This document shows, piece by piece, positions 1-64,000 of a DNA stretch of 64,000 bases (position 1 is the stretch's first letter; the number at the start of each line of letters is the position of its first letter). This stretch comes from Anaerolineales bacterium (lineage in GTDB: Bacteria > Chloroflexota > Anaerolineae > Anaerolineales > Villigracilaceae). A program made the position numbers and the translations under genes. The notes below the pieces were generated by a model. It saw only the letters and a program-made list of their open reading frames with translations. It was not told where the DNA came from and searched no databases. The DNA is taken from assembly GCA_013140605.1 (NCBI GenBank), contig JABFSL010000058.1:1-64000 (forward strand), given 5' to 3'.

Positions 1-408
1 CGCTGGTCCCCCGCCGCCACATCCACTAGTACACCCGTCGCCAACACCAAACGCTTCCTGTGCGGCCAATGGTGCAGCCGCGCCAAAACTTATTCGAGGC
101 AATACTGAATTGGCCGCGAATGTAAGTATTAAGAGAATTGTTGCGAATGCAGTTGAAAAGCGGAAGAATGAAAATGTGCGCGGCAACGGTGGTTTTAATC
201 CAACCATCTGACGAGTCAAAGTGAAGTTGCGCGGCGCTTTGCGCGCGGGCAGTTTTCGGAGAATGCCCCGGGCGGCGCGAAGATCGCTTAAAGCAGAAGC
301 AAGCTCGGGGTCGGCAGTGATGCGTGACTCAAGGCGAGCGGAATCAGATGGGCTGAGTTGTCCATCCAAATAAGCGGAGAGTTGTTCGATGTCGCGAAAA
401 TTTTTCAT
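1..408 (-). CDS. anti-sigma factor (partial, C-terminus beyond window edge)
   Basis: The frame is open from an ATG at 408 to the left edge (136 codons). The N-terminus (MKNFRDIEQLSAYLDGQLS) has the look of short anti-sigma factors that bind an ECF sigma factor in the cytoplasm. No HxxxCxxC zinc motif is visible. One membrane segment lies at about residues 84-103, and a Gly/Cys-rich run begins at the edge. Its ATG overlaps the stop codon of the upstream sigma gene (ATGA), which indicates translational coupling and supports the pairing. The role is inferred from context and from the N-terminal pattern. Confidence 0.7.
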   Translation of the reverse strand, partial: MKNFRDIEQLSAYLDGQLSPSDSARLESRITADPELASALSDLRAARGILRKLPARKAPRNFTLTRQMVGLKPPLPRTFSFFRFSTAFATILLILTFAANSVLPRISFGAAAPLAAQEAFGVGDGCTSGCGGGGPA

Positions 409-1013
409 CGGTTTCCTTCCTCTTGCAGACGATATGAAGAAGGTAAAAGTTCCTCGAAGCCGCGCAGGCATTCACGCAATCGCAAACGCGCACGCGCAAG
501 CCGACTCTTAATGGTGCCAAGCGGGACCTTCGAGGCGGTGGCTACTTCGCTGTAATCCATGCCTTGAATGTCGGCCATGACAACCACTGTGCGGAATTCC
601 ATTGGAAGCGCGTCGAGGCAATGTTGTACGGCGTGTTCAAGTTCATCGGCTTCGGATCTTTCGGCGGGAGTCATGTTGGGGTCAGCCAGCCATTTTGGCG
701 AATCCATTTCCTCGCCGTCGCTGGTTTCAGGTTCAAGCGGAGTGGTGGGGCGTCTCTTCTGGCGGCGCAGTTCATCGTAACAGGCGTTTGTCACGGTGCG
801 CATGAGCCATGCCTTGAATGATCCGCCGCGAAAAGTGGAGATGCTTCGAAATGCGGAGATGAATGCTTCCTGCGCCGCATCTTCAGCGAGATCTTCATCA
901 CCGAGAATGCGAAGCGCTGTGTGGAAAACAGAATCTTGATAATGCAGAATGAGTGTATTGAAGGAATCAAGATCGCCGTTTTGTGCAGAATGTATGAGCG
1001 CAGTTTCGTCCAT
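405..1013 (-). CDS. RNA polymerase sigma factor, ECF subfamily (RpoE-like)
   Basis: A 202-aa protein with both ECF sigma domains. Region 2 is at about residues 12-80, including the DEDLAEDAAQEAF stretch and a Trp/Arg-rich -10 recognition helix. Region 4 is at about 125-190, with the helix-turn-helix DYSEVATASKVPLGTIKSRL. Length is normal for ECF factors. It directs RNA polymerase to a stress or envelope regulon that is not identifiable here. It is co-transcribed with the anti-sigma gene that overlaps its stop codon. The ATG start lies next to the repeat at 1055-1143. Confidence 0.93.
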   Translation of the reverse strand: MDETALIHSAQNGDLDSFNTLILHYQDSVFHTALRILGDEDLAEDAAQEAFISAFRSISTFRGGSFKAWLMRTVTNACYDELRRQKRRPTTPLEPETSDGEEMDSPKWLADPNMTPAERSEADELEHAVQHCLDALPMEFRTVVVMADIQGMDYSEVATASKVPLGTIKSRLARARLRLRECLRGFEELLPSSYRLQEEGNR

Positions 1014-1054
1014 GGATTTATTTTACCCGCTTAATTGGATGTCATTATTTCAAA

Positions 1055-1143
1055 ATGTCGTTGCGAGGAGGATGTTCTTTCCGACGAAGCAATCCCCTAA
1101 TTGATTTGGAGATTGCTTCGGGCTAACGCCCTCGCAACGACAT
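1055..1143. repeat. dispersed palindromic element, GTCRTTGCGAGG family, copy A
   Basis: Outer inverted ends ATGTCGTTGCGAG / CTCGCAACGACAT enclose inner arms containing GAAGCAATC / GATTGCTTC. Five full copies (here, 12684, 37415, 43972, 52871) and one half copy (11439) occur in this window, each about 90-97 bp, always between genes. It has no coding capacity, so any spread would need a transposase in trans. Confidence 0.9.
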
Positions 1144-1156
1144 TCCACAGGAAAAA

Positions 1157-1537
1157 TTATTTATTTCTTCGTACAATGAAAAGATAAACACCCCTCCATA
1201 TCAACATGCCCAGTGCATTGGTCGAACCGAGGATGAGCACAAAAAGAGGCTGCACGGCGCTGTGTAATAATGTGGAACGCAAGACTGCGGCAAGAGGTAC
1301 AACAAAAAGCATGGCAAGCAAAACGCGCCAAAGCAACTTAGGATTTGAGTTTACTTGTTCATCAAAGAGACCAAGCCAGGGCGCGACGAGAAACCATCCG
1401 ATCAACAGCGGAAAGAAAGATGCCCCCATGCGCGGAATAAAAGAAACACCAGCTTCGCCATGAGTTGCGAAGCCGATGAATGTAAGAATGGCAATTTCGA
1501 TAATATCGCCGATGATGAGAATGTTTTTCTTGTTCAT
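1157..1537 (-). CDS. DUF3054 family membrane protein
   Basis: About 126 aa with four predicted membrane helices and the conserved pattern of DUF3054 proteins (GDIIEIAILTFIGFATHGE near the N-terminus, RMGASFFPLLIGW, NALGMLIWRGVYL at the end). Function unknown. Two in-frame ATGs lie three codons apart. The inner one (1537) is preferred because GGATG lies at ribosome-binding distance; the outer start would be 1546. It lies downstream of der on the same strand, separated by a 33-bp perfect palindrome. Confidence 0.8.
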   Translation of the reverse strand: MNKKNILIIGDIIEIAILTFIGFATHGEAGVSFIPRMGASFFPLLIGWFLVAPWLGLFDEQVNSNPKLLWRVLLAMLFVVPLAAVLRSTLLHSAVQPLFVLILGSTNALGMLIWRGVYLFIVRRNK

Positions 1538-1555
1538 TAAATACATCCGTTTAAA

Positions 1556-1588
1556 AGACCCTAAAGGTTTTTAAAACCTTTAGGGTCT
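1556..1588. repeat. 33-bp perfect palindrome (AGACC...GGTCT family), copy 1
   Basis: AGACCCTAAAGGTTTT is followed by its complement AAAACCTTTAGGGTCT around one central base. Length, five-base ends and T/A-rich centre match the palindromes at 32285 and 41419 although the arms differ. It may act as a transcription terminator or roadblock between der and the DUF3054 gene. Confidence 0.85.
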
Positions 1589-1595
1589 AATGATT

Positions 1596-2960
1596 TTATT
1601 CCCTGCGTCCCTTGGTCACAATGCGGATCGGCGTGCCCAGAAAATTATATTCCTTGCGGATCTGATTCTCAAGGTAACGCAAATAAGTGAAGTGCATTAA
1701 CTTTGGCTCGTTGACATAGATCATAAAAGTCGGCGGGTCAGAACGGACTTGTGTTCCATAGAACATCTTGAGCGCGCGGCCTGCATGAGTTGGGTGCGGG
1801 TGAGCATCCTGCGCTTTGTGAATGATCTCGTTCAGCGTGGATGTGGTCAGCCGCGCGAGGCGTTCCTCCTGAACCTGCAAAGCCATTGGAAGCACCTGCT
1901 CCATGCGCTGACCAGTCTTGGCGGAGATAAATAGGATCGGGACATAATCCATAAAGTTCAGATCGCGGCGGATCTTGGAAGTGTATTCTTCCATGGTCTC
2001 ATTATTTTTTTCAATGGCATCCCATTTATTGACCAGCACCACACAAGACTTCCATTCATCGAGAATAAAGCCCGCGATATGCGCATCCTGTGCTGTGATG
2101 CCTGTGACGGCGTCTATCATCAACAGGGCTACATCCGAACGCTCAATGGACTTGAATGCGCGCAGCACGCTGTATTGTTCCACACCGTGATCGATCTTTC
2201 CGCGCCGACGGATGCCGGCTGTGTCGATCAGCGTGATTTCCAATTCGCCAAATTGCATTTTGGTATCGATTGAATCGCGGGTTGTCCCGGCGATTGGGCT
2301 GACGATCACACGGTCCTGACCGGTCAATTTATTCAACAAACTGGATTTGCCAGCATTCGGCTTGCCGACAATGGCGATCTTAATGCTATCATCTTCCTCT
2401 TCGGTGGTATGTTCAGGGAAGGATGCTACGAGCGCATCCAGAATATCACCGGTGCTTGTGCCGTGTATTGCGGAAATCGGATATGGTTCGCCCAACCCCA
2501 ATTCATAGAATTCAGCCGCCTGGTCGCGCCGTTCTTTTGTTTCGCATTTATTGACCACCACAAAGATCGGCGGCCAGAATGTTCCATCGGGTAATTTTTT
2601 TTGTGAGCGGCGTAATATCTCCGCCACTTCACGGTCTGGCTCGGTGATGCCTGACTCGCCGTCGTTGATAAACAGCACCGCATCCGATTCCTGAATGGCA
2701 ACCTGCGCCTGTTTGCGAATATCATCAATAAAATCTGCCGAACCAATTGAGAGTGGAGCTTTGCCGCCGTGGGCCGGGTCAATGCCGCCGGTGTCAACAA
2801 TACTAAAAATGCGGCCGTTCCATTCGGCCTCACCAAACATACGGTCACGTGTGGTGCCGGGCGTATCGTCTACAATGGCTAGGCGTTCGCCAGCGAAACG
2901 ATTGAACAAGGTGGATTTACCGACATTGGGTCGGCCTACAAGAGCTACGATAGGTTTCAT
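1596..2960 (-). CDS. der: ribosome biogenesis GTPase Der (EngA)
   Basis: 454 aa with two tandem GTPase domains followed by a KH-like C-terminal domain, the Der architecture. G1 motifs are GRPNVGKST (about residues 8-16) and GKPNAGKSS (about 205). DTPGTTRD, DTGG, NKCE and NKWD mark the remaining G motifs. It assists 50S subunit assembly. The start is the ATG at 2960, where MKPIVALVGRPNVGKS begins like other Der proteins; the frame stays open 14 codons further upstream. A GGAAA lies about 10 nt before this start. Confidence 0.97.
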   Translation of the reverse strand: MKPIVALVGRPNVGKSTLFNRFAGERLAIVDDTPGTTRDRMFGEAEWNGRIFSIVDTGGIDPAHGGKAPLSIGSADFIDDIRKQAQVAIQESDAVLFINDGESGITEPDREVAEILRRSQKKLPDGTFWPPIFVVVNKCETKERRDQAAEFYELGLGEPYPISAIHGTSTGDILDALVASFPEHTTEEEDDSIKIAIVGKPNAGKSSLLNKLTGQDRVIVSPIAGTTRDSIDTKMQFGELEITLIDTAGIRRRGKIDHGVEQYSVLRAFKSIERSDVALLMIDAVTGITAQDAHIAGFILDEWKSCVVLVNKWDAIEKNNETMEEYTSKIRRDLNFMDYVPILFISAKTGQRMEQVLPMALQVQEERLARLTTSTLNEIIHKAQDAHPHPTHAGRALKMFYGTQVRSDPPTFMIYVNEPKLMHFTYLRYLENQIRKEYNFLGTPIRIVTKGRRE

Positions 2961-3002
2961 TTTATTTTGATTTCCAATTTGTGAGTCTACTGAAAAAAAC
3001 AA

Positions 3003-3069
3003 TTAAACACGAAGATCACCAGGGAACACCAAGGGAATGCTCTTCTAATTAATTAACCTTTGTGTTTAA
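3003..3069. repeat. degenerate palindromic spacer repeat (TTAAACAC...GTGTTTAA)
   Basis: Inverted ends TTAAACAC / GTGTTTAA with a degenerate interior made of short ACACC/CACCA words. It belongs to a loose family also seen at 22793, 25109, 28248, 38725, 55571, 55757 and 62801, in which a short word such as CACGGA is repeated about every 10 nt in each arm. Confidence 0.6.
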
Positions 3070-3103
3070 AACATTTTACAGTGGAGTCGTTTAAGATTTA
3101 CGA

Positions 3104-4357
3104 TCAAGGCGTCGGCGTGACAGGTATTGTGGGAGCGCCGATGAGGGAGATGACTACTTCTATTGTATTCGGTAATATCGATTCTACAACAACATTCGAG
3201 ATTAGAACTTCCACTCTGGGAGTGACCTGATGCGTGCCCACTCCCAGACCGGTCAAGTCAACCGTCACGCGCACATCCTGACGGGTGAGGGTATCCAGCA
3301 AAGGCAGGGGCCCGGAGACGATCACATCCACAGTGGTGGGTGAAACCTGCGCGGTCAACCCAGCCCTGAGTCCCACGATCTCCACGCGTTCGCCAGCCAG
3401 GGTGATACTGCTTTCGATCGGGGAAACCCCGGCCTGAATAAGAACCGTCTGGTCGCCAACGATCGAAATGCCATCAGGCAAATTTAGCGCAAGCCGTGTA
3501 TTAATATCCTCTTGTGCATTCTGCAGGTCAAGAGGCTGCGTTTCAACCACGCCGGGCAAAGTGTTGACAAGCTCTGAGTTGCCGGCAAAAACAGTCACAA
3601 TGGGCGGAAATACAGAAATATCCGTCAACCGATAGCCGCTCGCAACGCGTCCGGTCACGATCACTTTCACAGCCACATCGCGATATCCGCCTTGTTGACT
3701 GACCGGCATGGTGACATGAATGAATTCGGGCGAAACCGTAATCCCTTCCACATGTTGCCCATCCTGATCGAGGATTTCCACAATAAGGGTCTGATCGAAA
3801 CTCTCGCGGATGCCGCTCAAGTTGACCGATATTCGGGCGCGCTTCACCTTCTGGACCTGAGACTGGGCACCGGCCACGACGACATTTAACGGGTCGATGT
3901 TTACCTCTCCGATTTGATACCCTATGGCCGCTTCACCGCTGAGGCTTAAGTCCACGGGCAGTGTTTCTGTGGAAAGCGATTCCAGTGTAAATGTAACAGT
4001 ATGCGGCGCGGCGGATACGATCTGCACCGGTCGGGCATCCACTTGTATTTGCAGGTCAAGTTCATGCACACCGGAGCTTAACCCTGAAAGATCCAAAATT
4101 GCCCGCACGAGCAACGGGTCTGCTTCGATCAAATTCCAAACGGAGCGCGGCGCCCGTAGTGTTATCTCCACCTCGGTTGGGACGCCGTTGTTAAGCACGA
4201 GGCCTGGGTCTTGTCCCACGATCTGCAAAGGCACGGGAGCTGTCAGTGCGCGGGTTTCATCCGGGTCCGCAGATGTAACCGCGGAGATCCAGACTGCCAT
4301 AGCCAAAGCGAAAGCCCATAAAAAGGTGCGATAGTTTTCAGAGATCCAACGAAGCAT
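3104..4357 (-). CDS. cdaR: YbbR-domain protein, CdaA regulator CdaR-like
   Basis: 417 aa: one N-terminal membrane anchor (about residues 10-28) followed by repeated extracytoplasmic YbbR domains, each with phrases such as DLSGLSSGVHELDLQIQV and VDLTGLGVGTHQVTPRVEV. In Firmicutes the homologue CdaR binds and modulates the diadenylate cyclase CdaA. The gene sits 46 nt downstream of the cdaA homologue on the same strand, supporting the same partnership here. No clear Shine-Dalgarno precedes the ATG. The Pro/Thr-rich C-terminus (APTIPVTPTP) is probably a flexible tail. Confidence 0.88.
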   Translation of the reverse strand: MLRWISENYRTFLWAFALAMAVWISAVTSADPDETRALTAPVPLQIVGQDPGLVLNNGVPTEVEITLRAPRSVWNLIEADPLLVRAILDLSGLSSGVHELDLQIQVDARPVQIVSAAPHTVTFTLESLSTETLPVDLSLSGEAAIGYQIGEVNIDPLNVVVAGAQSQVQKVKRARISVNLSGIRESFDQTLIVEILDQDGQHVEGITVSPEFIHVTMPVSQQGGYRDVAVKVIVTGRVASGYRLTDISVFPPIVTVFAGNSELVNTLPGVVETQPLDLQNAQEDINTRLALNLPDGISIVGDQTVLIQAGVSPIESSITLAGERVEIVGLRAGLTAQVSPTTVDVIVSGPLPLLDTLTRQDVRVTVDLTGLGVGTHQVTPRVEVLISNVVVESILPNTIEVVISLIGAPTIPVTPTP

Positions 4358-4403
4358 TATTTACTCAACTTATGCAAAACATCCAACAGGATGGTGTGCA
4401 ATA

Positions 4404-5276
4404 TTATTTATCTTGTTTGCGGGGAAACAAACCCGGAAAAATTCTTTCAAATGGATTTAGTTTCTCAGCCCTGCCATTTGGGCGGAAGAACGCGGTCAGG
4501 ATATTTTCCAAACGGTCAGGGTCAAGCCGACGTAACATTCTACCCGCATGTGCGATGGAAATGGCGCCAGTTTCCTCCGAGACCACCAATGCGATGGCAT
4601 CGCTGGTTTCTGATGTGCCGAGTGCGGCGCGGTGACGCAGTCCCATTTGGCGTTCGGGGGAACGGTTCAAAATTCCGCTGGCCGAGAGCGGCAATACACA
4701 TGCCGCTGCGGTGATCTGTGACCCGACAATGATCACGCCGCCATCGTGCAGGGGTGTGTTTGGATAAAAGATCTGCAATAATAATTCCGGTGTGACACGC
4801 GCGTTCATCCGCACGCCGCTTTGAATGTATTCGTCCAAATTATCCAGCCGCTGGAGAATGATCAACGCGCCATGTTCGCGGGCGGATAATCTTGCCGCCG
4901 CGCTGACGACAGCGTGAATGGTCTGCTCAAGCGCAAGATCAGCCGGTTTCGCCGTGACAGGCCAAACGGTCCCGGCACGACCGAGGCGCTCCAGTGTACG
5001 CCGAATCTCAGGGGCGAAGATCACCGGTAACGCCAGTAATAATGCGGGCAGGGAATTCCGCGCAAACCAGGAGAAGGCGGGGAGGTCCACCAGGCTGGTC
5101 AGAAGGATGAGCGCCACCACGAGCAGGATCATCCCGCGCAGTAATGCCATGGCCTGCGTATCGCGAAGGGAATATAACAAACCGAAAAAAATCAGCGTGA
5201 CGAGCGAAATGTCAAATACGCTCAGCCAGCTAATGCGTTGAAATATAAAAAAGAGGTTGTTGAGGAATTCGGTCAC
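4404..5276 (-). CDS. cdaA: membrane-bound diadenylate cyclase CdaA (DisA_N domain)
   Basis: 290 aa: three N-terminal membrane helices (about residues 15-95) and a C-terminal DisA_N domain that makes cyclic di-AMP from two ATP. The catalytic RHR motif is intact (GLRHRAALG). The usual DGA motif reads LHDGG. The start codon is GTG at 5276 without an obvious Shine-Dalgarno. The neighbour cdaR is its expected regulator. Cyclic di-AMP typically controls potassium and osmotic balance, and a kdp operon lies in the same window, though a link is not shown by sequence. Confidence 0.92.
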   Translation of the reverse strand: MTEFLNNLFFIFQRISWLSVFDISLVTLIFFGLLYSLRDTQAMALLRGMILLVVALILLTSLVDLPAFSWFARNSLPALLLALPVIFAPEIRRTLERLGRAGTVWPVTAKPADLALEQTIHAVVSAAARLSAREHGALIILQRLDNLDEYIQSGVRMNARVTPELLLQIFYPNTPLHDGGVIIVGSQITAAACVLPLSASGILNRSPERQMGLRHRAALGTSETSDAIALVVSEETGAISIAHAGRMLRRLDPDRLENILTAFFRPNGRAEKLNPFERIFPGLFPRKQDK

Positions 5277-5352
5277 GGTTATAGGGTATCAGAGATCAGG
5301 AGTTGGCAATCAGGGAAGGAAAAATCCTAATTACCTGATACCGAAACCTAAC

Positions 5353-6495
5353 CTAAATGGGGCGCAAGACGCGATCCTGGCGCAATTGTTTAAAAAGAAG
5401 GGCGCCGCCGGTGGACATGGATTCGATTGCGGCATCCTTCCAGGCTTGCACGCCCAATGTTTCAGGAGTGCGCCGTTCATAGCCTAATTGTTTCCAAAGT
5501 GATTCCTGCGCGATCAATTCGTTCATTGCAAAGACAAGTGAGGCTTCGCTTTGCAATTCACTGGAGGCGCGTTCCACTTCCTTGATCAGGGTTTCGAGCG
5601 CTTTCTGTTTGTTCACGGTTTCTTCAAGGAAGATATCTGTTGTGCGGGTGACAAGATTCTCCACCTGCCAGCCGGCCAGACCGACAAGTTGCGCATCCAA
5701 ATGAAGCAGCATATAGGCTTTGTCGCCGAAGTCTTCCATGACATCTTCGGCGGTCATTTTACGTTTTCCTTTACTCAGGCGAGTAACGAATTCTGCGATG
5801 GCTGAAGAATTCTTTGGCTTGCCGCGCTTTGCTAAAAACTCACCGCTCTTTATGGCAGGTCTCTTGATGGTTTCAGTTTCCGCTTCGCCGGCGCCGGGCA
5901 CAACTTCTTTCCATGCCGCGCTGACTTGTCTCCATAGTGCATCGTAGGAGCCGGTATTGGTGATGACAATATTCGCGATTGCCACTTTGGCGCTTTGCGC
6001 CGATTGCATGTGGATCCGTTCAAGCGCACGTTCACGTGTAAACCCGCGTTTACGAATCAATCTTTCGATCTGGACTTCCTGCGGAGCATTCGTGACCCAG
6101 ATCGAATTGCACACCTTGCGCAGATCACCCTCGAGCAGTTTGATCGCTTCGATCACGATCACTTGCTGGGGTGCGCGTTTAATCAGTATTTCCGCCGCCT
6201 GACGAACCAGCGGATGGACGATCTCTTCAAGTTGAGCCATGGCATCCCGGTCATTGAAGACAAGGTTGCCCAGTTTATTGCGGTCAATTTCGCCGTCTTT
6301 GTTGACCAGCCACTTTCCGAATGTATCAATTACCTGTTGATAGCCCGGGGCGCCTTTGGCATACGTGCGATGTGTTAATGCATCCGCGTCGATCGTATAC
6401 GCGCCGAGATGCTCGAACATACGGCGTACCACGCTTTTGCCTGTGGCGATGTTGCCTGTAAGACCAATTACGAATTTGCCGGACGGATTACTCAC
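5353..6495 (-). CDS. coaE: dephospho-CoA kinase with C-terminal GNAT-like extension
   Basis: 380 aa from a GTG at 6495. That start is chosen because AAAGGG lies 8 nt upstream and the P-loop GLTGNIATGKSVV follows directly. Residues 1-200 are dephospho-CoA kinase (final step of CoA synthesis): P-loop, DADALTH, EEIVHPLVR, EAIKLLEG. About 150 extra residues follow, with an N-acetyltransferase-like pattern (YMLLHLDAQLVGLAGWQVEN, then LETLIKEVE, ending WKQLGYERRTPETLGVQAW). A typical CoaE is about 200 aa, so this is a fusion. The extension's activity is unknown; the GNAT assignment rests on pattern only. Confidence 0.85.
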   Translation of the reverse strand: MSNPSGKFVIGLTGNIATGKSVVRRMFEHLGAYTIDADALTHRTYAKGAPGYQQVIDTFGKWLVNKDGEIDRNKLGNLVFNDRDAMAQLEEIVHPLVRQAAEILIKRAPQQVIVIEAIKLLEGDLRKVCNSIWVTNAPQEVQIERLIRKRGFTRERALERIHMQSAQSAKVAIANIVITNTGSYDALWRQVSAAWKEVVPGAGEAETETIKRPAIKSGEFLAKRGKPKNSSAIAEFVTRLSKGKRKMTAEDVMEDFGDKAYMLLHLDAQLVGLAGWQVENLVTRTTDIFLEETVNKQKALETLIKEVERASSELQSEASLVFAMNELIAQESLWKQLGYERRTPETLGVQAWKDAAIESMSTGGALLFKQLRQDRVLRPI

Positions 6496-6535
6496 AAGGT
6501 TTTCCCTTTGAACAAAAATGATAAGTGTCTCTATT

Positions 6536-6652
6536 TTAATGTCTTTTCTTGAAATGTCCACCTTTGGGAGGCTTTACAACCTGTTTGCCATTAAACTGCC
6601 ATTTCATTCCTTTTGGATTACCCTCCCGCGTAAGTGAACGCGATACAGCCAC
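6536..6652 (-). CDS. possible 38-aa microprotein or remnant
   Basis: A GTG at 6652 preceded by AGAGGAG opens 38 codons ending GKQVVKPPKGGHFKKRH. The start region overlaps the perfect hairpin at 6648-6694, which supplies the Shine-Dalgarno. It lies on the same strand as the decayed ATP-grasp gene at 6782 and could be debris of that locus. It is not matched to a family, and could easily be chance. Confidence 0.2.
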   Translation of the reverse strand: MAVSRSLTREGNPKGMKWQFNGKQVVKPPKGGHFKKRH

Positions 6653-6694
6653 ACAAACTCCTCTGGCTGGTAGTGCCAGAGGAGTTTGTGTGGC
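6648..6694. repeat. 20-bp perfect inverted repeat
   Basis: GCCACACAAACTCCTCTGGC, a 7-nt loop (TGGTAGT), and the exact reverse complement. No T-run follows on either strand, so it is not a classical terminator. It is unlike the other repeat families in this window. Confidence 0.85.
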
Positions 6695-6781
6695 AAAAAG
6701 GAATTACGCAAGAGACAAAACTGAAGAAAAATTTGCCCAATGGGAATTCTGTGCTAAAAAGTTCTCAATTCGTATTTGCGT

Positions 6782-7384
6782 TCAACTCTTAGTATACATG
6801 CCGTGGTGAAATGAAGATGGTTTGTGGACAACCCAAATTCGATCACCTATTCCATATAACTTCAGGTCACAATCGTCATTTGGCAGGTATTGCTTAATAT
6901 GTGTTGTTGCCTCTGGAAAGCCCACCATCTCATCAGGGTATTGAACAACACGTAATCCATTGCTGTTGCCACCAAAGATCGGATTGACGATCACTGTATA
7001 ACATGATTTATGAACCTGACAGGAAAGTGTTTTGAGCGGCTCGGGGAATGCGCGAGGTGCGGAAAATTTATCGTTTGCGCGGGCGAGGTTCATTTCGGCT
7101 TCATTATGAACTGAATCGACCGAGACACGCTGATTGTTGGCTGGCGCTCCCTGCATCTCAACCCACCCAAGCAGATAAAGCAAGCCAAGGATCCGCCCTC
7201 GTGCAATGATCAAGTCGATCTTGTTTAGCCAGGAATGATTTCCCTCTTTGTAGGAGGAAAATTGGGGGTCGAGCAGGATCACTCGATGTCCATCAGCCTT
7301 TAAAGCGCTAATCATGCCGGCTGGTTGAGTTTGAGTTACATACCGACGATAGACTAAAACACCGATAGTTAAGGATGCAGTCAT
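6782..7384 (-). pseudogene. decayed RimK-like ATP-grasp protein
   Basis: 200 aa resembling small RimK-type ATP-grasp ligases. The N-terminal part has IGVLVYRRYVTQTQPAGMISAL and NNQRVSVDSVHN. A core segment VIVNPIFGGNSNGLRVVQ is followed by IKQYLPND and LKLYGIGDRIWVVHK. The ATP-binding lysine expected in VxKPxFG is an asparagine, the metal-binding second half of the fold is missing, and the length is about two thirds of the family norm. These suggest loss of function, although the frame itself is uninterrupted. The strand position between coaE and rnpB gives no functional clue. Confidence 0.5.
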
Positions 7385-7707
7385 AATATTTCTCCAATTG
7401 AAAATAGGTTGGGCTATGCTGCGGGGCAGTGCTTTGATGCCAATATTGTGTAGTCATAATAGCAAAAAAATCCCATAAACAATATGGACTAATGTAGTCT
7501 TAATTTGTCGACTTTAGAGTGAAAAAAAGAGTGATTTTACCAAGCCCAGGGAGCAGGACTTTTGCCAGGTTTCTTGCGAAAGCCCACTTTTGTCTCATAC
7601 TTTGCCCTCCCTTTCAACTTCCACTTCGGGGGATTGTAGTGGCGGGCAGTTCAACGGGGGTGATCGCAGTTGCTGATATACATGAACCATGAACTTTGTG
7701 TATTAGG
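7385..7707. other. intergenic region upstream of rnpB
   Basis: About 320 nt without a convincing gene. A minus-strand reading frame ends at 7537 with residues KYETKVGFRKKPGKSP but has no credible start codon, so it is probably a remnant. No strong repeat was seen. Confidence 0.4.
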
Positions 7708-7736
7708 TTGACTCTCCTCACTCCAGCGTGTATGAT
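7708..7736 (+). promoter_or_regulatory. sigma-70-type promoter of rnpB
   Basis: TTGACT (7708-7713), a 17-nt spacer and TATGAT (7731-7736). Transcription is predicted to start about 7 nt later, exactly where the P1 helix of RNase P RNA begins (7743), so the promoter and the RNA support each other. Confidence 0.85.
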
Positions 7737-7742
7737 GCATTT

Positions 7743-8197
7743 ACTTCAGGCTGGTCGGGCAGTTGCGGTTCTGCGTTGTCGGAATCGAGGAAAGTCCGCA
7801 CTCCATAGAGCACGGCGTCGGATAGCACCCGGGGCGGGGAAACCGCCGAGAGGCGTGAACCTGCCGGATAAGGGCCACAGAAACAAACAGCCCTTCCATC
7901 CTTTTGGGTGAAGTGGTGATGGTGAAAAGGTGGTGTAAGAGACCACCGGCATCTGCCGTAATGCAGATGGCCAGGTAACCCCCGCCGGGAGCAAGGCCAA
8001 GCAGGGGCGAAATCGTCTGTGGACGATGGGAGACTGCTCGTCTCCGCATGTGCCTTTCCCTTTTGTGGGAAAGGCCAGCCCCGGGTAGGTTGCATCGAGC
8101 AATGCGGCGACGCGTTGCCCAGAGAGATGACTGCACAGATGGACTGCCCTAAAGGGCGTCCATTGGACAGAATGCGGCTTATAGACCGGCCTGAAGT
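7743..8197 (+). ncRNA. rnpB: RNase P RNA (bacterial class A)
   Basis: The catalytic RNA that matures tRNA 5' ends. The terminal helix P1 pairs 7743-7756 with 8184-8197 (ACTTCAGGCTGGTC with GACCGGCCTGAAGT, one G-U). The conserved core GAGGAAAGTCCGCACTCC is at about 7786-7804. ACAGAAAC follows near 7870, and the 3' conserved GCGGCTTATAG is at about 8175-8184. At about 455 nt it is longer than the usual 350-400, because of extended peripheral helices (for example 8010-8075). A promoter lies directly upstream and a strong hairpin directly downstream. Open reading frames on both strands across it are shadows. Confidence 0.96.
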
Positions 8198-8225
8198 GCT
8201 TTATTATTTTTATGATCATCATACG

Positions 8226-8266
8226 CAACCACCCATCAATGCCTTTGTGGCATTGATGGGTGGTTG
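8226..8266 (+). terminator. rnpB downstream hairpin, probable terminator
   Basis: An 18-bp perfect stem (CAACCACCCATCAATGCC, loop TTTGT, complement) starting 28 nt after the RNase P RNA. The trailing sequence TTGTAAAT is only weakly T-rich. It probably serves both rnpB and the convergent gene at 8324. Confidence 0.65.
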
Positions 8267-8323
8267 TTGTAAATGGTGAGCTGAAAATTTAATTGAAATT
8301 ATGCCGGCAACTGGCTGGCAATC

Positions 8324-9874
8324 TCAACTGGATTCTTCATCTTTTATTTCAGGTTCGGGTGCTTTGGCTGGAGATGCTGGCGGGAGATCGGCTTCCTCGG
8401 CCTTTTTCCACACAAGGGATGAAACAACGATCGCACCCAAACCCAGAAGGGTTATTAAACTGGCTTCGATCATGATCCATTTTGACAGGTCAACTAAGGC
8501 AAAGCGGATCACATCGTGACCGATGACAGGCAAGCCGGAGGTTGAGAACAAGGGTGGAATTTTTGTGAGGGCATAATTAACCCATGCCCATTCCATTAAT
8601 GGTGTGGCAGTCACCCCGATACTTAACGTGATCAACCCAACCATGAAAATTGGAACGCCCCACCAGCGTAGCCAGCCTTTGCGTGAACGTACTCCGAATA
8701 GAGTTACCAGCAGAATCAAGGCCAGCGGTAAAAGCGGGCTGAGATTTAATATGCGGTGGATCAAACGCATTGTGGTTTGAGAGTCCTTACCACTAAGCGG
8801 TCCATTGCCGCTGTCTGGGTCCGAAGGGGATGAAGGCTTTACGAGAACCGCCTCATCGGGGATACCGGAAGCCGCATCATTCAATTGTCTTTGTAATTCC
8901 ATCATAAGTTTATCAAGGGTTTTTCCCGATGCGGCACAAAGCAAAGGTGGTTTTCCCTTTTCACCGAAATCGCCTTTGCTGATCTGGGACAATTGCTCTT
9001 CCGTGCAGGGAGGCTGGGCATTCACCAGAAGCAATATTAAATCCCTGCCAGCCTGACCTGTGAGACGTGCCTTAAGTTTATCCAAGGGAATTGTGGCGGT
9101 ATTGGTCTCGCCATTGAAATAGGCAAAGGTCTGATCCAGCGCAGACTCGACCATATACTGAAGATCATCTGGCGGAAGAAGGTGAACGATAAGCGCTTGC
9201 CATTGTTCAGATGTGAAATCGTTCAGGAATGTCATCTGTCCGCTAACTGAAGGCGTATTTGTTTGTGATGATGAATCTGCGGTTTGTTGTTCAAGACAGG
9301 TATTGATCTGTTGAGTCTCTGACTCTGTCGGCTGGCGTTCAGTGCTGGAGAGCGTTTGGTAAATTTCATCACCAAGCGCCTGTTTAACGCAATCCTGAAC
9401 TTCTGCCGAGGCGTTGACTAACAGATTTTCGTCCAGTATCCCGCTCACAGGTCCGGGTTGTGAAGCGGCTTTTTCAAATCGATCCAGGCATGATTGGGAA
9501 TCTTCCAGCTCCGCATCCGTCGCACTGCGTTGGCCGGTCCCGATCTCAACATACCCATCTTCGCCCAAAACTTCTGTCAGGCAGGCTTGTAATTCGGGGG
9601 AAGCGCCTTCGATGGAGCACCCCAGCGGATTCGCGGCGCATGGGTCGGCCAGAAAGGTCTTGACCACCGAGAGTTGTTCCGCGGCCAAAACTGGAACCTG
9701 TTCGTAGAAATTATTTTCCAGCAGGGCGCGTTTGTAGACCTCGGCATTAAACAGCCTGCGTTCAATGTTCAAAAGCAGGAAGACGAGAATGGCCGTGAGG
9801 ACAAAAAGCGCGGCGAAGAATGCGGCAATGGTTTTGGCAATGAACTTGAAGATCAAAGCTAATACTTTACGCAT
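8324..9874 (-). CDS. membrane protein of unknown function with large extracytoplasmic domain
   Basis: 516 aa. One N-terminal membrane helix (about residues 8-33) is followed by about 340 residues of polar, probably external, sequence containing several Cys residues and a Ser/Pro-rich linker (KPSSPSDPDSGNG). Three membrane helices follow near 380-400, 410-435 and 470-495, then an acidic Pro-rich cytoplasmic tail. No catalytic motif was recognised. It is transcribed divergently from the HypA-like gene, and a CTCTCC-complement Shine-Dalgarno (GGAGAG) precedes the ATG. Function unknown. Confidence 0.75.
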   Translation of the reverse strand: MRKVLALIFKFIAKTIAAFFAALFVLTAILVFLLLNIERRLFNAEVYKRALLENNFYEQVPVLAAEQLSVVKTFLADPCAANPLGCSIEGASPELQACLTEVLGEDGYVEIGTGQRSATDAELEDSQSCLDRFEKAASQPGPVSGILDENLLVNASAEVQDCVKQALGDEIYQTLSSTERQPTESETQQINTCLEQQTADSSSQTNTPSVSGQMTFLNDFTSEQWQALIVHLLPPDDLQYMVESALDQTFAYFNGETNTATIPLDKLKARLTGQAGRDLILLLVNAQPPCTEEQLSQISKGDFGEKGKPPLLCAASGKTLDKLMMELQRQLNDAASGIPDEAVLVKPSSPSDPDSGNGPLSGKDSQTTMRLIHRILNLSPLLPLALILLVTLFGVRSRKGWLRWWGVPIFMVGLITLSIGVTATPLMEWAWVNYALTKIPPLFSTSGLPVIGHDVIRFALVDLSKWIMIEASLITLLGLGAIVVSSLVWKKAEEADLPPASPAKAPEPEIKDEESS

Positions 9875-10047
9875 CTTTGCTCTCCTTTATGATTACATCA
9901 TATAGCAAATCAAAATGAATTACGAGTGGCTGTTAGGATGTTGTAAAGAGTAGTGAAGGATGGGAAGGATGCTCCGCTTGCCCGAAATGATTTAAGACTA
10001 TAATAATGTTGCCCTAAAATTTGCAGCTTGAGGTAAACCTGTTATTT

Positions 10048-10377
10048 ATGTCATCCCTTCATCCCCGCCTGATCACCATGGTTGATAAACTTCTTCAGCA
10101 TCCACCGCGATCTGTACAGGTGGCGCTGGGCGAATTGTTTCCGCTTGACGAAGATCAGCTTCGCGCTCAATGGAATGAACTTACAGAGCATACTTCGCTT
10201 GAGAACGCCGCGCTGAATATTCGCCTCGTCCGCGCTGAGCAGCAATGCATGGTGTGTTTTCAAAAATACCACCCGCAAAATCAGGAAACCGCCTGCCCGC
10301 ATTGTAAAAGTGTGGGAGCAAAGATCATCGCGGGTGAGGAGTTTTATCTTGAATCCATTAAGGAAGAAAATGAATAA
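10048..10377 (+). CDS. HypA/HybF-like zinc-binding protein
   Basis: 109 aa matching the fold pattern of the nickel chaperone HypA. An alpha/beta half contains VQVALGELFPLDEDQL. A zinc ribbon CMVCFQKYHPQNQETACPHC follows, and the end is FYLESIKEE, as in HypA. The nickel ligand motif MHE at the N-terminus is absent, since the protein begins MSSLHPRL. The upstream alternative start TTG at 10021 does not restore it. No hydrogenase or other hyp gene lies nearby. Its last codons overlap the start of the next gene by 8 nt, so the two are co-translated. Confidence 0.7.
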   Translation: MSSLHPRLITMVDKLLQHPPRSVQVALGELFPLDEDQLRAQWNELTEHTSLENAALNIRLVRAEQQCMVCFQKYHPQNQETACPHCKSVGAKIIAGEEFYLESIKEENE

Positions 10378-11434
10378 ACGAATTTATTTATGGAGCGGAC
10401 TTCTGCTTGTGCTCCTTGCCTGCAATTTGGGAGCCCCGCCTCCAGCCCAGACCTCGGACCTGCTCGCCACACTGGCGGCATCCACCCCGCTGACAGGGAG
10501 TTCTGTTGCGCCAGTCGATCCAGCCCAAACATCCACGTCACCTTTTAATTTGCAGACGCCCATCCCTTCCACATTGACTGTGCCGACATCTTCATCTTCG
10601 TCCGGTATTCAGCCAAAGGGACAGATCGTATTCACCTGCCAGATATTTAAAGTACAAGCCAGCAATCAGATCTGCATCATCAATGCAGATGGGACAGGCT
10701 TTCGCCGCCTCACGACTGACAACACTCAGCATTACTATCCATCATTGTCTCCCGATGGAAAGAGCGTGGTCTACGCCGCCTTTCGTGAAGCGAATATTTA
10801 CGAGATCTACGAAATGAATCTCGCTGCTGGCAGCGTGAAAAAATTGACGAATAAAATCGGCAACATCAACGCGCCTGAGATCTCACCGGATGGGACAACC
10901 ATTGTCTTTAAGCGCGCAAAGCCTAGCTCCGAAGAGAATCAAATCTATTTGATGGAACGCAATGGCGCAGACCCGAACAATATTCCCAGGATCCTTGGCT
11001 GGGACCCGACCTGGTCGCCGGATGGACGGTATATTTTGTTTGCATCCGACAGGAATGGGACAGTACAGTTATATACGATGAATCTCGACGGAAAGGAACT
11101 GCATCAGATCAGTAACCTGCCATCCATCCGCGGACGAAGCGACTGGTCAGCGGATGGACAATTTATTGTGACATATTCGGGCGAGGCGTGGAATCGCGAG
11201 GTCTATATCATGAATGCCGATGGTTCCAATGCGCATGTGCTTTCTCCTGCGGGCGGAAATTCGCAAGGGCCGTCTTTTTCACCGGATAGCCAGTGGGTGG
11301 CATTCACCGCTTATTTCGATCACCCCAATGACGATCACGGCTGTGAGATCTACATCGTTCGCATTGACGGTACCGACTTGCGCCGCTTAACCAGCAACGA
11401 TTATTGTGATTATCAACCCCGCTGGGGACAATGA
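10370..11434 (+). CDS. TolB-like beta-propeller lipoprotein
   Basis: 354 aa from the ATG at 10370, which has AAGGAAG upstream and overlaps the HypA-like gene by 8 nt. A lipoprotein signal peptide ends in LLVLLAC (lipobox), followed by a Thr/Pro/Ser linker. At least five WD40-like (PD40) blades follow, of the type YYPSLSPDGKSVVYAA, APEISPDGTTIVFKR, DPTWSPDGRYILFAS, RSDWSADGQFIVTYS and GPSFSPDSQWVAFTA. It is expected to be exported and anchored on the outer face of the cytoplasmic membrane as a binding scaffold. The partner is unknown. Confidence 0.88.
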   Translation: MNKRIYLWSGLLLVLLACNLGAPPPAQTSDLLATLAASTPLTGSSVAPVDPAQTSTSPFNLQTPIPSTLTVPTSSSSSGIQPKGQIVFTCQIFKVQASNQICIINADGTGFRRLTTDNTQHYYPSLSPDGKSVVYAAFREANIYEIYEMNLAAGSVKKLTNKIGNINAPEISPDGTTIVFKRAKPSSEENQIYLMERNGADPNNIPRILGWDPTWSPDGRYILFASDRNGTVQLYTMNLDGKELHQISNLPSIRGRSDWSADGQFIVTYSGEAWNREVYIMNADGSNAHVLSPAGGNSQGPSFSPDSQWVAFTAYFDHPNDDHGCEIYIVRIDGTDLRRLTSNDYCDYQPRWGQ

Positions 11435-11438
11435 TGAT

Positions 11439-11476
11439 ATGTCGTTGCGAGGGTGCTTTTCCCGAAGCAATCTCCA
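11439..11476. repeat. half copy of the GTCRTTGCGAGG palindromic element
   Basis: ATGTCGTTGCGAGG, then CCCGAAGCAATCTCC, without the matching right arm. It occupies the whole space between the TolB-like gene and the SDR gene and ends about 18 nt before the SDR start. Confidence 0.75.
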
Positions 11477-11494
11477 GTTGACACGGAAAATCCA

Positions 11495-12319
11495 ATGGAC
11501 ATTAAAAATAAAATAGCCATTGTCACCGGCGCTTCATCAGGGATTGGTGAAGCCACTGCCCGCGCATTTGGTCGTGAAGGCGCAAAAGTTGTGCTCGCCG
11601 CGCGCCGAGTGGATAAATTGCAAACCCTCGCGCAGGAAATTAATTCAATGGACACCGGCACAGAGACTCTGGTGATTCAGGCCGATCTCTCCAAGCTGGA
11701 AGATATTCAGTCCATGATCGCGCAAACGCTTGAGAAATTTAAGCGCATTGATATATTAGTTAATAACGCAGGCTTTGGTCGTTTGGATTGGTTGGAGAAT
11801 CTTGACCCCATCAAGGATATTCAAGCGCAAATTGATCTGAACATATTGGGTGTGATCCAAACCACGCGGCAGGTTTTGCCAGTGATGATGGAACAGCGCG
11901 CGGGAAGTATTATCAATATGTGTTCGATGGCAGGGCTGGTTGCCACGCCAACCTATACTGTGTACGCCGCATCCAAACATGCTGTGCATGGATTCTCCGA
12001 AGCATTGCGGCGCGAGGTCAAACCGTGGGGGATCGATGTCTCTCTGATTTACCCCGGTGGCGTGGTGACTGAATTCACCCAACATGCAGGCATCAAACGC
12101 AAGACCAATGCAAGAACTCCAAAGTCCATGCTTCTTACAGCGGAGCAGGTTGCAAACGCGGTCATCAAATTGGTAAAACGTCCACGCCGCATGTTGATCA
12201 TTCCGTGGTTGTGGAGCGTGACCGTTTTTATGAATAGGCTTTTACCAGGCCTTGTGGATTACACTACCATCAAACGCTTCACCATTCCAGAACGCGAAGA
12301 TGAGTTGAAGATAAGATAA
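11495..12319 (+). CDS. short-chain dehydrogenase/reductase (SDR)
   Basis: 274 aa, a classical NAD(P)-dependent SDR. It has the cofactor motif TGASSGIGEA at about residues 12-21, NNAG at about 90, catalytic Ser in NMCSMAG and catalytic YAASK. Substrate cannot be told from sequence. The C-terminus is a hydrophobic, basic segment (RMLIIPWLWSVTVFMNRLLPGLV) suggesting membrane association. ATG at 11495 is chosen because the SDR fold begins at MDIKNKIAIVTG. The rhodanese gene follows 15 nt later. Confidence 0.92.
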   Translation: MDIKNKIAIVTGASSGIGEATARAFGREGAKVVLAARRVDKLQTLAQEINSMDTGTETLVIQADLSKLEDIQSMIAQTLEKFKRIDILVNNAGFGRLDWLENLDPIKDIQAQIDLNILGVIQTTRQVLPVMMEQRAGSIINMCSMAGLVATPTYTVYAASKHAVHGFSEALRREVKPWGIDVSLIYPGGVVTEFTQHAGIKRKTNARTPKSMLLTAEQVANAVIKLVKRPRRMLIIPWLWSVTVFMNRLLPGLVDYTTIKRFTIPEREDELKIR

Positions 12320-12334
12320 ATTTCGGAGGATGAT

Positions 12335-12676
12335 ATGGGTTTCTTTTCCAAGTGGTTTGGGGCGGGGGCGCCGAGTTTAACTGCGGCTGAAGTCAATGAA
12401 AAATTAAAGTTTGGCAAACATCCGCTGGTGTTGGATGTGCGCCAGCCTGATGAATATCGTCTGGGGCATATCGCGGGATCGAAATTGATTCCCTTGAATG
12501 AGCTTCACCGCCGCATGAAGGAACTTCCGCAGGGACGTGAGATCGTTTGTGTATGTGCTTCGGGGAGCCGCAGTGCTTCCGCGGCCAAGACTTTGGCGAA
12601 AGAGGGCTATACGGTTTTTGACATGCAGGGCGGTATGCTCGCGTGGCGCAGGGCAAAGTTGCCTGTGCAGAAATAA
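12335..12676 (+). CDS. single-domain rhodanese-like sulfurtransferase
   Basis: 113 aa, one rhodanese domain. LVLDVRQPDEYRLGHIAGS is the substrate-side signature, and the active-site loop CASGSRS places the persulfide-bearing cysteine at about residue 74. Single-domain rhodaneses carry sulfur between thiol carriers; the partner is unknown. GGAGG precedes the ATG at proper distance. It is probably co-transcribed with the SDR gene. Confidence 0.92.
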   Translation: MGFFSKWFGAGAPSLTAAEVNEKLKFGKHPLVLDVRQPDEYRLGHIAGSKLIPLNELHRRMKELPQGREIVCVCASGSRSASAAKTLAKEGYTVFDMQGGMLAWRRAKLPVQK

Positions 12677-12683
12677 ATAAACC

Positions 12684-12780
12684 ATGTCGTTGCGAGGAGC
12701 GATTTTGTTCTTTGCGACGAAGCAACCTCCAATAATTAGGAGGTTGCTTCGTCGGAAGAGCATCCTCCTCGCAACGACAT
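12684..12780. repeat. GTCRTTGCGAGG palindromic element, copy C
   Basis: A 97-bp full copy filling the whole gap between the convergent rhodanese and recJ genes. Its last base abuts the recJ stop codon. At this position it can fold into a long hairpin in either transcript. Confidence 0.9.
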
Positions 12781-14520
12781 CTAATTCCCCATCCCCGCTG
12801 GTTTTAGATCCTTCAAATTTAATTGATACCCAATGCGGCCGTTATATTCATTCACTTCATAAGTGAAAAGAATATCCACGCGCGGCGGCATTTTCTTTTG
12901 CCACTCGCCAAGCCTGAACCCGATCGCGTCGTGGATAAAGTGGTTTTCATCTTCCATGGATAATTTCAAATGTTTTGCATCCGCGCCGACTGTGCGCGCA
13001 CTTTTCACTTTGACATTACGCGCCACAAAAGCTGCCTCTCGATTTCCATAACCGGTTGGCTCCAGAAACTTCAGACATTTTTCGAATAAGTCCGCGCGGA
13101 TATCGGTTAGGGAGACCTCCGCTTCAGCCGTGACTGTGGGCCTGAGATCTTCGTTCGACAGTTGATCAGCGGCGATGGCTTTTAGCCGCGATACCAGCTC
13201 CGACAAATTTTCGTTCCTGACAGTGAATCCCGCCGCTGCGGCATGACCTCCGTGACGGACGAGCAGGTCTGCGCATTTGTCGAGCGCATCGGTGATGTGG
13301 AACTCTGGAATGGAACGGCATGAGCCGCGTGTTTCCTCCTCACCTTTGGATGCGACGATGGCAGGGCGGTAATATGTCTCTGTGAGACGCGATGCCGCAA
13401 GACCGACCACGCCAGAATTGAAATCCTCCTGCGCGGCGAATAGAAGAAATGCATCAGGGTCTTCGCCAATGGCGATTTCTTCGGCGCGTTTTTGCATATC
13501 GCGTGTAATGCGTTGACGTTCGCGGTTTTGCATATCCAACACTTGCGCCAATTCGCCCGCGCGGAAAACATCCTTCGTTGTCAATAATTCAAATGCGGCC
13601 AGCGCTTCCTTCAACCTGCCAGCCGCGTTCAAGCGCGGACCGAGTGAAAAGCCGATATTTCCCGCGTTGACTTTTGCCAGCTTTATTTCTGCCACAGCCG
13701 CCAGCGAAGATAATCCCTGCCGCGTGGTTTGACGCATTTGCCTGAGACCCTTGCGAACCAATACACGGTTTTCACCGACAAGTGGCGCGAGGTCTGCAAC
13801 GGTTCCCAAAGCAACAAGATCAAGCAAATGATATAAGAATTGACCATTGACCGTGGACGGTTGACTATTGTCTGTGGTCTGTTGTCCATCATCCAAAAGC
13901 GCTTCTGCTATTTTGTAGGCAATGCCCACGCCAGCCAGGTCTTTGTCTGGATAAATATCGCCGTGTTGTTTGGGATTGATGACGGCGAGTGCGGGGGGCA
14001 GGTCTCCCTCTGCGGGGTGGTGGTGGTCACTGATAATCAGATCCAGGCCGAGGGTACGGGCGTGAAGCGCTTCGTTTGGGGAGCGAATACCACAGTCCAC
14101 AGTAATGACCAGTTGGACTCCGTCCGCTTTGAGTTCATCCAACGCATTGTTATTGAGACCGTAGCCTTCTTCAAAACGATTGGGAATATATCCGCGCACA
14201 TCGGCATTCAAGTATTGAAGTGTTTCCACGAGCAGGGCGGTGGCTGTGACTCCATCCACATCATAATCACCGTAGATGGCGACCGGCTCATGGTTTTGAA
14301 TGGCGGTTTGAATCCTATCCACTGCGGCGCGCATGCCGTTCATTTGAAATGGATCGGCGTTGAAATCTGGCTTGGCGTTGAGGTAGGCGCGCGCGTCGGC
14401 GTCGGTGGAGTAGCCGCGGTTGAAGAGGATCTGTCGCAAAACAGGAGGGAATGCTGATAGTGCAGAATCAGCTTCGGGTGTGATAAGAGGCGGAACGATC
14501 CAGCGTTTATTTTGAGTCAT
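12781..14520 (-). CDS. recJ: single-stranded-DNA-specific exonuclease RecJ
   Basis: 579 aa with the DHH exonuclease core (YGDYDVDGVTATALL at about residue 82, DHHHP, DCGIRSPNEA), the DHHA1 domain (RHGGHAAAAGF) and the C-terminal RecJ OB domain. It degrades single-stranded DNA 5' to 3' in recombination and repair. At about residues 207-226 a hydrophilic stretch (DDGQQTTDNSQPSTVNGQF) replaces the short loop normally between the ALL helix and LLDLVALGTVAD. It is encoded by a palindromic repeat (13840-13894) inserted in frame. AAAAAGGAAAT precedes the ATG. Confidence 0.96.
   Translation of the reverse strand: MTQNKRWIVPPLITPEADSALSAFPPVLRQILFNRGYSTDADARAYLNAKPDFNADPFQMNGMRAAVDRIQTAIQNHEPVAIYGDYDVDGVTATALLVETLQYLNADVRGYIPNRFEEGYGLNNNALDELKADGVQLVITVDCGIRSPNEALHARTLGLDLIISDHHHPAEGDLPPALAVINPKQHGDIYPDKDLAGVGIAYKIAEALLDDGQQTTDNSQPSTVNGQFLYHLLDLVALGTVADLAPLVGENRVLVRKGLRQMRQTTRQGLSSLAAVAEIKLAKVNAGNIGFSLGPRLNAAGRLKEALAAFELLTTKDVFRAGELAQVLDMQNRERQRITRDMQKRAEEIAIGEDPDAFLLFAAQEDFNSGVVGLAASRLTETYYRPAIVASKGEEETRGSCRSIPEFHITDALDKCADLLVRHGGHAAAAGFTVRNENLSELVSRLKAIAADQLSNEDLRPTVTAEAEVSLTDIRADLFEKCLKFLEPTGYGNREAAFVARNVKVKSARTVGADAKHLKLSMEDENHFIHDAIGFRLGEWQKKMPPRVDILFTYEVNEYNGRIGYQLNLKDLKPAGMGN
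13840..13894. repeat. palindromic element inserted in frame within recJ
   Basis: On the recJ strand it reads GATGATGGACAACAGACC ... CCGTCCACGGTC, the same words as in the queA insert (about 43699-43757) and the intergenic copy (40383-40446). It adds about 19 residues without breaking the frame. Confidence 0.8.
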
Positions 14521-14532
14521 ATTTCCTTTTTG

Positions 14533-15915
14533 TTAAGTTGATCGTTCTGAAACAACCAATGATTCAGACCAGTTGTTGAAAGTGTAAAAATAATGGCTGT
14601 CGTTTCTTTTTGCGGTAATCCATGACAGTGCCAGCAGGATCAACAACCCCAATAATCTTTCGTAGGACCACGGAAAATAATCGAAAGTGGGAATCAGGAA
14701 TACGAACAGGTAGGATATTCCAAATAACATCCACTCGGCGGGCGATTCGAGTTTTTTGATGAGAAGTAAAAAAGGTAATGTGATAAAGATGCCGTGATGC
14801 TCCCAGATGAGCGGCGAGAAGATGGTCATTGCAATAAATAACGGAACAATGGAATTGAAAATTCGCGAGCCGTTTTCTTTTTCTGGATAATAAGTTTTTG
14901 CCTTGAGGCTGAGTATGATCGCAATCAGTGCGGTTGTCCCTTTGGCGAGGTACACGAGAATGCGGACAATGGAGGGGCTTGCGCGGAAATAGGAAAGGGT
15001 CATTCCAATGACAGAGTCAAAGGAATTATCGCGCAGGCTAAGTGAGCGCGGCGCATTTAGCAACAGGAAATTATTAATGAAATCGAAGTATGGGTTAAAT
15101 CCATTGTTTGCGACAGTGAAGGCTGTGATCAAAAGAATATTGATTGCGAAGTAAGCCAGCCACTTCCAGTTGAATTCGAGCAGGAAGGCGAGGATCAATA
15201 AGGCGGGGGATGCTTTCAAATGGACTGCCAGCGCCATTGTCAGCGCGGAAAGGAACGGACGATCCTTGTAAAGCAGAATACCCAGGAAAATTAAATTGAT
15301 GACATGGAAGTTGACCTGCACATACATCAAAGTCCGCAGGATCGGCATGTTAACCAGTATAAAGATGGTCGCGATCAACGCGGCGAATTGCGGTTTGAAT
15401 TGATAGTGTTCAAGGATGCGGCGCAGCAGAAAGTAAAAAAGAAAAAGTGACAATAAGTTGGCAACCCAGGCGATCAGCAAAATTCCATTCTCGCCGAATG
15501 GTGTAAGGAATGAAAGCAGGGTTGCCCAAAGCGGCGGATATAGATAGGTGTCTGGAAGAGGCTGGCCTTTGAGGATGTTAAAAGCCGCTTCGGTGTAATA
15601 GGCAATGTCTCCGTAGCGCACCCTCTCGCGCAATATATTCAAATAGGAAATTGCGATCACAAAAAAACCGATCCATCCGATCAATGTATTTTTTGTGATC
15701 TTATTTTTGAATAATAAGATCAGTAAAAAACCCGCCAATAACCATGTGATGGCCGCGGACGCAAGTGTAAGAGGGACATTCGTAAATGGGCCTTCCTGCA
15801 TAAAGTCTGCGAAACCGCCCAATCCGTGGCGGGCATAGATCCAAGTTGATTCGAATATGATCAGGCAGGTTACAATGACCCAGCTAAATAAAGCGTTGCG
15901 AATGACTCTTATCAT
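14533..15915 (-). CDS. GT87-like polyprenyl-phosphate-dependent mannosyl/glycosyltransferase
   Basis: About 460 aa with some 11-12 membrane helices and the pattern of glycosyltransferase family 87 (DUF2029). It has an Asp-containing first loop (YGDIAYYTEAAFNILKGQPLPDTYLYPP) and HLKASPALLIL later. Such enzymes transfer sugars from polyprenyl phosphates on the outer face of the membrane. ATG at 15915 is preferred, because the longer frame starting at 15990 would overlap the divergent gene at 15989. It lies downstream of nothing on its strand and is followed by recJ 12 nt away. Confidence 0.8.
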   Translation of the reverse strand: MIRVIRNALFSWVIVTCLIIFESTWIYARHGLGGFADFMQEGPFTNVPLTLASAAITWLLAGFLLILLFKNKITKNTLIGWIGFFVIAISYLNILRERVRYGDIAYYTEAAFNILKGQPLPDTYLYPPLWATLLSFLTPFGENGILLIAWVANLLSLFLFYFLLRRILEHYQFKPQFAALIATIFILVNMPILRTLMYVQVNFHVINLIFLGILLYKDRPFLSALTMALAVHLKASPALLILAFLLEFNWKWLAYFAINILLITAFTVANNGFNPYFDFINNFLLLNAPRSLSLRDNSFDSVIGMTLSYFRASPSIVRILVYLAKGTTALIAIILSLKAKTYYPEKENGSRIFNSIVPLFIAMTIFSPLIWEHHGIFITLPFLLLIKKLESPAEWMLFGISYLFVFLIPTFDYFPWSYERLLGLLILLALSWITAKRNDSHYFYTFNNWSESLVVSERST

Positions 15916-15966
15916 TTTTCTCTTTTTTGAGTATAAACGAGTCTGTAACCATAAGGAAGGGTGATG

Positions 15967-15972
15967 TATAAT
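15967..15972 (+). promoter_or_regulatory. putative -10 box for the 15989 gene
   Basis: TATAAT 16 nt before the ATG, followed by TTAGGAG as Shine-Dalgarno, in the short divergent spacer. No clear -35 box. Confidence 0.45.
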
Positions 15973-15988
15973 TTTTTTAGGAGAATTC

Positions 15989-16504
15989 ATGAAACCGCTT
16001 GAACCTGATGAAAAGATCGCTTTGGTGATGTTGTATACGAATACCTCGCTGGTGCGCGGAGAGATCGTTGTGAAAATAAGTCAGCGTGTTAATATCTGGC
16101 TGCGTTCGCAGGGCGCTCCGAATTACATCCATGTTCTTAGGCCGCAGGTGATCTCGTTTGGTGGAGCTTCGCCGCGCACTTCTTCATTTTCAGAAATGTT
16201 TTTGCCCGGGGCGCAGGTGGCGGGATTCCATACTGTCCCGCCTTCAGACGAACCGCTGGATTACGAAATGAGCGAGACCCATCGCATGATGCAGCCTTTG
16301 GATATTTTGATCGGCACTTTTCTGCTGAAAGGGAAGATCCGCCTCTCAACCCAAATGGATATTGCGACCAGTCTCGATGTGACCCGCGCAGGCTGGATGT
16401 CTGTCTATGACGCGGACATCACCAACCCGAACCTGCCTCAGTTCAATATGCATGTGCCTATGCTGTTGGTGAATCCGACTCTGGTTACGTTTGGATTGGC
16501 CTAA
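15989..16504 (+). CDS. conserved hypothetical protein (171 aa)
   Basis: A soluble protein without recognised domain. TTAGGAG precedes the ATG at the right spacing, so the start is firm. Composition is mixed alpha/beta, with MQPLDILIGTFLLKGKIRLSTQMDIATSLDV in the middle and no membrane segment. It is followed 2 nt later by the DUF2721 membrane gene, so the two probably act together. Function unknown. Confidence 0.75.
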   Translation: MKPLEPDEKIALVMLYTNTSLVRGEIVVKISQRVNIWLRSQGAPNYIHVLRPQVISFGGASPRTSSFSEMFLPGAQVAGFHTVPPSDEPLDYEMSETHRMMQPLDILIGTFLLKGKIRLSTQMDIATSLDVTRAGWMSVYDADITNPNLPQFNMHVPMLLVNPTLVTFGLA

Positions 16505-16506
16505 TC

Positions 16507-16914
16507 ATGGATTTTTCACTCGGTACTCCCGCCTTATTATTCCCAACAGTATCCCTGCTGATGCTGGCTTATACAAATCGCTTTCTCACACTTGCGACTA
16601 TTATCCGCACTTTGCATGACAGGTACAAGAATGACCAGAATGATAATCTGCTCGGTCAGATTGCGAACCTGCGCTATCGTGTCTATCTGATCCGCAACAT
16701 GCAGATCTTCGGCGTGCTGAGTCTGCTTTTTTGCGTGATCAGCATGTTCGCCCTTTTTGCTGGCTGGTCTGCGGGCGGACAGTGGAGCTTTGCCATTGCG
16801 TTGATCCTGATGATCGTTTCGATGCTAATCTCCCTGCGCGAATTGCAGATCTCAGTCGGGGCGTTGGACTTGCTGCTGGTGGAGTTGGAGGATGAGGAAA
16901 AGAAGGGGAACTAG
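16507..16914 (+). CDS. DUF2721 family membrane protein
   Basis: 135 aa, three membrane helices (about residues 5-28, 68-90, 95-118) around a basic cytoplasmic loop (LHDRYKNDQNDNLLGQIANLRYRVYLIRNMQ). The order PALLFPTVSLLMLAYTNRFLTLATIIR is typical of DUF2721 proteins, which have no known role. It has an acidic C-terminus (ELEDEEKKGN). It lies directly after the 171-aa gene. Confidence 0.85.
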   Translation: MDFSLGTPALLFPTVSLLMLAYTNRFLTLATIIRTLHDRYKNDQNDNLLGQIANLRYRVYLIRNMQIFGVLSLLFCVISMFALFAGWSAGGQWSFAIALILMIVSMLISLRELQISVGALDLLLVELEDEEKKGN

Positions 16915-16976
16915 GCAGGGAAATGTTATAATTTTTGTGAAATTCCCTGTAGCTTGGTTGTATGCAAGGAGATAAA

Positions 16977-17330
16977 ATGTCAATCAAACCCAAGAAATAT
17001 GAAGAAGATGAAGGCAACAAGGGCTATGGTACCAGCCACTATATTGGTCAATTGAATCAATTGTATAGTAAGCAGTACGCCAGCAATACTGCGTCCTGGG
17101 ACGAAATGGACGATGAAATAAAATTTGAAATGGTCGTAAAGTCTCTGTTTGTGATCAGGGAGTTGGACGACTCGTCAGTTAATAAGGTTATGGAAGCGTT
17201 AAGGTCAATATTTGAGAGGGATATGAGTTTTATCGAGTCGCTTCTCAAATTTATGCAGGAAGAGGAATTATTATCAAAAAGGGCGGGAAAGATCAGCCTG
17301 ACTGATGAAGGAAAAGATGTTTTGGAATAG
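16977..17330 (+). CDS. hypothetical protein with winged-helix-like C-terminus
   Basis: 117 aa from the ATG at 16977, chosen for the strong AAGGAGAT upstream. Charged and mostly helical; the N-terminal 30 residues are rich in Lys, Glu and Gly and probably disordered. The end (EEELLSKRAGKISLTDEGKDVLE) resembles the beta-wing and last helix of a winged-helix domain, but no recognition helix is clear. A TATAAT lies in the preceding spacer at about 16926. Function unknown. Confidence 0.65.
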   Translation: MSIKPKKYEEDEGNKGYGTSHYIGQLNQLYSKQYASNTASWDEMDDEIKFEMVVKSLFVIRELDDSSVNKVMEALRSIFERDMSFIESLLKFMQEEELLSKRAGKISLTDEGKDVLE

Positions 17331-17454
17331 CCACGAAGCGCCTGTCTGTTAAATATACTTATTGTCCACTTTGCGGAAAGTGGTGTTTCTGATGGTCTTT
17401 ATGATTATAAAACGGCATCGAGCATGATCGAAAGTAATGATGGAGGATTTGCCC

Positions 17455-18369
17455 ATGAATTCGCAATTGATCGATTATCTTGCTGTAGCTGCCCTGGGTG
17501 CCATGATCGGATTTGTGGAGGTTTTGGCGCGGTACAAGGATGCTCCATTCAAGGTGGCGTTTAGCAGACCCGGCTTGTTATACATATTTATAAATGCAGG
17601 TGTATCCGCCCTGGCATTATGGGGGGTGCGGCTTTTTGATATTAAATTCGCAGACAACCCGAGTTGGTCCCCCGAAGCATTGCGCTGGCTTCAGGTTGGT
17701 ATTTCGGGATTGTCTGCGATGACTTTATTCCGAAGCTCCCTTTTTAACTTCCGCGTTGATGAACAGGATGTTTCCGTCGGCCCGAATGCCATTCTTCAGA
17801 TCCTGCTTGTGGCCGTAGACAAGGAAGTGGACCGCATGAGGGGAGCACAGCGTGCAAAGATCGTTGAGGATGCAATGGAGGGAATTAGCTATAACGATGC
17901 CGTGTTAAATTTGCCGCCTGTCGTTCTGGCATTGATGCAAAATTTAACTGATAAAGACAAAAATGAAATCGTAAATAGCGTGGAAAAATCCCTGCAATCC
18001 AAAGCGCCGGAACGCTCAAAGACGATGACGCTGGGCCTGAGTATGATCAATGTCGTCGGCGAGGACATCCTCAAAGCGGCCATCGATATGGCAAACCTGA
18101 ATGAAAAATCAAAAGTTGAGCAGGCAGGCAACCTGATCACCAAGGTCATCGAAAAATTGGGAAGCGAAAAAACGGGGGATGCCGATGCCCAGCCGAAACT
18201 TCAAAACCTCGAAACGGCTGTTCAGCCAGTTTCTGAAGCCACGTCAAAGGCGATCATGCCATTGGAAGCGGCCGCCAATGAAGAAAAAATTGGCCCAGCT
18301 GTGGACAAACTGCGTGAAAGGATGAGTAAAAGACCAGCCAAGACAAAGAAAGCCGGTGGTAAACCCTAG
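17455..18369 (+). CDS. membrane protein of unknown function
   Basis: 304 aa from the ATG at 17455, which has GGAGG 8 nt upstream; an earlier frame start at 17437 lacks one. Three membrane helices in the first 100 residues are followed by a long soluble helical domain and a Lys/Ala-rich tail (RMSKRPAKTKKAGGKP). Small helical segments with regularly spaced charges suggest a coiled coil at about residues 180-250. No family was recognised. A weak hairpin with a TTTTTG tail follows at 18374-18408. Confidence 0.7.
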   Translation: MNSQLIDYLAVAALGAMIGFVEVLARYKDAPFKVAFSRPGLLYIFINAGVSALALWGVRLFDIKFADNPSWSPEALRWLQVGISGLSAMTLFRSSLFNFRVDEQDVSVGPNAILQILLVAVDKEVDRMRGAQRAKIVEDAMEGISYNDAVLNLPPVVLALMQNLTDKDKNEIVNSVEKSLQSKAPERSKTMTLGLSMINVVGEDILKAAIDMANLNEKSKVEQAGNLITKVIEKLGSEKTGDADAQPKLQNLETAVQPVSEATSKAIMPLEAAANEEKIGPAVDKLRERMSKRPAKTKKAGGKP

Positions 18370-18416
18370 TGAAGAAGAGGCGGCTTTATGAAGGCCGTCT
18401 TTTTGTAAGGTAAAAG

Positions 18417-18806
18417 ATGAAACCCAAAAAATACTTCACTGCCAGCGTCCTCGCGGCCATTCAAAAGGAAAAGATATTGGGCATCCGCGCTGGTACGGAC
18501 TCAACTCACCGCGTCATTGGGATCTGGTCTGTAGTGGTGGAAGGAAGAGTCTTCGTCCGTTCCTGGAGCATGAAACCCCGCAGTTGGTGGCGGACATTTC
18601 TCGAAGACCCGCATGGGGAGGTCTTCGTTGCCGAACGCAAGCGCGGAATTAGGGTCCGCGCTGTGCAGGTGAAAAGCGAAAAGATGAAAGACAGGGTTGG
18701 CGCCGCGTACAAAGAGAAATACAACACGCCCGGGTCGATTAGGTATGTGGAGGATATGTCGCTCAGTCCTTCACGGGATACAACGACAGAGTTGGTGCCA
18801 ATTTAG
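18417..18806 (+). CDS. DUF2255 family protein
   Basis: 129 aa matching DUF2255: FVRSWSMKPRSWWRTFLEDP and the Arg-rich strand that follows. These resemble small flavin/F420-binding split-barrel proteins, but activity is unproven. The start ATG is preceded by AAGGTAAAAG. A rho-independent terminator lies directly downstream (18812-18840), so the gene is the last of its unit. Confidence 0.8.
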   Translation: MKPKKYFTASVLAAIQKEKILGIRAGTDSTHRVIGIWSVVVEGRVFVRSWSMKPRSWWRTFLEDPHGEVFVAERKRGIRVRAVQVKSEKMKDRVGAAYKEKYNTPGSIRYVEDMSLSPSRDTTTELVPI

Positions 18807-18811
18807 GAATG

Positions 18812-18840
18812 AACCGCAGGCTCATCACCTGCGGTTTTTA
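18812..18840 (+). terminator. rho-independent terminator
   Basis: AACCGCAGG, loop CTCATCA, CCTGCGGTT, then TTTAT. It is the exact reverse complement of the terminator stem-loop at 19336. Confidence 0.88.
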
Positions 18841-18965
18841 TATCTCCCCCAAGTGGCGGAGATAAACTCTCCCCAGCCGATGGATGTGATTGATGTGGCC
18901 TTATTGTATGATTTGAGGGGAGTGTGATCACTTACTTATCATATTTAAAAGTTCAGGAGAGAAGA

Positions 18966-19322
18966 ATGAAGAAAATACTCGTACTCGTTTTATTTACCAT
19001 ATCGCTTGTTTCACTGGCGGCTTGCGCCCCTGGCGCGAAGATCAATATTGACAAGACTAAATCCGAAATACAATTTACCATGCCTGGTGAAAACCCCGAA
19101 CTCGGCAAGCAAGCGGACAATGGACTGGTCGCCGGTCTCGGCACAGGACTCTGGCACGGGTTTATCTCACCTGTGACCCTGATCATTTCATTTTCCAATC
19201 CTGCGATCCAAATGTACGAAGTCCACAACGATGGGCCGCTGTATAACCTTGGCTTTCTCCTGGGAGCCATATTGTTGGTTGCCATTTTAGGGCTTTCAGG
19301 AGGCAGCCGTAGGCGGCGCTAA
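18966..19322 (+). CDS. small lipoprotein with C-terminal membrane segment
   Basis: 118 aa from the ATG at 18966, which has AGGAGAGAAGA upstream. A lipoprotein signal peptide ends in SLAAC (lipobox). The middle contains a charged external part and a hydrophobic stretch (WHGFISPVTLIISF). A membrane helix near residues 90-112 is followed by SRRRR inside. A lipidated N-terminus plus a membrane-spanning C-terminus would pin the protein at both ends. Function unknown. It is bracketed by two mirror-image terminators. Confidence 0.75.
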   Translation: MKKILVLVLFTISLVSLAACAPGAKINIDKTKSEIQFTMPGENPELGKQADNGLVAGLGTGLWHGFISPVTLIISFSNPAIQMYEVHNDGPLYNLGFLLGAILLVAILGLSGGSRRRR

Positions 19323-19334
19323 ATATTTATAGGG

Positions 19335-19367
19335 AAACCGCAGGTGATGAGCCTGCGGTTTTTTTTG
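19335..19367 (+). terminator. rho-independent terminator
   Basis: AAACCGCAGG, loop TGATGAG, CCTGCGGTTT, then a run of T. On the other strand the A-run means it serves the plus-strand gene only. It is an inverted copy of the terminator at 18812. Confidence 0.92.
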
Positions 19368-19368
19368 T

Positions 19369-20169
19369 TTAACTCTGTCGTATCGAATAACTGTGTAGTT
19401 CTTCAAGTGATAAATCATCTGGTCTCACCAGTCGATAATGCTTTTCAGATGCGACCTTTATTCCATCTTTTGATTGTTCAAATTCAAAAAGCGAGATCAA
19501 ATTATCTGCCATGAATTGCGCGGCGATAGGTCGGCAAATCAAGTTGGGGAATTTGAGAGCACATAATTCAAAGTCCTGTTCAATTTGCACAATACCTACT
19601 TTATCTCTGCCGCCTTTTGCTTGAACAGGCAAAACATAATGTGCACCGCGTTTATCCAACCCAATATAGATTTCATCAGTTTCGACTTGTGAGCCATTGC
19701 TTAGAGTCGTTCGAAAATGATTTTGTAAAGAATAGCAAGTTAAGCCAGTGAAAATGTCAATTAAACGATTGTAGCGAAGTTTGGCCAAAAGGGATTGCTC
19801 ATCATTCATTGAGTATTTAGCAATGACACCAGGCGTTGCGTCAGGGATTTTGGTTTCTGCCAAAATACTTGAAGGGGCGATGTTTGACTGCTTGGCAAGC
19901 GCAAGTTTATATTTTCCTTTGCCCGATGGTCTGATAATCCATTCATAGCCTTTCGGTGCTTTTGATGTAATGGACTTTGGTAAAAGGGTCCTGTATCTGA
20001 ATGAGTAAAGAACATCACCTAAATTCTTCGGCAATACAATTCCCAATTCATCAGCCGCTTGGCTAAATTCTGTCCGCTTAAATTCAATCTCGGTTACACC
20101 TTTCTTGAAATATTTGACAAAGATGGCTTCGAGAATTTTAGTGTAGCGATTTGGTTCTTTATTTTCCAT
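19369..20169 (-). CDS. type II restriction endonuclease (PD-(D/E)XK type)
   Basis: 266 aa. The catalytic core is visible as ETDEIYIGLDKRGAHYVLPV followed by QAKGG, in the arrangement E...D...Q-x-K of PD-(D/E)XK nucleases. RYNRLIDIFTGLTCYSLQNHFRTT precedes it and ICRPIAAQFM follows, as in a widespread family simply called endonuclease. The gene starts 3 nt after the methyltransferase stop on the same strand. Recognition site unknown. It is visibly richer in A+T than its neighbours, consistent with horizontal transfer. Confidence 0.85.
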   Translation of the reverse strand: MENKEPNRYTKILEAIFVKYFKKGVTEIEFKRTEFSQAADELGIVLPKNLGDVLYSFRYRTLLPKSITSKAPKGYEWIIRPSGKGKYKLALAKQSNIAPSSILAETKIPDATPGVIAKYSMNDEQSLLAKLRYNRLIDIFTGLTCYSLQNHFRTTLSNGSQVETDEIYIGLDKRGAHYVLPVQAKGGRDKVGIVQIEQDFELCALKFPNLICRPIAAQFMADNLISLFEFEQSKDGIKVASEKHYRLVRPDDLSLEELHSYSIRQS

Positions 20170-20172
20170 GAT

Positions 20173-21525
20173 TTACCCTCTCCATTTTAATATGACAACT
20201 TCCTCGCGAAGTTGTTCTTTTGTGGCAGTTGCCAATCGAGTACGAAATAAGTCAATATTTACAAGTTCATAGCCCAACGATTTGGCAATATCCCCCAATA
20301 TCTGACCCGTCCTTATCATCACGCGCAAATAGGATGCTTGATCTCCAACTACATAAGCGAGTTGTGCTCCGGGGCGAAGAACTTTACGAAGATCAGCTAA
20401 ATGCTTTGCCATACCGCCAAAATATAATTTGGTTGCTTTAGCATATAGTTTCTCAAATCCCGAATCTTTTCCAAGTTCAATTCGACGATTTTCGATTGCT
20501 TCTGCAATGCGTTGGATTTCAGGGAAATTGGAAACCCATTGATCGTCATCATCGCCTTTATAGATACCGCGCGTGTTTGAGCGGACAAGTCGCCTTTTTA
20601 ATTCTCGTAATTCTTCTTTGTTATTGATAAATCCAAGCAACACAGACTCAAGTCTTGTGGTTCGTGTGTAATCTTTTTCGTTGGGATAGGGCGGCGATGT
20701 AATAACCGCATCCACAGAATTCGGCTCAATCATGTCAAAACTTCGCGCGTCTGCTAAATGAACTTTTGTATCAGGAAAGGATTTTCCAGAGACTTTTTGC
20801 AGATCATTTGTCATTTTGTCGATTTCCAGGAGCCAATTGGAAATCACAGGAACATCTGATTTGAGGTTTTTTACTCCGACTTCTGGGCCAAAATGAAGGT
20901 TGCTAATTTTGAAGACCAAAGCATTTCCCAATGCAACCAGTGCATGACGATAAAACGGTGTGTTTTCGTATGACTTTAGACATTCAACTAATATCAAAGT
21001 TTTATGCAGAGGAAGTGGACTAATGGAGTTTGCCAGGATTAGTTTTTCAACTTCTGGTGATAAAGTCTTTAGCCTTAAATCTTTATCTTCTTTAAATGAA
21101 AGATTATCATCAATCCCCTGTGACTTAAGAATTGCAATCGCTTTTTCTGCAATTTGTCGCGCCTGTTTGGAAAAATTATCTACATCCAAATTCCAATCTG
21201 TTTTAACAGACGATGCAAGATGAGGGAATGGATTTCCTTCCAAACCAATTGCCCTCATTTTTGCTAATTTTGCTTCAACGAGCGTTGTCCCTGTTCCACA
21301 AAACGGATCAAGGATTACGCTTTTATGGGTTAGGTTGAATTTTTCAATATAGTCTCTTACTAAGTGTGGGGGGAAAGACAGCACAAATCGATACCAATCA
21401 TGGAAGGCTCGGTCTTGCGGGTCTAACTTATTAGCGCGACCATTTGAAAGTTCAGGTTTTGGTGTCTCCTGAATTTCCTGTGATTGGATAAATTCCATTC
21501 TTAATTGATTTGGAGCAATTGTCAT
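20173..21525 (-). CDS. DNA (cytosine-N4 or adenine-N6) methyltransferase
   Basis: About 450 aa. The SAM-binding motif DPFCGTGTTLVEA lies at about residues 72-84 and the catalytic motif TSPPYPNEKDY at about 275. SPPY favours N4-cytosine methylation, though N6-adenine is possible. FCGTG before SPPY is the gamma/alpha-type order. The start ATG at 21525 (MTIAPNQLRM) is preferred, because the frame start at 21567 would overlap the divergent rlmI. It protects host DNA from the adjacent endonuclease. Shares the A+T-rich composition of its partner. Confidence 0.9.
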   Translation of the reverse strand: MTIAPNQLRMEFIQSQEIQETPKPELSNGRANKLDPQDRAFHDWYRFVLSFPPHLVRDYIEKFNLTHKSVILDPFCGTGTTLVEAKLAKMRAIGLEGNPFPHLASSVKTDWNLDVDNFSKQARQIAEKAIAILKSQGIDDNLSFKEDKDLRLKTLSPEVEKLILANSISPLPLHKTLILVECLKSYENTPFYRHALVALGNALVFKISNLHFGPEVGVKNLKSDVPVISNWLLEIDKMTNDLQKVSGKSFPDTKVHLADARSFDMIEPNSVDAVITSPPYPNEKDYTRTTRLESVLLGFINNKEELRELKRRLVRSNTRGIYKGDDDDQWVSNFPEIQRIAEAIENRRIELGKDSGFEKLYAKATKLYFGGMAKHLADLRKVLRPGAQLAYVVGDQASYLRVMIRTGQILGDIAKSLGYELVNIDLFRTRLATATKEQLREEVVILKWRG

Positions 21526-21550
21526 AATCTTTATTTTATCATCCCTACTG

Positions 21551-21556
21551 TATAAT
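21551..21556 (+). promoter_or_regulatory. putative -10 box of rlmI close to start codon
   Basis: TATAAT with only 10 nt to the ATG at 21567 and no Shine-Dalgarno between, so the transcript would be leaderless or nearly so. Confidence 0.5.
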
Positions 21557-21566
21557 CCCACGCACA

Positions 21567-22787
21567 ATGGATTTCAACAAACTCCCTAGCCCTTCAGCAA
21601 AACGGATCGCGCTGCGCATCAGTGCGCCCGCGGAGCGCGCCTTGCGACAGGGACATCCCTGGGTCTTCGATCAATCCATCACAGAGCAAAGTCACGAGGG
21701 CGCGCCCGGCGATCTGGCCGTCATCTTCGACGACAAGCGCCGCTTTCTTGCCATCGGTCTGTATGACCCCACGTCTCCGATCCGCGTGCGCATTTTGCAA
21801 TCTCGTGACCCCGCCACCATCAACGCGGACTGGTTTCAAAACAAACTCGCCAGCGCCGCCCGCCTGCGTGCTCCTTTGGATGAAACCAACACCACGGGCT
21901 ATCGGCTTGTCCACGGCGAGAACGATGGCTTGCCCGGCCTGATCATCGACCGCTATGCCGATACCCTCGTTCTAAAACTTTACACCCCCGCCTGGGTTCC
22001 CCACCTCAAAGATTTTTGCGACGCCTTGGCGCAAGTCAGCCCGGCCAGTCATTTGATTTTGCGGCTTAACCGCTCCCTGCAAAAGCAGGCGGAATATTTA
22101 TACGGCCTCAGTGATGGGATGACGCTCTCGCCTCACACGCCCCCAAGCCTGATCCTGTTTAAAGAAAATGGACTGACCTTTGAGTCTGATCCCATTCACG
22201 GCCAGAAGACAGGCTTCTTCCTCGACCAGCGTGACAACCGCTCAAGAGTTGAGAAATTATCCAAAAATAAAACTGTGTTAAATGTATTCGCCTATACTGG
22301 CGGATTCTCCGTCTATGCCGCGCGCGGCGGCGCGAAGCAAGTTGTCAGCGTGGATATCAGCGCTCCCGCCATCGAAGCCGCAATCCGCAACATGACATAC
22401 AACAATCTGCCTTCATCAATTCACGAGACCATCGCCGAAGATGCCTTTGAAGTGTTGGCGCGCATGGAGTCACAAAAACGACTCTTTGATCTGGTCATCA
22501 TTGACCCGCCGATGTTCGCTCAAAGTGAAAAACAAATTTCTGGAGCATTATCCGCTTATCGCAAATTGACCCGATTGGGGTTGAGCGTCTTGCGGCAGGG
22601 CGGCACGCTGGTGCAGGCATCCTGCTCCAGCCGCGTAGATGCTGACTCGTTTTTCGAATCCATTCACCAGTCCGCGAGAGAAGCGGGGCGCAAGCTGACA
22701 GAGATCGAGCGCACAGGTCACGCCCTCGATCATCCGATCAGTTTTAAAGAAGGCGCTTATCTCAAATGTCTTTTTGCAACTGCTTGA
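21567..22787 (+). CDS. rlmI: class I SAM-dependent rRNA methyltransferase, RlmI-like
   Basis: 406 aa: N-terminal PUA RNA-binding domain (about residues 10-90, LRQGHPWVFDQSI), a linker domain with GLPGLIIDRYADTLVLKLY, and a Rossmann methyltransferase domain (VLNVFAYTGGFSVYAARGGA, VSVDIS, DPPMFAQS, CSSRVDADSF). RlmI makes 5-methylcytosine in 23S rRNA; target identity here is inferred from family. It diverges from the restriction-modification pair with a 41-nt spacer. Confidence 0.88.
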   Translation: MDFNKLPSPSAKRIALRISAPAERALRQGHPWVFDQSITEQSHEGAPGDLAVIFDDKRRFLAIGLYDPTSPIRVRILQSRDPATINADWFQNKLASAARLRAPLDETNTTGYRLVHGENDGLPGLIIDRYADTLVLKLYTPAWVPHLKDFCDALAQVSPASHLILRLNRSLQKQAEYLYGLSDGMTLSPHTPPSLILFKENGLTFESDPIHGQKTGFFLDQRDNRSRVEKLSKNKTVLNVFAYTGGFSVYAARGGAKQVVSVDISAPAIEAAIRNMTYNNLPSSIHETIAEDAFEVLARMESQKRLFDLVIIDPPMFAQSEKQISGALSAYRKLTRLGLSVLRQGGTLVQASCSSRVDADSFFESIHQSAREAGRKLTEIERTGHALDHPISFKEGAYLKCLFATA

Positions 22788-22792
22788 GCTTT

Positions 22793-22849
22793 TACCACGG
22801 AGATTTTTTAAAGGTTTTCTCTGTAACCTCCGTGTGCTCCGTGGTTAAA
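22793..22849. repeat. degenerate palindromic spacer repeat (ACCACGGAG...CTCCGTGGT)
   Basis: Arms ACCACGGAG and CTCCGTGGT enclose CTCCGTGTG-like internal words and an A/T-rich centre. Same loose family as 28248, 38725 and others. Confidence 0.65.
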
Positions 22850-22870
22850 TCTTTGTCAAAAAACTAATAC

Positions 22871-22899
22871 TTGAACAGTGATGACGAATACCATATACT
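22871..22899 (+). promoter_or_regulatory. sigma-70-type promoter of the EEP nuclease gene
   Basis: TTGAAC (22871-22876), 17-nt spacer, TATACT (22894-22899). The predicted transcript carries a short leader with CGGAGGAACC before the ATG. Confidence 0.7.
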
Positions 22900-22929
22900 G
22901 AAATCGAAAACTTTTATCACGGAGGAACC

Positions 22930-23910
22930 ATGCCAACGATTTTAGATCCCCTGCCTGCGAATGTTCAGACGGAAGTCAATGCTCTGCGAGCCGCATTGGA
23001 CCTATCCATACCGCCCAAGAAGCCCGAACGAAATCTCTTGATCGGCACATGGAATTTGCGCGCCTTCGGTTCGCTCACTCGCAAATGGACAGCCGCCAGC
23101 ACGGACACTCCCAAGCGCGACTTGCGCGGCGCGGTGGCCATCGCCGAGATCCTATCCCGTTTTGATGTGGTCGCAATTCAAGAGGCGGTCGGTGACCTGC
23201 GCGCCTTGCGCGACATCCTGAAATACCTTGGCGATAAATGGGGCTTCCTGATGACCGATGAAAACCTCGGCGACGCGGGAAACAATGAGCGCATGGTTTT
23301 CCTGTTCGATACCACGCGAGTCAAACCTTCCGGACTGGCCTGCGAATTGGTTCTGCCTCCCGAATGGCTGGCCGAAGTTTCCCCGGATGCGATGACCAGT
23401 CAATTTGCGCGCACGCCTTATGCCGCGAGTTTTGTGGCGGGCAATAACACCTTCATCCTCGTTACACTGCATGTTTTGTATGGAAGTAATTCTGCTAACC
23501 GTATTCCTGAATTGAAAGGATTGGCGCGCTGGATGTCAGCATGGGCAAAGCGCTCCAGTGATTGGGAACAGAACCTGCTGGCCCTGGGTGATTTCAACAT
23601 TGACCGCAAGGATGATCTGCTCTGGCAGGCATTTACCTCCACTGGTCTCACGGTTCCTGCTGACCTTGAAACTGTTCCGCGTACTATTTTTTCCAACCCT
23701 TTGAAACCCGCGCTCGATAAATTCTATGACCAGATCGCGTGGTTTAGTTCCACGACCACCGGACTGCCGCGCCTCTCATTGGAATATGTCAAAGGCGGCG
23801 GATTTGATTTTATGCCATTCATTTACAAGGACACCACCCTGACCAAGAGCTCCATCTCCTTCCGCATGTCAGATCACTATCCGCTTTGGGCGGAGTTCGC
23901 GCTGGCGTAG
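22930..23910 (+). CDS. endonuclease/exonuclease/phosphatase (EEP) family protein
   Basis: 326 aa with the full set of EEP metal-dependent phosphodiesterase motifs: GTWNLRAF (about residue 39), IQEAVGD (about 82), TLHVLYG (about 185), LGDFNIDR (about 222) and SDHYPLW at the end. Members cut nucleic acids or phospholipid head groups; the substrate is not deducible. No signal peptide, so probably cytoplasmic. Start fixed by CGGAGG. It is a single-gene unit, with its own promoter upstream and an inverted repeat downstream. Confidence 0.88.
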   Translation: MPTILDPLPANVQTEVNALRAALDLSIPPKKPERNLLIGTWNLRAFGSLTRKWTAASTDTPKRDLRGAVAIAEILSRFDVVAIQEAVGDLRALRDILKYLGDKWGFLMTDENLGDAGNNERMVFLFDTTRVKPSGLACELVLPPEWLAEVSPDAMTSQFARTPYAASFVAGNNTFILVTLHVLYGSNSANRIPELKGLARWMSAWAKRSSDWEQNLLALGDFNIDRKDDLLWQAFTSTGLTVPADLETVPRTIFSNPLKPALDKFYDQIAWFSSTTTGLPRLSLEYVKGGGFDFMPFIYKDTTLTKSSISFRMSDHYPLWAEFALA

Positions 23911-23924
23911 ATATAATTTTGCTT

Positions 23925-25185
<1,261 letters not shown>

Positions 25186-25194
25186 AAGGAACTT

Positions 25195-26016
25195 ATGACC
25201 CTCTTCCACGCTTTTCTTCTCGGCATCATACAGGGATTAACCGAATTCATCCCCGTCTCATCCACAGCGCATTTGCTGATTGCGGGAAATCTTTTAGGCA
25301 TTCCATCTGATGACAGGACTTTTTCGTTCTCTGTCATTGTTCAACTTGGAACTGTTTTCGCTTTGCTCCTGTTTTTCTGGAAGGATATTTGGCATATTCT
25401 CACAGCTTTTTTTCTCGGCATCAAACACAGGAAACCTTTTGAAAATCTAAACGCCCGTCTGGGTTGGTTGGTGATCGTTGCCACCATTCCTGCGCTGGTG
25501 GTTGGTTTTTTCTTGAAAGACATTATTCAAACCATGTTTAAGGATGCATTGACCCTGGCGGGCTTTCGGTTATTGATCACTGCTGTGTTATTAACCGTGG
25601 TTGAATATTTTGACCGCCGTGATCGGATTCTCGAATCGGCCACGTGGCAGGATGCTTTGTCCGTGGGCTTGTTTCAGGTGCTGGCGATTTTCCCCGGTGC
25701 CTCGCGTTCTGGCTCGACGATTGCGGGCGGCATGATCCGCGGCTTTGACCGCCCCTCTGCGGCGCGGTTCGCATTTCTGATGTCTGTGCCGATTCTGGTT
25801 GCGGCGGGTGCCTACGAATCTTTGAAGGTGATCGACATGACGGGAACGACTGAGTTTTTGCCTTACCTTATTACAGGGTTTATTACTGCGGCAGTAGTGG
25901 GGTGGTTTGCCATTAAATGGTTGATCAGCTTTCTTGGCAAACATTCGATGTATCCTTTTGCCGTTTATTGCGCGGTGGTCGGTGTGATCGTACTGATCGC
26001 CAGATTATTTTCATGA
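25195..26016 (+). CDS. uppP: undecaprenyl-diphosphatase UppP (BacA)
   Basis: 273 aa, about eight membrane helices. It recycles undecaprenyl diphosphate to the monophosphate carrier for cell-wall and surface glycan synthesis. Family motifs are GLTEFIPVSSTAHL at about residues 14-27 and FPGASRSGSTIAGGM at about 165. An AAAAGGAAC precedes the ATG. The stop codon overlaps the start of the next lipoprotein gene (ATGA). Confidence 0.97.
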   Translation: MTLFHAFLLGIIQGLTEFIPVSSTAHLLIAGNLLGIPSDDRTFSFSVIVQLGTVFALLLFFWKDIWHILTAFFLGIKHRKPFENLNARLGWLVIVATIPALVVGFFLKDIIQTMFKDALTLAGFRLLITAVLLTVVEYFDRRDRILESATWQDALSVGLFQVLAIFPGASRSGSTIAGGMIRGFDRPSAARFAFLMSVPILVAAGAYESLKVIDMTGTTEFLPYLITGFITAAVVGWFAIKWLISFLGKHSMYPFAVYCAVVGVIVLIARLFS

Positions 26017-26645
26017 AGCAAGTTTCGATCTTTCTACTTTCTTCCTTCCTTTTAATTTCCTGCGCGCCCGCAACGCAAACTTCTCAAACAGAGATTGTGA
26101 CCGTCTACGCCACCTCCGCCGCCCAACCGTGGTTGACGGAGCTTTATGCCTGCGCCGATGATTCATCGGTGACAATAAATCTTACAGCGGATGAACCTGA
26201 TATTACCTTGCGAGTGGGGGAGCCTGGGATCATTGTTTCTCCTATTTATCAAATAGACGAAGAGGAGATTTTGATCGTGACAAACCGCGAAAGCCCTGTG
26301 CAGAATTTGACTCTCACAGAGGCGCAGGATTTGTTCGCGCTAGGGGACCCAACGGGGTTAGCGCAGGTGTGGGTTTATTCGTCAGATGCGGATGTGCAAA
26401 TTATGTTTGACCAGCTCGTGATGAAAGGAAGAAGCGTCACATCTCTCGCGGGATTGGCAACCAACCCACAGCAAATGTCAGATCTATTAAATGCGGAAAA
26501 AGACGCGGTTGGAATCCTCCCGAAGCATTGGAAGGCTGGCACTGTGCGCGAAGTTTTTTCAGCGGGGATTGTGCCCGTGCTTGCAATTACGAAGGAAGAA
26601 CCGCAAGAGGCGGTAAAAGAGTTAATCTCGTGTTTGCAGAAATAG
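26013..26645 (+). CDS. PBP-like substrate-binding lipoprotein
   Basis: 210 aa from the ATG at 26013, which overlaps the uppP stop. Signal peptide with lipobox SFLLISC. The rest resembles one PstS/ModA-type periplasmic-binding domain: VTVYATSAAQPWLTELYACA, IVTNRESPVQNLTLTEAQDLFALG, VGILPKHWKAG. It is shorter than usual binding proteins (about 250-300 aa) and has no permease or ATPase gene alongside, so it may be a sensor or orphan ligand binder. A strong terminator follows. Confidence 0.78.
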   Translation: MKQVSIFLLSSFLLISCAPATQTSQTEIVTVYATSAAQPWLTELYACADDSSVTINLTADEPDITLRVGEPGIIVSPIYQIDEEEILIVTNRESPVQNLTLTEAQDLFALGDPTGLAQVWVYSSDADVQIMFDQLVMKGRSVTSLAGLATNPQQMSDLLNAEKDAVGILPKHWKAGTVREVFSAGIVPVLAITKEEPQEAVKELISCLQK

Positions 26646-26647
26646 CA

Positions 26648-26676
26648 AAGGCCTGTCCGCAGCGACAGGCCTTTTT
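26648..26676 (+). terminator. rho-independent terminator
   Basis: AAGGCCTGTC, loop CGCAGC, GACAGGCCTT, then TTT. It closes the uppP-lipoprotein unit and insulates the promoter 8 nt downstream. Confidence 0.92.
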
Positions 26677-26683
26677 GATTCCC

Positions 26684-26741
26684 TTGACATGCACCAGTGA
26701 TGGGAGTAATATAATCGCAAACTAGTTTGCAACGCAAACTA
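26684..26741 (+). promoter_or_regulatory. promoter with overlapping palindromic operator
   Basis: TTGACA (26684-26689), 17-nt spacer, TAATAT (26707-26712). Directly downstream, over the expected start site, lies the 14-bp palindrome GCAAACTAGTTTGC (26717-26730). A direct repeat of its left half, GCAAACTA, follows at 26734-26741, 17 nt apart. This is the likely binding site of the HTH regulator encoded second in the operon. Confidence 0.82.
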
Positions 26742-26759
26742 TATTCGTAAGGAGATACA

Positions 26760-27398
26760 ATGAAAGATGAAACCTCTCAAATTGAACAGCGTGTAAAGCG
26801 CTATTGGTATAGCGATGGAATCGGCGAAATGATGGGCGGCATAATGTTCTTCCTGCTGGCGGTTTACTTTTCATTGCAGCAGTATCTTGGCGATGAATCG
26901 TTCATCGGCGGAATGCTGCAGGCGGGATTTGTCGTGCTTCTGATCGGCGGTGTGTTCGTTGCGCGGCGCGTGGTCAATATCGTAAAAGCCCGCATTACAT
27001 ATCCACGCACTGGTTATGTTGAATATCGCACATACAACGGGAACGCGGTTTGGATGCGTATTCTTGCGGCTTTGACAGCCATGACAGTGGCGTCGATTTC
27101 CATCATGGTCGCCCGCAGGTTTGACAGCATTGACTCAATGGTCGCAGTGACTGGTGTATTGGTGGCGGTCATTCTCATGGTGAAGCAGGCATGGACTTCT
27201 GGGCTGGGCAGGTTTTACTTCCTGGGCGCCGCGTCTTTGGTATTTGGCGGTATTCTGTCTGTGAGCGGATTCGCGCGTGGATACAACCTCGGCTTGTTCT
27301 ACGCCTTAATGGGAACTGCATTCGTGATCTCAGGCGGCTTGACCTTGAAGAGCTACCTGCGCGAAAATCCAATGCCAGTGGAGGCAGGGGATGAGTAA
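26760..27398 (+). CDS. membrane protein of an autoregulated operon
   Basis: 212 aa with six hydrophobic helices in pairs and no known catalytic motif. The start has RYWYSDGIGEMMGGIMFFLLAVYF. AAGGAGA precedes the ATG. It is the first gene behind the promoter-operator at 26684, and its end overlaps the regulator gene by 8 nt. Membrane proteins paired with small winged-helix regulators of this type are common, but their role is not known. Confidence 0.8.
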   Translation: MKDETSQIEQRVKRYWYSDGIGEMMGGIMFFLLAVYFSLQQYLGDESFIGGMLQAGFVVLLIGGVFVARRVVNIVKARITYPRTGYVEYRTYNGNAVWMRILAALTAMTVASISIMVARRFDSIDSMVAVTGVLVAVILMVKQAWTSGLGRFYFLGAASLVFGGILSVSGFARGYNLGLFYALMGTAFVISGGLTLKSYLRENPMPVEAGDE

Positions 27399-27699
27399 CG
27401 ACCTGCGCGGCCTGAATGATCTTGACCGTTTGATTCACGAACCTGCGCGGTTGTTGATTGTTACCATTCTCTCCACTGCCGCAAGCGCAGACTTCCTCTT
27501 TCTTCAACGCGAAGCAGGGTTGACCAAAGGCAATCTATCTGCCCATTTGAGCAAATTGGAAGAAGCGGGCTATGTAAAGATCGAAAAAACCTTTAAGGGC
27601 AAACTCCCGCTGACAGTTTGCAAGTTGACGGCAAAAGGTCAGAAGGCTTATACAGCGTATCGTCAACAGATGCAGGCGTTCATGGATAAGACAAGTTAG
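27391..27699 (+). CDS. winged-helix transcriptional regulator (MarR/ArsR-like, HTH_34 type)
   Basis: 102 aa, single winged-helix domain. LDRLIHEPARLLIVTIL is helix 1, FLFLQREAGLTKGNLSAHLSKLEEAGYVKI contains the recognition helix, and KTFKGKLPLTVCKLTAKGQKAY is the wing. No sensor domain, so ligand sensing would occur at the dimer interface. It overlaps the upstream membrane gene (ATGAGTAA), and the operator at 26717 probably binds it, giving autoregulation. Confidence 0.88.
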   Translation: MSNDLRGLNDLDRLIHEPARLLIVTILSTAASADFLFLQREAGLTKGNLSAHLSKLEEAGYVKIEKTFKGKLPLTVCKLTAKGQKAYTAYRQQMQAFMDKTS

Positions 27700-27806
27700 A
27701 CATCCAAAGTTTGTTAATCACTCACTTTATGTAGTGTCGTTCTAAGTAAAACCACGGCAAAAAAGACGCCGTTCAAAGCAAAAGAAACAAAGGCTTCAGC
27801 CGCAGA

Positions 27807-27833
27807 CACTTGCGCCGCACACCAGTGCAGGCG
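27807..27833. repeat. 27-bp mini-element, copy 1
   Basis: CACTTGCGCCGCACACCAGT then GCAGGCG. It can fold as CACTTGCG / CGCCAGTG-like hairpin. Related copies are at 27934 and 37446. Confidence 0.75.
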
Positions 27834-27933
27834 TTACACAAATTTTCGCGAACTGGTTAAAAAAATCCGTGTAAATTTGCGAAATTCGTGGCAAAAAGGT
27901 TTTGAAAATTCTTGTTTCTTAGTAGCGGAGCGA

Positions 27934-27960
27934 CACTTGCGCCGCGCGCCAGTGCGGTGA
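27934..27960. repeat. 27-bp mini-element, copy 2
   Basis: CACTTGCGCCGCGCGCCAGT then GCGGTGA; differs from copy 1 at a few positions. Like the other copies it is preceded by GA and lies outside genes. Confidence 0.75.
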
Positions 27961-28058
27961 GAACCTCGGATTTCAGCAGTAGAGACCCTTCGCTTCGCTC
28001 AGGGAATCACAATTAGGTGCCTAAGGTAATTTAATCAATTGTTCAAGGAATGTCGAAA

Positions 28059-28232
28059 ATGAAATCAAATAATACCCTCATCATCATGGCAGTCCTGTTT
28101 CTGCTATTTGCAACAGTCTCGTCAGTGGTTATCTGGTCGGATGTGCCCACGGCGGCCAAAATCGGTTTCTTCGCCTTTGGATACGGCGCAGGCATCCCGA
28201 CTGGTGTGCTGATTTCCAGGCGCCAGCGATAA
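28059..28232 (+). CDS. small membrane protein (57 aa)
   Basis: 57 aa with two hydrophobic helices: LIIMAVLFLLFATVSSVVIW and IGFFAFGYGAGIPTGVLI, ending SRRQR inside. The ATG at 28059 is chosen because AAGGA lies 9 nt upstream; an earlier ATG at 28050 is too close to it. No family was recognised. It stands alone between repeat-rich spacers. Confidence 0.6.
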   Translation: MKSNNTLIIMAVLFLLFATVSSVVIWSDVPTAAKIGFFAFGYGAGIPTGVLISRRQR

Positions 28233-28247
28233 ATCTTAAAAGAACGA

Positions 28248-28315
28248 GCCACTGAGCCACAGAGTCGCGGAGATTTCTTAAAGCTTTTCTCTGCGCTCTC
28301 TGTGACTCTGTGGCT
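28248..28315. repeat. degenerate palindromic spacer repeat (GCCACTGAGCCACAGAG...)
   Basis: Left arm has CCACTGAGCCACAGAGTCGC, right arm CTCTGTGACTCTGTGGC, with an A/T-rich centre. Same architecture as 22793 and 38725 with different words. Confidence 0.65.
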
Positions 28316-28446
28316 AATTTTTTATCTCGTAAAACACCTTGTAAGTCAGGTGCAAATGAGAGACCTCCTGTTTCGGGGGTAAAATTAGGGTCGTTTGGCG
28401 CATCAAGTTAGAGCGGTTGCCTCGGCGGCCGCTTTTGTGTGTTTAT

Positions 28447-29181
28447 ATGTCCTCATCAATCATCGAACTACGCAACGTATCAAAGACCTACTCCACTGCG
28501 GCGGGTGACTTCACGGCGTTAACCAACGTGAACATGACCATCAACGCGGGCGAGTTTCTTGGCGTTGTCGGGAAATCTGGCGCGGGCAAGTCCACCTTGT
28601 TGAATATGATCAACGGTGTGGATCAACTTACCAGCGGTGAAGTCTTTGTCCGCTCGGGGGATGAAAATATTTCGATTCATCAAATGAGCGAAGATGAGCG
28701 TGCATTCTGGCGCGGCAGGAAAATGGGCGTGGTCTATCAGTCCTTTCAACTTTTGCCCATGCTGACGCTGATCGAAAATATTACGCTCCCCATGGATCTG
28801 GCTGATAATTTCAAACCGCGTGAATCAAGAGAACGCGCCATGCAGCTTCTTCAATTGATGGAACTTGAAGAGCACGCCAACAAGTTACCTGCCTTCATTT
28901 CAGGTGGACAGCAGCAGCGTGTAGCCATTGCGCGCGCGCTTGCTAATGACCCTCCCATTCTCGTCGCAGATGAACCAACAGGCAGTCTTGATTCCATCAC
29001 GGCCGATCACATCTTTGAAGTCTTCGAACACCTCGTCACCGACCAGGGCAAAACAATTGTCATGGTCACACACGATATCGGCCTGATGGGGCGCTTCTCG
29101 CGCAGTCTGACTATCGCAGATGGGGAACTGCTTTCGGAAGCCGAAGCAGAACCAAAGTCAGAGAAGAGGCGGATGAAATGA
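28447..29181 (+). CDS. ABC transporter ATP-binding protein (MacB/LolD type)
   Basis: 244 aa with the full ATPase set: Walker [10 protein letters not shown] (about residue 42), Q-loop YQSFQLLP, signature SGGQQQ, Walker [11 protein letters not shown]-loop THD. It is of the LolD/MacB class that works with FtsX-type permeases; the likely partner is the 810-aa permease at 34973. The start at 28447 ([15 protein letters not shown]) is chosen by homology, as no good Shine-Dalgarno is seen. The stop overlaps the next gene's start (ATGA). Confidence 0.92.
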
Positions 29182-30365
29182 CAGCGCGTCTTCTCAAGCC
29201 GATAGTTGATTCCGTCCAAAAGGCAGAGTCAGCGCCCCAGCCGATGATCGAACTTCACGGCCTCGTCAAGCGCTTCAGCAATGCGGCGGGAGAGTTCACC
29301 GTCCTCAAAGGCGTGGACTTGACCATCAGGAGCGGCGAATTTGTTTCCATCGTTGGCAAATCGGGCAGTGGAAAATCAACGCTGTTGAATATGGTAACGG
29401 GAATCGATCATCCCACCGAAGGCAGCGTGGTTGTGCATGGCACGGATATTTATACGGGTGTCACAGAAAGTCAGCGCTCACGTTGGCGTGGAAAGAATTT
29501 GGGAATCGTTTTTCAATTCTTCCAGTTATTGCCCATGCTCACGCTGCTTGAAAACGTGATGCTCCCGATGGATTACGTAGACATGTACGATTTCGATGAA
29601 CGTCCCGCGCGAGCCATGGAGTTATTGACTCTGGTGGGCCTGGAAAAATTTGCGAACAAACTTCCCGTTTTGGTTTCAACTGGACAGCAGCAGCTCGCCG
29701 CCATTGCACGCGCCATGGCTTGTGACCCTCCCTTGCTGGTTGCGGATGAACCCACAGGAAATCTTGATACCCGCTCGGCAGATAAGATCATTCAACTCTT
29801 CGAAGGATTTGTGGCACAAGGCAAAACCATTGTGATGGTTACGCACGACCCATCGTTGACATCACGTACCCATCGCAACATCATCATTTCTGATGGTGAG
29901 TTGATCAATGAGACCATATCAAAATCGCTTCCACAATTAAGACACCGCCACATGCTTGAGTTTACGAAGATCGTGGAAGAACATGTTTACCAGCCGCATG
30001 AGACCATCATCTCGCGCAATGGCAATGTGGATTACTTCTTCATGATCTGCAAAGGCGAAGTGGATGTGGTTTTGCAGGATAAGAAGAAAAAGGATCACGT
30101 TATCTCACGCTTGCAAGCTGGCGAATTCTTTGGCGAAATCGAATTGTTGCGCGGCGGCAAATCCATTGCGAATGTACGTGCAGGCGATCAGCCTGTGGAA
30201 GTGCTGGCTCTTCCGCGTGAAGATTTTCTGCGTGTGATCAATGAATCTCCAATTACGGCTGAAGCCATCGGCAGGATCGTGCAAAAGCGATTGGATGAGA
30301 AACAAATCGCAGACCAGAGATCGGAAACAAGTAGACAAGTGGACAAGAGACAAGCAGACAAGTAG
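29178..30365 (+). CDS. ABC ATPase fused to a cyclic-nucleotide-binding domain
   Basis: 395 aa. Residues 23-245 form a LolD/MacB-type ATPase (Walker [22 protein letters not shown]). Its signature motif reads STGQQQ where its partner has SGGQQQ. Residues about 260-375 form a CAP_ED cyclic-nucleotide-binding domain (ISRNGNVDYFFMICKGEVDVVL, LQAGEFFGEIELLRGGK). The two half-ATPases may form a heterodimer in which this one is regulatory. The last about 15 residues are encoded by a GACAAG-rich repeat. Overlaps the preceding gene by 4 nt. Confidence 0.92.
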   Translation: MTARLLKPIVDSVQKAESAPQPMIELHGLVKRFSNAAGEFTVLKGVDLTIRSGEFVSIVGKSGSGKSTLLNMVTGIDHPTEGSVVVHGTDIYTGVTESQRSRWRGKNLGIVFQFFQLLPMLTLLENVMLPMDYVDMYDFDERPARAMELLTLVGLEKFANKLPVLVSTGQQQLAAIARAMACDPPLLVADEPTGNLDTRSADKIIQLFEGFVAQGKTIVMVTHDPSLTSRTHRNIIISDGELINETISKSLPQLRHRHMLEFTKIVEEHVYQPHETIISRNGNVDYFFMICKGEVDVVLQDKKKKDHVISRLQAGEFFGEIELLRGGKSIANVRAGDQPVEVLALPREDFLRVINESPITAEAIGRIVQKRLDEKQIADQRSETSRQVDKRQADK

Positions 30366-30369
30366 ACAA
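30330..30369. repeat. short tandem GACAAG-type repeat at gene end
   Basis: About five degenerate 7-8-nt units (AGTAGACA, AGTGGACA, AGAGACA, AGCAGACA, AGTAGACA). It encodes the C-terminal tail SRQVDKRQADK of the preceding ATPase and includes its stop codon. Confidence 0.7.
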
Positions 30370-30395
30370 ACACATCCTTTATCCTTCATCATTTT

Positions 30396-32285
30396 ATGAC
30401 CGACCCACGCAAACTTCCGCAAGTGCTTTTTATCGAAGACAGCGACGAATCTCGTGCGCTGGTGCGGCGCTTGCTTGCGAATAAATATATCGTGCTTGAA
30501 GCCTCCGATCCGCTGGACGGGTTGCAGCTTGCCGAAGAGACTCATCCCAACTTGATCTTGCTGGACAATAATCTTCCACACATGTCGGGCAATGAAGCCG
30601 CTACACGCTTGAAGAAAATGCTGCCCGATACCCCAATTGTGGTTGTTTCTGGTGACCTTTCCGCTGGCGCGCGCGAACGTGCCCTGGCCGCGGGTGCGGT
30701 GGGATTTATCTCCAAGCCAATCGATGCTGATTTCATCGAGCAGGTGGATGCTTATCTCAACGGCAAAGTTGAAATATTGGAAGATGCCGAAAAATATCTT
30801 CAAGCCTATCAGCAGGAATTGGTGGAACGCCTCGAAGGAAATATCCGCCAATTGAGCAATACGGTCGAGAAGAATAAGCATCTACTCCAGCAGAACGAGC
30901 GCATGTTTTCCATGCTGGAACGCAGACATCGCCTGCTTGAAACTGCGGCGCGCGTCGGGCAGATGGTCACATCCATTCTTGATATCAATGACCTGTTGAA
31001 GTACGCGGTCAATATTATTTGCAGTGAATTCAATTTCTATTATTCGGGCATCTTTTTAGTATCTGATAATGGTGAGTGGGCCATCCTGCGCGCGGGATAT
31101 GCTTCTGCGGGACGCAAAATGATGGCTGAAAATTACCGCCTGCCTGTGGATGATAGATCCATGATCGGCAATTCGATCATTTCGCAGCAGGCGCAGATCG
31201 CATTGGATGTGGCGGGACAGGAATCGCACTTTAAGAATCCGCTGTTACCGAATACGCGTTCTGAGATGGCATTGCCTTTGATCGTTCAGTCGAATGCGCT
31301 TGGCGCGTTGACTGTGCAAAGCGATCAACTCAATGCGTTTACAGAAGAGGACGTCACATCTTTGCAGGCGATGGCCGACCAAATTGCGATTGCCATTAAT
31401 AACGCGCAGTTGATGTTTAAGTTGGAAGCTGCCACCTCCGAGCTTGTGCGGACGAAAACCTTCGAAGCCATTGCCACCGCAACAGGCGAAGCGATCCATT
31501 GGGTGGGCAATAAGGCCGCGCCGATCCCCGGCAGTGTTCAGCGTGTGCGTGAGGATCTTATGTATCTGCTGGCGCTGGTTGGGCGAGTCGATGAGTCAGC
31601 TTTGGGAAATGATTCTTTGACAGTGGCAGTTCAAACGGTCAAAGAAGAAGCGCAGGCAAAAGGCATTGACCTGAATCAGGTCATCGTTGAGATGTCTGCC
31701 ATGAAGCCGAATCGTCTGCGGACTTTGGTCAGTGTCGAATCATTGTTGGAAGATTTGGATATCATCGAGAACAGCGCGGTGACGATTCTCGATATTAAAG
31801 AAGGGCTGATCGGCCCTGCGCGTCAACGCAATGATGCGGCTGTTTCCTTGAGTGAAATGATTGCGGGTACGGTTACGAATATGGCTTTGCCTGATGGCGT
31901 GGTTGAGATGACTTGGGCTGAGAATATGCCCAATGCTTTTGTGGATGCGCGGCAGGTGGAGCAGGTCTTTAATAATTTGATCAAGAATTCGTGGGAGGCC
32001 ATGTCGCAAACGCCTTCGCCGAAAATCGTTGTAATGGGGCAGCGTGACCGCGACCCGAATTTTGTCCTGGTCACGGTACAGGATAACGGCCCCGGCATTC
32101 CGAAGGAAATTCAGGAAAAAATTTGGGTCTCATTTTTCACGACCAAAGGCGCAAGCGGCGGCACCGGGCTTGGCCTTTCGGCTTGTGTGCAAATCGTGAA
32201 TCAACACGGCGGAAGTATTTCGTTGGAAAGTGAAGCAGGCAAAGGCGCAAAGTTTTCTGTGCGGCTGCCGGTTGAAAGAAATTAA
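30396..32285 (+). CDS. hybrid sensor histidine kinase, REC-GAF-HATPase
   Basis: 629 aa. Residues 8-125 form a receiver domain with phospho-acceptor Asp57 (LILLDNNLPHMSG). Residues 130-180 are coiled coil, about 185-335 a GAF sensor domain, and about 345-470 a dimerisation region with candidate phospho-His in EAIHWVGNKAAP. Residues 500-628 form the ATPase domain (N box NNLIKNSWEAM, DNGPGIP, GGTGLGLSA). No membrane segment, so cytoplasmic. The H-box is atypical. It is embedded between transporter genes and probably controls or senses the exporter. Confidence 0.9.
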   Translation: MTDPRKLPQVLFIEDSDESRALVRRLLANKYIVLEASDPLDGLQLAEETHPNLILLDNNLPHMSGNEAATRLKKMLPDTPIVVVSGDLSAGARERALAAGAVGFISKPIDADFIEQVDAYLNGKVEILEDAEKYLQAYQQELVERLEGNIRQLSNTVEKNKHLLQQNERMFSMLERRHRLLETAARVGQMVTSILDINDLLKYAVNIICSEFNFYYSGIFLVSDNGEWAILRAGYASAGRKMMAENYRLPVDDRSMIGNSIISQQAQIALDVAGQESHFKNPLLPNTRSEMALPLIVQSNALGALTVQSDQLNAFTEEDVTSLQAMADQIAIAINNAQLMFKLEAATSELVRTKTFEAIATATGEAIHWVGNKAAPIPGSVQRVREDLMYLLALVGRVDESALGNDSLTVAVQTVKEEAQAKGIDLNQVIVEMSAMKPNRLRTLVSVESLLEDLDIIENSAVTILDIKEGLIGPARQRNDAAVSLSEMIAGTVTNMALPDGVVEMTWAENMPNAFVDARQVEQVFNNLIKNSWEAMSQTPSPKIVVMGQRDRDPNFVLVTVQDNGPGIPKEIQEKIWVSFFTTKGASGGTGLGLSACVQIVNQHGGSISLESEAGKGAKFSVRLPVERN

Positions 32286-32317
32286 GACCTGACAGGTTTT
32301 CAAAACCTGTCAGGTCT
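32285..32317. repeat. 33-bp perfect palindrome (AGACC...GGTCT family), copy 2
   Basis: AGACCTGACAGGTTTT, C, AAAACCTGTCAGGTCT. Same length and ends as the copies at 1556 and 41419, different arms. It starts at the last base of the kinase stop codon. Confidence 0.88.
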
Positions 32318-32338
32318 CATTAAAAATTTGGAGGCTGA

Positions 32339-32722
32339 ATGACAACAGTTCTTTTGGTGGATGATGAAAAGTTGATCCAGCGCAGTCTGGAGAAAACGCT
32401 TTTGCGCGCGGGCTTCGATGTGCTGACGGCTGCAGATTGCAAAAGCGGAAGCGAACTCTTCACGCAGAATATCGGCGAAGTAAGCATTGCCGTATTGGAT
32501 TTGAACATGCCGGGCTTTGACGGCACTCCCAAAACCGGTGCGGGTCTCGACCTGTTGGATGATCTGAAAAAACAAAAAGCCGACCTGCCCGTTGTGATCC
32601 TCACCGCGTACGATGAAGTGACCAAGGCCAAAGACTCGGTCTCGCGCGGCGCGAATGCCTTCTTTGTAAAGGGGCGCGAACAGGGGCTGGTTGAGTTGAT
32701 TCAAAAAATATTGAGTGAATAG
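32339..32722 (+). CDS. stand-alone response regulator (receiver domain only)
   Basis: 127 aa, one CheY-like receiver: acidic pair LLVDDE, phospho-acceptor Asp54 (VLDLNMPG), Thr in ILTAYD and Lys in FFVKG. No output domain, so it acts by protein contact. Its position between the two GAF kinases makes it their likely phosphoryl target. GGAGG precedes the ATG. Confidence 0.93.
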   Translation: MTTVLLVDDEKLIQRSLEKTLLRAGFDVLTAADCKSGSELFTQNIGEVSIAVLDLNMPGFDGTPKTGAGLDLLDDLKKQKADLPVVILTAYDEVTKAKDSVSRGANAFFVKGREQGLVELIQKILSE

Positions 32723-32781
32723 ACCCTAAAAGTTTTGATCCAACCCTGAAAGGTTTTATAGCATAGAAACCTTTAGGGTCT
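32721..32781. repeat. interrupted palindrome, AGACCCTAAA...TTTAGGGTCT
   Basis: Ends match the 33-bp family (arms as in copy 1 at 1556), but the centre is expanded to 61 bp with an extra CCCTGAAAGGTTTTA word, as if two elements had recombined. It starts at the stop codon of the response regulator gene. Confidence 0.7.
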
Positions 32782-32807
32782 TCATGCAAAATTAAAAAGA
32801 GGAATCC

Positions 32808-34883
32808 ATGACAAACGATACGCATAGCGAGCGACATGCAAAATTATTGAAGGCTGCGGCGCGCGCCGCCAAGAACATCACAACCATTCTCGATCCGTAT
32901 GAATTGCTCCAACGCACGGTTGACATCATCTGCGATGAATTTGGTTTTTATTACGCGGGCGTTTTCTTTCTTGATGACGCGAAGCAATACGCGGTCTTGA
33001 AGGCTGGGCGCGGCGAAGCTGGCAGGCGGATGGTCAATGTGGAACATAAACTCGCAGTGGGGGGCAACTCGATGATCGGCGCGAGCATTGCCAACCGTCA
33101 GGGGCGCATCGCTCTTGACGTTGGGACTGAAGCGGTTTTCTTTGAGAATCCCGACCTCCCAAACACCCGCTCCGAAATGGCGCTTCCGTTGATCGTTGGT
33201 GACGATGTCATCGGCGCGTTGACCGTGCAATCCACAGAAGAGGCTGCATTTCACGATGAGGATATTGCCGCTTTGCAAACCATGGCGGATCAGCTTGCGA
33301 TTGCCATTCAAAATTCAAATTTGCATCGTCAGGCAGAACGCCGCTCGCGTTTATTGAAAGCCGCGAACCGTGTTGGCAAGGAAGTCACATCCATTTTGGA
33401 TCTTGAAGAACTTCTTCCGCATACGGTCAATATTATTTGCGAAGCATATGGACTGTATTACGCTGGCGTGTTCCTTGTGGACGCGGCAGGCGAGTACGCT
33501 GTCCTGCGCGCTGGGTACGGCAAAGCTGGCAAGGCGATGGTGGCTGAAGGTCACAAACTTAAGATCGGAACGGAGTCCATGATCGGCGCATGTATTGCGA
33601 TGGGTGAAGCGCGCATCGCATTGGATGTGGGCGAGGAACGAGTCCATTTCAAGAATCCGCATTTGCCGCATACCCGTTCTGAAATGGCATTGCCATTAAT
33701 TTATGCAGGCAAGGCATTGGGCGCGGTCACGATCCAAAGCTCGGAGGAACATGCCTTCAGCGAAGATGACATCACGACCTTGCTCACCATGGCTGAGCAT
33801 CTTGCTGTTGCGATTAATAACGCGAACCTGATCAATGAACTTAAGGAAGCGCATAACGAGATTCTGCGCAACAAAGTTTTCGAGGCGCTGACGACTGCCT
33901 CCACTGAGGCCATTCATTGGATTGGCAACAAGACACTTCCCATCTCGTTGACCGTCTCCCGCTTGCAGGAAGAAATTGCCGAAGGCCAGGTTGACCTTGA
34001 CTCTTTGAAGGAAGATTTGGAAATGATCTCCGAAAGCGCGGCGCAGATCATTCAAGTTAAGGAACAGCTGATCGGTGCGGTGCGTGAAATGAAGCCGCGT
34101 CCAGTCCTGTTTGCAGATGCGTTACAGACAGCCATCCGTCAGCGCGATTTGGCGGAGAATATATTCAAGGTTCAAATTGACCCGGCCGCAGCCTATGTCA
34201 TTGCTGACAGCACACAACTTGTCCGCGCGCTTGGGAATATTTTACAGAACGCTGTCGAAGCGGGTGCGAAATCTATAAAAATCAGCACACATCCCACCGA
34301 GGAACGCGGCATTCTTGAAGTGGTCATTGAAGATGATGGCTCAGGCATGAGCGAAGATGTGATGCAAAAAGCCTGGTCACCATTCTTCACAACTCGCGGA
34401 GTAGCTCATCACGGACTTGGCCTTCCCGCGGCCATGCACGTTGTCTCGCAATCACAGGGACATATCACACTCGTCAGCGAAGAAGGTAAAGGCACGACAG
34501 TCGCCATGTTCATGCCCAGAGTCCATGCGAATGATGAACCTGTTGAAGCTGGGAATGTAAAAAACATTTTATTGATCGATGATAACGATGATTGGGCAAA
34601 TCTTTTTGCCGAATTGCTCAAGGGAACAAAAGTGAAATTGACCCAATCCACAGACCTGGGCAAATTTCCAGCCGCCGATCTGATCCTTGTGGATGAACAT
34701 ATCGCTTCTGTTGCATTGATGGATGTGCTGGCCGCGATTTCAAAAGCAGGTCTTGCCTCGAAGACAGTCATCCTCACCTCCGCGATCAACCCTGAACGTG
34801 TGACACAGTTCCTGCGTCATGGTGCCAAGGATGTGACCGTGAAGCCGTACTCTGGCGGGGAAGTAAGCGAATTATTGAAGTAG
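32808..34883 (+). CDS. sensor histidine kinase, GAF-GAF-HATPase-REC
   Basis: 691 aa. Two homologous GAF domains (about residues 10-170 and 180-345) share phrases such as NTRSEMALPL and DVG. A dimerisation segment has the candidate phospho-His in EAIHWIGNK, matching the sister kinase at 30396. An ATPase domain (LGNILQNAVEAG, EDDGSGMS, HHGLGLPA) and a C-terminal receiver (ILLIDDNDDWANLF, Asp in ILVDEH) follow. Soluble. The shared unusual H-box says the two kinases arose by duplication. It is followed by the permease of the same cluster. Confidence 0.9.
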   Translation: MTNDTHSERHAKLLKAAARAAKNITTILDPYELLQRTVDIICDEFGFYYAGVFFLDDAKQYAVLKAGRGEAGRRMVNVEHKLAVGGNSMIGASIANRQGRIALDVGTEAVFFENPDLPNTRSEMALPLIVGDDVIGALTVQSTEEAAFHDEDIAALQTMADQLAIAIQNSNLHRQAERRSRLLKAANRVGKEVTSILDLEELLPHTVNIICEAYGLYYAGVFLVDAAGEYAVLRAGYGKAGKAMVAEGHKLKIGTESMIGACIAMGEARIALDVGEERVHFKNPHLPHTRSEMALPLIYAGKALGAVTIQSSEEHAFSEDDITTLLTMAEHLAVAINNANLINELKEAHNEILRNKVFEALTTASTEAIHWIGNKTLPISLTVSRLQEEIAEGQVDLDSLKEDLEMISESAAQIIQVKEQLIGAVREMKPRPVLFADALQTAIRQRDLAENIFKVQIDPAAAYVIADSTQLVRALGNILQNAVEAGAKSIKISTHPTEERGILEVVIEDDGSGMSEDVMQKAWSPFFTTRGVAHHGLGLPAAMHVVSQSQGHITLVSEEGKGTTVAMFMPRVHANDEPVEAGNVKNILLIDDNDDWANLFAELLKGTKVKLTQSTDLGKFPAADLILVDEHIASVALMDVLAAISKAGLASKTVILTSAINPERVTQFLRHGAKDVTVKPYSGGEVSELLK

Positions 34884-34888
34884 GATAA

Positions 34889-34962
34889 CCCTCATCCCCA
34901 ACCCTTCCCCCAGAGGGGGGAAGGGAGTCCCCTCTCCCTTTGGGAGAGGGCTAGGGTGAGGG
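34889..34962. repeat. CCCTCATCC/GGGTGAGGG palindromic repeat
   Basis: CCCTCATCCCCAACCCTTCC, a G-rich/C-rich centre, and CTCTCCC...GGGAGAGGGCTAGGGTGAGGG. Repeats of this type are known from many unrelated bacterial genomes. It fills the spacer upstream of the permease gene. Confidence 0.8.
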
Positions 34963-34972
34963 AAAGGATTTT

Positions 34973-37405
34973 ATGCGACCAAGATGGCGTAAGGTAATAC
35001 ACGATCTACTGGATAACAAGGCACGCACACTGCTGGTGGTATTTTCCATTGCGGTGGGCGTATTTTCCATTGGAGTGATCTCTGGCGCATACCAGATCAT
35101 TTCCACTGATATGAGCGCTTCCTACGCTGCGAACAATCCGTCGAATGTTGAACTGCGCACCTTGAACTTTGATGATGACGTGCTTGCGTCCATAAAAAAT
35201 TCAAAAGGTGTCGAAGGTGCGGAGGCCCGCCGCGTATTTAATATCCGAATGCGCGCGGCCGGTACGGACAAATGGACAGCCTTCGATATGGTGGCGTTTA
35301 ACGACTTCGAGAAAAACTCCATTAATTTGTTGACACCGATCGAAGGCAGGAATATTCCCGATAAACGGGAAGTGGTGCTTGAGCTCAATGCGCTGGATCA
35401 TATCGATGCGCAGGTTGGCGATACGGTCGAGTTTCAATTGCAGGATGGCTCGCTCAAGACCATGATCGTTGTGGGTGTGGTGCAGGATACCGCCATGGGC
35501 GCAGGTGACTTTTTAGCATCACCCTATGGCTATATTTCCATGGATACCCTGCAATATCTTCAACAGCCTGATTCGTATAACCGCGCTTATGTTACGGTCG
35601 GAGCTGGCGGAGATGATATTTTCCACATCCGCGAGGTGGGCGCGGAATTAAAAGATAAGTTGGAAAAGAACGGCACATTGGTTGTCCGCACGCGTTATGC
35701 GATGACTCATGAGCATCCACTGGCGAGTACGGTCAATGCCATTCTTGGTATTTTGATGGCGCTGGGAATTTTGATCGTATTCCTTTCCAGTTCATTGATC
35801 GCAAATACATTAAGCGCTTTGCTTACCCAACACCTGCGTCACATCGGCGTGATCAAATTAGTGGGCGGACGCAGAACGCAGGTGCTTGTAATGTACCTTG
35901 CGTTGATCATGGCGTTCGGCGTGCTCGCATTACTCATTGCCGTTCCGCTTGGCGGGCAGGGCGCGTATGGACTGGCTCTCTTTATTTCGAGTCAGTTGAA
36001 TTTTAATATCCTTGGTTATCGAATTGTGCCGATGGCGTTGGCGATCCAGATCGCGGTGGGATTGTTGGTTCCGCTCGTGGCGGGACTCGCGCCCGTGATC
36101 AATGGTTCACGCATCACGGTTTTACGCGCTCTCAGCGGCGATCTGACCGGGGACGAGAATCAACCCCACAGTCAGCATGAGGCGCGTATCAGTTGGTTTG
36201 ATTGGATGATGATTCGTCTGACGCGAATCCTCGCATCAAGGGGAATCCACTTCCCACGGCCATTCATCATCTCTTTGAGAAACACGTTCCGTCGCCGCGG
36301 ACGGTTGGTCCTGACCCTGTTTACATTGACCATGGGCGGGGCGATCTTTATCGCAGTGTTTAATGTCCGCACCACGTTGCATGATTACATTGGCGCAATC
36401 GGTAAATATTTTGCCGCCGATATTTCGCTTGATTTCGATCAGCCATATCGGCTGCGTGAGATCAAACAAATGCTTGGGCAGGTGGATGGCATTGTGGATA
36501 TGGAAGGCTGGCAGTTCGTCAGCGGTGAGCTGTTGGATGAAAATGGCCTTGTGTTGGAGAATATCAACATCTTTGCCCCGCCCGCTGACAGCACGCTGAT
36601 TCAGCCCATCCTTGTGGCGGGACGCTGGCTGCGCGCTGATGATGTGCGCAAACTGGCGATGAGCGAAGCCGCTTTGGGTTATTTCCCAAATATCAAACCC
36701 GGTGATCATGTGAAGCTAAAGATCAATGGCCGTGAAGAGGATTGGGAAGTGATTGGCCTCTTCAAGTTTGTGGATCGCGAAGGTGTGTTGGCCTACTCTC
36801 CGTATGAATATATTTCGCAGATGAATAATCTTGCGAATCAATCCTATTCATTCCGTTTGGTGACCGAGGGTCATGATAGAGCCTATCAGGATGCGAAAGC
36901 CGAGGAGCTGGACGTATTCTTCCGCCAGCACGGATTCAATGTGCGTGTTGCCGAGGCGGGACGCGCATCACTGGATACGGCGGTGGAGAGTTTGGATACG
37001 CTGGTGGTATTCCTGCTCATCATGGCGATCCTGACTGCGGTTGTAGGCGCAATGGGGTTGACTGGCACAATGGGCATGAACGTTTTGGAACGCACACGCG
37101 AGATCGGAATTATGCGCGCCATTGGCGCAGATGACCGCGCTGTGATGCGGACGGTTATTGCCGAAGGATTTGTGATCGGATTCATGTCGTTTGTGTTGGC
37201 GATCATTCTGTCCATTCCGTTTACGTATCTGCTTTCAACAATTGTCAGCCTGGCAGTTTTTGAAACGCCCATTGATGTGATCTTCACTTTCACTGGTTAT
37301 GGAATTTGGTTTGGTCTGGTATTGGTGCTTTCCGTGGTGGCTTCCATTTTGCCTGCGCGTAACGCGGCAAGATTAACCATTCGGGAAGTTTTGGCGTACG
37401 AATAA
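34973..37405 (+). CDS. ABC transporter permease, double FtsX/MacB_PCD type
   Basis: 810 aa. It begins with a membrane helix (LVVFSIAVGVFSIGVISG). An extracytoplasmic MacB_PCD domain (about residues 45-255), a three-helix FtsX module (about 265-390), a second anchor at about 445-465, a second external domain (about 470-670) and a final FtsX module (about 680-805) follow. This duplicated layout is that of large MacB-like permeases that use ATP hydrolysis to move or extract substrates outside the membrane. ATPase partners at 28447 and 29178; adaptor at 37561. Confidence 0.92.
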   Translation: MRPRWRKVIHDLLDNKARTLLVVFSIAVGVFSIGVISGAYQIISTDMSASYAANNPSNVELRTLNFDDDVLASIKNSKGVEGAEARRVFNIRMRAAGTDKWTAFDMVAFNDFEKNSINLLTPIEGRNIPDKREVVLELNALDHIDAQVGDTVEFQLQDGSLKTMIVVGVVQDTAMGAGDFLASPYGYISMDTLQYLQQPDSYNRAYVTVGAGGDDIFHIREVGAELKDKLEKNGTLVVRTRYAMTHEHPLASTVNAILGILMALGILIVFLSSSLIANTLSALLTQHLRHIGVIKLVGGRRTQVLVMYLALIMAFGVLALLIAVPLGGQGAYGLALFISSQLNFNILGYRIVPMALAIQIAVGLLVPLVAGLAPVINGSRITVLRALSGDLTGDENQPHSQHEARISWFDWMMIRLTRILASRGIHFPRPFIISLRNTFRRRGRLVLTLFTLTMGGAIFIAVFNVRTTLHDYIGAIGKYFAADISLDFDQPYRLREIKQMLGQVDGIVDMEGWQFVSGELLDENGLVLENINIFAPPADSTLIQPILVAGRWLRADDVRKLAMSEAALGYFPNIKPGDHVKLKINGREEDWEVIGLFKFVDREGVLAYSPYEYISQMNNLANQSYSFRLVTEGHDRAYQDAKAEELDVFFRQHGFNVRVAEAGRASLDTAVESLDTLVVFLLIMAILTAVVGAMGLTGTMGMNVLERTREIGIMRAIGADDRAVMRTVIAEGFVIGFMSFVLAIILSIPFTYLLSTIVSLAVFETPIDVIFTFTGYGIWFGLVLVLSVVASILPARNAARLTIREVLAYE

Positions 37406-37414
37406 ATTATCATC

Positions 37415-37537
37415 GTCATTGCGAGGAGGGTGATTTTCCCGACGACACTTGCGCCGCACGCCAGTGCAGGTGAGCAATCCCCAATTCAATGAGGAGATTG
37501 CTTCGTCGCGAAGAACAAAAGCGCTCCTCGCAATGAC
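37415..37537. repeat. GTCRTTGCGAGG palindromic element, copy D, with insertion
   Basis: A full copy of the element with GTCATT ends, but 123 bp long because a 27-nt mini-element interrupts the left arm at 37446-37472, between GACGA and AGCAATCC. Confidence 0.9.
37446..37472. repeat. 27-bp mini-element, copy 3, nested in another repeat
   Basis: CACTTGCGCCGCACGCCAGT then GCAGGTG. Removing it restores an ordinary 96-bp host element, so this copy is a precise insertion. Confidence 0.85.
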
Positions 37538-37560
37538 GGAATCATGACAAGAAGGTAAAA

Positions 37561-38685
37561 ATGAAAAAACAATCATCAATCATCATAATATTACTCGTCA
37601 TTTTTTCACTTGCGATTTCCGCATGTGGAAATCAGGCAACCGCCACACCTGCTCCATCGTCTGCGGAGATACTTACCTCCAATGACATTGTCGCGGAAGG
37701 AAGACTCGAACCTGTTCAAGGTACGAATCTATCTTTTCAGGCGCGCGGAGTGGTGGAGGAAGTTCTCGTGAGTGCGGGCGACTCCGTCAGCCAGGGAGAT
37801 GTTCTCGTCCGCCTCGCAAACGCGGGCGGGGTGGATGCGCAGATCGTCGTCGCACAAAATGCCTATGATACGCTGCTCCGTACTGAGGGTGTAAATCGCG
37901 CCAGTCTCTGGAAGGCTTATATGGATGCGCAGATTGTGCGCGGTGTAGCCGAGAAGGAATGGGATGGCCTGAATGTTACCGACATTGAGGATCGCATTGA
38001 CGATGACAAGGCCACGATCGAAGATCGCCAGAAGGATATGGAAGACCGGCAGGCTGATTTCGATAAATATCAGGATCTTGACAAGGATAATACCAAGCGG
38101 AAAAATGCCGAGGATGCGCTTGAAAAAGCGCAGGAAGATTTGCATTTGGCGCAGCGGAATCTTGAAGAGACCACCCGCGAACGTGACAGTGTGCGCGCCG
38201 CTTATGATGCCGCGCTTGCAGCTGAGGCCGAAGCCAAACATCAATATGAGATCAGCCTTGATGGGCCGAATGCGGACCAGCTCACACTTGCAAAAGCCAA
38301 TCTTGATGCCGCAAAAGATGCGCTTTCAAATTACGTACTCACCGCGCCGTTTGACGGGGTCGTGGCGGATGTCAATGTGAAAGTGGGGGAGCAGGTTGGC
38401 ACGGAGACTCGCGCGGTTAGTCTTGCAAATTTCAATTCGTGGGTCGTTGAGACAACGGATATTACCGAGCTTGAAGTAGTGAAACTAAGTGTAGGCCAGG
38501 CTGTATCCATTGTTCCAGACGCATTGCTTGACCTTACGCTCAACGGAACGATCACAGAGATCAGCCGCGCTTACATTCAGCAAGGCGGCGATATTCTTTA
38601 TACCGTTCGCATCTCAGTCAGCGAAACCGATCCCCGCCTCATGTGGGGCATGACCGTTGAAACAACATTCTTGGGTGCGCAATAA
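37561..38685 (+). CDS. HlyD/MacA-type efflux adaptor lipoprotein
   Basis: 374 aa. Lipoprotein signal peptide with lipobox SLAISAC. The biotinyl-lipoyl-like half motif (GVVEEVLVSAGDSVSQGDVLVRL) lies at about residues 60-85. A long charged coiled-coil hairpin runs from about 130 to 245. The second half-motif (LTAPFDGVVADVNVKVGEQV) and a beta-barrel domain (VSIVPDALLDLTLNGTITEIS) follow. It is the membrane-fusion partner of the permease upstream. Chloroflexota lack a typical outer membrane, so it probably extends the permease outward. Confidence 0.92.
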   Translation: MKKQSSIIIILLVIFSLAISACGNQATATPAPSSAEILTSNDIVAEGRLEPVQGTNLSFQARGVVEEVLVSAGDSVSQGDVLVRLANAGGVDAQIVVAQNAYDTLLRTEGVNRASLWKAYMDAQIVRGVAEKEWDGLNVTDIEDRIDDDKATIEDRQKDMEDRQADFDKYQDLDKDNTKRKNAEDALEKAQEDLHLAQRNLEETTRERDSVRAAYDAALAAEAEAKHQYEISLDGPNADQLTLAKANLDAAKDALSNYVLTAPFDGVVADVNVKVGEQVGTETRAVSLANFNSWVVETTDITELEVVKLSVGQAVSIVPDALLDLTLNGTITEISRAYIQQGGDILYTVRISVSETDPRLMWGMTVETTFLGAQ

Positions 38686-38724
38686 TTTAGGCTCAATGGG
38701 AGTTGGCGTGATTATTTTTTTTTA

Positions 38725-38801
38725 GTACACGGAATTCACGGAACACACGGAAAAGAGAAGGTTTTAAAGGTTTTTCCGTGCCGTCCGTGTTGTCCGTGTA
38801 C
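38725..38801. repeat. degenerate palindromic spacer repeat (GTACACGGA...TCCGTGTAC)
   Basis: Left arm GTACACGGAATTCACGGAAC with a third CACGGA behind it; right arm has CCGTGCCGTCCGTGTTGTCC. The CACGGA word recurs about every 10 nt in both arms. Confidence 0.75.
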
Positions 38802-38854
38802 AAAACCCCGTCAATTCCCAGAGAGCTATAATTTATTTTAGAACATCTGAGTGA

Positions 38855-38883
38855 TTGAAATTTTAATGTTTGCGTGCAATAAT
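38855..38883 (+). promoter_or_regulatory. promoter of the riboswitch transcript
   Basis: TTGAAA (38855-38860), 17-nt spacer, AATAAT (38878-38883). Transcription would start around 38890, a few bases before the first aptamer. Confidence 0.65.
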
Positions 38884-38898
38884 AAATTAGCTCCGAGA

Positions 38899-38978
38899 AA
38901 GAGCAAAACCGAGGAAACTCGGCGACGCAAAGTCATGGGTCTAACGCTGAACTGAGCCAGGACCGCCAGACTGCCGAC
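38899..38978 (+). ncRNA. cyclic di-GMP-I (GEMM) riboswitch aptamer 1
   Basis: Has the class-I core: GGCGACGCAAAGTCATGGGT with the GNRA-type GAAA-capped P1b stem before it, and the 3' half CAGGACCGCCAGACTGCCG. The C that pairs with ligand and the tetraloop-receptor features are recognisable. Confidence 0.88.
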
Positions 38979-38980
38979 AA

Positions 38981-39067
38981 AAGCAAAACCGCCAAAAGAC
39001 GGCGACGCAAAGCCAGAGCGTCTAAAACCAGCAAAAGTATCTGGTCAGGGCCGACCGGCTAACCGAA
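38981..39067 (+). ncRNA. cyclic di-GMP-I (GEMM) riboswitch aptamer 2
   Basis: GCAAAACCGCC, AAAGACGGCGACGCAAAGCC, then CAGGGCCGACCGGCTAACCG. The second stem is less standard (AGAGCGTCTAAAACCAG) and the 3' half diverges from the other two copies, so this aptamer may bind more weakly. Confidence 0.8.
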
Positions 39068-39068
39068 A

Positions 39069-39151
39069 GGCAAAATCAGGGAAACCTGATGACGCAAAGT
39101 CATGGATCTACAATCACTTTTATTGTGATCAGGATCGCCAGACTGCCGAAG
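39069..39151 (+). ncRNA. cyclic di-GMP-I (GEMM) riboswitch aptamer 3
   Basis: GGCAAAATCAGGGAAACCTG, ATGACGCAAAGTCATGGATC, then a TTTTAT-capped arm and CAGGATCGCCAGACTGCCG. The aptamer core is intact. It directly precedes a terminator hairpin, the probable expression platform. Confidence 0.88.
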
Positions 39152-39165
39152 AGCAAATCTTTTTT

Positions 39166-39205
39166 GCAGGGATGACCGAACGCTAGGTCATCCCTGCTTG
39201 ATTTA
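39166..39205 (+). terminator. terminator downstream of the triple riboswitch
   Basis: GCAGGGATGACC, loop GAACGCTA, GGTCATCCCTGC, tail TTGATTTAATTT. It starts 15 nt after aptamer 3. Confidence 0.75.
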
Positions 39206-39221
39206 ATTTGGAGGCGAGAGT

Positions 39222-39305
39222 GTGTCGCATATCATCCCCATATGGGGACCAGACAGGTGGATTGCTTCAGACGTGCGACGCACCCCAGACGCGACTCATA
39301 CTTAA
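39222..39305 (+). CDS. possible 27-aa peptide behind the riboswitch
   Basis: GTG at 39222 lies 7 nt after a clean GGAGG and opens 27 codons (first residues MSHIIPIWGPDRWIASD). It is the only reading frame with a Shine-Dalgarno between the terminator and ruvB. A second GTG at 39220 in another frame opens an equally short frame. It may be a real leader peptide or the remains of a lost c-di-GMP-regulated gene. Confidence 0.25.
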   Translation: MSHIIPIWGPDRWIASDVRRTPDATHT

Positions 39306-39347
39306 CTGAAAGCTGTTCGGCGGTTTATTGTTATTTATGCCCCGGGG

Positions 39348-39353
39348 TATAAT
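39348..39353 (+). promoter_or_regulatory. -10 box of ruvB, leaderless arrangement
   Basis: TATAAT followed by CGCCTTT (7 nt) and the ATG of ruvB; no Shine-Dalgarno. Same geometry as tgt at 23988. Confidence 0.6.
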
Positions 39354-39360
39354 CGCCTTT

Positions 39361-40383
39361 ATGACAAAATCTCCCCGCCCCCTTGACCCGGAAGCCAAGC
39401 CTGATGACCGCGTGGACAATGCTCTTCGTCCCGAAAAACTAACCGACTTGATCGGGCAGGATCAGGTCAAAGAGAATTTATCGATTCTGATCGATGCCGC
39501 GCGCAAACGCGGCGAAGCATTGGATCATGTTCTCTTTTATGGCCCTCCCGGTTTGGGAAAAACAACCCTCGCGCATGTGCTTGCCAATGAGATGGGAGTC
39601 AACGTCAAAGTAACGGCTGGACCAGTCATCGAACGCGCAGGTGATCTCGCCGCCATTTTGACAAACTTACGTGCTGGCGATGTCCTCTTCATTGATGAAG
39701 TCCATCGTTTGGGACGTGCCGTGGAAGAAGTGCTCTATCCCGCCATGGAAGATTTTGCGTTGGACATTGTCATCGGCAAGGGGCCGTCAGCCCGTTCCAT
39801 CCGCTTGAAACTTCCGCGCTTTACCATTGTTGGCGCGACAACGCGTTTGGCCTTGGTCACCGCTCCATTGCGCGCACGCTTTGGCGCAGTCTATCGCCTG
39901 GACTATTATGATCTGCCCGCCATGCAATCCATTGTCTCCCGTGCCGCGCGGATGTTGAAAGTGGAAGCCGAGACAGATGGCATCACAGAAATGGCACGCC
40001 GCGCCCGTGGGACTCCGCGTGTGGCGTTGCGCCTCCTGCGCCGTGTGCGTGACTTCGCCCAAGTCCGCGCGGATGGGGTTATCACGAAAAAGGTTGCCAA
40101 AGAAGCGCTGGACTTATTACAAGTTGACCCGCTCGGACTCGATGACGTGGATCGCCGCGTGTTAAAGACCATCATCGAAAAATACAATGGCGGACCCGTC
40201 GGTCTGAACACCATCGCCGCATCCATCAGCGAAGAACAGGACACCATCATGGATGTGGTCGAGCCGTACCTTTTACAACTTGGCTTCCTTGACCGCACCC
40301 CACAGGGCCGCGTCGCAACCAAATCCGCGTATGAACATTTGGGGTTCATCTATACGGAGCAGGGTCAGCAGAGACTTTTATAG
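39361..40383 (+). CDS. ruvB: Holliday junction branch-migration ATPase RuvB
   Basis: 340 aa, an AAA+ motor that drives branch migration with RuvA. Walker [16 protein letters not shown], Walker [12 protein letters not shown], sensor 1 [19 protein letters not shown], arginine finger in the last phrase, and the C-terminal winged helix ([33 protein letters not shown]). ATG at 39361 gives the normal length. ruvA and ruvC are not in the window. It is followed by DUF2905, a frequent ruvB neighbour. Confidence 0.97.
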
Positions 40384-40446
40384 ACGATGGACAATAGACC
40401 GTGGACGATGAATTCACGGTCTATTGTCCATCGTCCACGGTCTATT
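40383..40446. repeat. palindromic element, intergenic member of the recJ/queA insert family
   Basis: GACGATGGACAATAGACCGT (40383-40402) pairs exactly with ACGGTCTATTGTCCATCGTC (40416-40435), followed by CACGGTCTATT. It shares GATGGACAAYAGACC and GTCCACGGTC with the elements inside recJ and queA. It fills the ruvB-DUF2905 gap exactly. Confidence 0.88.
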
Positions 40447-40674
40447 ATGGAAAACATCGCCCGTACCCTAATGCTCGGCGGAATTGCATTATTCCTCATC
40501 GGTGGAGGGATTTACCTCGCCGCGAAATTCGGCATCCCGCTTGGACGGTTGCCCGGTGATATCCGCATTGAAGGGGAGAATGGAAGCTTTTATTTCCCAG
40601 TCACAAGTTCAATTTTGGTTTCGGTGATTTTGACAGTTGTGGTGAATGTGATATTGCGATTATGGAGAAAGTAA
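40447..40674 (+). CDS. DUF2905 family small membrane protein
   Basis: 75 aa, two membrane helices with the DUF2905 signature between them (FGIPLGRLPGDIRIEGENGSFYFP). Function unknown; often encoded next to ruvB as here. ATG at 40447 is chosen over an upstream in-frame ATG (40387) because the extra 20 codons would be encoded by the palindromic repeat. No clear Shine-Dalgarno. Confidence 0.88.
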   Translation: MENIARTLMLGGIALFLIGGGIYLAAKFGIPLGRLPGDIRIEGENGSFYFPVTSSILVSVILTVVVNVILRLWRK

Positions 40675-40680
40675 AAAAGT

Positions 40681-41400
40681 ATGATTGAGGTGGGCAGTAA
40701 TATTTGTCGGCTTTGCTTGAAGGAATCTGAATTAAGAAATTCACATATTCTCCCAGAATTTCTATATGGAAACTTGTACGATGAGCTACATCGTACAATG
40801 CTTGTTTCGTCTAGTGAAAAAGAAAAGTTAATACAAAAAGGAGTACGAGAATACTTACTTTGTCAGCAATGCGAAACGAAACTGAGTCGCTATGAAGGCT
40901 ATGCAACAAAAGTAATTCAAAGAATTCCGAATTTCATGGAAGATCCCACTGGTCAATTTGTTTATTCACAAGGGATCGACTATAAACAATTTAAGTTGTT
41001 TCAACTTTCAATACTCTGGCGCGCGGGTGTATCTAATGATTTGATGTTTGCAAATGTCAATTTAGGCAGGCATGAAGAAAAGATTCGCTATATGTTGGAG
41101 CACGAACACCCTGGTAAATTTACCGAGTATGGCTGTTTTATTCTTAGAATTCCTGATCCTCAAAAAGTGGATAAGATTATTATGCCGCCTATGCCAGAGA
41201 AGCTTTTTGGTCACAATGGGTATAGATTTATGATAGGAAACCTGTTTTGGTATTTCGTAGTTTCCAGTCATTCTACAGATAAATATATGCAGTACCTGTT
41301 TCTTCAAGAAACAGGCGAACTTAGAGTGTGGTCTGCACGCTGGAATGAACAAAAACTATTGAATAATATTGCTCAACTCCTTAGATCAAGAAAAATATAA
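40681..41400 (+). CDS. HNH-like zinc-finger protein of unknown function
   Basis: 239 aa. CRLCLKESELRNSHILPEFL and, about 60 residues on, LLCQQCETKLSRYE give two CxxC pairs and a central SHI.P, the pattern of treble-clef HNH-type modules. The remaining 160 residues have no recognised domain. It is clearly richer in A+T than ruvB or the beta-CASP gene and stands between them alone, which suggests recent acquisition; a defence role is possible but unproven. Confidence 0.6.
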   Translation: MIEVGSNICRLCLKESELRNSHILPEFLYGNLYDELHRTMLVSSSEKEKLIQKGVREYLLCQQCETKLSRYEGYATKVIQRIPNFMEDPTGQFVYSQGIDYKQFKLFQLSILWRAGVSNDLMFANVNLGRHEEKIRYMLEHEHPGKFTEYGCFILRIPDPQKVDKIIMPPMPEKLFGHNGYRFMIGNLFWYFVVSSHSTDKYMQYLFLQETGELRVWSARWNEQKLLNNIAQLLRSRKI

Positions 41401-41418
41401 TAGTCATTTTGAAAACTT

Positions 41419-41451
41419 AGACCTCCGAGTTCTTCAAGAACTCGGAGGTCT
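41419..41451. repeat. 33-bp perfect palindrome (AGACC...GGTCT family), copy 3
   Basis: AGACCTCCGAGTTCTT, C, AAGAACTCGGAGGTCT. It sits between two convergent genes and may serve as a two-way terminator. Confidence 0.88.
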
Positions 41452-41458
41452 ACTTGTA

Positions 41459-42850
41459 CTACAACTCCACACTCGTATGCATGGCGGGATAGGCCACATT
41501 CTTCATGCGGTTTTCCTTCAACTTCTCCATCAGCGGCAGAGCGCCTCTTTCTTCCCCGTGAACTAAAAATATATTCCTGGCACTCTGCTTCACGCCGGAC
41601 GCATATTCAACCAGCAAATCCTGCCCCGCATGGGACGAGAGTCCGTTAATGGTGGCGATCTCTGCTTTGCAGTGATAAGACTCGCCGAATATCTTTACCT
41701 TCTTTTCGCGGTCTGCGAGTCTGCGGCCCAAAGTATCTGGTGCCTGCCATGAGACAATCATGATCGTGTTACGTTTGTTCTCTATCGCCCAGCGGATGTG
41801 ATACACGACGCGCCCCGTTTCGGCCATGCCCGCCGCTGAGATGATAATCATCGGGTCCTTACGTTGATTCAACTCTTTTGATTCTTCCACATCGGATACA
41901 TAGGTCAGTAGTTTGAAATCCAGCGCGGGATGCCCGGTGCGGATCAATTCATTCATATCCTTGTCATAGCATTCGGTATGGTTGCGGAAAATATTGGATG
42001 CGTTCACAGCCAGCGGACTATCCACATACACGGGGACGGCGGGTAAATCTCCCTCGTCGTGCATACGGCTCAGGTTGTAGACAATTTCCTGGGTGCGGCC
42101 CACTGCAAAAGAGGGGATGATCACCTTGCCTTTCCGATCAAGCGTCCGCAAGATGACGTCGCGCATTTCGATGTAGGCTTCTTCCGGGGAGCGGTGAGGT
42201 TTGTCGCCGTAGGTTGATTCCATCAGCAAGACATCCGCCTGCTTTGGCAAGACAGGGTCGCGAATGATCGGCAGGTTGCGGCGGCCAATGTCACCCGAGA
42301 ACCACAATTTTGTTTTGCGTTTTTTCTCTTCGAGTTCCAGCGCAATCGAAGCAGAACCGAGAATATGACCCGCGTCGTGAAAGGTTGCCAGCGTGCCGGG
42401 CGCAGGTTCAAATTCTTCTTCGTAATTAAGTTCCCTCAACAACGGCTTGACTTGCTTTGCATCTTCCTCGGTATAAAGCGGTACAACGATTGGCCCGCCC
42501 TTTTTTTTGTTATGGAAATTAATGCTAGCCGCCTGCTTCTCTTGAATATGCCCCGAGTCGCGCAGCATCAGATCGGTGAGATGCGCCGTTGCGCGCGTGG
42601 CAAAGATCGGCCCGCTGAATCCCTGCTTCACCAAATTGGGCAAATTTCCTGAATGATCGATATGCGCGTGCGAAAGAATCACCGCGTCAATCGTGCTAAC
42701 ATCGAATGGAAAGTTGTGATTCTTTTCGTACGATTCTTTTCGCCGCCCCTGATACATGCCGCAGTCCAGTAACAACCGCGAGCCGTTCACTTCCACCAAA
42801 TGCATCGAGCCAGTTACCGTTTGTGCCGCCCCGTGAAAACTGAGTTTCAT
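41459..42850 (-). CDS. MBL-fold beta-CASP ribonuclease/RNA-specificity-domain protein
   Basis: 463 aa. Metallo-beta-lactamase core with LLLDCGMYQG, the zinc motif SHAHIDHSG (about residue 59), HILGSASI and GDIG, then the beta-CASP domain and the C-terminal RMMBL motif (LSSHAGQDLL). It resembles the archaeal and bacterial CPSF-like nucleases (TTHA0252 type) that process RNA. Full length and uninterrupted. Divergent from queA. Confidence 0.9.
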   Translation of the reverse strand: MKLSFHGAAQTVTGSMHLVEVNGSRLLLDCGMYQGRRKESYEKNHNFPFDVSTIDAVILSHAHIDHSGNLPNLVKQGFSGPIFATRATAHLTDLMLRDSGHIQEKQAASINFHNKKKGGPIVVPLYTEEDAKQVKPLLRELNYEEEFEPAPGTLATFHDAGHILGSASIALELEEKKRKTKLWFSGDIGRRNLPIIRDPVLPKQADVLLMESTYGDKPHRSPEEAYIEMRDVILRTLDRKGKVIIPSFAVGRTQEIVYNLSRMHDEGDLPAVPVYVDSPLAVNASNIFRNHTECYDKDMNELIRTGHPALDFKLLTYVSDVEESKELNQRKDPMIIISAAGMAETGRVVYHIRWAIENKRNTIMIVSWQAPDTLGRRLADREKKVKIFGESYHCKAEIATINGLSSHAGQDLLVEYASGVKQSARNIFLVHGEERGALPLMEKLKENRMKNVAYPAMHTSVEL

Positions 42851-42916
42851 ATTGGCCTCCGTGTTTAGCTTTTTGCTTCCGCTTTTGATTCTAATCTATT
42901 ATCATGTACACACAAT

Positions 42917-43972
42917 ATGAAAACATCTGACTTCAACTATCATCTCCCCGAATCGTCCATCGCGCAGACTCCTGTCGAACCGCGTGACTCATCCCGATTA
43001 TTAATTCTGCATCGTGATTCTTCGGATGTAGAACATCGCGTCTTTTGTGACCTCAGCCTGATTCTGCACCCAAACGATTTGCTGGTCCTCAACAGGACTC
43101 GGGTCATCCCTGCCAGAATATTCGCCAAAAAAGAAACTGGTGGCCGCGTGGAATTGCTCCTCCTCCGCCGCCGCAACGAGTTGACATGGGAAGCGTTGGT
43201 GGGCGGTAAGGGCCTGCGCGTAGGGAAACGGGTGCGGGTGGACAATGGCCCTGATGCTGAAATCATGGAAATCCTCGAAGGCTCTGAGCGACTCATAAAA
43301 TTCTCTGAACCTATCGAGCCGTATTTTTCCAACGTGGGCAACGTTCCGCTTCCACCATATATTCACGAAAAGCTAAATGACCCCGAACGCTATCAAACCG
43401 TCTACTCGCGTGATGTTGGTTCCGCCGCCGCGCCAACTGCGGGCTTGCATTTCACTCCGCAGCTATTGGATGAACTAAAAGCTAAAGGTGTGAAGATTGC
43501 TTATGTCACCCTGCATGTCGGCTTGGACACATTCGCCCCTGTCACAGAAGATGACCCCGAAGAACATAAAATCCACACCGAGTGGTGTGAACTCCCGCAG
43601 GAAACCGCGGACTTAATTAATCAAACCAAACAAATCGGCGGGCGGGTGGTAGCGGTTGGGACAACCTCTGTCCGCACACTTGAATCCGCTGGGCAAGCGA
43701 CGGTAGACGATGGACGACAGACCGTACCTACCGTCCACAGTCTACCGTCCACGGTCTCTCCTTTCCTCGGCCCAACCAATATCTTCATCCTACCCGGCTA
43801 TCAATTTAAAGTTGTAGATGCGATGGTTACGAATTTTCACTTGCCCAAATCCACGTTGATTATGCTGGTCAGTGCGTTTGCGGGGCGTGAGAAGATTTTG
43901 AAAACTTATGACACTGCTATTAGAGAAGGCTATCGTTTTTATTCATTTGGCGATGCGATGTTTATTATCTAA
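42917..43972 (+). CDS. queA: S-adenosylmethionine:tRNA ribosyltransferase-isomerase
   Basis: 351 aa. Adds the cyclopentene-precursor ring to preQ1-tRNA in queuosine synthesis, downstream of Tgt. Recognised by FNYHLPESSIAQTPVEPRDS, DLLVLNRTRVIPAR, AAPTAGLHFT, VGTTSVRTLESA and VTNFHLPKSTL. Between TLESA and NIFILPGYQF, where most QueA proteins have a short loop, about 20 residues (TVDDGRQTVPTVHSLPSTVS) come from an inserted palindromic repeat. No Shine-Dalgarno; TATTAT lies 14 nt before the ATG. Confidence 0.96.
   Translation: MKTSDFNYHLPESSIAQTPVEPRDSSRLLILHRDSSDVEHRVFCDLSLILHPNDLLVLNRTRVIPARIFAKKETGGRVELLLLRRRNELTWEALVGGKGLRVGKRVRVDNGPDAEIMEILEGSERLIKFSEPIEPYFSNVGNVPLPPYIHEKLNDPERYQTVYSRDVGSAAAPTAGLHFTPQLLDELKAKGVKIAYVTLHVGLDTFAPVTEDDPEEHKIHTEWCELPQETADLINQTKQIGGRVVAVGTTSVRTLESAGQATVDDGRQTVPTVHSLPSTVSPFLGPTNIFILPGYQFKVVDAMVTNFHLPKSTLIMLVSAFAGREKILKTYDTAIREGYRFYSFGDAMFII
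43699..43757. repeat. palindromic element inserted in frame within queA
   Basis: ACGGTAGACGATGGACGACA, GACCGT ... and AGTCTACCGTCCACGGTC. ACGGTAGAC pairs with GTCTACCGT. It uses the same reading frame as the recJ insert, giving DDG(Q/R)QT near the start and PSTV near the end in both proteins. Confidence 0.85.
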
Positions 43973-44068
43973 TGTCGTTGCGAGGAGGGTGCTCTTCCCG
44001 ACGAAGCAATCTCCAAACTTTCCAGCAGATTGCTTCGGGCAAGAACAAGAGCGCCCTCGCAACGACAT
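43972..44068. repeat. GTCRTTGCGAGG palindromic element, copy E
   Basis: A 97-bp full copy that begins at the last base of the queA stop codon and ends 3 nt before the next gene. Confidence 0.9.
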
Positions 44069-44071
44069 GAT

Positions 44072-44737
44072 ATGGAGTTTATTTTGAAACCTTTGGAGAT
44101 TCTAAACAACGAAATTATCCAATGCCGCAAATGTCCGCGCCTCGTGGAATGGCGTGAGGAAGTTGCGCGCGTGAAGCGCAAGGCGTATAAGGATGAAGAA
44201 TATTGGGGCAAACCTGTTCCCGGATTTGGTGATCCGCAGGCGCGCGTTCTCGTGGTGGGACTCGCCCCCGGTGCGCATGGCTCCAACCGTACAGGCCGTA
44301 ATTTTACAGGTGACGCTTCGGGCGGATTTCTTTTCCCAGCGTTGTACCGGGCTGGGTTCGCGAATCAAGCCGGGGCGGAGTCCAGAAGCGATGGGCTGAT
44401 TCTCAAAGATATGTACATCACCGCGTCAGGCCGCTGCGCTCCGCCTGATAATAAGCCAAGTCCGGAGGAATTAAATAATTGCCAGCCATATCTTGAGCGC
44501 GAGTTGGAAATCCTCAAGCCCAAAGTCATCGTGTGCTTGGGTAAGATTGCGTTCGATAGAATCCTCAAAGTATTCGCGCTTCGCGGTTTAAAATTTTCAC
44601 ACGGCGCAGTTTATGAACTGACAACTGATCACTGGGTACTGGCTTCCTATCATCCCAGCCAGCAAAATACGTTGACGGGAAAATTAACCGTGGAAATGTT
44701 TGACCAAATTTGGGAAAAGGCAAAATCACTTTTATGA
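44072..44737 (+). CDS. uracil-DNA glycosylase, family 5 (UdgB)
   Basis: 221 aa. Removes uracil and related deaminated bases from DNA. Family-5 signature GLAPGAHGSNRTGRNFTGD (motif 1 without the polar catalytic Asp of other families), the iron-sulfur cysteines starting at CRKCPRL, later CAPPDNKPSPEE, and motif SYHPSQQN. ATG at 44072 (MEFILKPLEIL) lies right after a repeat and lacks a good Shine-Dalgarno. The stop overlaps the next start (ATGA). Confidence 0.92.
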   Translation: MEFILKPLEILNNEIIQCRKCPRLVEWREEVARVKRKAYKDEEYWGKPVPGFGDPQARVLVVGLAPGAHGSNRTGRNFTGDASGGFLFPALYRAGFANQAGAESRSDGLILKDMYITASGRCAPPDNKPSPEELNNCQPYLERELEILKPKVIVCLGKIAFDRILKVFALRGLKFSHGAVYELTTDHWVLASYHPSQQNTLTGKLTVEMFDQIWEKAKSLL

Positions 44738-45465
44738 AAATTATTAAACGTATCGTTCTTGGATTTGTAATTACCCTGGCCTTAATCGGCATTGGATTCG
44801 TTGTTTGGGCTGAGACCCCTCTCGGACCCGCGCCTGAGGCTTTGGCCGCTTTGCAAAGTGGCTCAAATGTAACAGTAACTACAGATGATTTTATAACTTT
44901 CAGACCTTCCAACCTTCAGCCTGAAACAAGTTTTATCTTCTACCCCGGCGGGCGCGTGGATTATCGCTCGTATGCTGTGCCGTTGCACGCGATTGCCGAG
45001 CAGGGATATTTGGTTGTGTTGGTTCCTGTAAAATTAAATATGGCTTTCTTTGATATCAACGCGGCTAATCCTGTTTTTGAAAAATATCCTGAAATTCAGC
45101 ATTGGGCAGTCGGTGGACATTCCCTCGGCGGCGTGGCTTCGGCTTTGTTCGCAAAAGATCATCCTCAGGTGGAGGGCATTGTCTTTTGGGCATCCTACCC
45201 TGCGGATGATTCGCTCAAGAATAGCGGTTTGAAAATGCTCTCCATTTATGGAACGAATGATATGGCTGGCATGGGTAAATTTGACGATACAAAATCTCTG
45301 CTCACCGCTGATGCACAGTATGTGGTAATCGAAGGCGGCAATCACGCGCAATTCGGTGATTATGGCCCGCAGCCCGGTGACAATGAAGCGGCCATCTCCC
45401 GCGCAGATCAGCAGGCTCAAGTGGTTAAGGTTACTTCAGAATTTTTGAAGGAATTGGGGAAGTAA
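44734..45465 (+). CDS. membrane-anchored alpha/beta hydrolase
   Basis: 243 aa. N-terminal membrane helix (IIKRIVLGFVITLALIGIGFVVW), then an alpha/beta-hydrolase fold. The oxyanion region is FIFYPGGRVDYRSYA, the nucleophile Ser is in GGHSLGG (about residue 137), the Asp is in YGTNDMAG and the His in GGNHAQFGDYG. The catalytic part is probably outside the membrane. Substrate unknown. It overlaps the glycosylase gene by 4 nt, probably for expression reasons only. Confidence 0.85.
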   Translation: MKIIKRIVLGFVITLALIGIGFVVWAETPLGPAPEALAALQSGSNVTVTTDDFITFRPSNLQPETSFIFYPGGRVDYRSYAVPLHAIAEQGYLVVLVPVKLNMAFFDINAANPVFEKYPEIQHWAVGGHSLGGVASALFAKDHPQVEGIVFWASYPADDSLKNSGLKMLSIYGTNDMAGMGKFDDTKSLLTADAQYVVIEGGNHAQFGDYGPQPGDNEAAISRADQQAQVVKVTSEFLKELGK

Positions 45466-45507
45466 AGATAAAGGCATTTCCAAAGCATTATCTTCTTTGA
45501 ATTAATT

Positions 45508-46476
45508 ATGAAGCCCTGGAAAAAGATCGTTTCATTTATTTTTATATTTTTATGTCTGGGCGTTTCAGTAGGCCCATTTCTTATCCCTGTTCCAAAATTG
45601 GGAGGATTGGTTGACTCAGAAAAATTTATTGATCCAGACAGTAAATTTATCAAAGTCAATGATATAACTGTTCACTACAAGGAAGCGGGTAAAGGCGGAA
45701 AGAAATTCATCCTTTTGCATGGATTTGGCGCAAGCGTATATTCATGGCGCGAAGTGATGGATGATTTTAGTCAGCTTGGATATGTTCTTGCGTATGACCG
45801 CCCCGCGTTTGGTTTGACCGAACGTCCCATGCCTGAAACGTGGATAGAAAATCCATATGGCATGAAAGCAAATGTGGAACTTCTGCGTGGTTTGATGGAC
45901 GCAAAGGGAATTGAAAAAGCGATTCTCGTTGGCAATTCAGCAGGCGGGGGCGTTGCGGTGGCGTTCGCGTTGGAATATCCCGAAAGAGTTGAGTCGCTTA
46001 TTTTGGTTGACCCAGGCGTCGGCGGAGGAAGAGGACCGCAATTTCCCGCATGGGCCTTACCGCTGATGTGGACTCCACAAATGCGGCATATCGGCCCTTT
46101 GATGATGCGCGATTATCAAGAGACTCTTCCCAATACGATCCAGCGCGAATGGTATGATCAAACCAAACTTACTGATGAGATTAAGCAGGAATATTTAAAA
46201 TTATTGAAGATCGAAAATTGGGATCGCGCATTTTACGAATTAACCTTTGCGCCTGCGTATCCCGAATTGCGCCCTTTGCTGCCGCAACTGCCCGTGCCTG
46301 TTTTTATTGTGGCAGGACAGGAAGACCGTTTGATCCGCGCTTTTTATTTTGAAGCGATCACAACTGAAATCCCCGGCGCACAACTCACTTTGATTCCGCA
46401 ATGCGGACACGTCCCTCACGAGGAATGTCCCATTCAATTTATGGAAGAAGTAATAAAATATTTGGAAACCCAATGA
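45508..46476 (+). CDS. alpha/beta hydrolase, membrane-anchored
   Basis: 322 aa. N-terminal helix (VSFIFIFLCLGVSVGPFLI), then a classic alpha/beta hydrolase: HGFGASVYSW, DRPAFGLTER, nucleophile Ser in GNSAGGG, Asp in AGQEDRLI, His in CGHVPHEE. It could be an esterase, C-C hydrolase or haloperoxidase-like enzyme. Second of two adjacent, dissimilar hydrolases. Its stop overlaps the start of the peroxiredoxin-like gene (ATGA), which argues that the latter is intact and translated. Confidence 0.88.
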   Translation: MKPWKKIVSFIFIFLCLGVSVGPFLIPVPKLGGLVDSEKFIDPDSKFIKVNDITVHYKEAGKGGKKFILLHGFGASVYSWREVMDDFSQLGYVLAYDRPAFGLTERPMPETWIENPYGMKANVELLRGLMDAKGIEKAILVGNSAGGGVAVAFALEYPERVESLILVDPGVGGGRGPQFPAWALPLMWTPQMRHIGPLMMRDYQETLPNTIQREWYDQTKLTDEIKQEYLKLLKIENWDRAFYELTFAPAYPELRPLLPQLPVPVFIVAGQEDRLIRAFYFEAITTEIPGAQLTLIPQCGHVPHEECPIQFMEEVIKYLETQ

Positions 46477-46955
46477 ACCCTAATCTCATCACACCCGGCG
46501 CCCTCGCCCCCGATTTTGAACTTGACGATATTCATGGTAATCGTATTCGCCTTTCCAGTTTTCGCAAAAGCAAGCCCATAGTGCTTGCTTTTTTACGCGG
46601 CTTCATGTGACCTCATTGCCGCGCGCAGTTGGCGCGCATGCGTGATCATTATTCCGACTTCACATCACGTGGAGTGGAAATTGTTGCTGTGGGTCCGGAT
46701 GCTGCCGGTACGTTTCAAAATTACTGGCAGAAGGAAAATATTCCCTTTGTTGGTTTGCCAGACCCCGACCATAGTGTCTCAAAAATATATAAACAGGAAG
46801 TAAACCTTTTTAAACTCGGACGCATGCCTTTGAATTGCGTGATCGATCTTGACGGAAGAATACGTTATGTCCACTATGGTTCTTCCATGTCGGATATTCC
46901 CGATAACGAGACATTCCTTAACGTAATAGAACAGCTCGACAAATCATCAGTTTAG
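46473..46955 (+). CDS. AhpC/TSA-type peroxiredoxin, probable selenoprotein (Sec at UGA 46608)
   Basis: 160 aa if the in-frame TGA at 46608-46610 is read as selenocysteine. Before it the frame gives MNPNLITPGALAPDFELDDI ... FLRGFM; after it PHCRAQLARMRDHYSDF and RGVEIVAVGPDAAGTFQNYW, a continuous thioredoxin-fold peroxiredoxin. The UGA falls exactly on the first Cys of the CPxC active site (UPHC). A stem-loop with a GU-containing apical loop and a possible bulged U begins 4 nt after the UGA, as bacterial SECIS elements require. ATGA overlap upstream; the next gene starts 1 nt after its TAG. The alternative is a nonsense mutation. Confidence 0.75.
46614..46644 (+). promoter_or_regulatory. candidate bacterial SECIS element
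   Basis: The stem GCGCGC (46621-46626) / GCGCGC (46632-46637) has loop AGUUG. A lower stem 46614-46619 / 46640-46644 can form with an unpaired U at 46616. The apical loop lies 16-20 nt after the UGA, within the range for SelB-dependent decoding. Confidence 0.6.
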
Positions 46956-46956
46956 A

Positions 46957-47991
46957 ATGACTTTGGGACGTATTGCATTTCTTGGATCAGGAGAGACTTC
47001 ACTGGCAGGCGGTCGGATTTTTGAAGCGCTTGCCCGCCTCATTCCTGACCCTTTGCATGTTTCCGTACTGGAAACGCCAGCTGGCTTTGAGTTAAATGCC
47101 TCTATCGTCGCAAGCCGTGTAGGGGATTTTCTCAAGACCCGCCTGCAAAATTACAAACCGACCATAGACATCATCCCTGCCCGCAAAAAAGGGACGGAAT
47201 TCAGTCCGGATAACCCTGAAATTTTAAAACCATTATTGCGCGCCAATATTATTTTTATGGGACCAGGCAGCCCCACCTATTTGGCGCGTCAATTGCATGG
47301 CACGCTGGCCTGGGACATTATCCGCGCGCGGCATCGTTTGGGCGCGACATTGATCTTTGCCTCCGCCGCGACGATCTCTGTTGGCGCGTGGGTGCTGCCA
47401 GTTTATGAGATTTATAAAGTGGGCGATGATGTGCATGTAAAAGAAGGTTTGAATTTCTTCTCAGACTTTGGCCTGAACCTGTCTTTTGTCCCGCATTGGA
47501 ATAACGCTGAAGGCGGTACCGATCTCGATACCAGCCGATGTTTTGTGGGCAGGGAACGTTTTGATCAGTGGCGCAAATTGCTGCCTCCTGAAAATATCCT
47601 TGTAGGCCTTGATGAGCACTCAGGCATCATCATGGATTTTGAGAAAGGCACATGTGATGTGCATGGCGTCAGTTCTGTATCAGTGGTCAAGAACGCCAGT
47701 ATGAAAATCTACCCGGCGGGTGCGCAGTGCTCGCTTGCTGAATTGGGCAGTTTCAAGATGTCCGAATCGCTCGAAGACGGCATCCGCCCCGAAGTTTGGA
47801 AAATGATAAATAGTGTTGCAAAAGTTGATGATAACCAACCGCCTGCCGAAGCGCTTGAATTGCTGGAGCAGCGCAAAGAAGCGCGAGCTCGAAAAGACTT
47901 TGCTGAATCAGACCGCCTGCGTGATTTGATCACTGCATTGGGGTGGGTGGTGCAGGATGGTAAAGAAGGACAAAAGTTGATCAAACAGTAG
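46957..47991 (+). CDS. peptidase S51-like domain fused to a CysRS-type C-terminal domain
   Basis: 344 aa. Residues 1-270 resemble peptidase S51/cyanophycinase-like amidotransferase-fold proteins (FLGSGETSLAGG, IIFMGPGSPTYLARQL, the nucleophile-elbow region FASAATISVGAW, WNNAEGGTDLDTSRCFVG). The last about 50 residues (EALELLEQRKEARARKDFAE, SDRLRDLITALGWVVQDGKE) copy the helical C-terminal domain of cysteinyl-tRNA synthetase. There is no synthetase core. A role in tRNA binding is inference only. It is adjacent to the probable selenoprotein. Confidence 0.75.
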   Translation: MTLGRIAFLGSGETSLAGGRIFEALARLIPDPLHVSVLETPAGFELNASIVASRVGDFLKTRLQNYKPTIDIIPARKKGTEFSPDNPEILKPLLRANIIFMGPGSPTYLARQLHGTLAWDIIRARHRLGATLIFASAATISVGAWVLPVYEIYKVGDDVHVKEGLNFFSDFGLNLSFVPHWNNAEGGTDLDTSRCFVGRERFDQWRKLLPPENILVGLDEHSGIIMDFEKGTCDVHGVSSVSVVKNASMKIYPAGAQCSLAELGSFKMSESLEDGIRPEVWKMINSVAKVDDNQPPAEALELLEQRKEARARKDFAESDRLRDLITALGWVVQDGKEGQKLIKQ

Positions 47992-48012
47992 GCCACGCTG
48001 AAAGCGTGGCCT
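47990..48012 (+). terminator. stem-loop after the S51-like gene
   Basis: AGGCCACGCT, GAA, AGCGTGGCCT. Strong 10-bp stem with a weak T-tail; it may attenuate read-through into pdp. Confidence 0.6.
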
Positions 48013-48061
48013 GCGCATTTATGCGATAAAATAATTGGGCAGGAACAAAAGGAGAACATAA

Positions 48062-49357
48062 ATGCGCGCGGTAGACATCATCATCAAGAAACGCGATAAG
48101 CAGGAATTGACATCGCGGGAGATCGGGTTTTTCATAAAAGGTTTTACCAACGGGGATATTCCAGATTATCAGGCATCCTCTTTTGCAATGACGATCATGC
48201 TGAACGGCATGACTTCCCGCGAGACGACAGATCTGGCGTTGGCAATGGCCCATTCCGGGCAGGTGCTTGATCTTTCCAAGATTGTGGATGTTGTCGTTGA
48301 CAAACATTCTTCGGGCGGCGTGGGAGATAAGACCAGCATCTCAGTCATGCCGATGGTGGCGGCTTGCGGTTTGCCGGTTGGTAAAATGTCTGGCCGCGGA
48401 CTTGGCTTCAGCGGCGGTACGCTCGATAAATTGGAATCCATCCCCGGTTATCGTGTGGATTTAACGACCGATGAATTCAAACAACAATTGAAAGATAAAG
48501 GCATCGTACTTACAGGGCAATCTTTGGATCTTGCGCCTGCCGATGGAAAAATGTACGCGCTTCGTGATGTGACGGGCACTGTCCCTTCGACTCCGCTGAT
48601 CGCATCTTCCATCATGTGCAAGAAGATCGCCGCCGGGGCAACGGCAATTGTTCTGGATGTGAAAGTGGGTCTGGGCGCATTTATGGAAACGCTGGATGAA
48701 GCCCGCAAACTTGCCTCCTTAATGGTGGATATCGGTCATTTGGCGGGACGTAAGACTGTTGCCCTGCTTTCTGACATGAATCAGCCGTTGGGGAGTACAG
48801 TTGGGAATTCACTCGAAGTGATCGAAGCGGTTGAACTGCTGCGTGGACATGCCCCCGCAGATTATTGGGAGCATTGTTTACATGTCACCTCGCATGTGCT
48901 CGTGGTTGGCGGGCGCGCGAAGGATTTGGCTGAAGGCCGCGCAATGGCTGAAAAATGCATTGCGGATGGCAGTGCGCTGGAAAAATTTCGAGTGCTCGTT
49001 CAAGCGCAGGGCGGGGATGTTTCGTATGTGGACGACACCTCCAAATTTGAGCGCGCAAAATATGTGGAAGTGGTGAATGCTCCTCGAAGCGGATTCATTT
49101 CACAGGTCCATGCAAGGATCGTGGGCGAGGCTTCAGTGGTGCTTGGGGCGGGACGTGCAAAGAAAGGCGATCCAATCGATCATGCGGTTGGTTTTATAAT
49201 CCATAAAAAAGTTGGCGATAAGGTTGAAGCGGGTGAGCCATTATTTGAGATCCATGCAAATGATGAAGCAAAATTGGCGGAGGCCCGTTCAGTAGTGTTA
49301 TCGGCTCATGATTTTAGCAATAAATTCGTATCGCCATTACCTCTGTTTTACGAGTAA
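48062..49357 (+). CDS. pdp: pyrimidine-nucleoside (thymidine) phosphorylase
   Basis: 431 aa. Splits thymidine or uridine with phosphate to base and (deoxy)ribose-1-phosphate. Family signature SGRGLGFSGGTLDKLESIPGY is split by positions 115-135; VDKHSSGGVGDKTS binds phosphate. The C-terminal domain shows the lid (VGEASVVLGAGRAKKGDPID). AAAGGAG precedes the ATG. Thymidine-only (deoA) versus broad specificity cannot be decided from sequence. Confidence 0.95.
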   Translation: MRAVDIIIKKRDKQELTSREIGFFIKGFTNGDIPDYQASSFAMTIMLNGMTSRETTDLALAMAHSGQVLDLSKIVDVVVDKHSSGGVGDKTSISVMPMVAACGLPVGKMSGRGLGFSGGTLDKLESIPGYRVDLTTDEFKQQLKDKGIVLTGQSLDLAPADGKMYALRDVTGTVPSTPLIASSIMCKKIAAGATAIVLDVKVGLGAFMETLDEARKLASLMVDIGHLAGRKTVALLSDMNQPLGSTVGNSLEVIEAVELLRGHAPADYWEHCLHVTSHVLVVGGRAKDLAEGRAMAEKCIADGSALEKFRVLVQAQGGDVSYVDDTSKFERAKYVEVVNAPRSGFISQVHARIVGEASVVLGAGRAKKGDPIDHAVGFIIHKKVGDKVEAGEPLFEIHANDEAKLAEARSVVLSAHDFSNKFVSPLPLFYE

Positions 49358-49413
49358 AATAGCGTACAGGCTAGAGAAATTTTTACGAATCACGCATTCT
49401 ATTATTCAGGAAA

Positions 49414-52400
49414 ATGGCAATGGCAAAAGTCTCATTAAGAATTTACAATCGTGAAATCGAAGGCCTCATAGATCAGGGACATACCGATGAGGCTGTCGCG
49501 CACTGCCACCACATACTAAAAACTTTCCCCAAACACCTCGAAACGTATCGCATGCTTGGAAAGGCGCACCTTGAATCAAAGCGCTATAACGAAGCGATTG
49601 ACATTTTTAGCCGTGTGCTTATGGCTGTGCCCGATGATTTTGTGGCGCATGTCGGCATGAGCATTATTTGCGATGAACAGAATAAACAGGATGATGCGAT
49701 CTGGCACATGGAACGCGCATTTGAAGCGCAGCCATCCAATGCCGCGATCCAGGGTGAACTTCAAAGATTGTACGGCCGCCGTGATGGGATGGAACCGCCC
49801 AAGATCCGCATGACACGCGGCGCGTTGGCGCACATGTATGTGCAGGGCGAATTGCATTCACAGGCCATTGCTGAAGTCCACGCTGTGCTTGCCGACGATC
49901 CGAATCGCACGGATATGCAGGTTTTGCTTGCGCGCTCTTATTTCCGCAGCAATCAAAAAGCGGATGCCTCGGATATGTGCTCACAATTACTAAAGCAATA
50001 TCCATATTGCTTCGATGCAAATCGTATTATGTTGGAACTCCTGCCTTCTGCTGTCGGGGCCGCCGAGAATACTCAGGTATATCGTGCGCGGGTCATTGAA
50101 TTGGATCCGTATGCCGCGCTTGTTAAAGGTTCTGTCTTTCAAGTAAGTGAAGTCGCAGATGCGGCGGTCAATTTGGAAAAACTTGAATATACAGGCGAGG
50201 AAGTTCCGATCGGTCAGGAGTGGAGCACCTCTCTGGGAATTGGGCTTGAAGCATCTTCCATGGCCGCACTGGCCTCCACCAATTCAGATGACCAACCAGA
50301 TTGGCTAAAGTCAGAAGCTCCATCGCAATTTCAATCTTCGGTTGAACCTCAAGATGCCGCGCAGGCGAATGATGATATTCCGGACTTTCTCCGCGCCGCG
50401 GGTTGGGAAGAATCCAAAACCCCCGAACAACCAACTTCAATTTTTGATCAGGAACCTGCTGCCAGTGATGATCTTGTCCCTGCCGACCTGCCAGACTGGC
50501 TAAAGGGACAGGCTCCTGTTGGAACGGAAAAACCCACAGAACCTCAATTCAGCACTAAACAATCTCTCACTACTCCCGAGTGGTTAACCGGGCTTGGTGA
50601 AGAGGAATCTGCTCAAGCAGAGTCTGCTTCTGCTCAGGATGCCCCTGATTGGTTAAAAATCCCTGGTGATTCGAAGGTTGATGAGTCTGTCTTGGCACAG
50701 TCTGGCGATGCGCCTGATTGGCTAAGCGGTCTTGATAGTTCGCAGGCCGTTGCATCCACACAAGCACAATCTGACGATGTGCCTGATTGGCTAAGTGGCC
50801 TTGGCAGTTCTCAAGTATCTGAAACAACGCAGGCACAACCTGGTGACGCGCCGGATTGGTTAAGTGGTCTTGATAATTCTCAAACATCAGAACCAGAACA
50901 GGCTCAACCCGGTGATGCCCCTGAATGGCTCAGCGGTATCGATCAACCATCATCTCAACCTGCTTCGGAAGGATTGTCTGCTGCCGATCTTCCTGATTGG
51001 CTAAGCGGTCTCGATAACACGCAAGCCTCCGAGCCGGTACCTGCCCCAACAACTAATATTTCTGATTTGTTTAGTACTCCGTCCTCTGAACCAGTTTCAG
51101 ATCAGATTGGAGATCTTCCCGATTGGCTGGATGGCCTTGATGAACTTCAGCCAATTCAACCCATTACTCCAGCTTCATCTTCAGCCACAGTTGAAAGCCT
51201 TGGCTCAACTGCCCAGGAGCAGGATGATGCGGTGGCATGGCTTGAATCTCTTGCGGCAAAACACGGGGCCAAACCGGAAGAGTTGGTTACAGACCCGAAC
51301 AAGCGCAGCGACACTCCGCCTGAATGGGTGCAACAGGCTCAGAACATTAATCAACAAACGACATCTCAGCCATCCGTTGAAAGCCTCGGCTCAACTGCCC
51401 AGGAGCAGGATGATGCGGTGGCATGGCTTGAATCTCTTGCGGCAAAACACGGGGCCAAACCAGAGGAGTTGGTTACAGACCCGAACAAACGCAGCGATAC
51501 TCCGCCTGAATGGGTGCAACAGGCACAAGCTGCCGGCGAAGCTGAAACTGCCGCCAATTTGATGAAGGAAGAAGAAAAGCAAAATATCAGTGAACAATTC
51601 CTCACAGACTTTGCGAGCGCATCCACGATACCTGCAACCGATGAAACCGGTATGTGGCTGCGAAATCTTGATGAAAAAGAAAAACAGGATGAGTTCGTTA
51701 ATCCACCTGCGAGTGAAGCAACGGATATTCCCGATTGGATGAACGAACTGAAGCCCAAGTCTGAACAGCCCGAAGAACAGAATCTTCAACGCGCTGAAAT
51801 TCCAGACTGGTTGATGGATGCGCAGCATCCAGTTGACTCTGGCAATCAATTTGATTTTGCGGAAAAAGAGGAACCTGTTGCGCAAAGCTCCGACCTTCCA
51901 AACTGGTTGAGCGGCGTCGAGGATGAATCTTCTGTAAAAATTAATGATAATAATCTGGACGATCAGGATCTTTCAAACTGGTTGAGTGGTTTGGATAATG
52001 AACCTGGCTTGCCGTTTGAACCCATCCCAACACCAGATTCGATCATGGCCAGCGCGGCAAAACCCGCCTCCAATTTTAGTGATGAACCTATTGCACCGAA
52101 GTCCGATCTGCCTGATTGGTTGAGCGATGTTGAATCTGCGGGGCAGGAAGATTTGGAAGAGGATTTATGGAAGAAAGCCGTTGAACAGGAAGCCGCAACG
52201 CCCGCTTCCACTTTGACCGAGGAGCCTGCTTCTGTTAGCCTGACAGCGGACCTGCCCGATTGGCTGCAAGGTGTGGAGGAAGAATCCACTCCGATCGTGG
52301 ATTTGGAAGGTGATGATGTTCCACCGTGGATGCATCGAGAGCAATGGGAGGCCGATGAACCGCAGCCTCTCAAGCCCACCTCTCCTTCTGATTGGCATCC

Positions 52401-52851
52401 TGTAGAGGCGCAAGTTGAATCTCAATTCATCGAGCCTGTGCAGGAAGAGGAAGTTGAGGTGCTCCACAAACCTGTTGAGTCACCTCCTTCTCAATTTGCT
52501 GTTGAGTTGCCAGAACCTGAACAACCTGTTTCAAAGCCTGCGCCAGCCAGAAAGAAATCTGGATTGTCTGTGCGGCAGGCTCAACCTGAGGCGCAGAATA
52601 TTGCCACAGTGCTGGAGCAAGCCAAGGGTGAGTTGGACCGCGGTGATATTCCCACAGCATTGGATCATTACGGGAAGCTCATCAAAAAGGGCAAGCATCT
52701 TGAAGAGACCATCCGAGATCTGAGTGAGTCGCTCTACCGCTATCCTGTGGAAGTTGGGATCTGGCAAACCTTGGGCGATGCATATATGCGCTCGAACCGT
52801 TTGAAGGAAGCGCTTGAAGCCTATAACAAGGCGGAAGAGTTAATTCGTTAA
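49414..52851 (+). CDS. TPR protein with a long PDWL short-motif array
   Basis: 1145 aa. Residues 10-200 are tetratricopeptide-like helices (DEAVAHCHHILKTFPKHLET, YNEAIDIFSRVLMAVPDDF). About 270-1000 is a disordered acidic region with roughly 17 copies of a (L/A/V/I)P(D/E)WL(S/K)G(L/I) motif. A 62-residue tandem duplication holds two 51-residue ESLGSTAQEQ...WVQQAQ blocks. A C-terminal TPR pair (about 1070-1140) closes the protein. No signal peptide or membrane helix. It looks like a cytoplasmic scaffold whose motif array is read by another protein. The second ATG (49420) may be the true start, judged from AGGA spacing. Confidence 0.85.
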   Translation: MAMAKVSLRIYNREIEGLIDQGHTDEAVAHCHHILKTFPKHLETYRMLGKAHLESKRYNEAIDIFSRVLMAVPDDFVAHVGMSIICDEQNKQDDAIWHMERAFEAQPSNAAIQGELQRLYGRRDGMEPPKIRMTRGALAHMYVQGELHSQAIAEVHAVLADDPNRTDMQVLLARSYFRSNQKADASDMCSQLLKQYPYCFDANRIMLELLPSAVGAAENTQVYRARVIELDPYAALVKGSVFQVSEVADAAVNLEKLEYTGEEVPIGQEWSTSLGIGLEASSMAALASTNSDDQPDWLKSEAPSQFQSSVEPQDAAQANDDIPDFLRAAGWEESKTPEQPTSIFDQEPAASDDLVPADLPDWLKGQAPVGTEKPTEPQFSTKQSLTTPEWLTGLGEEESAQAESASAQDAPDWLKIPGDSKVDESVLAQSGDAPDWLSGLDSSQAVASTQAQSDDVPDWLSGLGSSQVSETTQAQPGDAPDWLSGLDNSQTSEPEQAQPGDAPEWLSGIDQPSSQPASEGLSAADLPDWLSGLDNTQASEPVPAPTTNISDLFSTPSSEPVSDQIGDLPDWLDGLDELQPIQPITPASSSATVESLGSTAQEQDDAVAWLESLAAKHGAKPEELVTDPNKRSDTPPEWVQQAQNINQQTTSQPSVESLGSTAQEQDDAVAWLESLAAKHGAKPEELVTDPNKRSDTPPEWVQQAQAAGEAETAANLMKEEEKQNISEQFLTDFASASTIPATDETGMWLRNLDEKEKQDEFVNPPASEATDIPDWMNELKPKSEQPEEQNLQRAEIPDWLMDAQHPVDSGNQFDFAEKEEPVAQSSDLPNWLSGVEDESSVKINDNNLDDQDLSNWLSGLDNEPGLPFEPIPTPDSIMASAAKPASNFSDEPIAPKSDLPDWLSDVESAGQEDLEEDLWKKAVEQEAATPASTLTEEPASVSLTADLPDWLQGVEEESTPIVDLEGDDVPPWMHREQWEADEPQPLKPTSPSDWHPVEAQVESQFIEPVQEEEVEVLHKPVESPPSQFAVELPEPEQPVSKPAPARKKSGLSVRQAQPEAQNIATVLEQAKGELDRGDIPTALDHYGKLIKKGKHLEETIRDLSESLYRYPVEVGIWQTLGDAYMRSNRLKEALEAYNKAEELIR
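51190..51529. repeat. tandem duplication inside the TPR/PDWL gene
   Basis: 51190-51343 recurs at 51376-51529 with only a few silent or near-silent changes, period 186 bp. The nearly identical DNA indicates recent duplication or active homogenisation. Confidence 0.9.
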
Positions 52852-52870
52852 TACACTAATACACTGTCCC

Positions 52871-52961
52871 GTCATTGCGAGGGCGATGTTCTTCGCCAGA
52901 AGCAATCTCCGCTATCGAATGGAGATTGCTTCGTCGGGGAAATCACCCTCCTCGCAATGAC
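52871..52961. repeat. GTCRTTGCGAGG palindromic element, copy F
   Basis: About 91 bp between the TPR gene and ndk, with GTCATTGCGAGG / CTCGCAATGAC ends and AAGCAATCTCC / GGAGATTGCTT inner arms. Confidence 0.9.
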
Positions 52962-52995
52962 GCGGCATAACATATTTTTATTTGGAGGATTTTCT

Positions 52996-53448
52996 GTGGA
53001 AAGAACGCTCGTACTTGTAAAGCCCGATGGTGTGCAACGTGGACTCATCGGCGAGGTAATTGCCCGATTTGAACGCCGTGGACTTCGGCTCGTGGCTGCA
53101 AAATTTATTCAGGTCAGCACTGAGCTGGCTGAGACGCATTATGGCGAACACAAAGGCAAGGTTTTTTATGATGGTTTGATCTCATACATCACATCCGCGC
53201 CTGTGATGGCGATGGTGTGGGAAGGCCCGAATGCGGTCGCCGCTGTGCGCCAGACTGTTGGTACTACCAAACCGATTGAATCTCCGCCCGGCACGATCCG
53301 CCACGACTATGCACTTGAAGTGGGCCGCAACCTGATCCATGCTTCAGACAAACCTGAAACTGGTGAACGTGAAGTTGCGCTCTGGTTCAAGAGTGAAGAA
53401 CTCGTGGATTGGAAACGCGCTGTAGATCAATGGGTGTTTGAGAAGTGA
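52996..53448 (+). CDS. ndk: nucleoside-diphosphate kinase
   Basis: 150 aa from a GTG at 52996, which has TTGGAGG upstream and gives the canonical start VERTLVLVKPDGVQRGLIG. Balances NTP pools by phospho-His transfer. The catalytic His is in NLIHASD (about residue 115); the usual text is NxIHGSD. An upstream frame extension to 52957 would run into the repeat and is rejected. Confidence 0.96.
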   Translation: MERTLVLVKPDGVQRGLIGEVIARFERRGLRLVAAKFIQVSTELAETHYGEHKGKVFYDGLISYITSAPVMAMVWEGPNAVAAVRQTVGTTKPIESPPGTIRHDYALEVGRNLIHASDKPETGEREVALWFKSEELVDWKRAVDQWVFEK

Positions 53449-53466
53449 GTAAGAAGTGAAAAGTAA

Positions 53467-53503
53467 AGCATCCCGCAGGTTTTACCTGCGGGATGCTTTT
53501 TAT
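53467..53503. terminator. bidirectional rho-independent terminator
   Basis: AGCATCCCGCAGGT, loop TTT, ACCTGCGGGATGCT, then TTTTTA; the A-run on the left makes it work from the other side too. It separates the convergent ndk and rsfS. Confidence 0.92.
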
Positions 53504-53544
53504 TAGTTTGCTTATTACTTGTCTCTTATTACTTTTTACTGCTT

Positions 53545-53889
53545 TCACTGCAATCTCAACAATACTTTTCCATCTTCCCATAATTCTTCGAGATTATAAA
53601 AGCCGCGTTGATCGGGCGAGAAGAGATGCAGGACCACATCGCCAAAATCAACGATGACCCAGCCGTCGCGGGCGAAGCCTTGCTGTTTGCCTTTTTTCTT
53701 ATGTTTGGAGCGGATATCTTCAATGGTGGCTTTTGCGAGCGCGTCCAACATGCGGTCGCTGGTGCCGGTGCAGATAATAAAATAATCAGTGAACGAGACG
53801 ATTTCCTTCAAGTCCATTAGGACAATATCTTCACCCTTTTTGTCTTCCAGGGAGTTTACGATTTCACGAGCAAGTTCCAGTGCGTTCAG
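53545..53889 (-). CDS. rsfS: ribosomal silencing factor RsfS (CTG start)
   Basis: 114 aa. Binds 50S protein uL14 and blocks subunit joining. The core is intact (DLKEIVSFTDYFIICTGTSD, GWVIVDFGDVVLHLF). The first ATG (53817) would remove the first helix. The conserved N-terminus (LNALELAREIVNSLEDKKGE) is in frame upstream, bounded by a stop, and contains no ATG, GTG or TTG. The only suitable codon is CTG at 53889, with AAGAGGTGA before it and overlapping the thpR stop as CTGA, the counterpart of the usual ATGA. Confidence 0.85.
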   Translation of the reverse strand: MNALELAREIVNSLEDKKGEDIVLMDLKEIVSFTDYFIICTGTSDRMLDALAKATIEDIRSKHKKKGKQQGFARDGWVIVDFGDVVLHLFSPDQRGFYNLEELWEDGKVLLRLQ

Positions 53890-54482
53890 ATTTCACCTCT
53901 TGTTTTGGTTAGTGGAGCGGAAAATAAATTTGTGTAGATCGACATGTTGGGCTGCAGTTCGCTTTTCATCAGTTGCACAGAGTCTACTCTGGCCGTGCCA
54001 ATATTGCCAAGTTGAATATTATCCATCGCGGCGCGGATCTTTGGAAGATCTGCCGGGCTGATGTTCTGTCGAACACGGCCAATGGTAAGGTGGGGAGAGA
54101 AAGCCCGCTCTTCCTTTTCATAGCCTAAACGGGTTGTGCCTGCTTCGATGCCTTTTTGGAGGGAGAGCAGAGCTGCCGGGGCGTGGAGTCCGATCCATAG
54201 TACGCGAGGCAGGCGCGAGTTTGGGTATGCGCCGAGTCCGCTGATTTGCAGGTCAAATTGCGAGTGTTGAGTCGCTTCACGGGTGAGCAATTGCTTCAGG
54301 AATTCCACGTGTGTGCTTGCAATATCCCCCAGGAATTTTAAAGTCAGATGCATGTTTTGAGCGGGGATCCAGCGAACGAGATCGTTTCCCAGGTTCTGAC
54401 GCAGTCGGCCGGTTTGTTTTTCGATGGCCTCTTTAAGATGGTAGGGAAGATCAATGGCAATGAAGGCGCGCAGTAAACCCAT
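53886..54482 (-). CDS. thpR: RNA 2',3'-cyclic phosphodiesterase (2H, LigT/ThpR)
   Basis: 198 aa of the 2H phosphoesterase family. The two catalytic HxTx motifs are HLTLKFLG (about residue 45) and HLTIGRV (about 131). RAFIAIDLPYHLKEAI is the typical N-terminus. It opens cyclic phosphates or ligates tRNA halves in vitro. Its last codons supply the Shine-Dalgarno of rsfS. Confidence 0.94.
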   Translation of the reverse strand: MGLLRAFIAIDLPYHLKEAIEKQTGRLRQNLGNDLVRWIPAQNMHLTLKFLGDIASTHVEFLKQLLTREATQHSQFDLQISGLGAYPNSRLPRVLWIGLHAPAALLSLQKGIEAGTTRLGYEKEERAFSPHLTIGRVRQNISPADLPKIRAAMDNIQLGNIGTARVDSVQLMKSELQPNMSIYTNLFSAPLTKTRGEI

Positions 54483-54491
54483 ACGATCTGA

Positions 54492-54872
54492 TTATGCCTT
54501 TTGAAAAACCTGTTCCACAGCCTGTTTAAGATCAAGAAAGCCGACAGGCTTGGTTAGATATATCGATGCGCCCGCATCAAGACCGACCTTGATGTCGCCG
54601 GGCATGCTTTTGGCCGAAACCACAATGACAGGGATGGAGATAAGCTCAGGTTCGCGGCGCATGTAACGCAATACTTCAAGCCCCGAGATGTCGGGCATCA
54701 TCACATCAAGAATAACAAGATCTGGTTTTTCCTGCATCAGCAATGGGATGGAAGGAGTGCTGGCGAACATCTTTAGTACTCGAAAGCCGTTGACGCGCAT
54801 CATTTCCGCAAACATTTCAGCGGCGTCCGGTTCGTCTTCGATAATCATCACTGTTTTTTGCGAAATGGGCAT
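54492..54872 (-). CDS. stand-alone response regulator
   Basis: 126 aa, receiver domain only: MIIEDEPDAAEMF, phospho-acceptor Asp56 (VILDVMMPDISG), VVSAKS and the Lys in YLTKPVG. ATG at 54872 is preferred because AAGGATATACA precedes it. No kinase lies beside it. It is 9 nt upstream of thpR on the same strand, so the three genes RR-thpR-rsfS form an operon. Confidence 0.92.
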   Translation of the reverse strand: MPISQKTVMIIEDEPDAAEMFAEMMRVNGFRVLKMFASTPSIPLLMQEKPDLVILDVMMPDISGLEVLRYMRREPELISIPVIVVSAKSMPGDIKVGLDAGASIYLTKPVGFLDLKQAVEQVFQKA

Positions 54873-55019
54873 TGTATATCCTTGTGCTAAAAATAGCATA
54901 AACCATGTGAATTGGCAAGGGTGTGGTTATGTAGATTGCGATTTCGTAAGAATATGGACTGCCTGCCAGTCTACAAAGTGCTGTATATCAAACTATCTGC
55001 GAATTATTTTGGAGGAACC

Positions 55020-55529
55020 GTGACAGAGTTGGAAGATTTTCGCGCGGAGAAAGATGAATTTTTTGGAAGTCATCCACAAAGCCCGTTGACCCGCGAACAA
55101 AAAAAAGGATTTAAGGGATTGAATTATTTTCCTGAAAATGATTCCTTGCGCCTTGAAGTGAAAGTGGATGAGTTCCCGGTCAAGGAACGCTTTGAGATGC
55201 AGACTTCAACTGGAGATGTGCAGCACTATGAGAAGTTTGGCAAGTTTCGTTTTATGGTGGATGAAATTGAAGCGGAGTTGACCATTTACCAAAGCCCGAA
55301 CGGATTCTTTCTGCCTTTTGTTGATTCGCTGGCTGGCCGCGAGACGTATCCCGCAGGGCGTTATTTAGAACCCGAACCTTTGCCCGGCGGCCGCTTTTTT
55401 GTGGATTTCAATATTGCCTATAACCCATACTGTGCATATAACGAGATGTGGTCCTGTCCGATCACGCCTGCAGAGAATCGTCTGAAAGTGGCGGTTCGCG
55501 CGGGGGAGAGGTTATTCCACGAGGAATAG
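55020..55529 (+). CDS. DUF1684 family protein
   Basis: 169 aa from a GTG at 55020, which has TTGGAGGAACC upstream. DUF1684 pattern: EDFRAEKDEFFGSHPQSPLT, then FPENDSLRLEVKV, and the conserved end GRYLEPEPLPGGRFFVDFNI, AYNPYCAYNEMWSCPITPAE. Members are soluble beta-rich proteins of unknown activity. Stands alone, divergent from the response-regulator operon. Confidence 0.92.
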   Translation: MTELEDFRAEKDEFFGSHPQSPLTREQKKGFKGLNYFPENDSLRLEVKVDEFPVKERFEMQTSTGDVQHYEKFGKFRFMVDEIEAELTIYQSPNGFFLPFVDSLAGRETYPAGRYLEPEPLPGGRFFVDFNIAYNPYCAYNEMWSCPITPAENRLKVAVRAGERLFHEE

Positions 55530-55856
55530 TAATGTCCAGGGAGAATCAAAAAAACATAATTACCGCAAATTTAAACCAGCCACGGATTACGCAGATTTTC
55601 ACGGATAAATTCAAAGCATCCGTGTTAATTCGTGACATCGTGCCCGCAGGGTAAATCTGTGGCTAATTTTTTGGCACTTTGGTTTTAAAAAATAAACTCA
55701 CCCACGAAGGATTAATTTCGGGGTGAGCTATGTTTATTATTAGGAACTTCGCTTTTGTCTGCTAATCTGCACCAATCCCCGCGAATTTTTAAAAAGATTA
55801 GCGTAGATTGGTGAGGATTAGCGGATTATTTTTGAGTAGCGAAAGCTCTGATTATT
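55530..55856. other. intergenic region filled with palindromic repeats
   Basis: No gene. 55571-55667: a CACGGAT-word repeat (AGCCACGGATTACGCAGATT ... AATCTGTGGCT). 55691-55724: hairpin CTCACCCACGAA / TTCGGGGTGAG. 55757-55829: GCTAATCTGCACCAATC / GATTGGTGAGGATTAGC repeat. The first and last belong to the degenerate spacer family. Confidence 0.7.
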
Positions 55857-56144
55857 TTATTCACTTGTATGTTCGATCACCGCAAGCAGAGCTTCATATT
55901 CTTCGCAACAGTCGGGACACATATCCAAATGTTCGCGGATGAGAGGGGCGATCTTCTCCGCATCTTTTGATCGGACTTCCCTTTCCACGAATTCGTCCAG
56001 ACGAATATATAAATCACTACAAGACATTTCCTCGGCGCGCGCATTCTCAAGAACGTTCAAAAACTTGAGAACGACTTCATCCTGCAATTCTTCCTGCGGT
56101 TTGAAGTTGTTTTGGATACGTTGGAACAGGCTTTTTATGTTCAT
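55857..56144 (-). CDS. zinc-finger anti-sigma factor
   Basis: 95 aa. HxxxCxxC-type zinc motif near the C-terminus (REHLDMCPDCCEEYEAL), preceded by a helical segment with SDLYIRLDEFVERE. No membrane helix, so it is a soluble anti-sigma of the ZAS type that may respond to redox state. It follows the sigma gene at 56177 by 32 nt on the same strand. Confidence 0.82.
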   Translation of the reverse strand: MNIKSLFQRIQNNFKPQEELQDEVVLKFLNVLENARAEEMSCSDLYIRLDEFVEREVRSKDAEKIAPLIREHLDMCPDCCEEYEALLAVIEHTSE

Positions 56145-56176
56145 ACTGAGGTTTGACGATTAATCAAATATTAATC

Positions 56177-56815
56177 TTACTTTTGTTCGAAGGCCATTAA
56201 CAGATCCTGCGGATTGAGATCTTCAAGCGCAAGCCGTCTTTTTAATCGCAAACGGGCATCGTGTAAAAGTTTATACAGCGCATTGCGGTTGGTCTTCATG
56301 CGTTTGGCGGCTTCCTCCATGGGCATATCCTGCAAGCCCAGGAGTACGAGAGCTTCCCGTTGTTTGGGCGTAAGCTCATCCTCCAATATGCGGCGGACGC
56401 GCACGAGCATGTCTGAGCGCTCTGCCGAGGTTTCGGGAGATGCATGAGAATCAGCGAGCAGGCCGGGGGGCGGTGGAGCGTCTTCGTTCTCGGTCAACTC
56501 ATCAAGGGATGCATCCCTCCAGCGTTTGCGGCGGAGTTCGGTCAACGCAATGCGGATGGCGATCTTATGCACCCATGTGGTGAAGAGGCTGCGGCCTTCA
56601 AACGTGTTCAACTGATCCAGCACACGCAGAAGGGTTTCCTGAGTGACTTCATCGACGAGCGGCTGAAAGAGGGGATCATCTGAAGAGAGCCAGCGCGTAA
56701 GCGCGTAAGGCAGTCCCTTTTGAATGATGGCGCGCAAATCATTCAATGCGTCTTCATACGGCACCCCGCTGGAGCGGAGGTCGGTAAGCCAGGCTTCGTT
56801 CGTACGTGTTGTCAT
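56177..56815 (-). CDS. RNA polymerase sigma factor, ECF subfamily
   Basis: 212 aa. Region 2 (about residues 30-95, VDEVTQETLLRVLDQLNTFEGRSLFTTWVHKIAIRIALTE is split over the core) and region 4 (about 140-195, LTPKQREALVLLGLQDMPMEEAAKRMKTNR). A longer acidic linker (ENEDAPPPPGLLADSHASPE) joins them. It is divergent from the kdp operon with about 290 nt between, but no ECF promoter signature was identified there. Confidence 0.9.
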   Translation of the reverse strand: MTTRTNEAWLTDLRSSGVPYEDALNDLRAIIQKGLPYALTRWLSSDDPLFQPLVDEVTQETLLRVLDQLNTFEGRSLFTTWVHKIAIRIALTELRRKRWRDASLDELTENEDAPPPPGLLADSHASPETSAERSDMLVRVRRILEDELTPKQREALVLLGLQDMPMEEAAKRMKTNRNALYKLLHDARLRLKRRLALEDLNPQDLLMAFEQK

Positions 56816-57105
56816 GATCGTTGATTATAAGAGCAAAAAGTGCTGGAATTTAATTTCTAATAAAATTATGAGACTTTTTGACAGCGCTGCTTCAGAAGGC
56901 GGGGGGATGAAATTCCCGCATCAGATTCCGCCGCCAGCTGATTCTGTTCCACAGGCTGAAACTGCTCTGTGGCAGTTTATTTCAATTGGGAAATTTCCCA
57001 GAATATTGATAAAACATCTTGACCCTTTCTTGACCTCCCCGCTGCCTTTCTTGCCCCCGAATTGACGGACAACTGCATACACTAAAGTCGAAATGGAGGC
57101 ACGTT
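56816..57105. other. spacer upstream of the kdp operon
   Basis: 290 nt. Holds short hairpins (AACTGCTCTGTGGCAGTT near 56962, GGGAAATTTCCC near 56989) and two TTGAC words (near 57026 and 57062) that could be -35 boxes, without a convincing -10. No KdpE site could be recognised by eye. Confidence 0.4.
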
Positions 57106-57204
57106 ATGAATGATCTGCTTTTTATCGGCTTGACCATCCTCTTCTTCGCCGTCACATTGGGACTTGTTAAAGTCTGTGAGCGGTTGATGGAGAATAAGCC
57201 ATGA
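57106..57204 (+). CDS. 32-aa membrane microprotein at the head of the kdp operon
   Basis: [20 protein letters not shown] is one membrane helix, followed by [12 protein letters not shown] inside. TGGAGG precedes the ATG at correct spacing and the stop overlaps the kdpF start (ATGA), so translation is well supported. Short helices of this kind occur before kdpF in other bacteria. Role unknown; stabilising the Kdp complex as KdpF does is an inference. Confidence 0.75.
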
Positions 57205-57293
57205 ATATTTTATATCTCGTCACCGGCCTGATTACTTTAGGCCTGTTTGTCTACCTCGTGCTCGCTCTTGTAAAACCGGAGTGGTTCGGATGA
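57201..57293 (+). CDS. kdpF: K+-transporting ATPase subunit KdpF
   Basis: 30 aa, one helix: [20 protein letters not shown] then ALVKPEWFG. The LVKPEWF end is diagnostic of KdpF, a small stabilising subunit of the KdpFABC pump. It overlaps both neighbours by ATGA. Confidence 0.93.
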
Positions 57294-59038
57294 ATTTCTA
57301 TAGCTTGTTTCAAATTGTTTTATTCATGGGGATTTTGCTTTTGCTGGCAAAACCGCTTGGCTCGTTTATGGCAAAGGTCTATCAAGGCGAACGCACCTTT
57401 CTTGACCGTGTTCTTGGCCCCGTGGAACGGTTCGTGTACCGCCTCGCTGGCGTTAAGCCCAAAGAGGATATGAACTGGAAGACCTACGCCATTGCGGCAA
57501 TGGTGTTCAATATTCTCGGGTTATTAGTGGTGTATGCGGTGCAGCGTCTTCAAGGTGTCTTACCCTTTAACCCTCAGGGACTTGGCGCGATCACCCCCGA
57601 TTCTTCGTGGAATACGGCAGTTAGTTTTGCGTCCAATACCAACTGGCAGGGCTACGGCGGCGAAGTGACCATGAGTTACTTCTCGCAAATGATCGGCCTA
57701 ACGGTGCAGAATTTCGTCTCTGCCGCAACGGGTATGGCTGTTTTGGTTGCGTTGATTCGCGGGATTGTGCGCCACACTTCTAAAGGCCTCGGCAACTTTT
57801 GGGTTGACCTGACCCGCTCCACTTTGTACATCCTTTTGCCCTTGTCCATCGTTTTGGCCTTGGCGCTCGTTTCACAGGGCGTGGTGCAAACCTTCAGTGA
57901 ATATAAGACTGTTGCCATGTTTCAACCTACAACTGACGCAAACGGCAACACTGTAACTGAACAAGTGTTGGCGGTTGGCCCTGCCGCTTCGCAAATTGCG
58001 ATTAAGCAATTGGGCACGAATGGTGGCGGATTCTTCAATGTTAACTCGGCGCATCCGTTTGAAAACTCGACACCTTTCTCAAACTTTTTGGAGATGTTGG
58101 CAATTCTGGTCATTCCCGCTGCTCTGGTCTACATGTTTGGCAAAATGGTGGGCGACACCCGTCAGGGCTGGGCAATCCTGATTACGATGACAATTATCTT
58201 TGTGGTGTTTATGTCACTGGCAGTTTGGGCGGAACAGGCTGGCAACCCAGCTTTTACGAAGATGGGTATTGATCAAGTACAAACGAACATCAATCCTGGC
58301 GGAAACATGGAAGGCAAAGAGACACGCTTTGGCGTTACCAATTCAGCGCTCTGGGCCACGGCAACAACCGCCGCCTCGAATGGCTCGGTCAATGCTATGC
58401 ATGATTCGTTCATGCCGCTTGGCGGATTAGTCCCGATGTTTATGATGCAGTTGGGCGAGATCATCTTCGGCGGTGTTGGCTCTGGATTGTATGGAATGCT
58501 GGCCTTCGTCATTGTGGCTGTGTTTATCTCTGGCTTGATGGTCGGACGCACACCCGAATATTTGGGCAAGAAGATCGAAGCTTATGAAATGAAGATGGCT
58601 TCCCTTATGCTTCTGATTCCGATCTTATTAGCGAAAGTTGGCACGGCCATTGCCGTAGTGACCATTGCAGGACTCGCTACCATTTGGAATACAGGCGGTC
58701 CGCATGGATTTAGCGAAGTGCTGTATGCCTTTTCCTCGGCGGCGAACAACAACGGTTCGGCATTCGCTGGGCTGGGAGCAAACAATCCGTTCTACAACAC
58801 GGCGCTTGGCATCTGCATGTTCTTTGCCCGATACTGGTTGATCGTTCCCACATTGGCAATTGCAGGCTCGCTCGTACAAAAGAAAAAAATCCCTGCCAGC
58901 GGCGGGACATTACCCACACACACGCCGCTGTTCATTGCCTGGTTGATCGGCGTCATCATGATCGTCGGCGCGCTGAGCTTTATCCCAGCTTTGGCATTGG
59001 GGCCGATTGTTGAGCACTTGATGGTTATCGGTGGATGA
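57290..59038 (+). CDS. kdpA: K+-transporting ATPase, channel-like subunit KdpA
   Basis: 582 aa with about ten membrane helices and four selectivity-filter repeats, for example [37 protein letters not shown] and a later [14 protein letters not shown]. It provides the K+ binding and entry route of the high-affinity Kdp pump. ATG at 57290 overlaps the kdpF stop; the slightly longer GTG start at 57281 is not needed. About normal length (E. coli 557). Confidence 0.97.
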
Positions 59039-59050
59039 TGTACAGCGGAG

Positions 59051-59072
59051 TCCAACGTCTCCTGACGTTGGA
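59051..59072. repeat. palindrome TCCAACGTC-TCCT-GACGTTGGA
   Basis: A 9-bp perfect stem in the kdpA-kdpB spacer. Shares the core GTCTCCNGAC with the next hairpin. Confidence 0.85.
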
Positions 59073-59073
59073 T

Positions 59074-59099
59074 ACTCGAAAGTCTGGAGACTTTCGAGT
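59074..59099. repeat. palindrome ACTCGAAAGTC-TGGA-GACTTTCGAGT
   Basis: An 11-bp perfect stem directly after the first. The two tandem hairpins in the middle of the operon transcript may set the KdpA:KdpB ratio or protect the upstream RNA. Confidence 0.88.
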
Positions 59100-59123
59100 C
59101 CGAGTACCAAGGAAAATAAAAAA

Positions 59124-61226
59124 ATGACTATTCAAACAAAAAAACCAACCACATATCGCCGCGAAATTTACCAGCGTGCCATTGTGGAATCCTTTATCAA
59201 ACTTAATCCGCGCTTGATGGTGCGTAACCCCGTCATGTTCGTTGTGGAAGTTGGAAGTGTATTGACTACTGTGCTGTGGATTCAGGCTCTTGCAGGCCAA
59301 GGCGAAGCCCCCACAGGCTTTATCGGAGCGATTGCGCTCTGGCTGTGGTTCACTGTGCTGTTCGCGAATTTCTCAGAGGCGGTTGCGGAAGGGCGCGGCA
59401 AGGCGCAAGCCGAGTCACTCCGCAAGGCTCGTCAGGATACGCCTGCGAGGAAAGTAAACGGCGCTGCGTCAGATGTGCAAAGCGCGTTGTCAAAAGTTGA
59501 AGTTATCTCATCGACTGCGCTGCGCAAGAACGATCTTTTTCTCGTTGAAGCGGGCGATATTCTCCCTGCGGATGGAGAGATCGAAGCGGGAATTGCATCA
59601 GTAGATGAAAGTGCCGTTACGGGCGAATCAGCTCCCGTCGTGCGTGAGGCGGGTGGTGATCGCTCCGCTGTCACAGGCGGCACGCGCCTCCTTTCGGACT
59701 GGCTCATCATCCGTGTCAGCTCTGACCCTGGGCAGGGATTCCTCGACCGCATGATCAGTATGGTGGAAGGCGCGAAGAGACAGAAGACCCCGAACGAGAT
59801 CGCGCTCAATATTTTGCTGGCTGGCTTCACGATCATCTTTTTGGTGGTGTGCGCCACGTTGCTGCCCTACTCGCTTTATAGCGTGGGCGCGGCGGGTAAA
59901 GGGACGGCGATCACGATCACAGTGCTGGTCGCCTTGCTTGTGTGCTTGATTCCGACCACCATTGGCGGACTTCTTTCTGCGATTGGTATTGCAGGCATGG
60001 ATCGCATGATCCAGCGCAACGTGATCGCGATGTCTGGGCGCGCAGTGGAAGCCGCTGGTGATGTGGATGTGCTGCTGCTCGATAAGACAGGCACAATCAC
60101 ACTTGGCAATCGTCAGGCTGTGGAATTTATTCCTGTAAATGGAGTGGATGTAAAAGATTTAGCCGAAGCCGCGCAGCTTGCTTCGTTGGCTGATGAAACT
60201 CCTGAAGGCCGCTCGATTGTTGTGCTTGCCAAGGAACAGTTCGGCTTGCGCGGACGCACCATGGGTGCGAGCGAGGTGGCGCCTGAAGGTATGCACTTCG
60301 TCCCGTTCACGGCGCAGACCCGCATGAGCGGTGTCAATTTCGATGGCACTACTATTCGTAAAGGCGCGCCCGATACGATGATCGAGATGATCCAATCCAA
60401 TAATAGCGGCGTCCCATCTGACTTGAAACCCGCGGTGGATAATATTGCGCGCATGGGCGGCACACCGCTGGTGGTGACGCGCAACAATCACGCGCTGGGT
60501 GTGATTCACCTGAAGGATATTGTCAAAGGTGGAATCAAGGAACGCTTCGCCCAACTCCGCAAGATGGGAATCAAGACCGTCATGATCACAGGTGACAATC
60601 CGCTGACTGCCGCAGCCATTGCCGCCGAAGCAGGCGTGGATGATTTCCTCGCGCAAGCCACACCCGAAACAAAACTAAAACTCATCCGCGAATATCAAAC
60701 GGGTGGACGATTGGTTGCCATGACAGGTGACGGCACGAACGACGCGCCAGCACTTGCTCAAGCAGATGTGGCGGTTGCCATGAATACAGGCACGCAACCC
60801 GCACGTGAAGCCGCCAACATGGTAGACCTCGATAGCAACCCAACCAAGTTAATTGAGATCGTTGAAATTGGCAAACAACTATTGATGACACGTGGCGCAT
60901 TGACCACATTCAGCCTCGCCAATGATGTCAGCAAATATTTTGCGATCATCCCTGCGGCGTTTGCGAGCACATATCCTATTTTGAATACACTCAACATCAT
61001 GCAACTTGCCACACCACAAAGTGCCATTCTATCGGCGGTGATATTCAATGCACTCATCATCATTGCGTTGATTCCGCTGGCATTACGCGGCGTGCCATAT
61101 CGTGCAGTTGGCGCGGCTCAGCTCCTGCGTGACAATCTTTTGATCTATGGTCTGGGTGGATTAATCGTTCCGTTCATCGGGATCAAGTTGATCGATATGC
61201 TGTTAGTCGCGCTTGGACTTACCTAG
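59124..61226 (+). CDS. kdpB: K+-transporting P-type ATPase subunit KdpB
   Basis: 700 aa, P-type ATPase (class IA). TGES motif ([10 protein letters not shown]), phosphorylation site DKTGTIT with Asp at about residue 320, ATP-site region FTAQTRMSG and KGAPD, hinge [15 protein letters not shown]. The N-terminus [20 protein letters not shown] is KdpB-like. AAGGAAAATAAAAAA precedes the ATG at 59124. Full length. Confidence 0.98.
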
Positions 61227-61234
61227 GAGACAAA

Positions 61235-61408
61235 ATGAATCTCAAATCCAATTCACTGAAATGGGCAGGCATATTTTCAACTGCATTTTTGAACGCCGCA
61301 GTATTGTTGCCAAAAACATTTCATGTCCCAGCTCAAATCCATCCGTGGCTTTTTGTCGTTAACATCTTTTGGCTTGTCACCATCTGTTCAGGAATCTTCA
61401 GCTCATGA
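61235..61408 (+). CDS. 57-aa membrane microprotein between kdpB and kdpC
   Basis: Starts after TAGGAGACAAA, 8 nt behind kdpB, and ends with an ATGA overlap into kdpC, so it is a regular member of the operon. Two helices: [17 protein letters not shown] and [18 protein letters not shown]. No match to any Kdp subunit known to me. It may be an additional accessory subunit. Confidence 0.75.
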
Positions 61409-62034
61409 AAAATCAACTTCGTCCCGCTCTTACAATTTTCGCAATGCTCACTATTATTACAGGTGTGATTTATCCGCTTGTTGTAACTGGAATTTCACAA
61501 GTGATATTTCCAACTCAATCCAATGGAAGCATCATTGTTATTGATGGGAAAGCCGCTGGCTCCGAACTCATCGGCCAGCAATTCGATAACCCCAAATATT
61601 TCTGGGGACGTATCTCCGCCGTCGGATACAACGCTGACTTATCATCTGGTTCGAACTACGGGCCGATGAATCCCGCCTTGGTGGATTCTGTCCAGGCGCG
61701 GATCGACGCTCTTCAAGCCGCTGACCCTGAGAACACGCTCCCCATTCCCGTTGACCTGGTGACTGCCTCTGCCAGCGGACTCGACCCGCATATCAGCGTC
61801 GCCGCAGCGTTGTACCAGGTCCATCGTGTGGCATCAGCTCGCGGGTTGAGTGAAGCGGATGTCCAATCCCTCGTGGATAAATATATCGAAGGACGTCAAT
61901 TCGGCTTTTTGGGCGAGCCGACTGTGAACGTGCTGAAACTCAATCTTGCATTAGACGGATTGAAATTAAAAACTCAAACTGCCTATTACATTAGTAATAG
62001 GCAGTTATTGATTTCAAGAGGAAGGACTCCATGA
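61405..62034 (+). CDS. kdpC: K+-transporting ATPase subunit KdpC
   Basis: 209 aa. One N-terminal helix ([20 protein letters not shown]), then the KdpC external domain: [53 protein letters not shown]. The family normally ends at about [13 protein letters not shown]. Here about 20 more residues ([20 protein letters not shown]) are encoded by a perfect hairpin at 61977-62006 and its flank. Confidence 0.96.
61977..62006. repeat. hairpin inside the kdpC 3' end
   Basis: AACTGCCTATTAC, loop ATTA, GTAATAGGCAGTT, then ATTG. 13-bp perfect stem. It is translated as the KdpC tail and lies just before the next gene's start. Confidence 0.88.
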
Positions 62035-62777
62035 AAAAATTCAAACTCACACCGAACTTATTGACTAATGGCCTGAAAGGAATGTTAACCGTATTTGCCC
62101 TTACTATCCCAATGTGGTTGATCGGAAGGGATGTGCTGGGTGAGGCAGTGATCAGTTTACTGTACCTTGCGCCGATTGCCTGGAGCGCAAACAGGTGGGG
62201 GCAGGTATCTGGTGTTAGTGCCGCGCTGACAGCCGCACTGTGTTTTGATTTCTTATTTATTCCGCCTTTCTTTACGTTTGCAGTAGGCAGTCTGGAAGGC
62301 TGGCTTGTATTGATCATATTCTTTGCAATTGCCATTGTTGTCGTAGGGCGCATACAAGACAGCCTATCAAGGGCGCGCGAAGCCACCTTTATGTATGAAT
62401 TAAGCTCGGCGCTTGCCAATGCGCGCACGCAGGATGCGGTGGCTCACATTGTTGCAAGGAATATCAGGCAGTTATTTCAGGCCGCGCTTGTCAATGTCAC
62501 ATTTCAGCAATCCAAACAAATCCCGCGCATTGCCGCCCACGAGCCAGTGGATGGCGAAGGGAAAGGCCAGCCAGACCGTATTTTGCCGATCCTGAACGCT
62601 TGGGGATTGGTTGGTGAGATTCAAATATGGCGCGGTGAATTTGGGGATTTGCCTTCTGAAAGTAGTCCCCTCCTTCAAAATTTTGCATTGCAAACTTCAA
62701 GAGCATTCGAACACACGTATTCCTTTGAAGTGGAAAAAGCTGTAAATGGCCCGATCGCGGATATCGCTGTAAAGTAG
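62031..62777 (+). CDS. DUF4118-GAF protein (separate KdpD-like membrane sensor module)
   Basis: 248 aa. Four membrane helices in the first about 110 residues with the DUF4118 pattern of KdpD ([27 protein letters not shown]). A coiled segment and a GAF domain follow ([20 protein letters not shown]). It has the middle part of KdpD but neither the N-terminal ATP-binding nor the kinase domains. It overlaps kdpC (ATGA). It probably lets membrane sensing be supplied by a separate polypeptide, or duplicates part of KdpD. Confidence 0.85.
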
Positions 62778-62800
62778 ATAAGTTAAGATTTACGCAAAAC

Positions 62801-62878
62801 CTTTAGTGAGTCCGCCAATCTGCACGAATTTACGCTAATCTTTTTAAATTCGTGCAGATTGCGTAGATTAGCGGATAA
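62801..62878. repeat. degenerate palindromic spacer repeat (CCGCCAATCTGCACGAATTT...)
   Basis: Arms CGAATTTACGCTAATC / GTAGATTAGCGG and ATCTGCACGAATTT / AAATTCGTGCAGAT. It shares words with the repeat at 55757. Lies between the DUF4118 gene and kdpD. Confidence 0.75.
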
Positions 62879-62931
62879 AATTTCATTTTGCGTAAGTTCT
62901 ATAAGTCATGGAAGTCCTTTTTCAAGTGAGA

Positions 62932-62937
62932 TACAAT
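62932..62937 (+). promoter_or_regulatory. possible -10 box of kdpD, leaderless arrangement
   Basis: TACAAT followed by AAAAATA (7 nt) and the ATG of kdpD, no Shine-Dalgarno. Same geometry as tgt and ruvB, and suggests that kdpD has its own transcript. Confidence 0.5.
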
Positions 62938-62944
62938 AAAAATA

Positions 62945-64000
62945 ATGGAACAACGTCCCGATCCCGATGAATTACTGAAACACGCCCAGGCGGAAGAACA
63001 AGCCGCAAAACGAGGCAAGCTAAAAATCTTCCTTGGTTATGCTGCGGGTGTTGGTAAAACATACGCCATGCTTGAAGCCGCGCATCAACGCAAGACTCAA
63101 GGCATTGATGTTGTGATTGGCTATGTGGAAACTCATAAACGCGCTGATACTGATGAGTTGGTGGAAGGGTTGAATGTGCTGCCGCGCAAGCAGGTGGAAT
63201 ATCACGGCGTAGCCCTGCCCGAAATGGATGTGGACGAAGTTATCAAGCGCCGCCCAAAAATCGTACTGGTGGATGAATTCGCTCATACCAACGCGCCAGG
63301 TTCGCGTCATCCCAAACGATATTTGGATGTGGAGGAAATTCTCGACGCGGGCATTGACGTGTATACCACGCTCAACGTTCAACATCTCGAAAGTTTGAAC
63401 GATGTCGTCGCACAGGTGACGGGCGTCATTGTGCGCGAGACCGTCCCTGACCGTGTGCTGGATGAGGCCTCCGAAATCGAAGTCATTGACCTGCCGCCCG
63501 ATGAATTAATGACAAGGTTGAAGGAAGGTAAAGTCTATATTCCTGAGCAGGCTTCACGTGCCATCGATAAATTTTTCCGCAAGGGGAATCTGACTGCATT
63601 ACGTGAAATGTCTCTGCGGCGCGCCGCCGAACGCGTGGACAATCAAATGCGCTCGTATATGCAGACACGCGCCATCTCTGGCCCATGGGCTGCGGGTGAG
63701 CGTCTGCTCGTTTGCATCAGCCCAAGCCCGCTGGCTGAGAAATTGATCCGCACTACGCGCAGGCTGGCTGATGAACTCAACGCAGAATGGTATGCAATCT
63801 ATGTGGAGATCGCTTCGAAACCTGAAACCAAACCTGCAAATCGTGAACGCATTGGCAGAACTTTGCAACTGGCGGAAGAATTGGGAGCAAAGACCCTTAC
63901 GATTGCAGGACGCTCCATTCAAGAAGCTGTATTGGATTTTTCCCACAAGAACAATATTACAAAAGTTGTGGTTGGCAAACCGCTCAAACCTCGCTGGCAG
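62945..64000 (+). CDS. kdpD: sensor kinase KdpD (partial, C-terminus beyond window edge)
   Basis: 352 codons to the edge. Residues 20-230 form the KdpD N-terminal domain with Walker A GYAAGVGKTYAMLEAA, Walker B KIVLVDEFAHTN and DVYTTLNVQHLESLND. A universal-stress-protein domain follows (LLVCISPSPLAEKLIRTTRR). The frame is uninterrupted. Whether the membrane, GAF and kinase domains follow cannot be seen; the separate DUF4118-GAF gene upstream makes that worth knowing. Confidence 0.95.
   Translation, partial: MEQRPDPDELLKHAQAEEQAAKRGKLKIFLGYAAGVGKTYAMLEAAHQRKTQGIDVVIGYVETHKRADTDELVEGLNVLPRKQVEYHGVALPEMDVDEVIKRRPKIVLVDEFAHTNAPGSRHPKRYLDVEEILDAGIDVYTTLNVQHLESLNDVVAQVTGVIVRETVPDRVLDEASEIEVIDLPPDELMTRLKEGKVYIPEQASRAIDKFFRKGNLTALREMSLRRAAERVDNQMRSYMQTRAISGPWAAGERLLVCISPSPLAEKLIRTTRRLADELNAEWYAIYVEIASKPETKPANRERIGRTLQLAEELGAKTLTIAGRSIQEAVLDFSHKNNITKVVVGKPLKPRWQ

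What the first reader, a model, noticed from the sequence alone, without database searches (positions are those of the whole stretch)
38899..39205. Three tandem c-di-GMP-I riboswitches with a terminator but no obvious target gene
Three GEMM-type aptamers follow each other with almost no spacer, behind one promoter and in front of one terminator. Double arrangements are known; triples are rare and would give a steep or multi-input response. The usual targets (adhesins, pili, matrix proteins) are missing: only a 27-codon frame and then ruvB, which seems to have its own leaderless promoter, follow.
Basis: partly seen in the sequence, partly recalled or inferred. Interest (0 to 1): 0.75.

Follow-up and report, generated by a model that had tools for sequence, protein, structure and literature searches.

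The report
Stand-alone triple c-di-GMP aptamer RNA
Three joined RNA sensors for a bacterial signalling molecule form one conserved stand-alone RNA gene that appears to control no neighbouring gene, so it may store or sense the signal itself.

Summary
Three c-di-GMP-I aptamers sit back to back at 38892-38978, 38972-39066 and 39059-39150, all above the Rfam cut-off (70.6, 43.3, 75.7 bits; cut-off 35). The "missing target" is explained: this looks like a free-standing RNA gene, not a leader. I read 62 three-aptamer units in three families of the order. Three pockets and a helix closing the whole array recur, while downstream genes change: ruvB, MBOAT, convergent genes in 8 units, or a gene with its own TPP riboswitch. 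The closing helix changes with compensation in distant relatives. The 3' hairpin is not complementary to the aptamer strand (55 units, median z 0.04), whereas first terminators of double riboswitches in the genus are (21 units, z -2.1). The specificity base (position 20) is patterned A-A-G. ruvB has its own leaderless promoter in 31 of 31 units tested. Triple c-di-GMP-I riboswitches are known, and Bdellovibrio merRNA is a known stand-alone c-di-GMP RNA; I saw no description of a spacerless, jointly closed, platform-free triple. Function as sink or trans-acting sensor is inferred; no expression or binding data.

The parts
38841..38858 (+). conserved upstream box GAACATCTGAGTGATTGA, overlapping the -35
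   Evidence: mostly invariant in the alignment of 9 units; the only exact match to GAACANNTGNNNGATTGA in the genome
38855..38883 (+). sigma-70-like promoter TTGAAA-17-AATAAT, extended -10 TG
   Evidence: 10 of 12 matches; 1 found, 0.8 expected in shuffles; conserved in the 9 units; promoter region 59.8% identical over 26 units against 34.4% further upstream
38890..38895 (+). 5' strand of closing helix P0 (GCUC + CG)
38892..38978 (+). aptamer 1, position 20 = A (38902)
   Evidence: RF01051 70.6 bits; A in 46 of 55 units
38972..39066 (+). aptamer 2, diverged, position 20 = A (38982)
   Evidence: RF01051 43.3 bits; A in 51 of 55 units
39059..39150 (+). aptamer 3, position 20 = G (39069)
   Evidence: RF01051 75.7 bits; G in 42 of 55 units
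39147..39154 (+). 3' strand of closing helix P0 (CG-AA-GAGC)
39166..39197 (+). 3' hairpin, probable uncoupled intrinsic terminator
   Evidence: a hairpin of -16 to -27 kcal/mol in 55 of 55 units, median not complementary to the aptamer strand
39348..39353 (+). TATAAT of the separate leaderless ruvB promoter
   Evidence: 31 of 31
39361..40383 (+). ruvB, neighbour, judged not part of the unit
   Evidence: Pfam RuvB_N, AAA_lid_4, RuvB_C

Best explanation
The locus is a free-standing noncoding RNA gene of about 310 nt. Its own promoter makes an RNA of three c-di-GMP-I aptamers without spacers: each aptamer's 3' CCGA is also the next one's 5' CCGA. A helix formed by the first and last nucleotides closes the array, and an uncoupled hairpin terminates the RNA. 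It does not act as a cis leader of the next gene. The most likely action is through the RNA itself: it binds c-di-GMP at up to three sites of graded preference (two A20, one G20) and so buffers or stores the signal, as proposed for Bdellovibrio merRNA. Supported by sequence comparison: architecture, conservation, closing helix, lack of a linked gene and of a coupled terminator. Inferred: transcription and its level, ligand binding, sink function.
For: All three copies exceed the Rfam cut-off. A47 is present in 55, 54 and 55, and C92 in 51, 53 and 54, of 55 units for copies 1, 2 and 3. Three-aptamer structure on 55 units: 95.0% of cells pair, 46 of 73 pairs change on both sides (shuffles 25.5 +/- 2.4, 0 of 500 as high) and slid versions pair 16-39%. 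Leader and tail are complementary in the 54 units whose leader is held (GCUC/GAGC in 48; compensated versions GCAC(UU)/(AA)GUGC in four and ACUCG/CGAGU in one; one with a G-U, read by eye); none of seven cross-pairings between types restores a full native helix (3-5 pairs). Other compensated versions: GGUGCAUCC/GGAUGCAUU in another family, GCACUC/GAGUGC in a third, read by eye. Hairpin-aptamer complementarity: median z 0.04 in 55 units, against -2.1 for the first terminators of 21 double riboswitches. Downstream genes vary: ruvB, MBOAT, convergent genes, TPP-riboswitch-led thiamin pyrophosphokinase. The other four c-di-GMP-I loci of this genome precede protein genes whose products begin with signal-peptide-like sequences (my reading). 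Precedent: merRNA, with no conserved downstream frame (PMC3627812 passages).
Against: No transcript, abundance or binding data exist here. The U tract after the hairpin is only moderate (median 5 T in 9), so some read-through is possible. Two of 55 units (G104, G047) do show hairpin-aptamer complementarity (z -2.8 and -2.4). The next gene is usually co-directional and ruvB is the most frequent one (at least 36 of 55: 33, three more), which a cis role would also predict. Fifteen of 57 genomes of the genus show no unit, complete or truncated (several assemblies are incomplete). In family f14 I saw no hairpin directly behind the closing helix (by eye). A sink needs many copies per cell, which was not tested.
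Confidence: 0.5

Rival explanations
1. Ligand-gated trans-acting sRNA: c-di-GMP changes the fold of the array and exposes or hides a segment that pairs with mRNAs or binds a protein.
For: Stand-alone gene with its own promoter and hairpin. The short loop GCUGAACUGAGC of aptamer 1 is nearly constant in genus g1 while the matching loops of aptamers 2 and 3 vary (alignment, by eye).
Against: No target was sought. The conserved loop is lost in several other genera although the array persists (by eye).
Confidence: 0.25
2. Cis-acting triple riboswitch: the three aptamers control termination at 39166-39197 and so ruvB or whatever gene follows.
For: Many units have a co-directional gene within about 300 nt; ruvB is the commonest. 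The hairpin could terminate transcription. Two of 55 units show complementarity between hairpin arm and aptamer strand.
Against: Median complementarity is nil in 55 units. ruvB has its own leaderless promoter in 31 of 31 units tested and the spacer is unconserved. In 8 units the next gene is convergent, and in one it has its own TPP riboswitch.
Confidence: 0.13
3. Two-ligand integrator: aptamers 1 and 2 (A20) sense cGAMP and aptamer 3 (G20) senses c-di-GMP, giving one RNA with two inputs.
For: A20 in 46 and 51 of 55 units for copies 1 and 2, against G20 in 42 of 55 for copy 3. PMC9481103 (passages) describes one pocket change as common in c-AMP-GMP aptamers; that this is A20 is recalled, and PMC6274999 (passages) names the G20A aptamer with cGAMP. 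In 42 aptamers of double riboswitches A20 is 8, G 26, C 8.
Against: No Hypr-type serine in the 14 readable of 18 GGDEF matches of this genome: 13 Asp, 1 Asn (position recalled). No SMODS nucleotidyltransferase hit. A20 aptamers may still bind c-di-GMP.
Confidence: 0.15

Closest known systems
Bdellovibrio bacteriovorus merRNA (PMC3627812, passages read)
   Same: noncoding RNA with a c-di-GMP riboswitch, no conserved downstream frame, proposed reservoir or sponge
   Different: its authors found no conservation outside the Bdellovibrio lineage; described as containing a c-di-GMP riboswitch, not a triple; expression measured there, not here. I did not compare sequences.
Triple-tandem c-di-GMP-I riboswitch Bc3-5 of Bacillus thuringiensis (PMC4759541, abstract and outline read)
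   Same: three c-di-GMP-I aptamers in a row
   Different: three complete riboswitches in the 5' UTR of cspABCDE; here no spacers, no platform between, none detected after, one common closing helix, no target gene
Adjacent-aptamer riboswitches (glycine, guanidine-II, NAD+-I; PMC9481103 passages read)
   Same: aptamers adjacent without platforms between
   Different: those act on one platform and a gene; in the passage of that review's Table 1 that I saw, c-di-GMP-I stands in the column of multiple expression platforms
GEMM-Ib / c-AMP-GMP riboswitches of Geobacter (PMC6456294 and PMC6274999, passages read)
   Same: A20 in copies 1 and 2 (that A20 marks this group is partly recalled)
   Different: those precede cytochrome, pilus and polysaccharide genes; no Hypr GGDEF signature was found here
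Double c-di-GMP-I riboswitches of the same genus (e.g. G000:C91)
   Same: same aptamer family, same genomes
   Different: a terminator stands between the two aptamers and as a rule pairs with the first aptamer's strand

Membership tests
c-di-GMP-I aptamer (RF01051) | covariance score above the gathering cut-off for each copy | tested here: met
   70.6, 43.3, 75.7 bits; cut-off 35
c-di-GMP-I aptamer (RF01051) | pocket bases A47 and C92 | tested here: met
   A47 in 55, 54, 55 and C92 in 51, 53, 54 of 55 units for copies 1, 2, 3 (numbering recalled). For the window's middle copy this assumes one inserted base; Rfam's own alignment puts A in that column
c-di-GMP-I aptamer (RF01051) | G at position 20 | tested here: inconclusive
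   met in copy 3 of the window, A in copies 1 and 2
c-di-GMP-I aptamer (RF01051) | ligand binding | not testable with these tools
   needs in-line probing
cis-acting c-di-GMP riboswitch | terminator coupled to the aptamer | tested here: not met
   hairpin arm/aptamer complementarity median z 0.04 in 55 units (two units at -2.8 and -2.4), against -2.1 in 21 double riboswitches; a translational platform was not tested
cis-acting c-di-GMP riboswitch | conserved downstream target gene | tested here: not met
   downstream genes differ; convergent in 8 units
c-AMP-GMP (GEMM-Ib) aptamer | A at position 20 | tested here: met
   copies 1 and 2 of the window; 46 and 51 of 55 units; copy 3 has G
c-AMP-GMP (GEMM-Ib) aptamer | a cGAMP synthase in the genome (Hypr GGDEF or SMODS) | tested here: not met
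   14 readable of 18 GGDEF matches: 13 Asp, 1 Asn, 0 Ser; SMODS 0 hits; genome 96.2% complete
merRNA-like reservoir RNA | stand-alone, no conserved downstream frame | tested here: met
merRNA-like reservoir RNA | massive expression | not testable with these tools
   no transcript data
merRNA-like reservoir RNA | homology to merRNA beyond the aptamer | not tested
   Bdellovibrio sequence not fetched

The most novel reading that the evidence does not exclude
A conserved RNA class dedicated to a second messenger: a jointly closed three-site RNA that sequesters c-di-GMP (and perhaps cGAMP at the A20 sites) and sets its free concentration, binding perhaps cooperatively because the aptamers share CCGA strands and one closing helix.
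Probability: 0.3. Interest if true: 0.87.

Novelty: new variant of a known kind. Interest (0 to 1): 0.72.

Why it matters
Riboswitch aptamers are nearly always leaders of genes. A conserved, target-free, three-aptamer RNA would turn the single merRNA proposal (RNA as a reservoir of a second messenger) into a comparative, testable class. In the listings and passages I saw, no c-di-GMP-I array with adjacent aptamers and no platform of their own is described. The A-A-G pattern of the specificity base also gives a clean test of mixed-affinity or mixed-ligand binding within one RNA. A practical point: Rfam scans printed only the outer two aptamers in 12 of 13 triple-bearing loci, so other such triples may have been counted as doublets.

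Tried and rejected
Rejected: that the middle copy lacks its 3' end and C92. I first misread it; the alignment shows a normal ending GRC-U-N-CCGA, with one or two extra bases in some units.

Rejected: the 27-codon frame as a target gene (unconserved spacer).

Rejected as proof: RNAalifold's pairing inside the middle aptamer and the single-sequence fold of the window unit, which both mispair it. The helix between the two inner CCGA motifs is almost invariant and therefore neither supported nor refuted (helix 6). Pairs in the middle copy that do not hold: A-C at P2 (38 of 55 not paired) and C-A (27 of 55). For P0 I rely, because four rows are out of register there in A3.

Limits of counts: the neighbour list comes from mechanical frames. 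It missed ruvB in G108 and G055 and a distant one in G150, which one search found; in turn missed several ruvB genes that one search has. I count convergent next genes only in G114, G126, G123, G129, G054, G043 and G130, G127. Alignment A3 holds 55 of the 62 three-aptamer units; G040, G058, G127, G130, G266, G311 and G313 were read separately, and the truncated G027 and the enlarged G164 are not counted. G017 is cut at its leader. In A3 I moved the start of G123 by 86 bases because the model had hit its first aptamer; its position was not corrected. The 21 double riboswitches come from the capped list. In one search the automatic reading of position 20 was unreliable for some rows; one search replaces it. 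The best helix printed for G108 and G040 is a chance one; their pairing I read from the letters. Notes carry earlier counts (GGDEF 15, convergent at least nine) that this report replaces.

Outside the order: a pattern for adjacent aptamers over 400 genomes drawn evenly from the phylum matched 17; by my reading of the listed letters the real arrays are all in family f1 and the other matches are chance. Over 400 of the order it matched 45 and also pointed to G313 and G164. The pattern misses units with a changed core.

Literature: (PubMed Central open-licence library only); no paper in it holds Anaerolineae, c-di-GMP and riboswitch together. Papers read: PMC9481103, PMC12452182, PMC3627812, PMC6456294 and PMC6274999 as passages, PMC4759541 as outline and abstract; all others as listings.

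Full report
WHAT IS THERE. Of 29 named stretches with the same middle-aptamer pattern, 28 are labelled as Chloroflexi or groups within it (15 of them Anaerolineales) and one Synergistales, so I take the order to be Anaerolineales. The default scan of the window prints only the outer two aptamers; the middle one is recovered alone. A sigma-70-like promoter with TG before the -10 ends at 38883 (1 found, 0.8 expected by chance, so only its conservation counts) and a 12-pair hairpin lies at 39166-39197.

IT IS CONSERVED AS ONE UNIT. In 57 genomes of the genus, 51 have c-di-GMP-I matches. Paired matches in the capped list fall into two kinds: true triples like the window, and 21 doubles, mostly aptamer-terminator-aptamer. 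A covariance model of the middle aptamer (R1) over 152 genomes of the family, followed by reading the sequences, gave 62 three-aptamer units plus one truncated (G027) and one enlarged variant (G164). The 62: 41 of 57 genomes of genus g1 (one, G017, cut at its leader), 18 genomes in nine other genera of the family, two in family f14 (G266, G311) and one in family f9 (G313). In the capped list the best match is usually the only one of its strength in a genome.

STRUCTURE. On 55 aligned units (A3) the three-aptamer structure pairs in 95.0% of cells and 46 of 73 pairs change on both sides, more than in any of 500 shuffles, while slid controls pair in 16-39%. The 5' leader and the tail behind aptamer 3 form a helix that closes the whole array (P0). 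The two are complementary in the 54 units whose leader is held: GCUC/GAGC in 48, GCAC(UU)/(AA)GUGC in four, ACUCG/CGAGU in one, GCUC/GAGU with a G-U in one. Seven cross-pairings between types gave 3-5 pairs and no full native helix. Family f14 has GGUGCAUCC/GGAUGCAUU and G313 has GCACUC/GAGUGC (read). There are no spacers: the CCGA that ends one aptamer begins the next. Whether the inner CCGA motifs pair with each other cannot be told, because they hardly vary.

POCKETS. A47 is kept in 55, 54 and 55 and C92 in 51, 53 and 54 of 55 units for copies 1, 2 and 3 (residue numbers recalled). For the window's middle copy this assumes one inserted base; Rfam's own alignment puts A there. Position 20, which I take from recall and from PMC6274999 and PMC9481103 passages to touch the ligand base and to separate c-di-GMP from cGAMP aptamers, is A in 46 (copy 1), A in 51 (copy 2) and G in 42 (copy 3) of 55; the rest are G 9 (copy 1), G 3 and C 1 (copy 2), C 10, A 2 and one gap (copy 3). 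A-A-G is the commonest set (36 of 55). In 42 aptamers of the doubles A is 8, G 26 and C 8. A cGAMP source was not found in this genome: of 18 GGDEF matches, 14 are readable at the recalled Hypr position and have Asp (13) or Asn (1), and SMODS gave no hit. So I favour graded c-di-GMP sites over a two-ligand device, without excluding the latter.

WHY IT IS PROBABLY NOT A LEADER. (1) In double riboswitches of the genus the first terminator's 5' arm is complementary to the aptamer 3' strand (21 units, median -17.7 kcal/mol, z -2.1). In the triples a hairpin is found in 55 of 55 but is not complementary (median -7.0, z 0.04), with two exceptions, G104 (z -2.8) and G047 (z -2.4). The second aptamers of the doubles also score like the triples (z 0.35), so this test excludes an antiterminator only, not a translational platform. 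In family f14 the hairpin does not follow P0 directly (by eye). (2) The gene downstream differs: ruvB in at least 36 of 55 (33, three more), MBOAT as next gene in seven, convergent next genes in eight (six, two), YqeY in G311, and thiamin pyrophosphokinase preceded by its own TPP riboswitch in G266. Upstream genes differ too: FtsX-type permease with HlyD protein, IMP dehydrogenase, histidine kinase. (3) In the 31 units where a ruvB-type start was located, TATAAT stands 4-11 nt before its ATG in all 31; among the adjacent ones the spacer between hairpin and ruvB is 21.8% identical (24 units), against 74.2% for the unit, 59.8% for its promoter region, 34.4% further upstream and 70.3% for the start of ruvB (26 units). 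(4) The other four c-di-GMP-I loci of this genome directly precede protein genes whose products start with signal-peptide-like sequences (by eye).

HOW IT MAY WORK. Supported by comparison: a selected, closed RNA with its own promoter, three conserved pockets and no linked gene. Inferred: the output is the RNA itself. The nearest precedent is Bdellovibrio merRNA, a massively expressed c-di-GMP riboswitch RNA without a downstream frame, proposed as a reservoir and, as its authors wrote, not yet validated (PMC3627812 passages). I give the reservoir or buffer reading the largest share, a ligand-gated trans-acting RNA the second, and a two-ligand device and a cis switch smaller ones.

NOVELTY. Triples of c-di-GMP-I are published: 12 triplets and 347 doublets in one survey (PMC9481103), and Bc3-5, three complete riboswitches before cspABCDE (PMC4759541). 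A 2025 survey reports that contiguous c-di-GMP riboswitches tend to be complete riboswitches (PMC12452182 passages). In the listings and the passages read I saw no spacerless, jointly closed, target-free triple; the library is partial. I therefore file it as a new variant of a known kind.

Noticed in passing
G000:C91:1807-2064 (L040) and 20 other pairs in the genus: Double c-di-GMP-I riboswitches: the first aptamer as a rule has a coupled transcription terminator, the second appears (by eye) to have a translational platform masking the ribosome site, which would be a bi-mechanism c-di-GMP pair.
   Followed up: partly
G000:C91 aptamers and other doubles: Position 20 is C in 8 of 42 aptamers of double riboswitches and in 10 of 55 third aptamers of triples; the ligand preference of C20 is unknown to me.
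   Followed up: partly
window 38841-38858; L173: The box upstream of the -35 is GAACAnnTGttg-like in some other genera and resembles half of the GAACAGGCGTTC box near this genome's lexA start; SOS control was not tested.
   Followed up: partly
window 38722-38804: Imperfect inverted repeat of about 80 nt built of CACGGA units between the HlyD gene and the RNA promoter; a similar unit lies near 22829.
   Followed up: no
L276 (G164), L275 (G313): Relatives of the array in other families carry large insertions inside a P3 arm; in G164 the third aptamer runs on into further structured-looking sequence.
   Followed up: no
L227 3627-3738: A TPP riboswitch for thiamin pyrophosphokinase starts about 180 nt behind the triple array.
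   Followed up: partly
cmscan output: In 12 of 13 triple-bearing loci only the outer two aptamers are printed; two middle matches were dropped for overlap, the others fell below the cut-off or were lost otherwise.
   Followed up: partly
A3 columns 83-106 (aptamer 1 of each unit): The apical loop GCUGAACUGAGC of aptamer 1 is nearly constant in genus g1 but not in several other genera; it could be a contact or pairing site.
   Followed up: no
L196 (JAFGMB010000164.1): A 3.7 kb contig labelled Synergistales carries the middle-aptamer pattern; perhaps a mis-binned Anaerolineales contig.
   Followed up: no
window 7747-8197: Bacterial class A RNase P RNA, 229.4 bits.
   Followed up: no
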